A stretch of DNA of 40,209 nt from Anaerolineae bacterium (GTDB lineage: Bacteria; Chloroflexota; Anaerolineae; Promineifilales; Promineifilaceae), in the NCBI GenBank assembly GCA_015486215.1, contig WFSA01000336.1:1-40209 (forward strand), given 5' to 3'. The first letter of the stretch is position 1. Every line of letters starts with the position of its first letter. Under the pieces are notes generated by a model that was not told where the DNA came from, made no database searches, and saw only the letters and a list, made by a program, of their open reading frames with translations. Of the stretch, positions 1 through 40,209 are shown piece after piece. The translations under genes and the position numbers were made by a program.

Positions 1-388
1 GTTGGTCTTTGCGTCGTCTGGCTGTTAATTTTATATAAATTAACGCTTTGATGGGTACAATAGCTAATCTATTGCTGGTAGGTGGTGCATTAAGAACGTC
101 TTCTAATTACGCTCCCAGCGCAACGGGGGATAGATAATCAATACGAATGCCGCCCACTTCGATGGGAACACCCGCTTTGAAGGTCACGATTGCGCCGTGA
201 TGATCAAATGCTTCTTCGCCGACTAAAAAGTCCACACCCATCGTGGCACGAACGTAGCCGTGTGCGCCAACAGCCAATCCCCCCGCTAATGCGTAGCGGA
301 TGTTGAGCTTGCTGAGTTGAACGGCCGTTTTCTCCGCCGCCTCTCTCACATCAGAAGAAACGTACTGAAAAGCGTTGTTCAAATCCAT
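1..388 (-). pseudogene. Nucleotidyltransferase-like gene broken by an in-frame stop (runs off window start)
   Basis: The likely start is the ATG at 388, giving a protein beginning MDLNNAFQYV. The stretch LAGGLAVGAHGYVRAT is typical of the MNT/AbiEii-type nucleotidyltransferase fold, followed by VGEEAFDHHG and VGGIRIDYLSP, which I recognise from this family. The reading frame meets TAA at 107-109 after 93 residues. The same frame then continues without further stops to the window edge and still encodes family-like sequence (LEDVLNAPP, IKALIYIKLTARRRKDQ). So this is one gene with a nonsense mutation, not a short protein. The metal-binding Asp-x-Asp expected after ARAT also looks damaged (MGVDFLV, one Asp). 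These proteins often act as toxin-antitoxin or tRNA-modifying partners. An RelE-type pair lies directly upstream on the same strand. Family assignment is fairly sure; loss of function is inferred. Confidence 0.65.
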
Positions 389-467
389 TGTGTTTGCCCG
401 TTGGCGCGGTTGTTGAGCATAGGATAGGTGCATGGGTTGGTATGGTTGTTTTTGAGCAAACGGCCGT

Positions 468-731
468 TTATCTAATTTTATAAACCTCGCGGCGATGCCG
501 TGCGTAATGTACAGTAATTAGCGCATTCGCGTCATCAAACGTATACAACACACGATAATCGCCCACACGCAACTTAAACATATCACGCCACTGCCAAGAT
601 AATGGTTCTGGATGCAGCGACACAAAATTCTCTGCTAGCCATCTGATCTTATTGAAGACTCGTTGGGCTGTTTTTTTATCCAACCGTGCCAAATCACCGG
701 ATGCTGTTGGTGTAAATTGAAATGAGTACAT
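468..731 (-). CDS. RelE/ParE-family mRNA interferase toxin
   Basis: This 87-residue basic protein has the hallmarks of the RelE superfamily: an N-terminal strand (MYSFQFTPTASGDLARLDKK), a helical hairpin, then the KLRVGDYRVLYTFDD strand pair and a C-terminal YARHRREVYKI. In this family the conserved Arg and His residues of that C-terminal part contact and cut mRNA in the ribosome A site. It starts one nucleotide after the stop codon of the antitoxin gene, so the two are translationally coupled. Antitoxin-first order is the usual one for RelBE. Toxin identity is quite sure; the exact cleavage specificity cannot be read from the sequence. Confidence 0.88.
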   Translation of the reverse strand: MYSFQFTPTASGDLARLDKKTAQRVFNKIRWLAENFVSLHPEPLSWQWRDMFKLRVGDYRVLYTFDDANALITVHYARHRREVYKIR

Positions 732-732
732 G

Positions 733-963
733 CTACAAGCGTAACCCTAAGTCGGCTGCCACTTTTTCAGCGGAAAGCATTGTGCCGCCCGTCTGCACAT
801 AGTTCACAGATGCCTGCAATTCTTCTTGGAAACCATCGCGTAAAAATAATCCCTCATCAGGATCGCGAAACAAATCCTGTAAAGTTTGCGAAACGGTCTC
901 CTTGATAATGGTTTTCAATTCTAATACACTTAAATCTGCCACTTGTATAGTTTGTGTACTCAT
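733..963 (-). CDS. Antitoxin of the RelE-type pair
   Basis: I choose the ATG at 963 (MSTQTIQVADLS) because a GGAG lies just upstream; a longer frame reaching 1011 overlaps nuoF and is not needed. The product is 76 residues, acidic, with a predicted helical N-terminal half (LSVLELKTIIKETVSQTL) and a C-terminal AEKVAADLGL motif. I recognise small partners of RelE toxins with this DPDEGL...GG...A..VA..LGL pattern, but it is not classical RelB. It would neutralise the toxin and probably repress the operon. The start lies only 16 nt beyond the nuoF stop, so the pair may also be read from the nuoEF promoter. Confidence 0.8.
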   Translation of the reverse strand: MSTQTIQVADLSVLELKTIIKETVSQTLQDLFRDPDEGLFLRDGFQEELQASVNYVQTGGTMLSAEKVAADLGLRL

Positions 964-979
964 CGTTTTATCTCCATTT

Positions 980-2674
980 TTACTCGTCGCTGACCAACGC
1001 CTCATACTCATGCCTGAAATAGCGTAACGTACTCAACGTCGGATTGGGCGCGGACTGCCCCAATCCACACAGACTATTTGATCTGACCGTGTTGCAAAGC
1101 CGTTCCAATTTGTCCAAATCGGCCGTTTTTCCATCCCCTCTAATAATTTTGTCCAACAAATTCCGAATCTGCACCGTGCCAACCCGACAGGGGATACATT
1201 TGCCACAGCTTTCATCTACGCAGAAATCCATGAAGAAGCGGGAGAAATCAGGCATCAGGGTACTGTCATCAATGACGACCAGCCCGCCAGATCCCATAAT
1301 CGAGCCAAGATCGCGCAAACTTTCGTAATCGACGGGGCTGTCAAGGAATTGTGCCGGGATACAGCCACCGCTGGGGCCGCCCGTCTGCGCCGCCTTAAAG
1401 TCGCGGTCACCTGGCACACCGCCGCCGATTTCATACACAATTTCGCGCAACGTGATGCCCATCGGCACTTCAATCAAGCCCGTATTCTGTAACTGCCCCG
1501 CGAGGGCGAACACTTTCGTCCCTTTGCTTTTTTCGGTGCCGATGCCCGCAAACCACGCCGCCCCTTTACTGATGATGGTCGAGATGTTCGCCATCGTTTC
1601 CACGTTGTTGAGAACCGTGGGCGCGTTCCACAAGCCAGAGGTGGAGGGGTACGGCGGCCGAATGCGTGGAATGCCGCGCTTGCCTTCGACGGAGTGAATC
1701 AACGCCGTCTCTTCGCCGCAGACGAACGCGCCCGCGCCAATGCGGACGCTGGGGATAAAGCTGAACGCTGTGCCTAAAATAGATTTGCCGATTATTTTAC
1801 GGCGGCGGGCGGCGCGGATGGCGCGGTTGATGCGCTGAATGGCGACGGGATATTCGCCGCGAATGTACAAATAGCCATCGGTCGCGCCAACAGCGTAGGC
1901 GCAAATAATCATCCCTTCGAGGACGCGATGGGGGTCGTCTTCCATGACGGTGCGATCCATGTACGCGCCGGGATCGCCTTCGTCGCCGTTGACGATGACG
2001 TATTTTTGCGCCGCCTGCTGGGTGCGGACGAAGTTCCATTTTACGCCAGTGGGGAAGCCTGCGCCGCCGCGTCCACGCAAACCGCTGTCTACAATTTCGT
2101 TGCAAACTTGCTCTGGGGTCATGTTTTCCAGCACATAGGCGAGTGCTTTGTAGCCGCCGTGCGCTAGGTAGTCGTCGAGGCTTTCGGGGTCAATCTGCCC
2201 CGCGCCGCTGAGGACGACTTTGGTTTGTTTGGCAAAGAAGGGGATGTCGAGGGGGACGAGATGGCGGTCTAATCCTTGTTTTTTGCGTAACGGCCGTTTT
2301 CCACCACCAAAGTGCGAAGGCATCGCCTCCACAGCATCGGGATCAACGGCCGTTTCCACCGCCGGCATATGTTTTTCCACAATCTGATCGGCCGTTTTCG
2401 TGTCCACATCCGCATACAGGAGCGTTTCCGTCTCCTTTTGCTCCACGCGCACCAGCGGGCCGCGACTGCACAAGCCCATGCAACCCGTTTTCACCAGTTC
2501 GGCATCATGCTCGTGCCAATCGCTGGCAGCTAACGTCTTTTTCAAACGATCATACGTCTCATCTGCACCCGCCGACACGCACGCCGTGCTGTGGCAGCAA
2601 AAAATCCGCCGATCATACTGCTCTTGTCGTGTCCGTTCCTTTTCCGCAATCGCTTCTATCTTTGAATTATCCAT
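980..2674 (-). CDS. NuoF/HoxF-like NADH-binding diaphorase subunit
   Basis: The 564-residue protein has the layout of HoxF/HndC/FdsB-type NADH dehydrogenase subunits. Residues ~25-110 form a thioredoxin-like [2Fe-2S] domain (FCCHSTAC, then GCMGLC). The FMN/NADH-binding core follows, with [15 protein letters not shown] near 200 and [15 protein letters not shown] near 320. An SLBB-like region comes next. The C-terminal 4Fe-4S module has [13 protein letters not shown] near 495 and SLCGLG near 537. It lacks the extra C-terminal 2x[4Fe-4S] ferredoxin domain found in some hydrogenase versions. It would oxidise NAD(P)H and pass electrons to NuoE or an external partner. The nuoE-like gene lies 60 nt upstream in the same operon. 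No hydrogenase, formate dehydrogenase or other complex I gene is nearby, so the electron acceptor is unknown. Confidence 0.9.
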
Positions 2675-2734
2675 AATCTCATCTCACACTTTATGAGACC
2701 CGCAAGTTTTGAAAACCCGTCAGGTCTGAAGCTG

Positions 2735-3271
2735 TCATGCCAGCGCAATCTCCGCTTTCGTCAATGCCACCACATCCTGCACCTTTCGCATGGTGCTTTC
2801 GGGTGTCTCTTTTGCGCTCACCTTGCCATCCAGTACAACGACAGGAGCAAGACCACAACTACCCAGACAACGTGCCGTCGTCAGACTGAACAAGCCATCG
2901 GCTGTCGTTTCGCCATCGCTGATGTTGAACGCTTCGCTTACTGTTTGCACGATACGATCTGAACCTTTGACATGGCACGCTGTGCCAGTGCAGACGATGC
3001 AGTTATGTTCGCCCAGCGGTTCAAAGGTAAACATATGGTAGAAGGTGGCAACGCCGTACACTTTGCTCATCGGCACGTGCAGTTGGCGCGACACATAGAT
3101 GAGCAACTCTTCGGACAGATAGCCAAACAGCCCTTGGGCGACGTTTAGCACTTCCAATAGCGCATCTTTTTCAAATTTGAACTGTTTCATGGTGAGGTCA
3201 AGTGTGTTGTAACGGCTATCACCACTGGGATGGACAACGGGTTTTTTCTTAGCAGATCGTTTTCTCTTCAT
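2735..3271 (-). CDS. NuoE/HoxE-like [2Fe-2S] subunit
   Basis: This 178-residue protein is a thioredoxin-like ferredoxin of the NuoE family (24 kDa subunit). The N-terminal helical part reads [20 protein letters not shown], followed by [12 protein letters not shown], a strong family signature. The four [2Fe-2S] ligands are the two Cys of CTGTAC and the two of ARCLGSCG. A basic N-terminal tail (KRKRSAKKK) precedes the domain. It is the first gene of the operon with the NuoF-like protein; an AAGG lies before the ATG. Together they would form an NADH:acceptor diaphorase module. HoxE, HndA and FdsG are equally possible names, because the partner catalytic subunit is not in the window. Confidence 0.9.
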
Positions 3272-3374
3272 TATGTACCTTTTTGCGGCTCTTTGAAAAA
3301 TTATGGCGATTATTCAAGATGGTTTTTGTAAAATCGCATAATAGCGCAGAGACCCATTTTATTGTGCTTTTTTA

Positions 3375-3486
3375 GTATCTTCTCAATAAGTTGTGGACAA
3401 GACTTGACAAATTTCATCAGCACTTTATTTTACACGAGTACCATTAGGAAAATTTGTCAAGTCTCCCCAGAATACTGAGAAGATAC
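3375..3486. repeat. Family A palindromic element, copy 1
   Basis: This is a 112-bp element with ends GTATCTTCTCA and TGAGAAGATAC and inner arms GACTTGACAAATTT / AAATTTGTCAAGTC. It is flanked by CTTTTTTA and CTTCTTTA, a 7-of-8 target duplication. It lies 103 bp upstream of the nuoE start. The 3272-3374 interval before it shows no gene. Confidence 0.9.
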
Positions 3487-3503
3487 CTTCTTTATTATCA
3501 TAT

Positions 3504-3615
3504 GGGTGCGTTTCAAATGAGTTGAACCAAAGTGATTGTCACGGGGCAAACGGACTTAATTTACCCGAAACTATGCGCCCCGTGACTATCACTTCTACTG
3601 AAATGAAACATACCC
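3504..3615. repeat. Family C palindromic element, copy 1 (9-bp target duplication)
   Basis: This is a 112-bp element with ends GGGTGCGTTTCA and TGAAACATACCC. The inner arms GTGATTGTCACGGGGC and GCCCCGTGACTATCAC make it nearly one long hairpin. It is flanked on both sides by TTATCATAT, a perfect 9-bp duplication. A second copy of equal length is at 8247. No protein is encoded. Confidence 0.9.
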
Positions 3616-3891
3616 TTATCATATACAGCTACTCTATTGTATGGCAGAATGAAGGCAAATCAACTTTTTTAGAGTTTATGTAGCAATTCCAATTATGAAA
3701 TTCATCAGTCGGGAGCAGGCCCAATTTCAAGCTGAATATACATAAATTCGAGCAAGTGCCCCCAACTACCAAACAACAAGTAGCGAGTCAAGGCACGCAC
3801 ATCATTAAAAAATGTGTCTCGTCGTCCCAGTTCTTCACGAATGAGACGATAAAGTTGATTGGTGAGGTGGGAAACAGTATGTAGTAGAAAC

Positions 3892-4075
3892 GTATCTTCT
3901 CAGTATTATGGGGAGACTTGACAGGTTTTCTATAATACTCTCGTGTAAAACGCGAGACTCTTATGAAACCTGTCAAGTCTTTGCCCCAATTTATTGAGAT
4001 GTTACATGGTACTCGTGTAAAATAAAGTGCTGATGAAATTTGTCAAGTCTTGTCCACGATTTATTGAGAAGATAC
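3892..4075. repeat. Family A element, copy 2 (184-bp composite)
   Basis: The outer ends match family A. The interior is a diverged complete unit (to about 4008, with inner arms GACTTGACAGGTTT/AAACCTGTCAAGTC) followed by the right part of a standard unit. The whole is flanked by perfect GTAGAAAC duplications at 3884-3891 and 4076-4083. Removing the element plus one duplicate restores the transposase frame ...LNSLAFLLHTV. Confidence 0.88.
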
Positions 4076-4189
4076 GTAGAAACGCTAACGAATTAAGTGT
4101 CGTCAGCGTCATGGAAAGGTATTGGTCGCCATTTCCGAAGCTGTGTTTTAGATGATATCCTGACATGCTTCATTTTTGATGAAATGATC

Positions 4190-4262
4190 TTTACACTTTT
4201 TGGGCGACCCAGTGGGTCGCCCCTACGATTCTCTCCTGTAGAGGCGATTCGCTGAATCGCCC
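4190..4262. repeat. Small hairpin repeat, family J (GGGCGACC), copy 1
   Basis: The core is GGGCGACCCAGTGGGTCGCCC, followed by TCTCTCCTGTAGAGGCGATT and a second small hairpin GGCGATTCGCTGAATCGCC. Related sequence occurs at 35985-36058 and 36608-36655, also near TTTACAC and TCTCTCYTATAG. It sits where the catalytic core of the dead transposase has been lost. Confidence 0.6.
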
Positions 4263-4591
4263 AACACAAGATAAATTATAAAGATGATTTGCCCAATTTT
4301 GAACCATGCCGATATCCTTTTGTTTTCACATTATTGTTCTTATTCTGGACTTTCCAACGTGTCCGCCCACATTCAATTTCGTAAGAGTTGAAGTATTCCG
4401 TTCCATCCAGACTCAGGAGGACATGGTTGCCGTCCAATATTTGGTACGCTTTCAACTTCCCCTGCTTGTTGATCTGCTGCAAGATGGTGTGAAATTCGTC
4501 GTAGAAATGTTTTGGTGGCATGGGGTCAAGCATTTGGCGGATGTGTTCATCGCATGGAATTTTCTTCATCTGAAACACTGTTTCTGTATTA

Positions 4592-4707
4592 GGCCATTTA
4601 TGAAAAATAATTATACGTTTGTCATTCCCACCTCCATCCTCACCTTCGTGAGGACAGGCACGGGAATGATAATCAAAATTTTGGATGATTTAAATTTAGA
4701 AATGGCT
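4592..4707. repeat. Family H element, copy 1 (ends GGCCATTT)
   Basis: This element of about 116 bp begins GGCCATTTATGAAAAATAA and ends TTTAAATTTAGAAATGGC, with a central inverted GGGAATGA-type hairpin. TTA lies on both sides. A copy in the opposite orientation is at 29361-29470, with the same ends and the same flanking TTA. Here it interrupts the dead transposase gene. Confidence 0.75.
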
Positions 4708-5074
4708 TTACTGTGACCTTTGCTTTTCTTCACTGCCTTCTGACGGGCTAGAAATGAGGGTGACTGCGTGAAAAACACGGCGAAAGTTGCTTTCATGATA
4801 TCTCCCATTTGGTACTGTATATTCTTCCCTGTTCGTCTATTGGGCAGGGTAGCACTCAATTTGGTCAATTGGGTGACACTTTGGTCAACGATGGTAGGAC
4901 GTTTGTCTTTTTTCCTCTTGCGTTTCTTTTTGCATAAGCAATGACCATGCCACTATTCGCCCTATCCTTATACCCTTTTGCCATAATTGGAATTGCTGAC
5001 ACCATTTGCATATTGTTGCACAATTACAGAAATAGCAGAAAATCCTCTCCGAATGATCACAAATGGAGTATCGC

Positions 5075-5581
5075 ATGAAAACATTGTTAGTTTTGAGACA
5101 CGCAAAGTCAAGTTGGGATGATGCGGGGATGGGAGATCACGAACGGCCGTTAAACGAGCGCGGTAAGAGAGCCGCTCTCCGCATGGGGAAATTGATCGAG
5201 GCCGAAGGGTTGACCCCCGATCTCATTATCAGTTCATCTGCCAATCGCGCCTTATCAACTGCTGAAATTATCGCTATATCTTCTGCATATGGAAACCGTA
5301 TCGAAACCAATCGTAATTTTTACCTTGCCCCGCCTGAAGTGTACATTCATTTTCTCAATGATGTGGACAATAGTAACGATCTCGTCATGGTTGTTGGCCA
5401 CAACGGTGGAGTGGAGGATTTGATCAATGTGCTGACAGGGCAGTGGGTACAAATGCCAACGGCCGCTTTGACCCAGATCAACCTTCCCATCAATGACTGG
5501 TCACAACTCAGCGAGGAGACGGACGGGGAACTCGTCAACCATTGGATACCAAAGGGAGTGGCAAGGGTAGAACGCGGATGA
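5075..5581 (+). CDS. SixA-like histidine phosphatase
   Basis: This is a member of the histidine phosphatase (phosphoglycerate mutase-like) superfamily, close to SixA, which removes phosphate from phosphohistidine. The catalytic RHAKSSW lies at residues 8-14 (nucleophile His9). ISSSANRALSTAE follows near residue 52, and the second catalytic His is in GHNGG near 107. The length of 168 residues fits SixA-type proteins. I prefer the ATG at 5075 over the one at 5063, because GGAG at 5065-5068 is correctly spaced for it and MKTLLVLRHA is the family's usual beginning. It stands alone, convergent with the next gene. The physiological substrate is unknown. Confidence 0.9.
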   Translation: MKTLLVLRHAKSSWDDAGMGDHERPLNERGKRAALRMGKLIEAEGLTPDLIISSSANRALSTAEIIAISSAYGNRIETNRNFYLAPPEVYIHFLNDVDNSNDLVMVVGHNGGVEDLINVLTGQWVQMPTAALTQINLPINDWSQLSEETDGELVNHWIPKGVARVERG

Positions 5582-5625
5582 TGCAGCGTTTCAGGATAAA
5601 CCAAAAAAGAATGATCCGCAGACTT

Positions 5626-5688
5626 CACAGATTAACGTAGATAAAAACATTCAATCTGCGCTAATCTGTGTCTTGTTTTCTATTTTTT
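5626..5688. terminator. Hairpin between two convergent genes
   Basis: CACAGATTA at 5626 pairs with TAATCTGTG ending at 5670, with extra pairing inside (CGTAGAT/ATCTGCG), then a T-rich tract TCTTGTTTTCTATTTTTTT. It lies between the convergent phosphatase gene and zinc-ribbon gene, so it probably ends the plus-strand transcript. It is built from the common 'CGCAGATTA' intergenic repeat also seen near 13985, 33110 and 34260. Confidence 0.6.
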
Positions 5689-6630
5689 TGCCGTTCCGCA
5701 TGATGCACAGAATTTAGCTCCGCTATCCATTGAGGAGCCGCATTCGTGACAAAACTGCTTTACGCTTTTGCGTTTCTTTTTGGATTGGTGTGGTTTTGGT
5801 TTTGATACCGCCTGATGATTGGCGTAATGGGTGGCAATATACCATGTTGCTGCGATGGCGATCAGCACGGCACCAATGATACCGAGTGTAAGAATGAGGG
5901 TGTCACTCTTTTCGGTAGGAGAAACGGCCGTTTCTCCTACATTACCCGCTTCAGCCCCATCAGTATTATCAATTGTCGGTAGATTTTGGTCATTAATCAG
6001 ATCTACTGAAAGTAGACGGCTGTTGACTTCATAATTAACCATCACCCGATAAGATTCTCCGGCGGGCATTGGCTGTTCAGACAACAAATACTCCGTCAAT
6101 CCCGTATCTTGCCCAACTACTTCGCCGACTGCGGCTGGATTTATCGTCAACTCTGCGGCTGGTGCGGGGCGTTGTACCGTCACTTGAAAAGCGTCTGCAT
6201 TTAAAACGGATGATCCCCATATAAATTCAATCTCCCGTTGATTATCATCAGCTGTATATGGTACATAATATTCAATCCGAAAACGGGGTTCAGGGGAGGA
6301 AAAGGTGACGCTGTTGCTTGTTTCCAATGTTTCCAAATCATCAATCATACGGCCGTCATCTGTCACACGAGCAACGACGAGCCGATTATATCCTTCGGGT
6401 AAGGGGAAAGTGATCTCAATAGGCAAGTCGGCTCCATCGGGCATCGTTCCTGTTGCTAATACGAGCGTGGACGGATCGTCAAAATCAGGCCATAGTGCGA
6501 CTTCAATATGGGCAAGGGAGACGTTTTCTTGTGCATAAAGGGCAAGAGGGGCGAGCAATAAGATGAGCAAGAGCAGGGGGCTGTATCGTTTCATAAGTTG
6601 AAGCGCAGGTTTTGCGGGTTTCATTTTCAT
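5680..6630 (-). CDS. Exported, membrane-anchored protein with C-terminal zinc ribbon
   Basis: The product has a signal peptide (MKRYSPLLLLILLLAPLALYA), an extracytoplasmic region of about 210 residues rich in beta-strand-like sequence, a transmembrane helix (TLILTLGIIGAVLIAIAATW) and a basic linker. It ends in a zinc ribbon at the cytoplasmic C-terminus, CHECGSSMDSGAKFCASCG, with four Cys. I do not recognise the exported domain. The start is uncertain: ATG 6630 gives 316 residues, while ATG 6594 starts exactly at an ideal signal peptide. A family A element is inserted so that its target duplication (6632-6639) ends 1 nt before ATG 6630, and it has displaced whatever ribosome-binding site was there. 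The 14 codons upstream of 6630 in the same frame belong to the element and should not be annotated. Confidence 0.75.
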   Translation of the reverse strand: MKMKPAKPALQLMKRYSPLLLLILLLAPLALYAQENVSLAHIEVALWPDFDDPSTLVLATGTMPDGADLPIEITFPLPEGYNRLVVARVTDDGRMIDDLETLETSNSVTFSSPEPRFRIEYYVPYTADDNQREIEFIWGSSVLNADAFQVTVQRPAPAAELTINPAAVGEVVGQDTGLTEYLLSEQPMPAGESYRVMVNYEVNSRLLSVDLINDQNLPTIDNTDGAEAGNVGETAVSPTEKSDTLILTLGIIGAVLIAIAATWYIATHYANHQAVSKPKPHQSKKKRKSVKQFCHECGSSMDSGAKFCASCGTAKK

Positions 6631-6639
6631 TGGTAATTT

Positions 6640-6751
6640 GTATCTTCTCAATAAATCGTGGACAAGACTTGACAAATTTCATCAGCACTTTATTTTACAC
6701 GAGTATCATTAGGAAAATTTGTCAAGTCTCCCCAGAATACTGAGAAGATAC
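6640..6751. repeat. Family A element, copy 3
   Basis: This 112-bp copy is flanked by GGTAATTT and GATAATTT (7 of 8). It lies between two divergent genes. In this orientation the internal TTGACA-N16-TATTTT points towards the gene at 6818, so it could supply a promoter. Confidence 0.9.
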
Positions 6752-6817
6752 GATAATTTGATTGTATTATAATCGGGGGAGGATTATAACGTATTTTAAC
6801 TATTTATGGAGAGTAAA

Positions 6818-7390
6818 ATGGGCAAGAATTTGGCGACTGATTTGAAAATTTTGGAAGAGATGGTGACACAATTGCCAGCATATATGAGCAGTGAGGTTAT
6901 GTTTTGGAATTTATATACGGCCGGTATGCCGATGTTGACGCTGGGGGGCTGTTTTATGCGCCAGCACCGCTTGTTAGCGTTGGTAGATTTATTGGATGTT
7001 GACGAGAAAATGAGATTGCAAACGGCCGTCACTGCCCTTACAGAAATACTCGCTTCCAAAACTGTCCGTGTTGAGCAAAAATTGACTGAAGAGATTTTTA
7101 TCCGCACGCGGCAATTTGGGGAGTATTTGAAGGAGCTGCAAGAGGAGGATGGAGATACGAGAACGGGGTATGGAACGGCCGTTGAGTCTCGTTTGATCAT
7201 TGAGATATTGGTTGATAAATTGGGAAAACGGCCGTATCAACTTGACAGTAGTATCCCTAATCGTATCGATAGCCTTGATACGCTTCTAAAAATGAGATGG
7301 CAACCAGACGATTTTATTTGGTCGCCGACATGGACAAAAGCGTATCCATCAGATCAATTTTGGTGGTTGTATGGGCAGCCATACCGTTGA
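6818..7390 (+). CDS. Conserved-looking hypothetical protein
   Basis: This is a 190-residue soluble protein starting MGKNLATDLKILEEMVTQLP. I prefer ATG 6818 over 6806, because GGAGAG at 6808-6813 sits just before it. It has no signal peptide or membrane segment. It is mostly helical, with a charged central part (KELQEEDGDTR), and ends in an aromatic-rich tail (DQFWWLYGQPYR). I do not recognise a family. It carries three ACGGCCGT palindromes (near 7022, 7176 and 7229), as resident genes here do, so it is probably a long-term inhabitant. It has no operon partner: the upstream gene diverges and the downstream one converges. Confidence 0.7.
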   Translation: MGKNLATDLKILEEMVTQLPAYMSSEVMFWNLYTAGMPMLTLGGCFMRQHRLLALVDLLDVDEKMRLQTAVTALTEILASKTVRVEQKLTEEIFIRTRQFGEYLKELQEEDGDTRTGYGTAVESRLIIEILVDKLGKRPYQLDSSIPNRIDSLDTLLKMRWQPDDFIWSPTWTKAYPSDQFWWLYGQPYR

Positions 7391-7409
7391 TGCACAGTAG
7401 TCGCAGTTA

Positions 7410-7477
7410 AGGTGACAGGCACTTGCCAAGTGCCTGTCACCTGCCAAGTGCCTGTCACCTGCCAAGTGCCTGCCCCT
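7410..7477. repeat. Tandem copies of the family E core
   Basis: The core GTGACAGGCACTTGCCAAG with its inverted partner CTTGGCAAGTGCCTGTCAC is repeated: after one full hairpin, CTGCCAAGTGCCTGTCACC follows, then a third partial unit. The full 92-bp family E element around this core is absent. It lies between convergent genes and could act as a transcription stop. Confidence 0.75.
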
Positions 7478-7486
7478 TAACCATCG

Positions 7487-8215
7487 TTATTTACGCATAC
7501 AAACGGCCGTCAACCCTGCATCGATCGCCTGCGAAACGGCCGTTGTCACCAAATCACGATGGGGCGCATAACTATTCATGCTTTCCCGTGCCGCCAAAAC
7601 ATTGCCATCAACAGCCAAAACGGCCGCCGTTCGCACATTTCGTAAGCTGCCGAGCAAAAAGAGAACCGCACACTCCATCTCGACTGCCAGAACATTTCCC
7701 TTCTGCATGGGTACATAATCAGGGGTAAACGGTGTGGGGTAAAAGTTGTCGGTGGATAGGACGAGGCCGGCAACAAATGGATTATCTCCCATCGCTCCTT
7801 TCAACGCCGTTATCATCGCCCCGTCCGCAATGGCTGGGTATCCTGCTGGGAATGAAAAACGGCCGTATCCCGTATGATCAACCGCCGCTGTTGCGATTAC
7901 AATATCGCCTGTGGTGATAAATGGCTGGATACCGCCGCATGTTCCCACGCGCATAATCCGTTTTGCCCCTGCTGCGATTAACTCTTCAAAGGCGATGGCT
8001 GCTCCTGCCGCTCCTACGCCGTGCGAACAAACGGTAACGGCCGTTTCCTTAAATACTCCCCGATACGAGCGGTACTCACGTCGGTCGGCCAACATCTCTA
8101 CATCTGTCAATCGCTCACTGATTATCGTTGCCCGATCGGGGTCGCCGCAAACTAATACTGCCTCACTCACACCGCCAACGGGTAATCCTGTAATTGGTAA
8201 CTGTTTTTCTGTCAT
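7487..8215 (-). CDS. Nucleoside phosphorylase (uridine/purine type)
   Basis: This 242-residue protein of the PNP/UDP phosphorylase family splits nucleosides with phosphate into base and ribose-1-phosphate. The phosphate-binding GDPDRA is near residue 24. HGVGAAGAAIAFEELI is near 65, RVGTCGGIQP near 89 and the ribose-binding VEMECAVLF near 180. All are as expected for uridine phosphorylase-like trimeric/hexameric enzymes. The length fits. Uridine is the likelier substrate, but purine nucleosides or methylthioadenosine cannot be excluded. It stands alone, with a family C element directly upstream of its start. Confidence 0.88.
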   Translation of the reverse strand: MTEKQLPITGLPVGGVSEAVLVCGDPDRATIISERLTDVEMLADRREYRSYRGVFKETAVTVCSHGVGAAGAAIAFEELIAAGAKRIMRVGTCGGIQPFITTGDIVIATAAVDHTGYGRFSFPAGYPAIADGAMITALKGAMGDNPFVAGLVLSTDNFYPTPFTPDYVPMQKGNVLAVEMECAVLFLLGSLRNVRTAAVLAVDGNVLAARESMNSYAPHRDLVTTAVSQAIDAGLTAVCMRK

Positions 8216-8246
8216 GTATTCTCCCGATATGGAGTGTAAAAGATAT

Positions 8247-8358
8247 GGGTGTGTTTCAAATGAGTTGAACCAAAGTGATTGTCACGGGGCAAACGGACTT
8301 AATTTACCCGAAACTATGCGCCCCGTGACTATCACTTCTACTGAAATGAAACACACCC
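8247..8358. repeat. Family C element, copy 2
   Basis: This 112-bp element has ends GGGTGTGTTTCA and TGAAACACACCC. It is flanked by perfect AAAAGATAT duplications (8238-8246 and 8359-8367). It sits 31 bp upstream of the nucleoside phosphorylase start, where promoter elements would be expected. Confidence 0.9.
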
Positions 8359-8505
8359 AAAAGATATAATAGAAGAAAATGCTGATCTCATGATCTTTTA
8401 TACTCTGTCTCTGTCAATGTATGCTGTTTTGCCATGTCTATCAAAACCTTTTTTACAGTATAACATTAGTTGATAACCAATGCTTATTGAATTGTTTGCA
8501 TTAGT

Positions 8506-8808
8506 AGGGCGATTGCATACTCGCCTTAATTCGTGATCGAAAATCGAAAAAACCGATCACGAAACCGATCACGAAATACGATCATGACAACCATACGCAT
8601 CAATTCACACGTTATGTCAATTACAGAGTTGCTAAAAACGTATCTTCTCAAAAAGTTGGGGGCAAGACTTGACAAATTTCATCAGCACTTTATTTTACAC
8701 GAGTACCATCAGGAAAATTTGTCAAGTCTCCCCAGAATACTGAGAAGATACCTAAAAACGGTATAAATTTGAAATTTAACATTGTGATTTAGAGTATGCA
8801 GTCGCCCT
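8506..8808. repeat. Family D element, copy 1, carrying a nested family A element
   Basis: The terminal inverted repeats AGGGCGATTGCATACTC and GAGTATGCAGTCGCCCT match at 16 of 17 positions. The flanks GTTTGCATTAGT and GTTTGAACTAGT agree at 10 of 12. Removing the nested family A element (112 bp plus one 8-bp duplicate) leaves 183 bp, almost exactly the 182 bp of copy 2 at 24070. The interior contains repeated CCGATCACGAAA motifs and no gene. Confidence 0.88.
8640..8751. repeat. Family A element, copy 4, nested inside family D
   Basis: This standard 112-bp unit has perfect CTAAAAAC duplications at 8632-8639 and 8752-8759. The uninterrupted site is visible in the other family D copy (GCTAAAAACAGTG near 24196), which proves insertion. 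Confidence 0.93.
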
Positions 8809-8898
8809 GTTTGAACTAGTTGTACGTTAAGTTGCAACAATTCCAATTCTAAAACGATTGCTTGCCAATGTCATGGATTGGAATCGGTGTCTGAGACA

Positions 8899-8955
8899 GA
8901 AAACGTGCTAAAGCATATTGGTTCGGGCTATTGTAACGTGCTTTAGCACGTTTTC
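8899..8955. terminator. Long perfect inverted repeat (possible terminator or element remnant)
   Basis: GAAAACGTGCTAAAGC (8899-8914) and GCTTTAGCACGTTTTC (8940-8955) are perfect 16-bp arms around a 25-nt loop. The right arm ends in TTTTC only, so a terminator role is uncertain. The rest of 8809-9069 holds nothing I can identify apart from the ribosome-binding site of the next gene. Confidence 0.4.
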
Positions 8956-9069
8956 CGTATCAGATGATGAATTTATTCATCGCCAGAGGCGGCTGAATTG
9001 AAATTGCTGGTTAATTTGTCACCTTGTTGTTGTAGATGGATAATAGGCTGAAAAGGAGAGAGGTATACT

Positions 9070-9858
9070 ATGAATGAAAAGAATTCAAAAGCTATTATTA
9101 TTGGCATGGCTGGATTGTTGATAGTTTTACTGTTTATTGTTGCTGGCTTTGTCTATAGCAATTTTGTTGCCAAGCCTGATGTGGTTGAAACAGTAGAAAT
9201 AGAGGCAACGATGGTATCTGTTGCTGAAGTGACAATGGCAGCAACAACGGCAGTTCTGCCAACAAGCGCAACCCTTGTTTCTGAAGCAGCCATCGTGGTG
9301 GTGGCAACATTGACACCAATCCCAACGGCCGTTTTTACCGAAACGCCCATCCCCACCAACACCCCTGTGCCGACCGAAACGCCCATCCCTACGGCAACAA
9401 ACACGCCCGTCCCCGTGATCATTTATCCCACAGCGACACCCGTCCCCCCCACAGCGACAACAGTACCGACCCCATCAGGCCCGCAAGCCGCTGTGGCTAA
9501 TGGCATTCGCGGTGTGAGTTACGGGTTGCAGGCACGTTCTAATATTAGCGTAAACGGTAAAATATGGTTTGAATTTGAGATTGCAAACGACTCTGGCCAC
9601 GATGTGCCGTATTCAGCATTGGGAACAATGCCCCGCAAAGATGGTGTAGATCGTCTTGAATGGTATCAAAACAGTTTTGGCGGCAATAATGATGTTATCT
9701 CCCCCTCTGGGCGGAGATGGGAAGACCATATTGAGATTCCAGAGGCGGGTGAGTATACATTGCGTTTGGTGATCTGTTTTGAGAGCAAGGATGTGTGCCG
9801 CTCTGGCAATGGCACGTTCCATACCTTATCGCAAGAGATTCCGATCACGCTAAATTAA
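9070..9858 (+). CDS. Membrane-anchored surface protein with Thr/Pro linker
   Basis: A strong AAAGGAGAG lies before the ATG. Residues ~8-30 form a single N-terminal transmembrane anchor (AIIIGMAGLLIVLLFIVAGF). A long Thr/Pro/Val linker follows, with repeated TETPIPT and TNTPVPT units (about residues 75-135), typical of Chloroflexota wall-spanning stalks. The C-terminal domain of about 125 residues (from GIRGVSYGLQARSNI) looks all-beta, with aromatic and Gly-rich strands and two Cys (CFESKDVC) that could form a disulfide outside the cell. I do not recognise the domain. It is probably displayed outside the membrane. Confidence 0.8.
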   Translation: MNEKNSKAIIIGMAGLLIVLLFIVAGFVYSNFVAKPDVVETVEIEATMVSVAEVTMAATTAVLPTSATLVSEAAIVVVATLTPIPTAVFTETPIPTNTPVPTETPIPTATNTPVPVIIYPTATPVPPTATTVPTPSGPQAAVANGIRGVSYGLQARSNISVNGKIWFEFEIANDSGHDVPYSALGTMPRKDGVDRLEWYQNSFGGNNDVISPSGRRWEDHIEIPEAGEYTLRLVICFESKDVCRSGNGTFHTLSQEIPITLN

Positions 9859-9886
9859 CGGGCAACATCTCCGAACATAGCTCACT

Positions 9887-10831
9887 ATGAAAACAGATAA
9901 ACTGTTTTATGAATACTTTCAAGTAGCACCATACGCTTTATTTGAGCTATTGCAAATCACGCCTGATTGCGAGTACCATTTTGAAAGCCCTGTCATTAAA
10001 GCGAGCGAAAGGCGGCTGGATGGGCTACTGGAACCTGCTGAACCAGAGTATCCGTATTACTTTTTGGAAGTGCAAGGATATCTTGATACGTCCATTTATT
10101 GGCGAACCGTGCATCAAATCGGATGGTTTTATGAGCAGCGACCAAAGTATAACGGCCGTGAGTGGAAAGCGATCATCCTATTTCTTGACGACGCATACGA
10201 TCCCGGCCCCGAAACATTAGGATCGCTATACCATGATGGTTCGCCATGGCTGATGCGGCATACGATAACGGATTTATTGCGCCAAGTGGAATCGGCTTCC
10301 CCCATTTTGAATGTATTACGGCCGTTGATAGCCAAAAACCGCATTGAAGTTGAGCAACAATCGGCGAGATGGGTAAATGAGATCAAAGAAGCGGAAGATG
10401 ATAAAGGTGTGCAAAAGCGGTTATTAGATTTATTGGCTGAATTTATTGTACAGAAATTTAGTCGGCTTACCCGTGAGGAGATTGACAAAATGTTACAATT
10501 AACCCCAATTGAACAAACCGTTGTTGGTCAAGAATTGATCATGGAAGGAATGCAGCAAGGAATGCAGCAAGGAATGCAGCGTGGTTTGCAGCGTGGTTTA
10601 CAGCAAGGCCTGCAACAAGGGATGCAGCAGGGCATCTTAGAGGGACAATTTTTGTTATTGGCTGATATGATCATGCAAAAATATGGTAAAACGGTTGATA
10701 TAAAAAAGCTGGCTCAACTTGATAATAAAGAGCTGCGGACATTAGGGCAACAGTTGTTGTGGACAGAGTCGTATCACGATATCGATGAGTGGGTCAACGG
10801 CCGTTTAGCCGAGAAAAATAATGAGAATTGA
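9887..10831 (+). CDS. DUF2887/Rpn-type PD-(D/E)XK nuclease-like protein
   Basis: The start MKTDKLFYEYFQVAP and the pattern ERRLDGLLEP ... YFLEVQGYLD (residues ~40-70) match the DUF2887 / Rpn 'recombination-promoting nuclease, putative transposase' group. The Asp of RLDG and the Glu/Gln of LEVQ are the expected PD-(D/E)XK catalytic residues. After a helical middle, residues ~220-255 are a GMQQ/GLQR repeat, seven to eight near-copies, as often seen in this group and probably a multimerisation helix. The gene overlaps hutI by 11 bp. It carries three ACGGCCGT motifs, so it is not a fresh arrival. Whether it acts in recombination, defence or transposition is unknown. Confidence 0.8.
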   Translation: MKTDKLFYEYFQVAPYALFELLQITPDCEYHFESPVIKASERRLDGLLEPAEPEYPYYFLEVQGYLDTSIYWRTVHQIGWFYEQRPKYNGREWKAIILFLDDAYDPGPETLGSLYHDGSPWLMRHTITDLLRQVESASPILNVLRPLIAKNRIEVEQQSARWVNEIKEAEDDKGVQKRLLDLLAEFIVQKFSRLTREEIDKMLQLTPIEQTVVGQELIMEGMQQGMQQGMQRGLQRGLQQGLQQGMQQGILEGQFLLLADMIMQKYGKTVDIKKLAQLDNKELRTLGQQLLWTESYHDIDEWVNGRLAEKNNEN

Positions 10832-12080
10832 CCTACTGATCCATTCAGCCGCCCAACTTTGTGTTATGCCGTCTGTTGATGGCAAGCCGCAGCGCGGAGC
10901 AGCGTTGGGTGAACTGGGCTTGATTGAAGATGGGGCAGTGGCAGTAGTCAACGGCCGTATCCTAGAAACAGGCAAAACGGCCGACCTTCGCGCCCGCTAT
11001 CGGGCAGACGAAGAGATAGACGCGAACAGCCGTTGCCTCATTCCCGGCTTTGTTGACCCGCATACCCACCTTCCATGGGCCGGCGACCGCGCAGGCGAGT
11101 TTGAACAACGGCTGGCAGGCGCGGCCTATATGGAGATCATGGATGCAGGCGGCGGGATTATGTCAACTGTCCGCGAAGTGCGCCGCGCGACGATTGATGA
11201 ACTTGTAGAAGCCAATCTCCCCCGCCTTGAACACATGCTGCGCTACGGCACGACCAGCGCAGAGTGCAAAACGGGATACGGATTAAATACAGCAGCAGAA
11301 ATCAAACAGTTGGACGCGATCCGCGCCTTAGATGAACGGCAGCCGATTGAATTAACCCCTACTTTTTTGCCCGCGCACGCCGTACCACAAGAGTTCGACG
11401 GCCGTTCTGATGAATATGTTGACCTCATCATTAACGAGACCCTGCCCGCAGGTGCAAAATGGATGGCCGAGCATGATCAGCCCCTCTTTTGTGATGTGTT
11501 TTGTGAAATTGGCGCATTTGACATTGCCCAAACCCGTCGCATTCTGCAAAAAGCGGCCGATTTAGGATTCGCTCTAAAAGTACATGCTGATGAATTTGAG
11601 GGACTGGGCGGTACAAAATTGGCGGTCGAATTGGGCGCAATTTCAGCCGATCACCTCGTTTGCACGCCTGATGAGGACATCGCCGCTCTGGGCGCGGGGG
11701 ATACGATTGCCGTTGGCTTGCCCGGCACCCCGTTCGGCTTGGCGCATAGCGAATACACTCCCGCGCGGCAAATTTTAGCGGCAAACGGCACCCTCGCCCT
11801 CGCCACCGATTGCAACCCCGGCACCACATGGAACGAATCGATGCAGATGGTCATCGCGCTGGGTTGCCGTTATATGGGATTGACGCAGGCGCAAGCGTTG
11901 GCCGCTGCCACGCTCAATGCCGCTTATGCCATCGGGCGCGGTGACGAGATTGGCAGTTTGGAAGCGGGCAAACAGGCTGATATTTTGATTTTATCCGTCC
12001 CCGATTACCGTCAATTGGGGTATCGGTACGGGACAAATTTAGTTGAAACGATTATCAAGAAAGGAAAAACAGTAAGTTAA
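10821..12080 (+). CDS. hutI: Imidazolonepropionase
   Basis: The enzyme hydrolyses 4-imidazolone-5-propionate to formiminoglutamate in histidine breakdown. The 419 residues are normal for HutI of the amidohydrolase superfamily. The metal-binding HTHLPWAGDR lies near residue 78, ECKTGYGL near 146 and LPAHAVP near 183. The metal ligand HADE is near 255, with SADHL near 279 and the catalytic TDCNPGT near 330. The start overlaps the end of the preceding DUF2887 gene by 11 bp, suggesting cotranscription by chance of compaction rather than shared function. No other hut gene is in the window. Confidence 0.95.
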   Translation: MRIDLLIHSAAQLCVMPSVDGKPQRGAALGELGLIEDGAVAVVNGRILETGKTADLRARYRADEEIDANSRCLIPGFVDPHTHLPWAGDRAGEFEQRLAGAAYMEIMDAGGGIMSTVREVRRATIDELVEANLPRLEHMLRYGTTSAECKTGYGLNTAAEIKQLDAIRALDERQPIELTPTFLPAHAVPQEFDGRSDEYVDLIINETLPAGAKWMAEHDQPLFCDVFCEIGAFDIAQTRRILQKAADLGFALKVHADEFEGLGGTKLAVELGAISADHLVCTPDEDIAALGAGDTIAVGLPGTPFGLAHSEYTPARQILAANGTLALATDCNPGTTWNESMQMVIALGCRYMGLTQAQALAAATLNAAYAIGRGDEIGSLEAGKQADILILSVPDYRQLGYRYGTNLVETIIKKGKTVS

Positions 12081-12178
12081 ATAAGGAATGGGTAATGATG
12101 AATAATGAACGGCAGCTACCGCATTAACTATTATTCATTCACAATTCACAATTCATTATTAATTATTCAGGAGCTATT

Positions 12179-12412
12179 GTGTACGACGAAAAAGCAAGAG
12201 AAAAAGAGCAGAAAATCGCATTAAAAAGTATTGAAGAAGGGCTGGCGACGCGCGTGCGGATTTTAGCCAGCCGTGATAGTTGTCCCGCTTGTCGGGCGGC
12301 CGAAAAGGCGTATGCGTTCGGCGATGTTCCCTCGCTGCCCATCGAAGGCTGCTCCCATCCCCATGGATGCCGCTGCCATTACGCCCCCGTCCTTGACGCA
12401 TTTGGCCCCTAG
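12179..12412 (+). CDS. Small Cys/His-rich hypothetical protein
   Basis: The start is GTG at 12179, with AGGAG just upstream. The 77-residue product has a charged helical N-terminus (DEKAREKEQKIALKSI) and a compact Cys/His cluster: CPAC near residue 35, then GCSHPHGCRCHYAPVL. The pattern C-x2-C ... LP-x2-GC-x3-HGCRC resembles the zinc-binding tail of Mu-F/SPP1-gp7-like proteins (LPP..H.NCRC), but the rest of those proteins is absent. It is likely a small zinc-binding protein; the function is unknown. It lies between hutI and gatB, separated from each by short hairpins. Confidence 0.7.
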   Translation: MYDEKAREKEQKIALKSIEEGLATRVRILASRDSCPACRAAEKAYAFGDVPSLPIEGCSHPHGCRCHYAPVLDAFGP

Positions 12413-12424
12413 CTAGATAAAGTA

Positions 12425-12487
12425 CAGAGTGCAGAGATAGAGATAGAGATAGAGCCTCTATCTCCACACTCTATACTCTATCTCCCC
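12425..12487. repeat. GAGATA microsatellite hairpin before gatB
   Basis: GCAGAGATAGAGATAGAGAT is followed by TCTATCTCC and further CTCTAT units, giving a self-complementary stem made of simple repeats. It occupies the place of the gatB ribosome-binding site, and no Shine-Dalgarno sequence is seen before the ATG at 12492. The same motif recurs at 16472 and 30022. Confidence 0.75.
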
Positions 12488-12491
12488 CCTT

Positions 12492-13931
12492 ATGATTACA
12501 TATGAACCGATTATCGGCTTGGAGATTCATGCTGAGTTGATGAGTAAATCGAAGATGTTTTGCGGCTGCAAAGTGGTGGACAGCGTGACCGCGCCGCCGA
12601 ACACGGCCGTTTGCCCCGTCTGTTTAGGGATGCCCGGCATGTTGCCCGTCATCAATCGGCAGGCGGTTGAATTCAGTATCAAAGTCGCCATCGCCCTGAA
12701 CTGTGACGTACAGCATCACAATATCTTTGCCCGAAAAAATTATTTTTATCCTGACCTTGCCAAAGCGTATCAAGTTACCCAATATGAACAGCCGATTGGG
12801 TTGAACGGCTGGGTTGATATTGAGTTGGGAACGGGCGAGACGAAGCGGATTCGTATTCGTCGTGTCCATATGGAAGAGGATACGGGCAAATTGACGCATG
12901 AAAACGGCCGTTCACTCGTTGATTACAACCGCGCTGGTGTGCCACTGCTGGAAATCGTCTCCGAGCCAGACATCCATTCAGGCGAAGAGGCGCGGGCATA
13001 TGGGATAAAGATACGCCGCATTTTGCGCTATCTTGGCGTAAATTCGGGCGATATGGAGAAAGGAGTGTTGCGGGTTGAGCCGAATATCAGCTTGCGCCCT
13101 ATGGGATCGACGACCTTTGGCACGCGCACCGAGTTGAAAAATTTGAACAGCTTCCGTGCGTTGGCTGACGGTTCTGCTTACGAGATTATGCGTCAGGAGA
13201 CGATTTTGCGTGCGGGCGGGGCGGTCGTGCAAGAGACGCGCGGCTGGCATGACAGTAAACGGATCACCTTTAGCCAGCGCGTAAAAGAGGAGGCGGAGGA
13301 TTATCGGTATTTTGATGAGCCTGATCTGCCGCCGCTATTTGTGGATGAGGAGTGGATAACGGCCGTTGCCCAAACGCTCCCCGAACTGCCCGATGCAAAA
13401 TTAGCCCGATACCAAATTGAGTACGACTTATCACCTTATGACGCGGCTGTATTGGCTGATGAAATTCGTGTAGCGACGTGGTTTGAAACAGCCGTTACTG
13501 TCAATTCCGCCATCACCCCCAAAACGATTGCCAACTGGGTTATCAACGCCCTGTTCCGTTTGATGAACAACGCCAAACTTACCATTGATGAAATTTCCAT
13601 CACCCCCGAACAGTTGGTGGAATTGCTGGGCTTGATCGCCGATCAAACGATCAATCAAAATAGCGGCCGCAAAGTGCTGGACGAGATGTTTGAGACGGGA
13701 AAAACGGCCGTTTCCATCATCGAATCCAAAGGATTAACCCAAATTTCTGACGAAGACGCGTTAGCGGCCATCGTCGCTCAACTGCTGGCCGATAACGCCG
13801 ATTCTGTGGCCGCGTATTGCGGCGGTAACAAAAAAGTGCGCGGTTTTCTCATCGGTCAAGTGATGCGGGCGACAAAGGGTAAAGCAAACCCGCGCCTAGT
13901 AAACGACCTATTGACGAAAGCGTTAGCGTGA
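12492..13931 (+). CDS. gatB: Aspartyl/glutamyl-tRNA amidotransferase subunit B
   Basis: GatB works with GatA and GatC to convert Glu-tRNA(Gln) and Asp-tRNA(Asn) to the amidated forms. The 479 residues are full length. Signatures include IIGLEIHAEL and KSKMFCGC at the N-terminus, NTAVCPVCLGMPGMLPVIN near 35-55, RKNYFYPDLAKAYQ near 82, HMEEDTGKLTHE near 125 and DYNRAGVPLLEIVSEPDI near 143. A C-terminal YqeY-like helical tail ends at GFLIGQVMRATKGKANP. No gatA or gatC lies in the window. The gene carries four ACGGCCGT motifs. Confidence 0.96.
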   Translation: MITYEPIIGLEIHAELMSKSKMFCGCKVVDSVTAPPNTAVCPVCLGMPGMLPVINRQAVEFSIKVAIALNCDVQHHNIFARKNYFYPDLAKAYQVTQYEQPIGLNGWVDIELGTGETKRIRIRRVHMEEDTGKLTHENGRSLVDYNRAGVPLLEIVSEPDIHSGEEARAYGIKIRRILRYLGVNSGDMEKGVLRVEPNISLRPMGSTTFGTRTELKNLNSFRALADGSAYEIMRQETILRAGGAVVQETRGWHDSKRITFSQRVKEEAEDYRYFDEPDLPPLFVDEEWITAVAQTLPELPDAKLARYQIEYDLSPYDAAVLADEIRVATWFETAVTVNSAITPKTIANWVINALFRLMNNAKLTIDEISITPEQLVELLGLIADQTINQNSGRKVLDEMFETGKTAVSIIESKGLTQISDEDALAAIVAQLLADNADSVAAYCGGNKKVRGFLIGQVMRATKGKANPRLVNDLLTKALA

Positions 13932-14014
13932 ATTGGATTTGAATTGTCCACGAACAAGTTGTTACATGATGAGAAACGAGCCGCAGATCACGCAGATTAA
14001 AACTTAAAATTCTG

Positions 14015-14264
14015 GTAACTACTCGGCCCTCGTCCAAATTAACCACAAAGACACGAAGAACATAAAGTTTTTTAAGATTTCTTTGTGATCTTTGCTTCGT
14101 AACACCTCAATATTTCGGGGTGAGTACAACAAATTAAGAAAGGAACAAATTGCGTCAGTCGAGTCAATCTGTTCTTTTCTAAACCTGCTGCACTCATGTC
14201 CCCAATTTTTTGAGAAGACACTTTGCTTCTTTGTGGCGAAATAATTGATAGGCTGAGTAGTTAC
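14015..14264. repeat. Element with GTAACTACTC inverted ends
   Basis: GTAACTACTCGGCC (14015-14028) and GGCTGAGTAGTTAC (14251-14264) match at 13 of 14 positions in inverted orientation. The interior has the CACAAAGACACGAAGA-type repeat and its reverse (CTTTGCTTCTTTGTGG), plus a family A right-end fragment (TTTTTTGAGAAGACAC). It is probably a composite of several old insertions, and no gene is present. Confidence 0.5.
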
Positions 14265-14334
14265 AAATTCTGCCCGAATTTTGACGCATAAAAATAGTAT
14301 CCTCGCAAAAAAGCGGGGAAATTATTTTATTTTT

Positions 14335-14650
14335 AGGAACGAGGATTGTATCTTCTCAGTATTCTGGGGAGACTTGACAAATTTTCCTAATGATACTCGT
14401 GTAAAATAAAGTGCTGATGAAATTTGTCAACTCTTGTCCACGATTTATTGAGAAGATACCGAGGATTTATCTAACTACCAAAGTTGTCATTCCCGCCCCG
14501 ATCCCCACCTTCGCGAGGACAAGCACTTCGTGAGGGCAAACTCTTTTAGGCGGGAATCCATGATTTCCCAGACTGTGGATTCCTGCCTTCGTTACAATGA
14601 GTTGAAAAGGTGTTTTACCCCCATTCTCAACTCACTGTAACTACCGCAGG
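14335..14650. repeat. Family F element, copy 1, interrupted by family A copy 5
   Basis: The left end AGGAACGAGGATT resumes after the family A insertion as CGAGGATTTATCTAACTACC and AAAGTTGTCATTCCCGCC. This matches, in inverted sense, the right ends at 22828 and 29352 (GTTAAATAAATCCTCG). The middle has the CGGGAATCCATGATTTCCCA / CAGACTGTGGATTCCTGCC hairpin shared with the other two copies. The right limit is unclear. Confidence 0.65.
14348..14459. repeat. Family A element, copy 5
   Basis: This standard 112-bp unit has perfect CGAGGATT duplications at 14340-14347 and 14460-14467. It is nested in a family F element. Confidence 0.93.
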
Positions 14651-14683
14651 AGGAATGACAGATAGAAGTTTCGGGTTTAATAT

Positions 14684-14790
14684 GACTACAGTGGATTATG
14701 AAAATGAACGGATATTTTCTTGACTGCACCATCCGTTTATTTCTTTCATCCGTTGTAGTCACTCCGAAATATTGAGAAGTTGCTAAAATA
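14684..14790. repeat. GACTACAG...TGTAGTC element remnant
   Basis: ATGACTACAGTGGATTATGA opens the repeat and CCGTTGTAGTCAC closes it, with inner ATGAACGGATA / CATCCGTTTAT arms, then TATTGAGAAGTTGC, a family A-like right end. The left half recurs at 17308-17376. It lies just upstream of argS, with nothing else recognisable except the short AT-rich spacer before the ATG. Confidence 0.6.
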
Positions 14791-14808
14791 TATATATAAA
14801 GTGACCAT

Positions 14809-16470
14809 ATGAGTATACCCCACGAACTAAACACGGCCGTTTCCACAGCCATCACCGCCGCCCAAGAAGCAGGCGACCTGCCCCCCTTCGACCTCCCTCC
14901 CATCATTATCGAACGCCCGCGCGATCCCGCATTGGGAGATTACTCCTGTCCGATCGCGCTCCGTCTGGCAAAAGCCGCCCGCATGGCTCCCCTCAAAATT
15001 GCAGCAGCCATTGCTGCCCATCTGCCAACGCTTCCCTACTTAGGCGAAACGGCCGTTGCCCCGCCCGGATTCATCAACTTCCGCCTTTCAGAAAAGTATG
15101 TACAAGGATTGACGGACAGCATATTGGACGCAGGGATGGAATACGGCCGTTTACATATCGGCGACGGCCAAAAAGCACAAGTCGAGTGCGTCAGTGCCAA
15201 CCCCACAGGCCCCATCACATTAGGCCGCACACGCGGCGGCGTGATGGGCGACACCCTTGCCCGCGCCATGAAAGCGGCTGGCTATCACACCGAATTAGAG
15301 TATTACTACAACGATGCTGGCCGCCAAATTACAATGCTCGGCGAATCCGTCCAAATCCGCTACCAACAACTGCTCGGCCAAGAAGCCAAACTCACCGACG
15401 ACCATTATCAGGGCGCATACATCGCCGACCTCGCCCAAGAGCTATACGACCAACATGGTGGCGACCTCATCAACGCCCCCGCCACCACCTTTGGCGATTA
15501 TGCCAAAGACAAAATATCGGCCGCCCAAAAAATCAGCCTCGCCCGCATCAACATCACCTTCGACAGCTACTTCAACGAGCGCAGCCTCTACGACAGCGGC
15601 AAAGTGTGGGAAGCACTCGAAACAATGAACCAAAACGGCTACGTTTACAAGAAAGATGGGGCAAGCTGGTTCAAAACAACCATTTTCGGCGATGACAAAG
15701 ATCGCGTCCTTGTCAAATCCACCGGTGAACCTTCCTACCGCATGCCCGACATCGCCTACCATTGGGACAAAGCGGAACGCGGATTCGATGTCGTCGTTGA
15801 CCTCTTCGGCCCCGACCACCACGCCACCGCGCCCCAAGTATTGATGGGCGTGCAAGCACTCGGCTATGACACCAGCTTCGTCCATACCGTTTTGCACCAA
15901 ATTGTCAGCCTTATACGGGATGGCAGACAGGTAAAAATGAGTACACGGCGCGGCACTTACGTCACCCTAGACGAGCTGGTAGACGAAGTGGGCGCAGACC
16001 CGATCCGCTACTTTATGATCTCCCGCTCTGGCAACAGCCCCGTCGATTTCAATCTCGATCTCGCCGTCGAAAAATCAGACAAAAACCCCGTCTACTATAT
16101 CCAAAACGCCCATGTGCGCTGTGCCGGCATCTTCCGCAAATGGGCCGCCGCCGGCCTCCCCGCCGACGCAGACAAAGGCGCAGACCTTTCCCTGCTCACC
16201 CACCCCAACGAACTCGCCTTCCTGCGTAAATCATTAGAACTAAGCGAAGTTTTGGAAAAGATGGTGACAACGGCCGAACCGCACCATCTCGCCTTCTACA
16301 CCTACGACTTGGCGGCGATGTTCCATCCCGCCTACGAAACCTGCCGCGTCCTGCACAACGACGTAGACGACGAAACCCGTCACGCCCGCCTGCACTTTTA
16401 CCGCGCCGCCAAACAACTATTCGCCCGCGTTCTCGACCTTATGGGCATGAGCGCACCAGAAACGATGTGA
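14809..16470 (+). CDS. argS: Arginyl-tRNA synthetase
   Basis: This class I synthetase charges tRNA(Arg). The 553 residues cover the N-terminal Add-1 domain (about 1-100), the Rossmann core and the anticodon-binding helical domain. The core signature ECVSANPTGP is at 126-135. The expected HIGH motif (normally HVGH) reads TLGR at 137-140, followed by TRGGVMGDTLAR and the family-typical LEYYYNDAGRQ. The KMSKS loop reads KMST at 376-379, then RRGTYVTLDELVDEVGADPI, as in ArgRS. All other features are normal, so it is probably the functional ArgRS with a changed ATP-binding motif. It stands alone; no Shine-Dalgarno is obvious. Many codons carry C in the third position, raising local GC. Confidence 0.95.
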   Translation: MSIPHELNTAVSTAITAAQEAGDLPPFDLPPIIIERPRDPALGDYSCPIALRLAKAARMAPLKIAAAIAAHLPTLPYLGETAVAPPGFINFRLSEKYVQGLTDSILDAGMEYGRLHIGDGQKAQVECVSANPTGPITLGRTRGGVMGDTLARAMKAAGYHTELEYYYNDAGRQITMLGESVQIRYQQLLGQEAKLTDDHYQGAYIADLAQELYDQHGGDLINAPATTFGDYAKDKISAAQKISLARINITFDSYFNERSLYDSGKVWEALETMNQNGYVYKKDGASWFKTTIFGDDKDRVLVKSTGEPSYRMPDIAYHWDKAERGFDVVVDLFGPDHHATAPQVLMGVQALGYDTSFVHTVLHQIVSLIRDGRQVKMSTRRGTYVTLDELVDEVGADPIRYFMISRSGNSPVDFNLDLAVEKSDKNPVYYIQNAHVRCAGIFRKWAAAGLPADADKGADLSLLTHPNELAFLRKSLELSEVLEKMVTTAEPHHLAFYTYDLAAMFHPAYETCRVLHNDVDDETRHARLHFYRAAKQLFARVLDLMGMSAPETM

Positions 16471-16471
16471 A

Positions 16472-16695
16472 GATAGAGATAGAGATAGAGATTGGAGATA
16501 GAGATAGAGATTGGAGATAGAGATAGAAATTGGAGATTGGAGATAGAGATAGAGATTGGAGATAGAGATTGGAGATAGAGATAGAGATTGGAGATAGAGA
16601 TTGGAGATAGTAAATAACTTTATCTCTCAAATCCCTCCCCCTACACTCTACACTCTACACTCTACACTCTACACTCTACACTCTACACTCTATCT
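16472..16695. repeat. GAGATA/TTGGAGATAG microsatellite followed by CTCTACA repeat
   Basis: From 16472 to about 16617 the sequence is made almost only of GAGATA and GAGATTG units. From about 16642 it is (TACACTC) repeated seven or so times, ending CTCTATC. The two halves are purine-rich and pyrimidine-rich on the same strand, so the transcript can pair with itself loosely. It fills the whole gap between argS and dcd and starts 2 nt after the argS stop. Confidence 0.9.
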
Positions 16696-16714
16696 TTATT
16701 TTGAAGGAGAAAAT

Positions 16715-17266
16715 ATGGGAGTAAAAAATGATGCGTGGATTCGCATGGCCGCGCAAGCTGGGATGATTGAGCCGTTTATTGACGGACAGGTACGGGATGG
16801 GGTTATTTCTTACGGCCTCTCATCGTATGGGTATGATATTCGGGTGAGTAATCATTTTAAGATTTTCACCAATGTGCATTCGGCGATTGTTGACCCCAAG
16901 CAGTTCGATCCTAAATCTTTCGTTGATTTTACGGGCGATGTGTGCGTCATCCCGCCCAACTCGTTTGTGCTGGCGCAGACGGTTGAATACTTCCGTATTC
17001 CGCGCGATGTGATTACGGTTTGTGTCGGAAAAAGCACATATGCGCGTTGTGGATTGATAGTGAATGTAACCCCGTTTGAACCAGAATGGGAGGGATTTGT
17101 CACGTTGGAAATTTCCAATACCACCCCGTTACCCGCCCGCATTTACGCCAATGAAGGCATCGCCCAAGTGCTGTTTTTCCACGCCGACGAAATTTGCGAA
17201 GTTTCCTACGCTGACCGCAAAGGCAAATACCAAAACCAGCAAAAAATAGAGTTACCTCATATTTAG
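16715..17266 (+). CDS. dcd: dCTP deaminase
   Basis: The enzyme deaminates dCTP to dUTP (or dUMP in bifunctional forms), feeding thymidylate synthesis. The start is ATG 16715 with GAAGGAG upstream; a longer frame from 16601 would translate the microsatellite and is rejected. The 183 residues match the family length. Motifs are [10 protein letters not shown] near 28, the catalytic stretch [20 protein letters not shown] near 104-124 with its Arg, Ser and Glu, and [20 protein letters not shown] after it. The stop codon TAG is part of an 8-bp duplication created by the element immediately downstream. Confidence 0.95.
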
Positions 17267-17488
17267 GTATCCTCTCAAAAAAGCGGGGAAATTATTTTGT
17301 TTTTAGTATGACTACAGCGGATTATGAAGATGAATGGATATTTTCTCGACTGCACCATTCGTTTATTTCTTTCATCGTATCTTCTCAATAAATCGTGGAC
17401 AAGACTTGACAAATTTCATCAGCACTTTATTTTACACGAGTATCATTAGGAAAATTTGTCAAGTCTCCCCAGAATACTGAGAAGTTAC
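17267..17488. repeat. 222-bp chimeric family A-type element abutting dcd
   Basis: The ends are GTATCCTCTCA and TGAGAAGTTAC. The flanks ATATTTAG (17259-17266, including the dcd stop codon) and ATATTTAG (17489-17496) form a perfect 8-bp duplication, the same length as in family A. The left part carries AAAAAGCGGGGAAATTATTT (also at 14305) and the GACTACAG repeat. The right part (17377-17488) is a family A unit (copy 6), which itself has no matching flanks, so the two were joined by recombination. Confidence 0.8.
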
Positions 17489-17494
17489 ATATTT

Positions 17495-17586
17495 AGGGAA
17501 AACTCGTAAATAACTGTGGCCAAGGTGACAGGCACTTGCCAAGTGCCTGTCACCTGAAAGTCCAAAGTTAAAAACGAACCTTCCCT
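17495..17586. repeat. Family E near-perfect palindrome, copy 1
   Basis: This 92-bp element runs AGGGAAAACTCGTAAATAAC ... GTTAAAAACGAACCTTCCCT around the core GTGACAGGCACTTG/CAAGTGCCTGTCAC. The whole unit is one imperfect palindrome. Other copies are at 22211, 22828 (left end lost), 29081 and 34301 (inverted). Confidence 0.9.
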
Positions 17587-17595
17587 TAGGCTCCT

Positions 17596-18573
17596 ATGAT
17601 CTATATCGACCGTGTTTATGGCCCTACCGAAATTGACGAACCTGTACTTTTAGCATTGATGCAAACGGCCGCTTTGCAACGGATTCGCGGTGTGCTGCAA
17701 CACGGCATCACAGGATTGATCGGCATTACCGACCAAACCTCCCGCTTTGATCATTCGATGGGAGCGATGATTTTGGTCAAACGGGCGGGCTCGCCGGTGG
17801 AAGAGCAGATCGCCGCTCTCCTGCACGATGTCAGCCATACCGCCTTCAGCCATGTGATCGATTATGTATTCGACAGCCATGACAGCCAAAGTTACCATGA
17901 TGAACATAAGGAAGCGTTCGTCGCGGGGACAGATATTCCCGCGACGCTGGCACGGTTTGGATATGATTGGCATGATGTGATGGATGGAGAGAAATTCCCG
18001 CTATTGGAGCAGCCATCCCCCCGTTTATGCGCCGACAGGCTGGATTATTTTTTGCGTGATGCGATGCCGTTACAATTGGCAACGGCTGTTGATATTGCGA
18101 TGGTATTGGAAAATTTAATCGTGGTAGACGGCCGTTTTGCCGCCAACTCCCTCGCTGTCGCCCAATGGCTCGGTTACACCTTTATGAAAGCGGACGATGC
18201 CAGTTGGGCAAACTTCAATGAAGTCGGACTGTACGAATTGACCGCCCGCGCTATCAAAAGAGGGTTCCATGCGGGCGCGATCAGCCAAGATGATATTTGG
18301 GGGACAGATGTACCGTTATGGGAAAAATTGCACGCCCATCCGGACCCTGATTTACGAGCGCAATTGGCTCTCATCACGCCAGAAACGACTTTTGTGCGGG
18401 ATGAGGAGACCCCGACCTTTTTGGTGAGTACAAAATTGCGGGCAATTGATCCTGATTTGTTGGTGGATGGGGAATTACGGCCGTTGTCCAGTATTGATCC
18501 CGATTTTGCTCAGCATCGGCAAGAGTATCTAACGCGCAAAGCAGGCAAATGGCCGATGCGGGTTGTACGCTGA
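17596..18573 (+). CDS. HD-domain phosphohydrolase
   Basis: This 325-residue protein belongs to the HD superfamily close to COG1078-type hydrolases (dNTPase-like). The metal-binding His/Asp set is visible: FDHSMG (His53), LLHDVSHTAFSH (His77-Asp78, His81, His86), then CADRLDYFL near 150 with its Asp. The N-terminal MIYIDRVYGP and LQRIRGVLQHGITGLIGIT are typical for the group. The likely substrate is a nucleotide or (d)NTP; that is inference from the family. It follows dcd, a dNTP-pool gene, but family A and E elements separate them, so coupling is doubtful. Two ACGGCCGT motifs are present. Confidence 0.88.
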   Translation: MIYIDRVYGPTEIDEPVLLALMQTAALQRIRGVLQHGITGLIGITDQTSRFDHSMGAMILVKRAGSPVEEQIAALLHDVSHTAFSHVIDYVFDSHDSQSYHDEHKEAFVAGTDIPATLARFGYDWHDVMDGEKFPLLEQPSPRLCADRLDYFLRDAMPLQLATAVDIAMVLENLIVVDGRFAANSLAVAQWLGYTFMKADDASWANFNEVGLYELTARAIKRGFHAGAISQDDIWGTDVPLWEKLHAHPDPDLRAQLALITPETTFVRDEETPTFLVSTKLRAIDPDLLVDGELRPLSSIDPDFAQHRQEYLTRKAGKWPMRVVR

Positions 18574-18649
18574 CGCGGGCAAAATATCAGCAAATCCTGT
18601 CATTATATTGACAAAGATCAGACAGTTTGATACCATTCTTTCAATTCGA

Positions 18650-18722
18650 GGGGGCGTGGTGTAGTGGTTAACACGCCGGCCTGTCAAGCCGGAGATCGCG
18701 GGTTCGATACCCGTCGCTCCCG
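18650..18722 (+). tRNA. tRNA-Asp (anticodon GTC)
   Basis: A full cloverleaf can be drawn. The acceptor GGGGGCG pairs with CGCTCCC (one G-U). The D arm is GTGT...ACAC, the anticodon arm CCGGC-CTGTCAA-GCCGG with GTC, the variable loop AGATC and the T arm GCGGG-TTCGATA-CCCGT, then discriminator G. CCA is not encoded. A terminator hairpin follows. Confidence 0.96.
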
Positions 18723-18730
18723 TCGAGAGA

Positions 18731-18765
18731 AGAGGCACAAACGATATCGTTTGTGCCTCTTTTAT
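18731..18765. terminator. Perfect 30-bp palindrome terminator after tRNA-Asp
   Basis: AGAGGCACAAACGAT is followed directly by its reverse complement ATCGTTTGTGCCTCT and then TTTTAT. Read on the other strand it ends in AAAAGAGG, so the T-run serves the plus strand (tRNA). It lies between the tRNA and the end of the convergent SulP gene. Confidence 0.85.
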
Positions 18766-18777
18766 TGCCGCTACACT

Positions 18778-20991
18778 TCATCCCAAAAGCTCTTTTTCTT
18801 CCTCGTTATCCCCGAAATCACCCATTACCGTCGGCAGCCCCGCTTTGTGCCATGCCACCATGCCGCCATCGAGATTCTTGATATTCTCATACCCTTGCTT
18901 CTGCAATAGGCAGATGGTTTGCGTTGTCCGTCGCCCAGTGCGGCAGACTAGGACGATTGGCTCATCTTTGGGCAGGGTAACATCTCCCTGCAAGATGCGG
19001 GGCATGGGGATGAGGCTGGAGCGGGGAACATGCGCTTGCATAAATTCGCCCATCTCGCGGATGTCGATGATGGATGCGGTTGGTTCGCCATCGGTGAGGT
19101 CTGTCCACAGCTCCTCTGGTTGAACATGATTGACAACGGCCGTTTCCCCATCTGCCCCGCACGCCGCCATCATCTTCTCCCCTTCAACTTTGGGCAGCAA
19201 TTGGCACTCTTTCCACACCCGATGCGGACAATGGTAGATGCAGATGGATGGGTTCAGCAGGTTAAAAATGGAAGGGATGGCGCGTTCTTGCGCGAAAAAG
19301 TTACGATGTCCCAGTATTTTGGAAAACCCACTTAACTGCATCTTATTCCACACCGCCTCACGCACACCGACCACAAACACATCCCCCCCCTTTTGCCGAT
19401 AAAGGCGCACGATAGTTTCCAGCATATGCAACCCGCTGATGTCGCAATGATTGACGCGGTGCAGGCGCAACAGCAGATATTGCTGATCAGGATAGCGCGT
19501 CATATTGGCGCGTAATCGATCCTCAACATGCTGCGTCGCCCCAAAATAGAGCGACCCTTCGATGGTCAATGCCCCTAATTGCGGGCAATCGGGCTTGTCG
19601 GGCTGATACTCAAAATGTTCAAACTCTTCGTCGGGAACCATGGACTCGACTTTGGGGGAGGATGTGGTGTAAATGTAGCGGGCGAAGGAGACGAGAACGC
19701 CGGTGAAAACGGCCGTTTCCAAAGGCAGCAACAGCGTCGCCGCAAACGTAATTCCCATCGTCAGCGTGTCCCCCAGCGACGTTTCTCGAATCCGCTTCAT
19801 CTCCTTAATGTTGATCATGCGGCTACCCATTACCACCAGCAGCCCAGAGAGCGCGGCGCGGGGCAGAAACGTCGCCCACGGTGCAAAAAGTAGCATTGCC
19901 AACAGCACAAACAAGCCCGCAAAAACCGACCCCATCCGTGTACGCCCCCCTGACTCATAATTGATGACCGAGCGCGTCATCGATCCAGAGCAAGGATAGC
20001 CAGAAAACATTCCTGACGCGATATTTGCCAATCCCTGCCCCACAAACTCCTGATTGGCTTGCAGATATTGCCCGCTGCGTGCCGCCACCGCACGAGAGAT
20101 AGATGTCGCCTCAACCAACCCAATGATAGCAACCGCAAAAATACTGGAAGCCATACTGCGTATCAACTCAAAATCAAGCACGCCATGTAAAGTAAGCGGC
20201 GGCAATGCACGCGGCAGATCGCCCAGCACCACCACCCCGCGTTGATCCAAATGTGCCAGCCCAACAATGGCCGCGCCAACAACCATAGCGATAAGCGGCC
20301 CCGGCCACTTGGGCTTAAAACGACGCTGTAACAGCAAAAAAACGATGGTGCTGACACTGATGACCACACTCAATAGATGCGCGTCACCAATCTTGCGTAT
20401 AACCTCAAAAACGGTGTCATACATCAAGGGATAACGGGCAATGTCCAGCCGAAAAATATGTTTAAGCTGGTTAAGCATGATGAGAATGCCCGCCCCGCCC
20501 GTGAAACCAACAATAACCGCATCCGAGACAAAGTTTGCCAAAATACCCAGTCGTGCCAGTCCCAGCCCCAGCCGTATCACACCGACCCACACCGCCATCG
20601 CCCCTGCCGCCACGACATATTCGGGCGTACCCGGCACGGCCACCATCAGCAGTCCCGACAGCACGATAAGCGATGTGGTATTGGTGGGTCCCGTGTTCAG
20701 ATGGTTGGATGATCCCCACAATGCCCCGACGATGGTGGCAATGATGGAAGCGTACAACCCCATTTGCGGCGGCAGTTCAGCCACTAATGCGTAGGCGATG
20801 GCTCCCGGTAGCATGACGATGGAGACCGTGAGGCCAGTGATTAAATCAGGGCGTAGATCCTCGCGTTTATATCCACGAATGAGGCGGAGGGGCTGCATGA
20901 AAAACGTAGAAATTTCTGATGAGGTTTCTTGAATGACTTTGCCTATTTCGGGCGGAGTGGGGACATGCGGAGGGGGAGGGGTGCTATTCAT
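18778..20991 (-). CDS. SulP anion permease fused to STAS and rhodanese domains
   Basis: This is a 737-residue fusion. Residues ~35-440 form the SulP transporter with multiple membrane helices (LRPDLITGLTVSIVMLPGAI near 44, GPTNTTSLIVLSGL near 105, FTGGAGILIMLNQLKHI near 163, and the family motif ANIASGMFSGYPCSGSMTRS near 315-335). Residues ~475-580 form a STAS domain (TIEGSLYFGATQHVEDRL, then HCDISGLHMLETIVRLYRQK). A short Cys segment (CPHRVWKEC) follows. Residues ~625-725 form a rhodanese domain whose active loop CRTGRRTT keeps the catalytic Cys. Sulfate or bicarbonate is the usual substrate of the carrier. The rhodanese suggests linkage to sulfur handling; this is inference. It stands alone, with GGAAG before the ATG. 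Confidence 0.9.
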   Translation of the reverse strand: MNSTPPPPHVPTPPEIGKVIQETSSEISTFFMQPLRLIRGYKREDLRPDLITGLTVSIVMLPGAIAYALVAELPPQMGLYASIIATIVGALWGSSNHLNTGPTNTTSLIVLSGLLMVAVPGTPEYVVAAGAMAVWVGVIRLGLGLARLGILANFVSDAVIVGFTGGAGILIMLNQLKHIFRLDIARYPLMYDTVFEVIRKIGDAHLLSVVISVSTIVFLLLQRRFKPKWPGPLIAMVVGAAIVGLAHLDQRGVVVLGDLPRALPPLTLHGVLDFELIRSMASSIFAVAIIGLVEATSISRAVAARSGQYLQANQEFVGQGLANIASGMFSGYPCSGSMTRSVINYESGGRTRMGSVFAGLFVLLAMLLFAPWATFLPRAALSGLLVVMGSRMINIKEMKRIRETSLGDTLTMGITFAATLLLPLETAVFTGVLVSFARYIYTTSSPKVESMVPDEEFEHFEYQPDKPDCPQLGALTIEGSLYFGATQHVEDRLRANMTRYPDQQYLLLRLHRVNHCDISGLHMLETIVRLYRQKGGDVFVVGVREAVWNKMQLSGFSKILGHRNFFAQERAIPSIFNLLNPSICIYHCPHRVWKECQLLPKVEGEKMMAACGADGETAVVNHVQPEELWTDLTDGEPTASIIDIREMGEFMQAHVPRSSLIPMPRILQGDVTLPKDEPIVLVCRTGRRTTQTICLLQKQGYENIKNLDGGMVAWHKAGLPTVMGDFGDNEEEKELLG

Positions 20992-21106
20992 ACTTCCTTT
21001 TTGGGGCAGTTTAATTTTTGAACCAGTCTTAATCTAATCAACAGATCGTACATATATCATGTTCCCAACTTTTTGAGAAGACATTAATTTTCTGTAAAAG
21101 ACGAGG

Positions 21107-21145
21107 TTGCAATCGCCTTATCACGCTTACAGGGGATAATTTTTT
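21107..21145. repeat. Fragment of family D end
   Basis: GAGGTTGCAATCGCCTT near 21111 matches the right end of family D (GAGGTTGCAATCGCCCT at 24235-24251), but no partner end is present. The nearby TTTTTTGAGAAGACATT at 21070 is a family A right-end fragment. The rest of 20992-21595 holds two family A copies and the DUF4342 promoter region. Confidence 0.55.
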
Positions 21146-21156
21146 TATCAATGAAC

Positions 21157-21268
21157 GTATCTTCTCAGTATTCTGGGGAGACTTGACAAATTTTCCTAAT
21201 GATACTCGTGTAAAATAAAGTGCTGATGAAATTTGTCAAGTCTTGTCCCCAATTTTTTGAGAAGATAC
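21157..21268. repeat. Family A element, copy 7
   Basis: This standard 112-bp unit has perfect CAATGAAC duplications at 21149-21156 and 21269-21276. Confidence 0.94.
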
Positions 21269-21356
21269 CAATGAACCATGCCTAAGCTATTGTACCCGAG
21301 AGGTATGGATGTCAAGTTTATTGCATAATTCAACATGGTTCAATGTTGGTATTTTG

Positions 21357-21468
21357 GTATCTTCTCAGTATTCTGGGGAGACTTGACAAATTTTCCTAAT
21401 GATACTCGTGTAAAATAAAGTGCTGATGAAATTTGTCAAGTCTTGTCCACGATTTATTGAGAAGATAC
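21357..21468. repeat. Family A element, copy 8
   Basis: This standard 112-bp unit has perfect GTATTTTG duplications at 21349-21356 and 21469-21476. It lies only 88 bp from copy 7 and in the same orientation, each with its own target duplication, so these are two independent insertions. Confidence 0.94.
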
Positions 21469-21595
21469 GTATTTTGCATCTTCGCATTCACCACTTTTGA
21501 CGCATGTTGAAACTTTTACAGCTAACGCTCGTAAGGGAAGTAAATAGCGACTAAAGTTGGGGATTTTCCCCATTATATATTAGGGAGAATAGAAT

Positions 21596-21973
21596 ATGAG
21601 CGAAGATAATGAAAAAACAACGGAAGAATTAAAAGCGGATGAACAAGAAACGACTGGAAACGCAAAGAGTTCTGAAGAAGAAATCAATTTTGAAGAAGAA
21701 GAGGTAAACACGGGCAGCGAATGGACGGAAGAGTTTGTTGCTGCTGGTGAAGAAATTATAGATGTTGTTAAACGTCTGGTACATGAGGCTGGCGTTCGTC
21801 GTGTGGTGGTGAAAAATGCAGAGAAACGCATTCATCTGGAAATACCGCTTTGGATGGGTATCGCGGGTATCGCGTTGCTGCCTTTCTATGCCGCATTAGC
21901 TGTCATCGCAGCGTTGCTGGTCGATTGCACTATTTTGGTGGAGCGGGAAGAGAGTAATGACGAAGAGGAATAA
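21596..21973 (+). CDS. DUF4342 protein
   Basis: This 125-residue protein starts with a very acidic tail (about residues 1-40, many Glu). The DUF4342 pattern follows: WTEEFVAAGEEIIDVVKRLV, then HEAGVRRVVVKN, then LEIPLWMGIAGIALLP and a hydrophobic hairpin (FYAALAVIAALLVDCTILVE). The family is of unknown function; members are small membrane-associated proteins, often beside transcription regulators. AGGGAGA lies before the ATG. It is monocistronic: family A elements upstream and a strong terminator 38 nt downstream. Confidence 0.85.
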   Translation: MSEDNEKTTEELKADEQETTGNAKSSEEEINFEEEEVNTGSEWTEEFVAAGEEIIDVVKRLVHEAGVRRVVVKNAEKRIHLEIPLWMGIAGIALLPFYAALAVIAALLVDCTILVEREESNDEEE

Positions 21974-22010
21974 GTTCCAGATTCGGCATTGCCGATAGTT
22001 GTTGTCATGA

Positions 22011-22045
22011 AAACGGCCGTTACTGAAAGGTAACGGCCGTTTTTG
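22011..22045 (+). terminator. Terminator built from two ACGGCCGT palindromes
   Basis: AAACGGCCGTTAC (22011-22023) pairs with GTAACGGCCGTTT (22030-22042) around the loop TGAAAG, followed by TTTTG and TTTTT. It sits 38 nt after the DUF4342 stop. Each stem arm contains a full copy of the window-wide palindrome. Confidence 0.85.
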
Positions 22046-22097
22046 TTTTTCTACACAAAAGTAGCATCTGCTTTTCTCTCGGAATCCCGCTAGTATA

Positions 22098-22209
22098 GCT
22101 TGGCCTAAGTTCTTCGGGGCTTTCTGTAGTGCAATTTTGTAAAATTGCACGGTCAATTTTACAAAATTGACCTACGATGATTACCGGAGAACTTCCGCCA
22201 GCGTGTACT
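22098..22209. repeat. Family G element, copy 1
   Basis: It begins CTTGGCCTAAGTTCTTCGGG and ends CCGGAGAACTTCCGCCAG plus TGTACTA. Inside are two back-to-back hairpins, GTGCAATTTTGTAAAATTGCAC and GGTCAATTTTACAAAATTGACC. The second copy is at 40048-40160, upstream of the arginine leader. A related hairpin pair lies at 25745-25775. Confidence 0.8.
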
Positions 22210-22210
22210 A

Positions 22211-22302
22211 AGGGAAAACTCGTAAATAACTGTGGCCAAGGTGACAGGCACTTGGCAAGTGCCTGTCACCTGAAAGTCCAAAGTTAAAAACGAACCTTCC
22301 CT
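22211..22302. repeat. Family E element, copy 2
   Basis: This 92-bp unit differs from copy 1 by a single visible core base (TTGGCAAG), with CTA before and AAG after. It joins directly to the family G element. From 22303 to 22540 there is AT-rich sequence with no gene. Confidence 0.88.
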
Positions 22303-22540
22303 AAGCCATTAAAAGACGGGATATTTGGCAAAGCAAAACGGCCGTTTATACCAAGTACAATTTACCTATAGGAAAATATGCCAATTGCTGGCATAATAGG
22401 GTGCTCATAGTTGAGTATATCCTTAATTGATCATACATCTTATCTTTCGGCCTTTTGACAAAGTTATTAACATAACTCTGACTAATAAGATTTTGTACCC
22501 AAGTAAGGATTGACAAATATCAGTATAGTGTTAGATATTT

Positions 22541-22624
22541 GTATCTCCTCAACATTCTGGGGAGACTTGACAAATTTTCCTATGAAATTTGTCAAGTCTT
22601 GTCCACGATTTATTGAGAAGATAC
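22541..22624. repeat. Family A element, copy 9 (internally deleted, 84 bp)
   Basis: Both ends and both inner arms are kept, but the 28-bp centre (from AATGATACTCG to AAGTGCTG) is gone. The flanks AGATATTT and AAATATTT match at 7 of 8. The centre is therefore not needed to recognise the family. Confidence 0.85.
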
Positions 22625-22673
22625 AAATATTTTATCAAAAATCAACTATTTTAATAACAGTATCAACTATCTT

Positions 22674-22828
22674 AGGAATGAGGATTAAATAAAACCAGAA
22701 ACTTCCATCTGTCATTCCCCTCATCTTCATGAGGGCAGGCTCTGCGAAGACAGGAATCCACAGTCTGGGAAATCATGGATTCCCGCCTTCACGGGAATGA
22801 TAACTTTGGTAGTTAAATAAATCCTCGT
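22674..22828. repeat. Family F element, copy 2
   Basis: AGGAATGAGGATTAAATAAA and TTAAATAAATCCTCG form terminal inverted repeats. The centre has GGAATCCACAGTCTGGGAAA and ATCATGGATTCCCGCC hairpins. Its right end is cut by family E copy 3. Confidence 0.75.
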
Positions 22829-22917
22829 GAAAACTCGTAAATAACTGTGGCCAAGGTGACAGGCACTTGCCAAGTGCCTGTCACCTGAAAGTCCAAAGTT
22901 AAAAACGAACCTTCCCT
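22828..22917. repeat. Family E element, copy 3
   Basis: The left end AGGGA is replaced by TG of the family F end; otherwise it is identical to copy 1. It ends 42 bp before the start of the receiver-kinase gene. Confidence 0.85.
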
Positions 22918-22959
22918 TAGTTCTCATTAGATACAATTTTTTCTTACTGCACAGCCATA

Positions 22960-24063
22960 ATGAAATCATTTACACCAAACCGCGCAACCATTCTAATCAT
23001 TGATGATGATGATGATATACGCGAGCAACTTTTATACCTCCTATTATCCGAAGGGTATACCGTGCATGATCGGTCAAACGGAAAAGATGGGTTGAAATAC
23101 GCACAAGAACATCCGCCAACTCTTATTTTGCTTGACATAACGATGCCAAACATGACAGGGCATGAGGTATGCACTCATCTTAAAAGAAATGAAGTGACAA
23201 ATGATATTCCCGTTATCTTTATTAGTGCCCAAAACGATGTAAAAGATATTGTTAAATCATTTTATGTAGGCGGCGTTGATTATGTCAACAAGCCATTTAA
23301 TCATGAAGAGGTGTTAGCCCGCGTTGAAGCACATATCACTATCCAATACCATAAAGCTGAGCTAAAAGCACAGGTTGCAGAGTTGGACGCATTTGCACAT
23401 ACTGTCGCTCATGATTTAAAAGGGCCGCTCTCCCTAGTCACCGGGTTTTCCGATTTTCTAATTGAAAAAGATGATTTTAGCGATCATAATGAAGTAGCTG
23501 ATATTTTGCGGCATATCAAAGAAGGTGGACATCGTGCCATCAATATAACAGATGAGTTGCTGCTCCTTTCTAGTGTGCAAAAACAGGCTATCACATCAGA
23601 ACCCGTAGATATGGAAACTGTTGTGCAAGAGACACAGCGGCGCATGAAATTTACGATTGCCAAACATGCAGGGCGAATTAACATAACATCTGGATGGCCT
23701 ATCGCCTTAGGGTATGCGCCTTGGCTGGAAGAGGTATGGGTCAACTATATCAGCAATGGATTGAAGTATGGAGGATGCCCCCCTGTTCTGACAATAGGGG
23801 CGGATTTAACAGAGGATAATATGGTTCGTTTTTGGGTTTCGGATAATGGAGCCGGACTTTCAGACGAACAAAAGAGAGCTCTTTTTGTTGAATTCGAGCG
23901 TTTGGATAAGGTGTATGCAGAAGGATACGGTCTGGGATTATCCATTGTGTATCGCATTGTGGCCAAATTGGGCGGTACGGTTGGTATAGAGAATACGGAG
24001 GCTGACGGGAGTCTGTTTTATTTCACATTGCCAGCCGCACCTGATTATAGTTGGGACATATAG
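22960..24063 (+). CDS. Receiver-histidine kinase hybrid (REC-HisKA-HATPase)
   Basis: This 367-residue soluble signalling protein has a receiver domain at 9-125, with the acidic pocket DDDDD, phospho-acceptor Asp59 (LILLDITMPN) and Lys111 (VNKPF). A HisKA domain follows, with the phosphorylated His151 in TVAHDLKGPLS. The HATPase has an N box (YISNGLKYGG), a G1 box (SDNGAGLS), an F-like segment (FVEFERLDK) and a G2 box (GYGLGLSIVYRIV). There is no membrane segment or sensor domain, so the input probably comes by phosphotransfer or protein contact. No partner regulator is adjacent. It has no ACGGCCGT motif in 1.1 kb, unlike most large genes here, and a more AT-rich codon choice, which may mark later arrival. 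Its TAG stop lies inside a duplicated target site. Confidence 0.92.
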   Translation: MKSFTPNRATILIIDDDDDIREQLLYLLLSEGYTVHDRSNGKDGLKYAQEHPPTLILLDITMPNMTGHEVCTHLKRNEVTNDIPVIFISAQNDVKDIVKSFYVGGVDYVNKPFNHEEVLARVEAHITIQYHKAELKAQVAELDAFAHTVAHDLKGPLSLVTGFSDFLIEKDDFSDHNEVADILRHIKEGGHRAINITDELLLLSSVQKQAITSEPVDMETVVQETQRRMKFTIAKHAGRINITSGWPIALGYAPWLEEVWVNYISNGLKYGGCPPVLTIGADLTEDNMVRFWVSDNGAGLSDEQKRALFVEFERLDKVYAEGYGLGLSIVYRIVAKLGGTVGIENTEADGSLFYFTLPAAPDYSWDI

Positions 24064-24069
24064 GTGTAT

Positions 24070-24251
24070 AGGGTGATTGCAACCTCGCCTTAATTTGTGA
24101 TCGAAAATAGAAAAAACCGATCACGAAATACGATCACGACAATCATAACGCATAAATTCCCCGCAATTCACATGTTATGTCAATTGTGGATCTGCTAAAA
24201 ACAGTGTAAATTTGGAATTTAACAGTGCAATTTGGAGGTTGCAATCGCCCT
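24070..24251. repeat. Family D element, copy 2 (12-bp target duplication)
   Basis: This 182-bp element has terminal inverted repeats AGGGTGATTGCAACCTC and GAGGTTGCAATCGCCCT. It is flanked by the perfect 12-bp duplication ATATAGGTGTAT (24058-24069 and 24252-24263), whose left copy contains the stop codon of the kinase gene. It shows the empty site for the family A insertion of copy 1. Confidence 0.93.
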
Positions 24252-24497
24252 ATATAGGTGTATGCGGTTGTAGACAGCTATATTTACTTTACAGCAGTTG
24301 CGTTATTTTGAACATACATCGTTCATTTTTTAGACGAGCCATGTGTTGAAAAAGGGGAAAACGGCCGTTTTCCCTCGCCCTCTCCTCCTCCCATTCATCT
24401 AAATATAAGTAGAACCAGTTGTCACCATCCCCCCCCCGCGCATATAATACAAAAGAGCAGGGTACTTTCTCTCTGCTGACTATTATGAGGAATTTCT

Positions 24498-25562
24498 ATG
24501 TCAATTTTATGGGCAATCGGCGGTTTTTTCATCGTTCTCACCCCCATCGTTTTAATACACGAACTCGGCCACTTTTGGGCAGCACGTCTATCTAACATTA
24601 AGGTTGATGAGTTTGGCTTTGGGCTACCTCCCCGCGCCTTGACGATTACCGAGCGTAACGGCACGATATTTTCGCTCAACTGGATTCCATTGGGCGGCTT
24701 TGTGCGCCCTGCTGGCGAAGATGATCCGACCATAGCAGGCGGTTTAGCAAGCGCATCCAAACGCGCCCGTTTTTTCGTGCTGGTTGCTGGAGCGACGGCT
24801 AATTTTGTGATGGCCTTTGTTGTCTTTTGGGCATCCTTTATGATTGGTGCGCCGGCCGTCACCATCCATGCGGTCAATCCAGATTCACCGGCCGAAAAGG
24901 CAGGATTGCGAGCAGATGATATTATTTTGCAAGCGGACGGCACTGATGTTGAAAACTCTACCGTGCTGACAACGATTGTTTATCGAGAAGCGGGCAACCC
25001 TATCAACCTACTGATCGAGCGGGATGGCGAAGAGCAAATAGTAACGCTTATCCCCCGTCTGCCAGAGGAGTATAATACGGCGACAGACGGGCCGACGGGG
25101 ATCGCTATTGGCTATTCGACCAGCGGTAAACGGCTCACGCATGGAGTGATAGAATCAGCCGTTTTAGCCGCCGATTCAATTGTCAATTATGTACATATCT
25201 TCTTCCGTATGCCGATGATGCTTATTCGCGGCGAGATAAGCGCGGCCGAAGCACGGCCAGTCAGCGTCGTCGGCATCAGCCAAATTGCAGGCCAAGCGGC
25301 CGAAGCATCCGTCTTTTTGGGCAATGTGTACCCGCTCTTGGATATGATCGCCTTTGTCAGCATCGCTTTGGGCTTAACAAACCTGCTTCCCATCCCCGCC
25401 TTAGACGGCGGGCGCATCCTCTTTGTACTCATTGAAGCGATACGCGGCAAACGGATTGAAGCCGAAAAAGAGGGGATGGTTCATATGGTTGGGATGGTAC
25501 TCTTGCTTGGATTGATGGCCTATATGATCGTGAATGATGTTATAAATCCGATTATTCAGTAA
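24498..25562 (+). CDS. Site-2 (RseP-like) intramembrane metalloprotease
   Basis: This 354-residue M50 protease cuts single-pass membrane proteins inside the bilayer, typically anti-sigma factors. The zinc-binding HELGH is at residues 21-25 in the first membrane helix, followed by FGFGLPPRAL and IPLGGFVRPAGEDDP, both family signatures. A PDZ domain lies about 110-195 (NPDSPAEKAGLRADDIILQA). The second zinc motif LLPIPALDGGR is near 298, in a C-terminal helix, with a final membrane helix at the end. A GAGG lies before the ATG. No sigma/anti-sigma pair is nearby, so the target is unknown. Confidence 0.93.
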   Translation: MSILWAIGGFFIVLTPIVLIHELGHFWAARLSNIKVDEFGFGLPPRALTITERNGTIFSLNWIPLGGFVRPAGEDDPTIAGGLASASKRARFFVLVAGATANFVMAFVVFWASFMIGAPAVTIHAVNPDSPAEKAGLRADDIILQADGTDVENSTVLTTIVYREAGNPINLLIERDGEEQIVTLIPRLPEEYNTATDGPTGIAIGYSTSGKRLTHGVIESAVLAADSIVNYVHIFFRMPMMLIRGEISAAEARPVSVVGISQIAGQAAEASVFLGNVYPLLDMIAFVSIALGLTNLLPIPALDGGRILFVLIEAIRGKRIEAEKEGMVHMVGMVLLLGLMAYMIVNDVINPIIQ

Positions 25563-25570
25563 GATAATTT

Positions 25571-25682
25571 GTATCTTCTCAGTATTCTGGGGAGACTTGA
25601 CAAATTTTCCTAATGATACTCGTGTAAAATAAAGTGCTGATGAAATTTGTCAAGTCTTATCCCCAATTTTTTGAGAAGATAC
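25571..25682. repeat. Family A element, copy 10, directly after the protease stop codon
   Basis: This standard 112-bp unit has perfect GATAATTT duplications at 25563-25570 and 25683-25690. The left duplicate begins at the base right after the TAA stop of the protease gene. Confidence 0.94.
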
Positions 25683-25786
25683 GATAATTTCGTAAAACTA
25701 TCCGCGCAATGTAACAACATTGCAACACACAGCATCCGTCGAAAATTATGGGCAAATTTGCACTGCAAATTTGTAAGTGAATACGT

Positions 25787-26773
25787 ATGAGTAACGAAGA
25801 AGAAGAAAAAGAAAGCAAACGGCCGTCAATCGAAATAATCCACGAGCTGCTGCACGGGGACGATCTGGACATCCCAGAATTAGGAGTTTTATCTGACATG
25901 GAGCCAGACCTGTTGACCTATTTCAAAGAAGAGTGGGTGGCAGCGGCCAATGATCGGCGGCACGCCATCGGGCATCATCTAAAAGATATGACCGAGTACG
26001 ATTACTCCGTTGATTTTGAACCTATTTTCAGCTTTATGCTGGATGATACCTACGCCGAAGTGCGGATTGCGGCATTGACTGGATTGTGGGATTCAGAAAA
26101 CATATCCCTGATTCCCTCTGTTTTGCAAATGGCGTATGAGGATGAAGATACGGCCGTTCGCGTCGCCGCCATCCGCGCCTTGACCCATTATGTGATATTT
26201 GCCCAATGGGAGATCACACCAGAGGACTCGGCCGATGTCATTGTCTCCTCACTGATAGAGTTACATGACAGAGGAGAGACCGATGTTTCCCTTCAATCCG
26301 CCATCCTCGAAGCGATCAGCGCATCACCAAATACGCTCATGCCAGAGATGATCGAAAATGCGTATAGCAGTGAACACCGCCAACTGCGGATGAGTGCCAT
26401 CTTTGCGATGGGCAACACGGCCGATGAACGATGGCTGCCCATCCTGCGCGAAGAGATGGAAAGCCGACTTAGCAACTTCCGTGCCGAAGCGGCACGCGCC
26501 GTTGGCGGCATTGGCAAAGAAGAAGCCGCTCCAGCCCTCATCAATCTGCTCATAGACGAAGATGAAGATGTTGTAGCGATGGCGATCCAAGCGTTAGGCG
26601 AAATCGGGGGGAAAACCGCCAACCAAGCCCTTTACCAACTGAACGACGATCCCGATTACGAACAGTATGAAGAGATCATCGACGAAGCGTTAGAAACCGC
26701 CCAGATGCTGCATGAAATAGAACATATGGAACTGTCGCACGATTCTGATCATATGAACGGACATCACCATTAG
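25787..26773 (+). CDS. HEAT-repeat protein
   Basis: This 328-residue acidic protein is built of helical repeats. Units are visible as YAEVRIAALTGLWD (~100), DTAVRVAAIRALTHY (~125), HRQLRMSAIFAMGN (~200), FRAEAARAVGGIG (~235) and EDVVAMAIQALGEIG (~265). These fit HEAT/PBS-lyase-type repeats used as protein-binding scaffolds. The N-terminus (NEEEEKESKRPSIEIIHELL) is charged, and the C-terminus is His-rich (MELSHDSDHMNGHHH), so metal binding is possible. It has no signal peptide. The partner is unknown. It is upstream of an AEC transporter and a peptidase in the same direction. Confidence 0.87.
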   Translation: MSNEEEEKESKRPSIEIIHELLHGDDLDIPELGVLSDMEPDLLTYFKEEWVAAANDRRHAIGHHLKDMTEYDYSVDFEPIFSFMLDDTYAEVRIAALTGLWDSENISLIPSVLQMAYEDEDTAVRVAAIRALTHYVIFAQWEITPEDSADVIVSSLIELHDRGETDVSLQSAILEAISASPNTLMPEMIENAYSSEHRQLRMSAIFAMGNTADERWLPILREEMESRLSNFRAEAARAVGGIGKEEAAPALINLLIDEDEDVVAMAIQALGEIGGKTANQALYQLNDDPDYEQYEEIIDEALETAQMLHEIEHMELSHDSDHMNGHHH

Positions 26774-26840
26774 CGGGGTTGCAAAGCTACGGGAATGCGG
26801 GGTATCGGCCCTGTGATTTTGCAGCTTTACCGTTCATTTT

Positions 26841-27752
26841 ATGAGAGATGTTATCGCTGTTCTTGTGCAGAATATTCTGCCCATTTTTATTGTCGCCTCA
26901 TTTGGGTATGCGCTGCAAAAGTGGAAACCTCTCGACAAAAAGACGTTATCTACCGTCGTTCTTTATATTTTTAGCCCCGCCCTCGTTTTCAAATCTCTTG
27001 TCACCACAACATTAGGCGGGCAAGAGATGGGGCGGCTGGTGCTGTTCAGCGTCGTTGTCATTTTTAGCATGGGCGGACTCGCCTTTCTCGTCTCCCGTCT
27101 GCTCAAACTGTCACGCAGCGACAGCGCAATGCTGATATTTGTCAGCATGTTTGTCAATGGCGGCATGTACGGTCTCACGCTCAATAGATTGCGCTACGGC
27201 GAAGACGGGCTGTCATTGGCAATTATTTATTATGTGACCAGCACTGTTTTGGTATACACTGTCGGTCTCTTCATCGCCTCCGCTGGTCAATTATCATGGC
27301 GTGACGCATTGGCAAGATTGATGCGACTGCCGCCCGTTTACGCTGTCGTCTTGGCAGTCATCTTTTACAGCTTTCAGATCAATGTTCCCGCTCCACTCAT
27401 GCGCGGCCTTGAACTCGCCAGCCAAGCGACCATCCCCATTATGATTTTGATGCTGGGCGCACAAGTTGCCGATTTACATGGCAATGCGGTATGGAAAATA
27501 ACAATCCCCGCCGTCTCATTGCGTCTGCTTATCTCGCCATTTATCGCCGTTTTCATCGCGGGGGTGATGGGCTTATCTGGATTAGGCCACTCGGTGGCAA
27601 TCGTAGAGGCGATTATGCCGACAGCGGCTATCTCGATCGTTGTCGCCAATGAGTTTGATATGAATCCAACGGCCGTTACCAGCATCGTCACCATTTCGAC
27701 ATTGCTCAGTCCGTTCACGATTGCAATAGCGATCACAATTTTGGGGTTATGA
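26841..27752 (+). CDS. AEC-family (auxin efflux carrier-like) transporter
   Basis: This 303-residue membrane protein has about ten hydrophobic helices. It starts VQNILPIFIVASFGYALQKW, with LSTVVLYIFSPALVFKSLV near 35 and the duplicated fold restarting near 165 (RLPPVYAVVLAVIF). The TIPIMILMLGAQVADL and MPTAAISIVVANEFDMN segments are typical for AEC/PIN-like permeases of bacteria, which usually export or import organic acids such as malate. The substrate is not readable. Its stop overlaps the next gene's start by four bases (ATGA), so the two are translationally coupled. Confidence 0.88.
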   Translation: MRDVIAVLVQNILPIFIVASFGYALQKWKPLDKKTLSTVVLYIFSPALVFKSLVTTTLGGQEMGRLVLFSVVVIFSMGGLAFLVSRLLKLSRSDSAMLIFVSMFVNGGMYGLTLNRLRYGEDGLSLAIIYYVTSTVLVYTVGLFIASAGQLSWRDALARLMRLPPVYAVVLAVIFYSFQINVPAPLMRGLELASQATIPIMILMLGAQVADLHGNAVWKITIPAVSLRLLISPFIAVFIAGVMGLSGLGHSVAIVEAIMPTAAISIVVANEFDMNPTAVTSIVTISTLLSPFTIAIAITILGL

Positions 27753-28942
27753 TGGGGAAATTTGTTCGTAAATTTCGCATATGGGGGCAAATCGTCTTTG
27801 TTTTACCGCCCCTGCTGTTCGCAATGCGGCTGTACGCGCAGGAATCAGCCTTAATTCATGCTGAATCAACGGCCGTTTCCCATTTTGGGCAAGCGATCAC
27901 CTTCGATCTCGTCGCCGAAACAGACACGCCCATCAGCCAAGCAAGCCTTTTTTTTCGCGCCGAAGGAATGAACGACACCTTCACCGTTGACATCCCCCTC
28001 ACCGCCGAAACGGTGATCACCCTCACCTACAGCGCAGAGTTAAGTAATATCCACCTCGACCCATTCACCACCATCAGCTATTGGTGGCGATTAGAAACGG
28101 CCGTTGGCGACAGCATCGATATTCCGCCGCAAACGGTGCAATATGACGATAACCGTTTCGTGTGGAAAGCGATGGCAGATGGGGATGTAACGGTGCATTG
28201 GGTCGGCGACGAGACAGCGATAGGGCAATTGGCCTTAGATATTGTGCGCGAAAGTGAGGAGCGGTTGACGGCCGTCTTTTCTGCACCATCCCCCGCGCCG
28301 CTCAATATCTATATCTATCCCTCAGCCGCCGATTTACGCGCCGCGCTACAATTGAGCGGGCAAGAGTGGGTCGGCGCACACGCCAATCCCGCGCTGGGGG
28401 TGATTTTGCTCAGTGCGGCCAACAGCCGCACCGCCGCCGCCGACCTGCGCCAATCCATCCCCCACGAGATGAGCCATCACGCTCTCTATCAAGCGATGCC
28501 CCGCGCGGAGTTTCCCCTCTGGTTCGACGAAGGGCTGGCTTCGACGATGGAGAGCGTGCCAGATGCGGGGTATGAGGTAGTTTTGGAAACGGCCGTTGCC
28601 AATCAAACCCTTATCCCCATCGCCGATCTGTGCCGTACTTTCCCCGCCAACGCCGAGCAAACGATCCTCGCCTACGCCGAAAGCACCTCCTTCATGCGCC
28701 ACATCCAAGATGAATATGGAGATGATGTAATCGGCCGTTTCATCACCACCTACGGCAGCGGAGCCGACTGTTTTTCAGGCGTGGAACAAGCATTAGGGGT
28801 ATCATTAACAGAAGCTGAAGCAGAGTGGTTGCACGCCTCCAAACCAGAAACACCGCTCGCAGCTGCATGGAAAAAGAGCAAATTATGGCTCTTGTTATTG
28901 GCAGGCGGCGGGTTGATCAGCCTGTTGCTCACAAGGAAATAA
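27749..28942 (+). CDS. Exported MA-clan (HExxH) metallopeptidase-like protein, membrane anchored
   Basis: This is a 397-residue protein with a signal peptide (about 1-32, ending AMRLYAQE). A beta-rich region of about 130 residues comes next, then a gluzincin-type catalytic part. The zinc motif HEMSHH is at 239-244 (preceded by RQSIP) and FPLWFDEGLASTME follows about 20 residues later, supplying the third ligand Glu. The C-terminus has basic KKSK, a membrane helix (LWLLLLAGGGLISLLL) and TRK, so it is anchored facing outward. The layout matches the 'peptidase MA family' proteins of Chloroflexota. Overlap with the AEC gene suggests joint expression. Substrate unknown. Four full ACGGCCGT motifs. 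Confidence 0.87.
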   Translation: MMGKFVRKFRIWGQIVFVLPPLLFAMRLYAQESALIHAESTAVSHFGQAITFDLVAETDTPISQASLFFRAEGMNDTFTVDIPLTAETVITLTYSAELSNIHLDPFTTISYWWRLETAVGDSIDIPPQTVQYDDNRFVWKAMADGDVTVHWVGDETAIGQLALDIVRESEERLTAVFSAPSPAPLNIYIYPSAADLRAALQLSGQEWVGAHANPALGVILLSAANSRTAAADLRQSIPHEMSHHALYQAMPRAEFPLWFDEGLASTMESVPDAGYEVVLETAVANQTLIPIADLCRTFPANAEQTILAYAESTSFMRHIQDEYGDDVIGRFITTYGSGADCFSGVEQALGVSLTEAEAEWLHASKPETPLAAAWKKSKLWLLLLAGGGLISLLLTRK

Positions 28943-29080
28943 TCATGCTAAAACATTTTATTATTTATGAATAGCCTTACTCGGGAGATGAATATGTTCA
29001 ACGTGCCAGCCCATTTGGATGATTTATTACAGATATTACTTGCTATTTTACAAGGAGAAGATGAATAGTAACGACGACTA

Positions 29081-29172
29081 AGGGAAAACTCGTAAATAAC
29101 TGTGGCCAAGGTGACAGGCACTTGCCAAGTGCCTGTCACCTGAAAGTCCAAAGTTAAAAACGAACCTTCCCT
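29081..29172. repeat. Family E element, copy 4
   Basis: This full 92-bp unit has CTA before and AAG after. It is the first of three elements filling the 28943-29549 gap. Confidence 0.9.
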
Positions 29173-29212
29173 AAGGCAGTTTCCGAATTTTAATCACTCC
29201 TTAACTTACACC

Positions 29213-29352
29213 GTCATTCTTGCAAAGGGTACGATTAGTTAAGCCGAAGGCGTACTCATTGTACCCTTTGCAGGAATCCACAGTCTGGAAAATCATAGAT
29301 TCCCGCCTTTACGGAAATGACAACTTTGGTGGTTAAATAAATCCTCGTTCCT
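29213..29352. repeat. Family F element, copy 3
   Basis: The right half (CAGTCTGGAAAATCATAGAT ... GGTTAAATAAATCCTCGTTCC) matches copies 1 and 2. The left half is altered (TTGCAAAGGGTAC ... GTACCCTTTGCAGG forms a new hairpin). It is probably a diverged or patched copy. Confidence 0.65.
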
Positions 29353-29360
29353 AAGTATTA

Positions 29361-29470
29361 GGCCATTTCTAAATTTAAATCATCCAAAACTTTGATTGTC
29401 ATTCCCGCCCCCATCCCCACGAAGGTGGGGGCGGGAATGACAAATGTATACTTATTTTTCATAAATGACC
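29361..29470. repeat. Family H element, copy 2
   Basis: It starts GGCCATTTCTAAATTTAAAT and ends TTATTTTTCATAAATGACC, opposite in orientation to copy 1 at 4592. A central GTCATTCCCGCCCC / GGGGGCGGGAATGAC hairpin is present. TTA flanks both sides. Confidence 0.8.
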
Positions 29471-29549
29471 TTACACAAGATTAGTTCAATTTCTTAGCCG
29501 TGTAAACCATTTATCCAGAGAAAAATTGAACCAATCTTCAAAGAGTGTT

Positions 29550-30038
29550 ATGAGTAATTCACCAGAATTTGCCCGCATTTACATGAAGGGTACACAGTTA
29601 TTACATCAAGGAAAAGCAGAAAAAGCGATACCATTGCTAGAAAAAGCACGGAAAATCGATCCTGCCCACGTGGACACTGCGATCAATTTGAGCGGCGCGT
29701 ATGTGCTGCAAAAAAAATTCAAGCAGGCGATCACTTTGCTAGAGCCATTCAGAAAAAGCGACCCCGACCATATAATGATTTGGACGAATTTGGGAGCCGC
29801 TTATCTGGGCAATCCCGTTTTGGCAAACGATGATGAGCAGATGAAGGCGATTGATGCGTTCAAAAAAGCGTTAGCGATCAATCCCATCGCTCCCAATGCG
29901 GCGTACAATATCGGACTGATCTATTATCGGCGCAACGATCCCATCAACGCCGCTACCTATTTTCAAAAAGCGGTTCAAGCCGACCCGCACGACCGCGATG
30001 CCCGCACCCTTCTGGAGCGTATGAGAGATAGAGAGTAG
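29550..30038 (+). CDS. TPR-repeat protein
   Basis: This 162-residue protein consists of about four tetratricopeptide repeats: ARIYMKGTQLLHQGKAEKAI, DTAINLSGAYVLQKKFKQAI, IMIWTNLGAAYLGNPV and NAAYNIGLIYYRRNDPINAA with the following DPHDRDARTLLERM. Such repeats bind other proteins; no enzymatic part exists. I prefer ATG 29550 (weak AAGAG upstream) over the TTG at 29526. It ends 61 bp before a sensor kinase gene, with a GAGATA hairpin between, so the two may be one transcript and the TPR protein could be an accessory to the kinase. That link is inference. Confidence 0.85.
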   Translation: MSNSPEFARIYMKGTQLLHQGKAEKAIPLLEKARKIDPAHVDTAINLSGAYVLQKKFKQAITLLEPFRKSDPDHIMIWTNLGAAYLGNPVLANDDEQMKAIDAFKKALAINPIAPNAAYNIGLIYYRRNDPINAATYFQKAVQADPHDRDARTLLERMRDRE

Positions 30039-30092
30039 AGATGGGAGATAGAGAGGGGAAACGTTTGTTTGGTTCTCTATCTCTATCTTAAC
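30022..30092. repeat. GAGATA microsatellite hairpin
   Basis: GAGATAGAGAGTAGAGATGG and GAGATAGAGAGG are followed after about 20 nt by CTCTATCTCTATCTT, giving a purine/pyrimidine stem. It overlaps the last codons of the TPR gene (its final MRDRE is encoded by the repeat). Confidence 0.75.
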
Positions 30093-30099
30093 AAATGTA

Positions 30100-31677
30100 A
30101 TGAGTACGCGATCTTTGGTGGATATACGGATTTTGCAACGTGAATACTTGCTGGCGATCAGCAGGGCGTTGACGGCCGAATTAGACCTGCCCGATCTATT
30201 ACGCATTATTTTGCAGTCGGCGGTGGAGTTTGTCGGCGGGCGGGCGGGGATAATCGTGCTGGCTGACCCGCATATTGAGACATTACGGGTAGCGGCCGTT
30301 TATGGCATTCCGCCCCATATGGTGAATTATTTTGAGCCATTACTGCGTGGTGTGCCATATATTTCGGGACGGGAGCAGGACGCGCTGCCAGAGTTAAACC
30401 GTCACCTGATGGAGATCGCCAAAAAGGTGGATTTGGATTTAAATCAGGTGGTGCGGTTGCCGATGGGATACGGCAATGAGGTGATTGGGCTGATTTATAT
30501 GTTTCAATCGGGGAACTCTCATTTTGGACAAGATACGGCCGTTCTCCTCAGTAGTTTTGCCCAACAAGCGGCCATTGCCGTCAAGAATGCGCGGTTGTAC
30601 AGCCAAGTTCAGCAAGAAAAACAGCGTCTAAGCGCAATTTTAGAACAAAGTGCCGACGGGGTGATGATTCTCGACGAGCAATTAGCGATCACCGTCTTCA
30701 ACCGTGCGTTGAGCAATATGACCAATTGGAAATCGGCCGATGCTATCGGGCAACAACATGAAGATGTGATGGTGTGGCAAGCCTTAAAAAGCGAGATGAC
30801 GCTTGAGCAAGCGTTAGATGATGGCTGGCCTCTGCCCGGAGCGGCACATCTTTATGTGGAAGGGGAGTTTGCCCTGCGCGGCAAAAATAATCACATTATG
30901 CTGGGCATCACTTACGCGCCGCTTTTGGACGACAACGGCCGTATGACCAATATCATCGCCAATATCCGTGACCTCACCCGTTACCGCGAAGAAGAACAGT
31001 TACAAAAAACATTCATCTCCGTCGTCAGCCACGAACTAAAAACGCCCGTCTCCATCATCAAAGGGTATGCGGGGACATTGCGACGGCAAGACGCGCATTG
31101 GTCACCCGAAATTTTGGATGAATCGTTAGCCATCATCGAAGAGGAAGCGGACAGTTTGACCGATTTGATCGACAATCTGCTGGAAGCGTCCCGCTTGCAG
31201 GCAGGGACATTTTCGCTGGAGTTGAGCGAAGAGGTGATGTTGGATCGGTTGGTAACGGCCGTTATGCGTAAATTCAACCCCCAAAGCGACAATCATACCT
31301 TCACCCTTGACTTTCCAGACGATTTCCCGGCCGTTTGGGGAGACGAACGCCGCCTGACCCAAGTGCTGAACAATCTTGTCAGCAATGCCATCAAATACAG
31401 CCCTGACGGCGGGCTGATCACCCTCAGCGGCCGTATCCATCCCGATCATGTCACCATCTCCGTCACCGATGAAGGGATTGGCATCCCCGAACATCAACGA
31501 CATCGCATTTTTCAACAATTTTCGCGGCTGGATAACGCTCTCAGCCGCCAAACGGAAGGGACGGGCTTAGGGCTGTTTTTATCAAAATCCATTGTGGAAG
31601 CGCATAACGGCCGTATTTGGTTCAATAACAACGAAAACGGCGGCACAACTTTCACATTTTCATTACCAAAAGAGTGA
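30100..31677 (+). CDS. Soluble GAF-PAS sensor histidine kinase
   Basis: This 525-residue protein has no membrane helix. A GAF domain spans about 15-165 (ALTAELDLPDLLRIILQSAV start, FAQQAAIAVKNARLYSQVQ linker helix at its end). A PAS domain spans about 175-295 (ILEQSADGVMILDEQLAITV). HisKA carries phospho-acceptor His311 (SVVSHELKTPVSIIKGYA). The HATPase has an N box (NNLVSNAIKYSPDG), G1 (DEGIGIPE), an F box (IFQQFSRLD) and G2 (GTGLGLFLSKSIVEAH). The input is probably a small cytosolic ligand or redox state. No response regulator gene is adjacent. Confidence 0.93.
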   Translation: MSTRSLVDIRILQREYLLAISRALTAELDLPDLLRIILQSAVEFVGGRAGIIVLADPHIETLRVAAVYGIPPHMVNYFEPLLRGVPYISGREQDALPELNRHLMEIAKKVDLDLNQVVRLPMGYGNEVIGLIYMFQSGNSHFGQDTAVLLSSFAQQAAIAVKNARLYSQVQQEKQRLSAILEQSADGVMILDEQLAITVFNRALSNMTNWKSADAIGQQHEDVMVWQALKSEMTLEQALDDGWPLPGAAHLYVEGEFALRGKNNHIMLGITYAPLLDDNGRMTNIIANIRDLTRYREEEQLQKTFISVVSHELKTPVSIIKGYAGTLRRQDAHWSPEILDESLAIIEEEADSLTDLIDNLLEASRLQAGTFSLELSEEVMLDRLVTAVMRKFNPQSDNHTFTLDFPDDFPAVWGDERRLTQVLNNLVSNAIKYSPDGGLITLSGRIHPDHVTISVTDEGIGIPEHQRHRIFQQFSRLDNALSRQTEGTGLGLFLSKSIVEAHNGRIWFNNNENGGTTFTFSLPKE

Positions 31678-31743
31678 CGCGTATATGAGTGTGGGCGATC
31701 AATTCACACACTCACTACGCGCCGCTCGCAAAAAGGAGAATAG

Positions 31744-33069
31744 ATGCACACACAAATTTCATGCCCAAGATGCGGCACACCATTCATGGCCGAACTCCAT
31801 CAAATCATTGATGCTGGGCAGAATCCACACCTGAAACAACAATTATTGGCCGGCCAGCTCAACGTCGCCCAATGCCCAAAATGCGGTACTGGCGGCATGA
31901 TGACGACAGCGATGCTTTTTCACGATCCCGCTTATGAAATGTTTCTCATTTACATGCCGCAAGAGATGAACATGGGACATGACGAGCGTGAACGGTTCAT
32001 CGGCGACCTGACCCAGCGGGCGATGAATGCGATCCCCAACGAACAGCGGCGGGCGTATATGTTGCAGCCACAAACGATCATCAGATTTGAGACCTTTATC
32101 GAAAAAGTGCTGGAGACCGAAGGGGTGACGAAGGAGATGATCGATCGGCAGCGCAAGCAGGCCGAGTTGTTGCAGACATTGGCAAAATCGGATTTGGATG
32201 TTGCCAAATATCTGGTCAAGGAGCGGATGGGCGAAATTGATCAGGTCTTCTTTGAGATGCTGCAACAGACGATTGATGCGGTCGCTAACAGTAAGGACAA
32301 CGCCCAATTGGTGCGTCTCACCAATATACGGGCGATGCTGATGACGGATACGCCAGCCGGCCGCCAAGTTGAAAAGCGGCAAATCGCCATGCACGGCTTC
32401 AATATGGATGCAAAAAAGGCGGGCGGATTATCACCAGAATTGCTCTTAAAGCATGTATTGGCGAATAAAGCGGATATGACGACGGTCGATCAGTTGGCAC
32501 AAGTGGGACAGCAGGCGTTAAATTATGATTTTTTCCATCTATTAAGCCATGAGATTGACGAATCGCCGAATGACGCTCAATTGATCGCTTTACGCGATCA
32601 TCTTCTCGCTATTTTTGATAAAATGCAGACGCAGACGAAAAAATTGATCGATGATGCCAATCAGATGATTCAAGATATCTTGGATGCGCCAGACCAAGCG
32701 GCCGCTATCCAAAAGCTCGCCCCCAGAATTGATGATACGTTTATGTATATGTTGTCGAGTAGAACGGCCGCTGTCGACCAGCAGGGCAATAGGGAGGAAG
32801 CAAACGCTTTGCGTAACATTTACGAACTCATTCGCAAACAGGCCGAAAGCCAATACCCGCCAGAAGTCGTCTTGATCAACAAATTGGTAGAAGCGGAGAG
32901 CGAGGCGGAACAAGAGGTACTCTTTGATAAAAATGAGGCGTTGCTCACCCCTGAATTGCTCACAGTTATCGAGAAATTAGCTGATGATATTGAAAAGTCG
33001 GGACAGGTGGAAACGGCCGTGAAACTCCGCGTCATCAACAATAAAATCAAAGCCCGATTGAATAAATAG
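31744..33069 (+). CDS. CpXC-domain protein
   Basis: The 441-residue protein opens with a CpXC zinc-binding domain: CPRC at residues 7-10 and CPKCGTGG near 44. The expected hydrophobic continuation MLFHDPAYEMFLIYMPQEMN follows. The rest is long, charged and helical (EGVTKEMIDRQRKQAELLQ, KTKKLIDDANQMIQDIL), probably coiled-coil. AAAAAGGAG lies before the ATG. CpXC proteins are of unknown function. It follows the GAF-PAS kinase at 66 bp in the same direction and may share its transcript. Confidence 0.87.
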   Translation: MHTQISCPRCGTPFMAELHQIIDAGQNPHLKQQLLAGQLNVAQCPKCGTGGMMTTAMLFHDPAYEMFLIYMPQEMNMGHDERERFIGDLTQRAMNAIPNEQRRAYMLQPQTIIRFETFIEKVLETEGVTKEMIDRQRKQAELLQTLAKSDLDVAKYLVKERMGEIDQVFFEMLQQTIDAVANSKDNAQLVRLTNIRAMLMTDTPAGRQVEKRQIAMHGFNMDAKKAGGLSPELLLKHVLANKADMTTVDQLAQVGQQALNYDFFHLLSHEIDESPNDAQLIALRDHLLAIFDKMQTQTKKLIDDANQMIQDILDAPDQAAAIQKLAPRIDDTFMYMLSSRTAAVDQQGNREEANALRNIYELIRKQAESQYPPEVVLINKLVEAESEAEQEVLFDKNEALLTPELLTVIEKLADDIEKSGQVETAVKLRVINNKIKARLNK

Positions 33070-33089
33070 ACGGCACATACGAGCATAAA

Positions 33090-33181
33090 TAAGGACGCAG
33101 GTTTACAGGATTTATAGGATGAACGCAGATTTCTTTTTTTATCTGCGTTTATCCTGAGAATCCTATGAATCTGCGTCCTAT
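33090..33181. terminator. Long hairpin after the CpXC gene
   Basis: GGACGCAGGTTTACAGGATT and ATGAACGCAGAT pair through nearly their full length with ATCTGCGTTTATCCT ... AATCCT..AATCTGCGTCC, around the loop TTCTTTTTTT. It is a member of the CGCAGAT intergenic repeat class. Its position between CpXC and thiD suggests a terminator or transcript end stabiliser. Confidence 0.6.
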
Positions 33182-33197
33182 TCTCTCCCCTAATCCT

Positions 33198-33986
33198 ATG
33201 AACAAACCAGTAAAAGTATTGAGTATCGGCGGCTCGGACAGCGGCGGGGCGGCGGGGGTGCAGGCGGATTTACGCACGTGGGCATTATTGGGCGCGTATG
33301 GGATGAGTGCGTTAACGGCCGTTACCTCCCAAAACAGTCTCGACATTCACGCCATCCAATTCATGCCCGCCGCCTTCATTCGCTCCCAAATAGATGTGAT
33401 TTTCGATGATTACGGCGCAAACGGCGTAAAAACGGGCTTCTTTGGCCGCGCTGAACTGGTCGAAGCGGCGGCGGCGGGCTTGCAGCAGCACCAACCGCCC
33501 AATATCGTGATCGATCCCGTGCTGGTGAACCATAAAGGGGCAGCGATGTTTCGGGGTGATGTGTTACACGCATACAAAACGCTGCTCATCCCGCAAGCGA
33601 CCATCGTTACCCCCAATTTGAATGAGGCTGCTTTGCTGGCTGGACTTGAAATCAAGAAATGGGAAAATGTGCAAACGGCCGTCAGCCACATTCACGCGCT
33701 CGGCGCGAAATACGTTTTGCTCAAAGGGTGGCGCGAAGGGGATCAGATGGTTGACGTGCTATTTGATGGCTGCCAAACAGAGCGTTTCACCACCAAATAC
33801 ATCAAAACAGAGAATCTGCATGGCAGCGGCGACACGATGTCCGCATCCATTTGTGCCTTTTTGGCAATGGGAGAAGAGATGAAAACGGCCGTTGCCCGCG
33901 CCGTCCCCTTTACCCATCAAGCGATAAAAAACGGGGCCGACTGGCAATTAGGAAAAGGACACGGCCCCGTCTGGGCATCAAGATAA
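33198..33986 (+). CDS. thiD: Hydroxymethylpyrimidine/phosphomethylpyrimidine kinase
   Basis: ThiD phosphorylates HMP and HMP-P for thiamine synthesis. I start at ATG 33198 (MNKPVKVLSIGGSDSGG), because the 11 codons before it in the same frame come from the preceding hairpin repeat. The 262 residues are normal for the family. The ribokinase-fold signatures are GGSDSGGAAGVQADLRTW at 10-27, ALTAVTSQNS, VIDPVLVNHKG near 120, TPNLNEAALLAG and the catalytic GSGDTMSASICAFLA near 212-226. No other thi gene or TPP riboswitch is seen. Four ACGGCCGT motifs lie in under 0.8 kb. Confidence 0.94.
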   Translation: MNKPVKVLSIGGSDSGGAAGVQADLRTWALLGAYGMSALTAVTSQNSLDIHAIQFMPAAFIRSQIDVIFDDYGANGVKTGFFGRAELVEAAAAGLQQHQPPNIVIDPVLVNHKGAAMFRGDVLHAYKTLLIPQATIVTPNLNEAALLAGLEIKKWENVQTAVSHIHALGAKYVLLKGWREGDQMVDVLFDGCQTERFTTKYIKTENLHGSGDTMSASICAFLAMGEEMKTAVARAVPFTHQAIKNGADWQLGKGHGPVWASR

Positions 33987-34031
33987 ACGAAAATATATCG
34001 ACTCACAAAATTATTCAACCGCAGATTACAC

Positions 34032-34124
34032 GGGGCAAGACTTGATAAATTTCATCAGCATTTTATTTTACACGAGTAACATTAGGAAAATTTGTCAAGT
34101 CTCCCCAGAATACCGAGAAGATAC
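34032..34124. repeat. Family A element, copy 11a (left end missing)
   Basis: The left TIR is replaced by a CGCAGATTACACG repeat. The rest, from GGGGCAAGACTTG, is standard, and it ends GAGAAGATAC followed by GATTTTTT, shared with copy 11b. Confidence 0.88.
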
Positions 34125-34132
34125 GATTTTTT

Positions 34133-34244
34133 GTATCTTCTCAATAAATCGTGGGCAAGACTTGACAAATTTCATCAGCATTTTATTTTACACGAGTAAC
34201 ATTAGGAAAATTTGTCAAGTCTCCCCAGAATACCGAGAAGATAC
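34133..34244. repeat. Family A element, copy 11b
   Basis: This 112-bp unit is flanked by perfect GATTTTTT (34125-34132 and 34245-34252). It is almost identical to 11a, sharing its unusual variants (CAGCATTTTATT, GAGTAACATTAGG). The pair therefore arose by tandem duplication, not two insertions. Confidence 0.92.
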
Positions 34245-34300
34245 GATTTTTTCTACTAATCTGCGAAAATCTACGTAATCTGCCGGATCATATTTTTCTA

Positions 34301-34392
34301 AGGGAAGGTTCGTTTTTAACTTTGGACTTTCAGGTGACAGGCACTTGCCAAGTGCCTGTCACCTTGGCCACAGTTATTTACGAGTTTTCCCT
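34301..34392. repeat. Family E element, copy 5 (inverted)
   Basis: The full 92-bp unit is in the opposite orientation to the other four. It lies between the convergent thiD and argG genes, where its hairpin could stop transcription. Confidence 0.9.
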
Positions 34393-34412
34393 AAATAGTA
34401 CAACCGTTACCC

Positions 34413-35678
34413 TTAATCCCGTTTGAATTTAGAATAATCTGGCTCCGCATAATGCGTTTTGCCGCCATCACTGATTTCGTGCATCGCTTTCACCTTCATC
34501 TGCAAGCCGAAGAGCGTGATAAACCCAACCGCATCCGATTGATCATACACATCTTCCTGTCCGAAGGTGGCGAAATCTTCACGGTATAAGCTATGGGCAC
34601 TCTCTCGGCCAATCACCGTCAAATTTCCTTTATACAATTTCAACTTCACCCAGCCCGTCGTCGTTTCCTGCGTTTTGTCAATGAACGCCTGCATCGCTTC
34701 GCGCAATGAGGTGTACCATTTGCCGTTATAGACCAATTCTGCGTAACGGACAGCCAACTGCTCTTTGAAATGGCTCGTGTCCCGATCTAGCGTCAACGAT
34801 TCCAGAGCATTATGCGCTTTGTACAGAATCGTGCCGCCCGGAGTCTCGTATACACCATGCGATTTCATACCGACCAGCCGATTTTCGACCAAATCCACAC
34901 GGCCGACACCATGTTTCGCCCCTAAAGTATTCAATGTTTGAATAATATCTGCTGGCGGTAATTGCAAATCGTTGACCGCGACTGGCACGCCTTTCTCAAA
35001 ATCAATCTTGACCACTTCGCTTTCATCGGGAGCGTTCTCGGGCGATGTTGTCCATTGGTACATGATCTCTTCTGGTTCCAGAGATGGTGTTTCTAAGATG
35101 CCGCCCTCGTGGGAGAGATGCCACATATTAGCATCACGACTGTACATTGATTTTTTGGTGTGGACGACGGGGACATTATGTTTTTTCGCATATGCCAGCG
35201 CATCTTCACGGGAGCGGATGTCCCATTCACGCCATGGGGCGATCACTTGCAGGGCGGGATTGAGTGCTTTATAGGTCAATTCAAAGCGTACTTGATCGTT
35301 TCCTTTGCCTGTTGCCCCGTGCGCGACCGCGTCAGCTCCTTCAACTTCGGCGATGGCAACCTGCCATTTGGCGATTAACGGCCGTGCCACAGAAGTCCCC
35401 AGCAAATACTCTTTCTCATAAACCGCGCCCGATTTCATCATTGGAATAAGGAAATCTTTGGCAAACTCATGGCGCAAATCTTCGATATACACTTTGCTCG
35501 CGCCGCTGGCTAACGCTTTTTGGCGCAATCCTTCCAACTCCCCTTCTCCCTGCCCGATATTGGCGCAGAAGGCGATGACCTCACACCCATAATTTTCGCG
35601 CAGCCACGGCACGATGACGGATGTATCTAATCCACCTGAATAGGCGAGTACCACTTTATTTACTTTTTGCTTCGACAT
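34413..35678 (-). CDS. argG: Argininosuccinate synthase
   Basis: The enzyme joins citrulline and aspartate with ATP in the penultimate step of arginine synthesis. The 421 residues are normal. The ATP-binding P-loop-like [15 protein letters not shown] is at 12-26. [20 protein letters not shown] lies near 119, the catalytic region [20 protein letters not shown] near 174, and [20 protein letters not shown] near 265. AAGGAG sits before the ATG. No leader peptide or attenuator like that of argD is seen in the 130 bp upstream, which ends at a family A element. Arginine genes here are not one operon. Confidence 0.97.
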
Positions 35679-35806
35679 ATTTTATTCTCCTTTTCAATTA
35701 ATAATGAGCAATGAACGATGAACAAAGTCGTTCACGGCTTACATCTTTCTGCTTTTAATAATTATGTAAATCATACGAATGATCTGTTCAATTTCATTCG
35801 CGTAAC

Positions 35807-35918
35807 GTATTTTCTCAGTATTCTGGGGAGACTTGACAAATTTTCCTAATGGTACTCGTGTAAAATAAAGTGCTGATGAAATTTGTTAAGTCTTGTCCAC
35901 GATTTATTGAGAAGATAC
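35807..35918. repeat. Family A element, copy 12
   Basis: This 112-bp unit is flanked by CGCGTAAC and CGCGCAAC (7 of 8). It lies 129 bp upstream of argG. The segment 35919-36123 holds an AATTGTTAATTGCTAATT-type repeat and a family J hairpin, and no gene. Confidence 0.92.
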
Positions 35919-35984
35919 CGCGCAACGGTAACAATTAACAATTAAGACATGGTTCAAATTAGGGCAAATCGTCTTTACAGATGT

Positions 35985-36058
35985 TGCATGATTGGGCGAC
36001 CATAAAGGTCGCCTCTATAGGAGTAAATTATAGGGGCGCGGCCTTGTGCCCGCCCTCA
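35985..36058. repeat. Family J hairpin repeat, copy 2
   Basis: GGGCGACCATAAAGGTCGCC is followed by TCTATAGGAGTAAATTATAGG and GGGCGCGGCCTTGTGCCCGCCC, then GTGTAAAGATCATCTTGCAT. This matches, in inverted order, the ATGATCTTTACAC flank of copy 1 at 4180. A shorter relative lies at 36608-36655. Confidence 0.55.
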
Positions 36059-36123
36059 ACGTGTAAAGATCATCTTGCATAAAATGAACTGTCAATTCCT
36101 TGCCAATTGTTAATTGCTAATTG

Positions 36124-36588
36124 CTAATAGTTCTTCGTTAATTGCATAATAACGGCCGTTTCATCACATGCTTCTTGAATCGGACAAAAGGCACAATCCT
36201 GCCGTACCTTTTGCGGAAAGCAGGTGATCTCTGTGACGGCAAAGCCCGCTCGTTGAAAAAATGTGATTGCGCGTGTAAGCGCAAATAAAGTTGGCAGTTC
36301 CCGCCGTTTTGCTTCGGCAATCAACGCCTTCACAATACGGCTGCCCCATCGCTGCCCTTTGACCCGATCATGCACCGCCAATGAGCGCACTTCGGCTAAA
36401 AATGGGGTGTAATACAGCAGGTTGACACAGGCGGCCACACCCTCATCATCCTCACCAATCAGCCAATTTCCCACCGTTTCACGGATAGATGACTCTGTGC
36501 GCGGCAGCACATCACCACGATTGGCATGATCGTTCACCAACTGCAAAATGGCGGGAATATCGGCTTCAACAGCTGTACGAATACTCAT
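36124..36588 (-). CDS. GNAT acetyltransferase, ArgA-like (N-acetylglutamate synthase type)
   Basis: This 154-residue GNAT protein begins IRTAVEADIPAILQLVNDHA and keeps EVRSLAVHDRVKGQRWGSRI near 68, the acetyl-CoA-binding loop. Its C-terminal part ALTRAITFFQRAGFAVTEI ... PQKVRQDCAFCPIQEACDE has the Lys-Val...Cys-x2-Cys-Pro...Cys-Asp-Glu pattern that I associate with short ArgA-type N-acetylglutamate synthases. That would be the first step of arginine synthesis. Neighbours argG and argD support this. Another acetylation target cannot be ruled out from sequence alone. Confidence 0.82.
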   Translation of the reverse strand: MSIRTAVEADIPAILQLVNDHANRGDVLPRTESSIRETVGNWLIGEDDEGVAACVNLLYYTPFLAEVRSLAVHDRVKGQRWGSRIVKALIAEAKRRELPTLFALTRAITFFQRAGFAVTEITCFPQKVRQDCAFCPIQEACDETAVIMQLTKNY

Positions 36589-36656
36589 AAATACTCTTTA
36601 CATTCTTGGGCGACCCAGCAGGCCGCCCGATTCTCTCTTATAGGAGCAAACAAGCA

Positions 36657-37823
36657 TCAATATACTGACTTAGCCTCTTTGCCCAGCATGACGATGGCTG
36701 GGATACCTGTAAACATCACCACGCCGCCGATGATGAAGGAAGATTGCAGCCCAATTTTGTCAGCTAATACGCCAACGATTGCGATACCCATCGCCCGAAC
36801 AGCGAAGTTGACAGCCAAATACGAGCCGTTGGCAAGAGCGCGGTTCTCGGCGAACTCATCCTGAACGACGGCAAGTAGCACTGGCTGGGGAGAGATGGCC
36901 GTCAATCCCAGACCGATGAGCAAGGGGACGATTGCCCAGTTGGGGGCGTAGAGAAAAGCGAGCATGATGATGGCTGAGAGCGCGGTTAAGACTAATAGAA
37001 CCTTCACCCGTCCCAATTTATCGCTGAGTGTGCCAGCGAATAAAGCACCAACCACGCCTGCACCTTCTAAAATCGTCAACGCTGCCGCGCCCAGCCACAG
37101 ATTCCCTTCGCGCACATCGTTGATATAGAGGGTGAGAAAGGTCGTCAGCGAGGCGAGCATCAGGATGCGCGTGACCATCAGCCATGTAAAGATGGGGAAC
37201 AGGCGACGGGCTTTCGGCCAAAAGGTGGCAGCGGAAACGGCCGTTTTACTCTGCGGCCGCGCGGCAACATTACGTAAGCGCAGGTATAAAATGCCCGATA
37301 CCGCCCAGCCGACGAATGCCATCCGCCATAACCCTTCCAGCCCGAACCAGCTGACCCCAGCCGCAACGGCGATAGGGCCGAGCGTGCGTCCCATCTCTCC
37401 CGCCGCCATAAACATGCTCATCCCCTTGCCCACGCGGTCGCCAGAAACGCGGGCGATCATGGCCGGAGCGGGGGCGTGGAAGGCGGAAATGGAGAAGCCA
37501 ACGGCCGTTAATAACATCGCCAACATCACATAATTGGAGGTTAGGCCGATACAGCTCATCAACGTACCGGTGATGGCGGGTGCAAGGATGATGAAGTAGC
37601 GCAAGCTGATACGGTCAGCGAGATAGCCGATGAACGGGTTCATCAAGCTGGGCAATTGGGTAAAAATTGCCAGCCCGCCCGTGAAGGCGTAATTGGTGGC
37701 AAGCCGATCTTGCAACAGGGGCAGCAACGGCGCAAGAAACGCGCTGTAGGTGTCGTGAGTAAAATGGCCGCCAGCGATGGTGGCAACTTGATCGGTGTGG
37801 AAGGTATTGTCAGGCTTTTTCAT
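36657..37823 (-). CDS. MFS transporter (Fsr/fosmidomycin-resistance-like)
   Basis: The true start is ATG 37823 (MKKPDNTFHTDQVATIAGGH), giving 388 residues. The reading frame is open further to 38453, but that part lies over the YefM-YoeB genes of the other strand and is not protein-like. About twelve membrane helices are present. HFTHDTYSAFLAPLLPLL near 20 is typical of the fosmidomycin-resistance-like group. The cytosolic loop motif GYLADRISLRY lies near 62 and its second-half twin GTLSDKLGRVK near 265. It probably exports a small molecule; the substrate is unknown. Divergent from yefM, sharing the 37824-37929 control region. Confidence 0.88.
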   Translation of the reverse strand: MKKPDNTFHTDQVATIAGGHFTHDTYSAFLAPLLPLLQDRLATNYAFTGGLAIFTQLPSLMNPFIGYLADRISLRYFIILAPAITGTLMSCIGLTSNYVMLAMLLTAVGFSISAFHAPAPAMIARVSGDRVGKGMSMFMAAGEMGRTLGPIAVAAGVSWFGLEGLWRMAFVGWAVSGILYLRLRNVAARPQSKTAVSAATFWPKARRLFPIFTWLMVTRILMLASLTTFLTLYINDVREGNLWLGAAALTILEGAGVVGALFAGTLSDKLGRVKVLLVLTALSAIIMLAFLYAPNWAIVPLLIGLGLTAISPQPVLLAVVQDEFAENRALANGSYLAVNFAVRAMGIAIVGVLADKIGLQSSFIIGGVVMFTGIPAIVMLGKEAKSVY

Positions 37824-37859
37824 AGGGATTGGGGAGCGGGGATTAGGGAACGGAGGGGG

Positions 37860-37926
37860 TTGCATAATCGGCCGATATTGTGCACAATGTAATGGTACAG
37901 GATGCTGTACAACATTTAGCGAGGTG
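37860..37926 (+). promoter_or_regulatory. Promoter and operator palindromes of the yefM-yoeB pair
   Basis: A possible promoter is TTGCAT (37860-37865), 17 nt, CACAAT (37883-37888). Overlapping and following it are the perfect palindrome ATTGTGCACAAT (37877-37888), a half-like GGTACA (37894-37899) and TGTACA (37906-37911), with centres 14 and 12 bp apart. YefM of E. coli is known to bind TGTACA-core palindromes one turn apart, so these are likely autoregulation sites. GAGGTG at 37921 is the ribosome-binding site. Confidence 0.6.
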
Positions 37927-37929
37927 AAT

Positions 37930-38196
37930 ATGGATGCGGTAACGATTTCAGAAGGGCGTAGACGACTGTTTGATTTGCGGCAACAGGTTGTAGATAACCA
38001 TGACCAAGTGATTATGACCCATAAAGCGGGAAATATAGTCTTAATTTCGATGAACGAATGGGAAATATACCGTGAAACGACCCGTTTGATGAACGATAGA
38101 GAAGCGTTGATGGCGTTGGTGCGCTCATTTGAGCAGCATGACGCGGGCAAAGTACGCGGCAAATCGGTTGATAAGATTTTTTCTGATCGGTTATGA
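37930..38196 (+). CDS. YefM/Phd-family antitoxin
   Basis: The 88-residue protein starts MDAVTISEGRRRLFDLRQQV, the usual Phd/YefM DNA-binding N-terminal fold. DNHDQVIMTHKAGNIVLISMNEWE follows, with the family's strand-turn-strand and 'vlis..ew' motif. A C-terminal toxin-binding helix ends KSVDKIFSDRL. Start at ATG 37930 with GAGG upstream; the longer open frame from 37795 is not used. It neutralises the YoeB-type toxin whose ATG overlaps its stop (ATGA), and represses the pair through the palindromes upstream. Confidence 0.92.
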   Translation: MDAVTISEGRRRLFDLRQQVVDNHDQVIMTHKAGNIVLISMNEWEIYRETTRLMNDREALMALVRSFEQHDAGKVRGKSVDKIFSDRL

Positions 38197-38474
38197 AGTG
38201 GAAGATATTGATTCTGGATAAAGCGGAGAAGGATTTGATCTGGTTTCGCCGACATGACCGCAAGCATTATTTGAAATGCTTCGATTTGATTTGTGACGTG
38301 ACGCATGATCCGCGTACGGGCGCAGGCAAACCAGAACGGTTGAAATATTTTGAACGTGAAGTATGGGCGCGCCGCGTCTCTTTGGAGCATCGTCTTATTT
38401 ATGTGATTTATGCCGATGAAGGGCAGGTTGAAATCGTCTCGTGCAAATTGCATTGTGAAGGGTTGCTTAATTGA
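38193..38474 (+). CDS. YoeB/Txe-family mRNA interferase toxin
   Basis: This 93-residue toxin of the YoeB group cuts mRNA in the ribosome A site. Landmarks are LDKAEKDLIWFRRHDRKHYL near 9, GKPERLKYFEREVWARRVSL near 45-64 with the catalytic Glu/Arg candidates, and EHRLIYVIYADEGQVEIVSC, then KLHCEG. The last catalytic aromatic after His (His-Tyr in E. coli YoeB) is Cys here (LHCEG), so activity might be altered. The gene overlaps yefM by four bases. Neither gene carries the ACGGCCGT motif, which is compatible with recent transfer. Confidence 0.9.
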   Translation: MKWKILILDKAEKDLIWFRRHDRKHYLKCFDLICDVTHDPRTGAGKPERLKYFEREVWARRVSLEHRLIYVIYADEGQVEIVSCKLHCEGLLN

Positions 38475-38476
38475 AA

Positions 38477-38553
38477 GAGGACACGGATAAACGCAGATGA
38501 CACCGATTTTTTCTTTATCGGTGTTTATCTGTGTGATTTGTGTCCTATTTAGA
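38477..38553. terminator. Hairpin between convergent yoeB and argD
   Basis: AGGACAC..GGATAAACGCAGAT..ACACCGAT and ATCGGTGT..ATCTGTGTGATTTGTGTCCT pair around TTTTTTCTTT. Convergent genes flank it, so it may stop both transcripts. It is another member of the CGCAGAT intergenic class. Confidence 0.6.
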
Positions 38554-38566
38554 AAGTGTCAGGTCG

Positions 38567-39745
38567 TTAATTCTCCATTATCAATTTAGTTAAGATGGCA
38601 ACGGCCGTTTCCACATCATCTTTTGTCACCACCAGCGCGGGGGCGAAGCGGAGGGTGTTTTCGCCCGCGCTGATGAGGATGAGACCATTTTGACGGGCGG
38701 CGGAGATGAGGGGGGCAACGGCCGTTTTCATTTCCATCGCCGCCAGCAAGCCAGTGCCGCGCACCTCTACAATTTTCTCTGAGGGAATTGCTTGCAATTG
38801 CGCCCGCAAATACGTCCCATTTTCGCGCACTTGGGCGAGGAAATCGAGCTGGTTGACACGATCAAAGACGACATTAGCGGCGGTGCAGATTAACGCCCCT
38901 GCCGCAAACGTGCTGCCATGATCGCCCGGCTTAATAGTGTCGGCGACCGCTTGCGTCATCAGCGTCGCGCCGATGGGCAAGCCGCCTGCTAACGGTTTCG
39001 CCAATGTCATCATATCAGGCGTGACCCCAGTCTGCTCATGCGCCCAGAGTGTGCCCGTGCGCCCCAGCCCGCATTGCACTTCGTCAAAAATTAGCAGGGC
39101 GTTATGCTTGTCACAAAGGGCACGAAGGGCGTGCAAAAATGCGGGATCGGCCGCATGAACGCCCCCTTCTCCCTGCACTGGCTCGACGATGACGGCGCAA
39201 ACGGTGTCATCAATCGCCGCCGTTGCCGATTCGACATCGTTAAAAGTGGCAAATTCAACATTTGGTACCAGCGGCGCAAATGGAGCGCGGTATTTATCTT
39301 TGTATGTCGTTGATAACGCCCCCATCGTCCGCCCGTGAAAGCCGCCCGTGAAAGTGATGATTTTCGTTTTACCTGCCGCTCCCGCCGCGTAGCTGACTTT
39401 GCGAGCAAATTTCAACGCCGCCTCATTTGCTTCTGCGCCTGAATTGCAAAAATAAACGCGGTCGGCGAAGGAGTTTTCGACCAGCCGTTGCGCTAACTGC
39501 GCTTGCGGCGCGGTGTGATACAGATTGCTGACATGGGTCAGTTTGGCGGCTTGATTAGAAACGGCCGTTACCCACTCCTCATCACTATGCCCCAACGCGG
39601 TGACAGCGATCCCTGACGTAAAATCAAGATACTCCTTGCCCTCGCTGTCAACCAATGTCAACCCTTTCCCATCCGTAAACACGATGGGCGGCCGTATATA
39701 TGTCTGCAATACATATTTTCCTTCAAGTTCAATAATTTCGTTCAT
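38567..39745 (-). CDS. argD: Acetylornithine aminotransferase
   Basis: This PLP enzyme transaminates N-acetylglutamate semialdehyde to acetylornithine (and often succinyl-diaminopimelate in lysine synthesis). The 392 residues are full length. Signatures are YLDFTSGIAVTALGHSDEEW near 41, VYFCNSGAEANEAALKFAR near 97, TGGFHGRTMGAL near 133, VIVEPVQGEGGVH near 185 and DEVQCGLGRTG near 220. The PLP lysine is in MMTLAKPLAGGLPIGA near 246. GGAG lies before the ATG. Upstream on the same transcript are an Arg-rich leader peptide and a terminator/antiterminator pair, so transcription into argD should rise when charged tRNA(Arg) is scarce. Three ACGGCCGT motifs are present. Confidence 0.97.
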   Translation of the reverse strand: MNEIIELEGKYVLQTYIRPPIVFTDGKGLTLVDSEGKEYLDFTSGIAVTALGHSDEEWVTAVSNQAAKLTHVSNLYHTAPQAQLAQRLVENSFADRVYFCNSGAEANEAALKFARKVSYAAGAAGKTKIITFTGGFHGRTMGALSTTYKDKYRAPFAPLVPNVEFATFNDVESATAAIDDTVCAVIVEPVQGEGGVHAADPAFLHALRALCDKHNALLIFDEVQCGLGRTGTLWAHEQTGVTPDMMTLAKPLAGGLPIGATLMTQAVADTIKPGDHGSTFAAGALICTAANVVFDRVNQLDFLAQVRENGTYLRAQLQAIPSEKIVEVRGTGLLAAMEMKTAVAPLISAARQNGLILISAGENTLRFAPALVVTKDDVETAVAILTKLIMEN

Positions 39746-39841
39746 AATTTCTCCGTCAAGCTAGAGGTCTGAGCTAGGGCTAGAGGGCATTTGCACTCAC
39801 GCCTTACCCTTCACCCAAAATACCGCTAACTTTACCTATGC

Positions 39842-39877
39842 AAAAAAAAACCGCCAGCCCCTGTGCGGGTCTGGCGG
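39842..39877 (-). terminator. Attenuator terminator of argD (segments 3:4)
   Basis: On the minus strand CCGCCAGACCC pairs with GGGGCTGGCGG (39851-39877) and is followed by nine T (39842-39850). It lies 97 nt upstream of the argD ATG and 38 nt after the leader peptide stop. Its ascending arm is also the partner of the antiterminator, so the two structures exclude each other. Confidence 0.9.
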
Positions 39878-39974
39878 TCGTTGATTTTTTTCCTTTAATT
39901 ATGCGTAAACGCAATCAACCCCAAAAGCCAGACCTTGTGATCTGGCGACGACGGAAGCGACGGGGGAGTTGATT
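39868..39974 (-). promoter_or_regulatory. Four-segment arginine attenuator (segments 1-3)
   Basis: In transcript order: segment 1 (39974-39939) has AATCAACTCCCC and GCCAGATC. Segment 2 (39934-39913) has GGTCTGGC and GGGGTTGATT. Segment 3 (39886-39868) has AATCAAC and GCCAGACC. Segment 2 pairs with segment 3 by GGTCTGGC/GCCAGACC (8 of 8) plus GTTGATT/AATCAAC (7 of 7). Segment 2 also pairs with segment 1 by the same blocks (GCCAGA/TCTGGC and AATCAAC-CCCC/GGGGTTGATT). So 1:2 or 2:3 can form; 2:3 blocks the terminator. The Arg codons lie in segment 1 and the peptide stop in segment 2, as the classical model requires. Confidence 0.87.
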
Positions 39975-39986
39975 TACAAAATTCAT
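39915..39986 (-). CDS. Arginine leader peptide of argD (23 residues)
   Basis: ATG at 39986 opens MNFVNQLPRRFRRRQ, then ITRSGFWG and stop TGA (39915-39917). Six of 23 residues are Arg (9, 10, 12, 13, 14, 18); five are CGT/CGC codons within 18 nt (39945-39962) and the sixth is AGG. This is far above chance and in exactly the place for sensing charged tRNA(Arg). No Shine-Dalgarno sequence precedes it; the promoter predicts a transcript starting at or next to the ATG, so translation is probably leaderless. The peptide itself likely has no function beyond ribosome stalling. A longer frame from 40106 would run through the promoter and the family G repeat and is rejected. Confidence 0.88.
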   Translation of the reverse strand: MNFVNQLPRRFRRRQITRSGFWG

Positions 39987-39993
39987 GGACGGA

Positions 39994-40021
39994 ATGGTAA
40001 CAAATAATATATGGATGTCAA
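39994..40021 (-). promoter_or_regulatory. Promoter of the argD leader transcript
   Basis: On the minus strand, TTGACA (40021-40016), 16 nt, TACCAT (39999-39994). Seven nucleotides later comes the leader ATG (39986). The -35 matches the sigma-70 consensus at all six positions; the -10 matches at four (TACCAT versus TATAAT). The predicted start of transcription coincides with the leader ATG. Confidence 0.75.
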
Positions 40022-40047
40022 ACAATAACAGTAAACGCGCTAGGTCT

Positions 40048-40160
40048 GCTTGGCCTACCTTCTTCGGGATTTTCTGTGGTGCAATTTTGTAAAATTGCAC
40101 GGTCAAATTTGCAAATTTGACCTACGATAATCGTACAGGAACTTCCGCCAGTGTGTACTA
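40048..40160. repeat. Family G element, copy 2 (and start of another at window end)
   Basis: It runs CTTGGCCTACCTTCTTCGGG ... GGAACTTCCGCCAGTGTGTACTA with the hairpins GTGCAATTTTGTAAAATTGCAC and GGTCAAATTTGCAAATTTGACC. From 40166 the start of a further unit (GCTTGGCCTAAGTTCTT) begins and runs off. It lies just upstream of the argD leader promoter. Confidence 0.78.
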
Positions 40161-40209
40161 GTATTGCTTGGCCTAAGTTCTTAGATGATATACGCCGCCT
40201 GTATTGGGA

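Follow-up and report, generated by a model that had tools for sequence, protein, structure and literature searches.

Arginine synthesis is a textbook case of control by a repressor protein. ArgR/AhrC and the arginine T-boxes have the same task as that proposed for the element described here, which is to turn arginine synthesis off when arginine is plentiful; unlike an attenuator, the former is a protein repressor and the latter an RNA that binds uncharged tRNA. In the enterobacterial attenuators of trp and his (also of leu, thr, ilv and pheST), a leader carries a run of regulatory codons, three RNA segments pair alternately, a terminator precedes the first gene, and the leader stop codon is placed so as to free that terminator. 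In a 2013 survey of cis-regulatory RNAs, the known attenuator specificities are given as His, Leu, Thr, Trp, Ile/Val and Phe, and a gammaproteobacterial origin is suggested (PMC3766115).

Leaderless attenuators have been described in Actinobacteria (Corynebacterium glutamicum ilvL; Streptomyces lividans trpL, leuL and alaL), in which the ATG lies at or next to the transcript start and a three-hairpin logic applies (PMC11857589). The start site of C. glutamicum ilvBNC is 1 nt from the leader ATG (PMC11857589), and leaderless leaders are reported for S. lividans, as is alaL, an Ala-rich leader before alaS (PMC8079986). No Arg, Lys or Gln member of this group has been reported, and no conserved RNA structure was found upstream of the arginine and lysine operons of Actinobacteria (PMC1262725). 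Salmonella speF orf34 likewise combines Arg codons in a short leader with ribosome pausing and RNA refolding (PMC6386406). It differs in having only two Arg codons and in acting through Rho-dependent termination, sequestration of the ribosome-binding site and RNase G decay (PMC6386406); moreover, it lacks an intrinsic terminator and controls polyamine synthesis, not arginine biosynthesis. A preliminary description of the present locus had stated that few or no Arg-codon attenuators are characterised, and in the open-access literature that we searched we indeed came across no biosynthetic operon described as being under transcription attenuation at Arg, Lys or Gln codons.

The window (the whole stretch of DNA that was analysed, 40,209 nucleotides) contains, ahead of argD at 39842-40021 on the minus strand, an element with all four features of the enterobacterial attenuators. 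It is distinguished from them by its Arg codons, its occurrence in Chloroflexota, a probably leaderless start and the lack of any match to an Rfam leader family. We consider it very likely that this element is a ribosome-mediated transcription attenuator sensing charged tRNA(Arg), and we count it as one of a set that extends across Chloroflexota, a reading reached without expression data.

The leader upstream of argD

All features of the element lie on the minus strand. The putatively regulated gene, argD, encodes acetylornithine aminotransferase (38567-39745; TIGR00707, 492 bits against a cut-off of 410). The promoter consists of a -35 hexamer, TTGACA (40016-40021), which is kept as TTGAC[AG] in nearly all family leaders, and, after a 16-nt spacer, an extended -10 element, TG-N-TACCAT (39994-39999). 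The ATG at 39986 lies 7 nt past the -10 element, which makes a leaderless transcript likely, with the start site itself being inferred. It opens a frame of 23 residues, MNFVNQLPRRFRRRQITRSGFWG, that ends in a stop codon (39915-39986) and has homologous frames in the family. Five of its six Arg residues fall in codons 9-14, CGT CGC TTC CGT CGT CGC (39945-39962), which show synonymous changes in relatives.

Segment 1 has an outer part, AATCAACTCCCC (39963-39974), which pairs with 39913-39922 in the minimum free energy (MFE) fold, and an inner part, GCCAGATC (39939-39946), which the folds identify as the 5' arm of a core hairpin. The 3' arm of this hairpin is segment 2, GGTCTGGC (39927-39934), supported by both folds and homologues; its GTCTGG is without variation in the first 19 leaders. 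The outer part of segment 2, GGGGTTGATT (39913-39922), holds the TGA stop codon of the leader. Segment 3 comprises AATCAAC (39880-39886), the antiterminator partner of GTTGATT in segment 2, and GCCAGACC (39868-39875), which either pairs with GGTCTGGC to form the antiterminator or sits in the 5' arm of the terminator. The intrinsic terminator, ACCGCCAGACCC-loop-GGGGCTGGCGGT followed by nine T (39842-39878), has a stem at approximately 39878-39850 and a T tract at 39850-39842, and thus lies between leader and first gene, as this class of attenuator requires. A simple terminator pattern scan did not report the hairpin, which is clear in RNAfold and in homologues; a mismatch that falls outside the pattern is the likely reason. 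Every sequence detail of the preliminary description (promoter, ATG, frame, Arg codons, stop, segments and terminator) held.

The leader folds with -55.7 kcal/mol, compared to a mean of -38.1 kcal/mol for shuffled sequences (z = -4.6), and none of 200 shuffles did as well. The folds show that the 1:2, 2:3 and terminator pairings are mutually exclusive. When everything upstream of segment 2 was masked and the terminator 3' arm was treated as not yet made, 7-8 of the first 8 nt of segment 2 paired with the 5' arm of the terminator in each of the 17 leaders tested. The preliminary description had proposed folding the leader with segment 1 masked. In the complete RNA folded in this way, the terminator still wins at equilibrium in nearly all leaders tested; in the window leader it remains the MFE structure, and 2:3 appears once the terminator 3' arm is omitted. 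The window antiterminator (-24.1) merely equals the terminator (-23.4). Antitermination at equilibrium with a stalled ribosome was thus not seen unless the terminator 3' arm was left out. Since the terminator is favoured at equilibrium despite the masking of segment 1, read-through must be kinetic. From the order of synthesis, we take read-through under starvation to be the outcome of a classical attenuation race, which remains an inference.

Conservation and selection in the family

A DNA search with the window leader gave matches in 17 of 59 relatives. The matching loci contain Arg-rich frames such as MNLVNQTFFRRLRRRQTTGLVICSV and MKNFTTRFVRRIRRRQTNGLVFSVV, followed by argC, and in each the promoter lies a few nt upstream of the ATG, with a hairpin of the form CCAGACC-N3-GGTCTGG and the terminator CCGCCAGACC further on. 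A covariance model (R1) found the element in 44 of 52 family genomes, at one to four copies each, and in 16 of the 17 family genomes of good quality. The peptides follow the pattern RRxRRRQTxGL with CGC/CGT codons. Given that 44 of 52 genomes share the peptide type, the hairpins and the promoter, the element is not a chance occurrence. A lack of Arg-rich frames and paired segments in close relatives had been named in advance as grounds for refutation; both were found, together with covariation.

The emphasis on argD does need correction. Family elements almost always precede argC, the head of the arginine operon, and some (28) precede alaS. No leader was found upstream of argD in relatives, because argD there lies inside or at the end of the arginine operon. 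Very probably, therefore, the family switch controls the argC operon and the detached argD of the window genome is an exception, with control as such being inferred. In the window genome argC is located elsewhere; only 196 nt upstream of the gene, its contig breaks off. No such leader was found at argG, at alaS or in the visible part upstream of argC, and control of the whole arginine pathway by attenuators in this genome is thus unproven. Further weak model matches in the window genome (E 0.01-10) were rejected as plain terminators.

Some other observations were made at these loci. The region before argG (35740-35930, minus strand) and the region before alaS (L304) share a palindromic interspersed repeat of approximately 110 bp, GGTATCTTCTCAAC...TTGACAAATTT...AAATTTGTCAAG...TGAGAAGATACC, which resembles a MITE. 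Between argD and argG, near an MFS gene and antisense to the long ORF of that gene, lies a frame resembling a YefM/Phd-type antitoxin (37795-38196, plus strand; E 2e-6). In one nearly closed genome (G023; L103/L089), codon 7 of the argC leader, upstream of the Arg run, is TAG instead of the CAG (Gln) of its sisters. Either this is a natural variant, for which permanent termination would be predicted, or the sequence is in error; unless it is an error, the leader frame is not indispensable everywhere.

Several lines of evidence indicate selection on the parts of the element. Among single-base codon differences between close pairs, 63% are synonymous in the Arg runs of the family (30% expected) and 47% in the Ala runs (27% expected); the leader frame is therefore under coding selection. 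The 1:2 pairing of argC/argD leaders (n = 31) is worth -17.2 kcal/mol with its own partner and -12.5 kcal/mol with the partners of other genomes; the corresponding values for alaS leaders (n = 21) are -17.9 and -13.4 kcal/mol, and none of 5000 permutations in either set did as well. This result excludes the set outside the family, in which some pairs could not be evaluated. The 2:3 pairing is also better than permuted (p = 0.0012 for argC/argD, p = 0.0004 for alaS). Thus, both pairings are maintained by covariation and are under selection, and the terminator, too, has compensatory pairs in relatives.

In 66 of 68 family leaders, 6-10 nt separate the end of a promoter from the start codon, and a Shine-Dalgarno-like stretch is present in only one of the 68, compared to nine of 36 outside the family. 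Family leaders are therefore likely to be leaderless and several outside the family are not, a conclusion drawn without start-site data. The leader stop ends 23-39 nt past the start of the core hairpin in 80 of 101 leaders, and inside segment 2 in the window leader, a placement that fits a finishing ribosome covering segment 2. The leader Arg codons are CGC, CGT or CGA in 213 of 228 cases; for five genes of the window the figure is 48 of 75 (p = 4e-9). These three are the codons that tRNA(Arg)ICG decodes in bacteria generally. Several species are pooled in this comparison, and the hairpin may account for part of the bias. A pause consensus for RNA polymerase downstream of the core hairpin was weighed as a further part and dropped; by eye, it fits only some members.

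Bacterial arginine synthesis had been noted at the outset to be controlled usually by ArgR/AhrC. No ArgR (PF01316) was found in the genome of the window or in any of the 52 family genomes. In the class, four of 396 genomes exceeded the cut-off, all from one genus and all with partial matches; control genomes were positive as expected. No Rfam family, the Trp, His, Leu and Thr leaders included, matches the window element or seven related loci, and there is no T-box match at the window locus.

We also sampled argC by a protein model in 90 genomes of the class, so that the loci were not chosen by the RNA model. Outside the family, 12 of the 22 ArgC loci tested carry, within 350 nt, an Arg frame that stops at a core-like hairpin; the count is zero for six lysY paralogues and zero for 2,800 dinucleotide shuffles. 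Among the remaining ten ArgC loci, several possess Arg-rich leaders whose hairpin diverges, so the CCRGAC/GTCTGG motif is not strictly required. The element is present in, among other named records, CFX8, ACE_CHL11, ACE_NR_CHLO5, Ardenticatena sp. S012_161 and UBA3001. Arg-rich leaders also precede argC in the Ardenticatena and Thermoflexus MAG loci L036 and L021. There was no match at the non-Chloroflexota argD loci among L041-L080, for which 3 kb per locus were searched and argC may lie outside.

Elements with other codon runs

Two of the first homologue matches have the same scaffold with an Ala run (MKTRTHNTTSAAAAAAAQTPSLVCCVA) before alaS, the position occupied by all 28 Ala elements of the family search; alaL of S. 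lividans is a precedent for these (PMC8079986). A broader model (R2), run over 396 class and 400 phylum genomes, brought in further members. Some are Arg leaders of argC and argG; in others, Lys runs stand ahead of homocitrate synthase, lysX and homoaconitase, or Gln runs ahead of a LysE-type transporter. The codon run was scored without regard to the gene, as the residue that occurs most often in the ten codons leading up to the core hairpin. This residue matches the pathway of the downstream gene in 94 of 111 matches, while the best of 20,000 permutations reached 51. The Gln/transporter pairing was assigned after the data had been seen; without it, agreement is 85 of 101. Some genomes are close relatives, so the matches are not all independent. 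Most disagreements involve Pro-Arg leaders (PRRPRPP), in which Pro ties or wins, or another frame.

Individual members of this set deserve mention. Lys-codon attenuators associated with the LysW/aminoadipate pathway of lysine synthesis occur at L170, L191, L196, L199, L202, L203, L223, L225, L257, L264, L268 and L270. Gln-codon runs (e.g. ALQQQQGNQPDMRSG) precede a LysE/RhtB-type transporter at L250, L251, L253, L258, L259, L261 and L262, and again at L192, L206, L248, L249 and L255. It would be odd for an exporter to be turned on by scarce Gln-tRNA, and the substrate or direction of the transporter may differ from what the family name implies. A single weak match (L221 in G371; E 1.6e-4) has an Asp/Asn-rich leader, MKQVLIVDGANLNTNDGPNRGFRLVLFAV, before an aspS-like gene. 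L198 (G225) and L214 (G412) each have two model matches a few hundred bases apart, which may be tandem attenuators; the first of the two leaders at L214 is Lys-rich. At L159 (G010), a frame that by eye resembles a PIN domain follows the Ala leader where alaS usually starts, possibly a toxin-antitoxin insertion between attenuator and alaS. Weak class and phylum matches without a codon run or a sensible gene (L204, L205, L216, L217, L219, L224, L254, L256, L265-L267, L271 and L273) were set aside as chance matches or plain terminators.

A bolder reading is that Chloroflexota possess one interchangeable attenuator chassis that goes back to a common ancestor, acquires a new address when its codon run is exchanged and serves in place of ArgR across the class. 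The chassis would consist of the core hairpin, CCRGAC-loop-GTCTGG, and a terminator whose 5' arm repeats the motif. Its addresses would be Arg for argC, argG and argD, Lys for homocitrate synthase, lysX and homoaconitase, Ala for alaS, Gln for the LysE-type transporter, and perhaps Asp/Asn for aspS. We lean towards this reading by a small margin only. That all members share an ancestor is plausible, yet it has not been demonstrated, since the model that finds distant members selects for the shared core.

Proposed mechanism and rival explanations

We propose that transcription starts at or beside the leader ATG and that a ribosome loads on the leaderless 5' end. With plentiful Arg-tRNA, the ribosome would pass codons 9-14, reach the stop codon at the end of segment 2 and cover that segment; segment 3 and its own 3' partner would then form the terminator, and transcription would end before argD. 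With scarce Arg-tRNA, the ribosome would stall on the CGT/CGC run and cover segment 1. Segment 2 would then pair with segment 3 as RNA polymerase makes the latter, the terminator would be blocked and argD would be transcribed. If no ribosome had loaded, 1:2 would form, and so would the terminator. The preliminary description had likewise applied the trp/his logic to arginine, and there is comparative evidence for each predicted part. Its proposal that stalling in segment 1 lets 2:3 form and argD be read is supported by folds and covariation as far as the pairing goes; stalling itself, like the response to arginine, is inferred.

Could the peptide rather than the codons be sensed? The fungal arginine attenuator peptide and enterobacterial SpeFL are models for an arrest-peptide mechanism, in which the ribosome would stall at one site with free arginine or a polyamine bound in its exit tunnel, and the stall would set the RNA fold. 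The family peptide is recognisably conserved, RRxRRRQTxGL, as this model would have it. However, it is the hairpin DNA (CAG ACC..GGT CTG) that fixes those C-terminal residues which are conserved, the N-termini and the number and spacing of Arg residues vary freely, and outside the family the peptides have little in common beyond their Arg codons. We found no invariant effector-binding residues at fixed spacing, only the Arg run and the hairpin-encoded residues being constant. The same scaffold also carries Ala, Lys or Gln runs, which would not be expected of an Arg-binding peptide, and we consider this explanation very unlikely.

The same low likelihood attaches to the two explanations in which the frame has no sensing role. 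If the element were a ligand- or protein-binding RNA switch (an arginine riboswitch, a T-box or the target of an RNA-binding regulator that recognises the CCRGAC/GTCTGG hairpin), the frame would be incidental. The core hairpin sequence is indeed conserved across the Arg, Ala, Lys and Gln elements, seemingly beyond the needs of pairing; this conservation is partly due to selection by the search model, and a segment that pairs with two partners is expected to be conserved anyway. Against such a switch, no Rfam family matches, T-box included, it is the codon run and not a ligand pocket that changes with the target gene, and the excess of synonymous changes indicates a translated frame. Alternatively, the locus could be an ordinary gene for a small Arg-rich protein with its own terminator, argD being merely downstream, and a short frame followed by a strong terminator does look like one. 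But both pairings, 1:2 and 2:3, show covariation, the stop of the frame falls within segment 2, and the residue run tracks the amino acid of the downstream gene in the great majority of matches (94/111), in a peptide that is otherwise poorly conserved. Attenuation by a ribosome reading Arg codons thus remains our preferred explanation.

The mechanism is already known from trp and his, and Actinobacteria provide precedents both for leaderless attenuators and for Ala leaders of alaS. Against the literature searched, the novelty lies in the specificities for Arg, Lys and Gln, in the phylum and in the set of elements with exchanged codon runs. For annotation, the codon run names the amino acid that is sensed, even for transporters of unknown substrate. 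Because the family leaders are probably leaderless, the race between ribosome and polymerase could be tested in them without a Shine-Dalgarno site. The codon swap between otherwise matching elements constitutes a natural experiment on the evolution of attenuator specificity, and this view predicts that a handful of codon changes would re-address the switch. A large and mostly uncultured phylum seems to control arginine synthesis by means of the ribosome, without ArgR.
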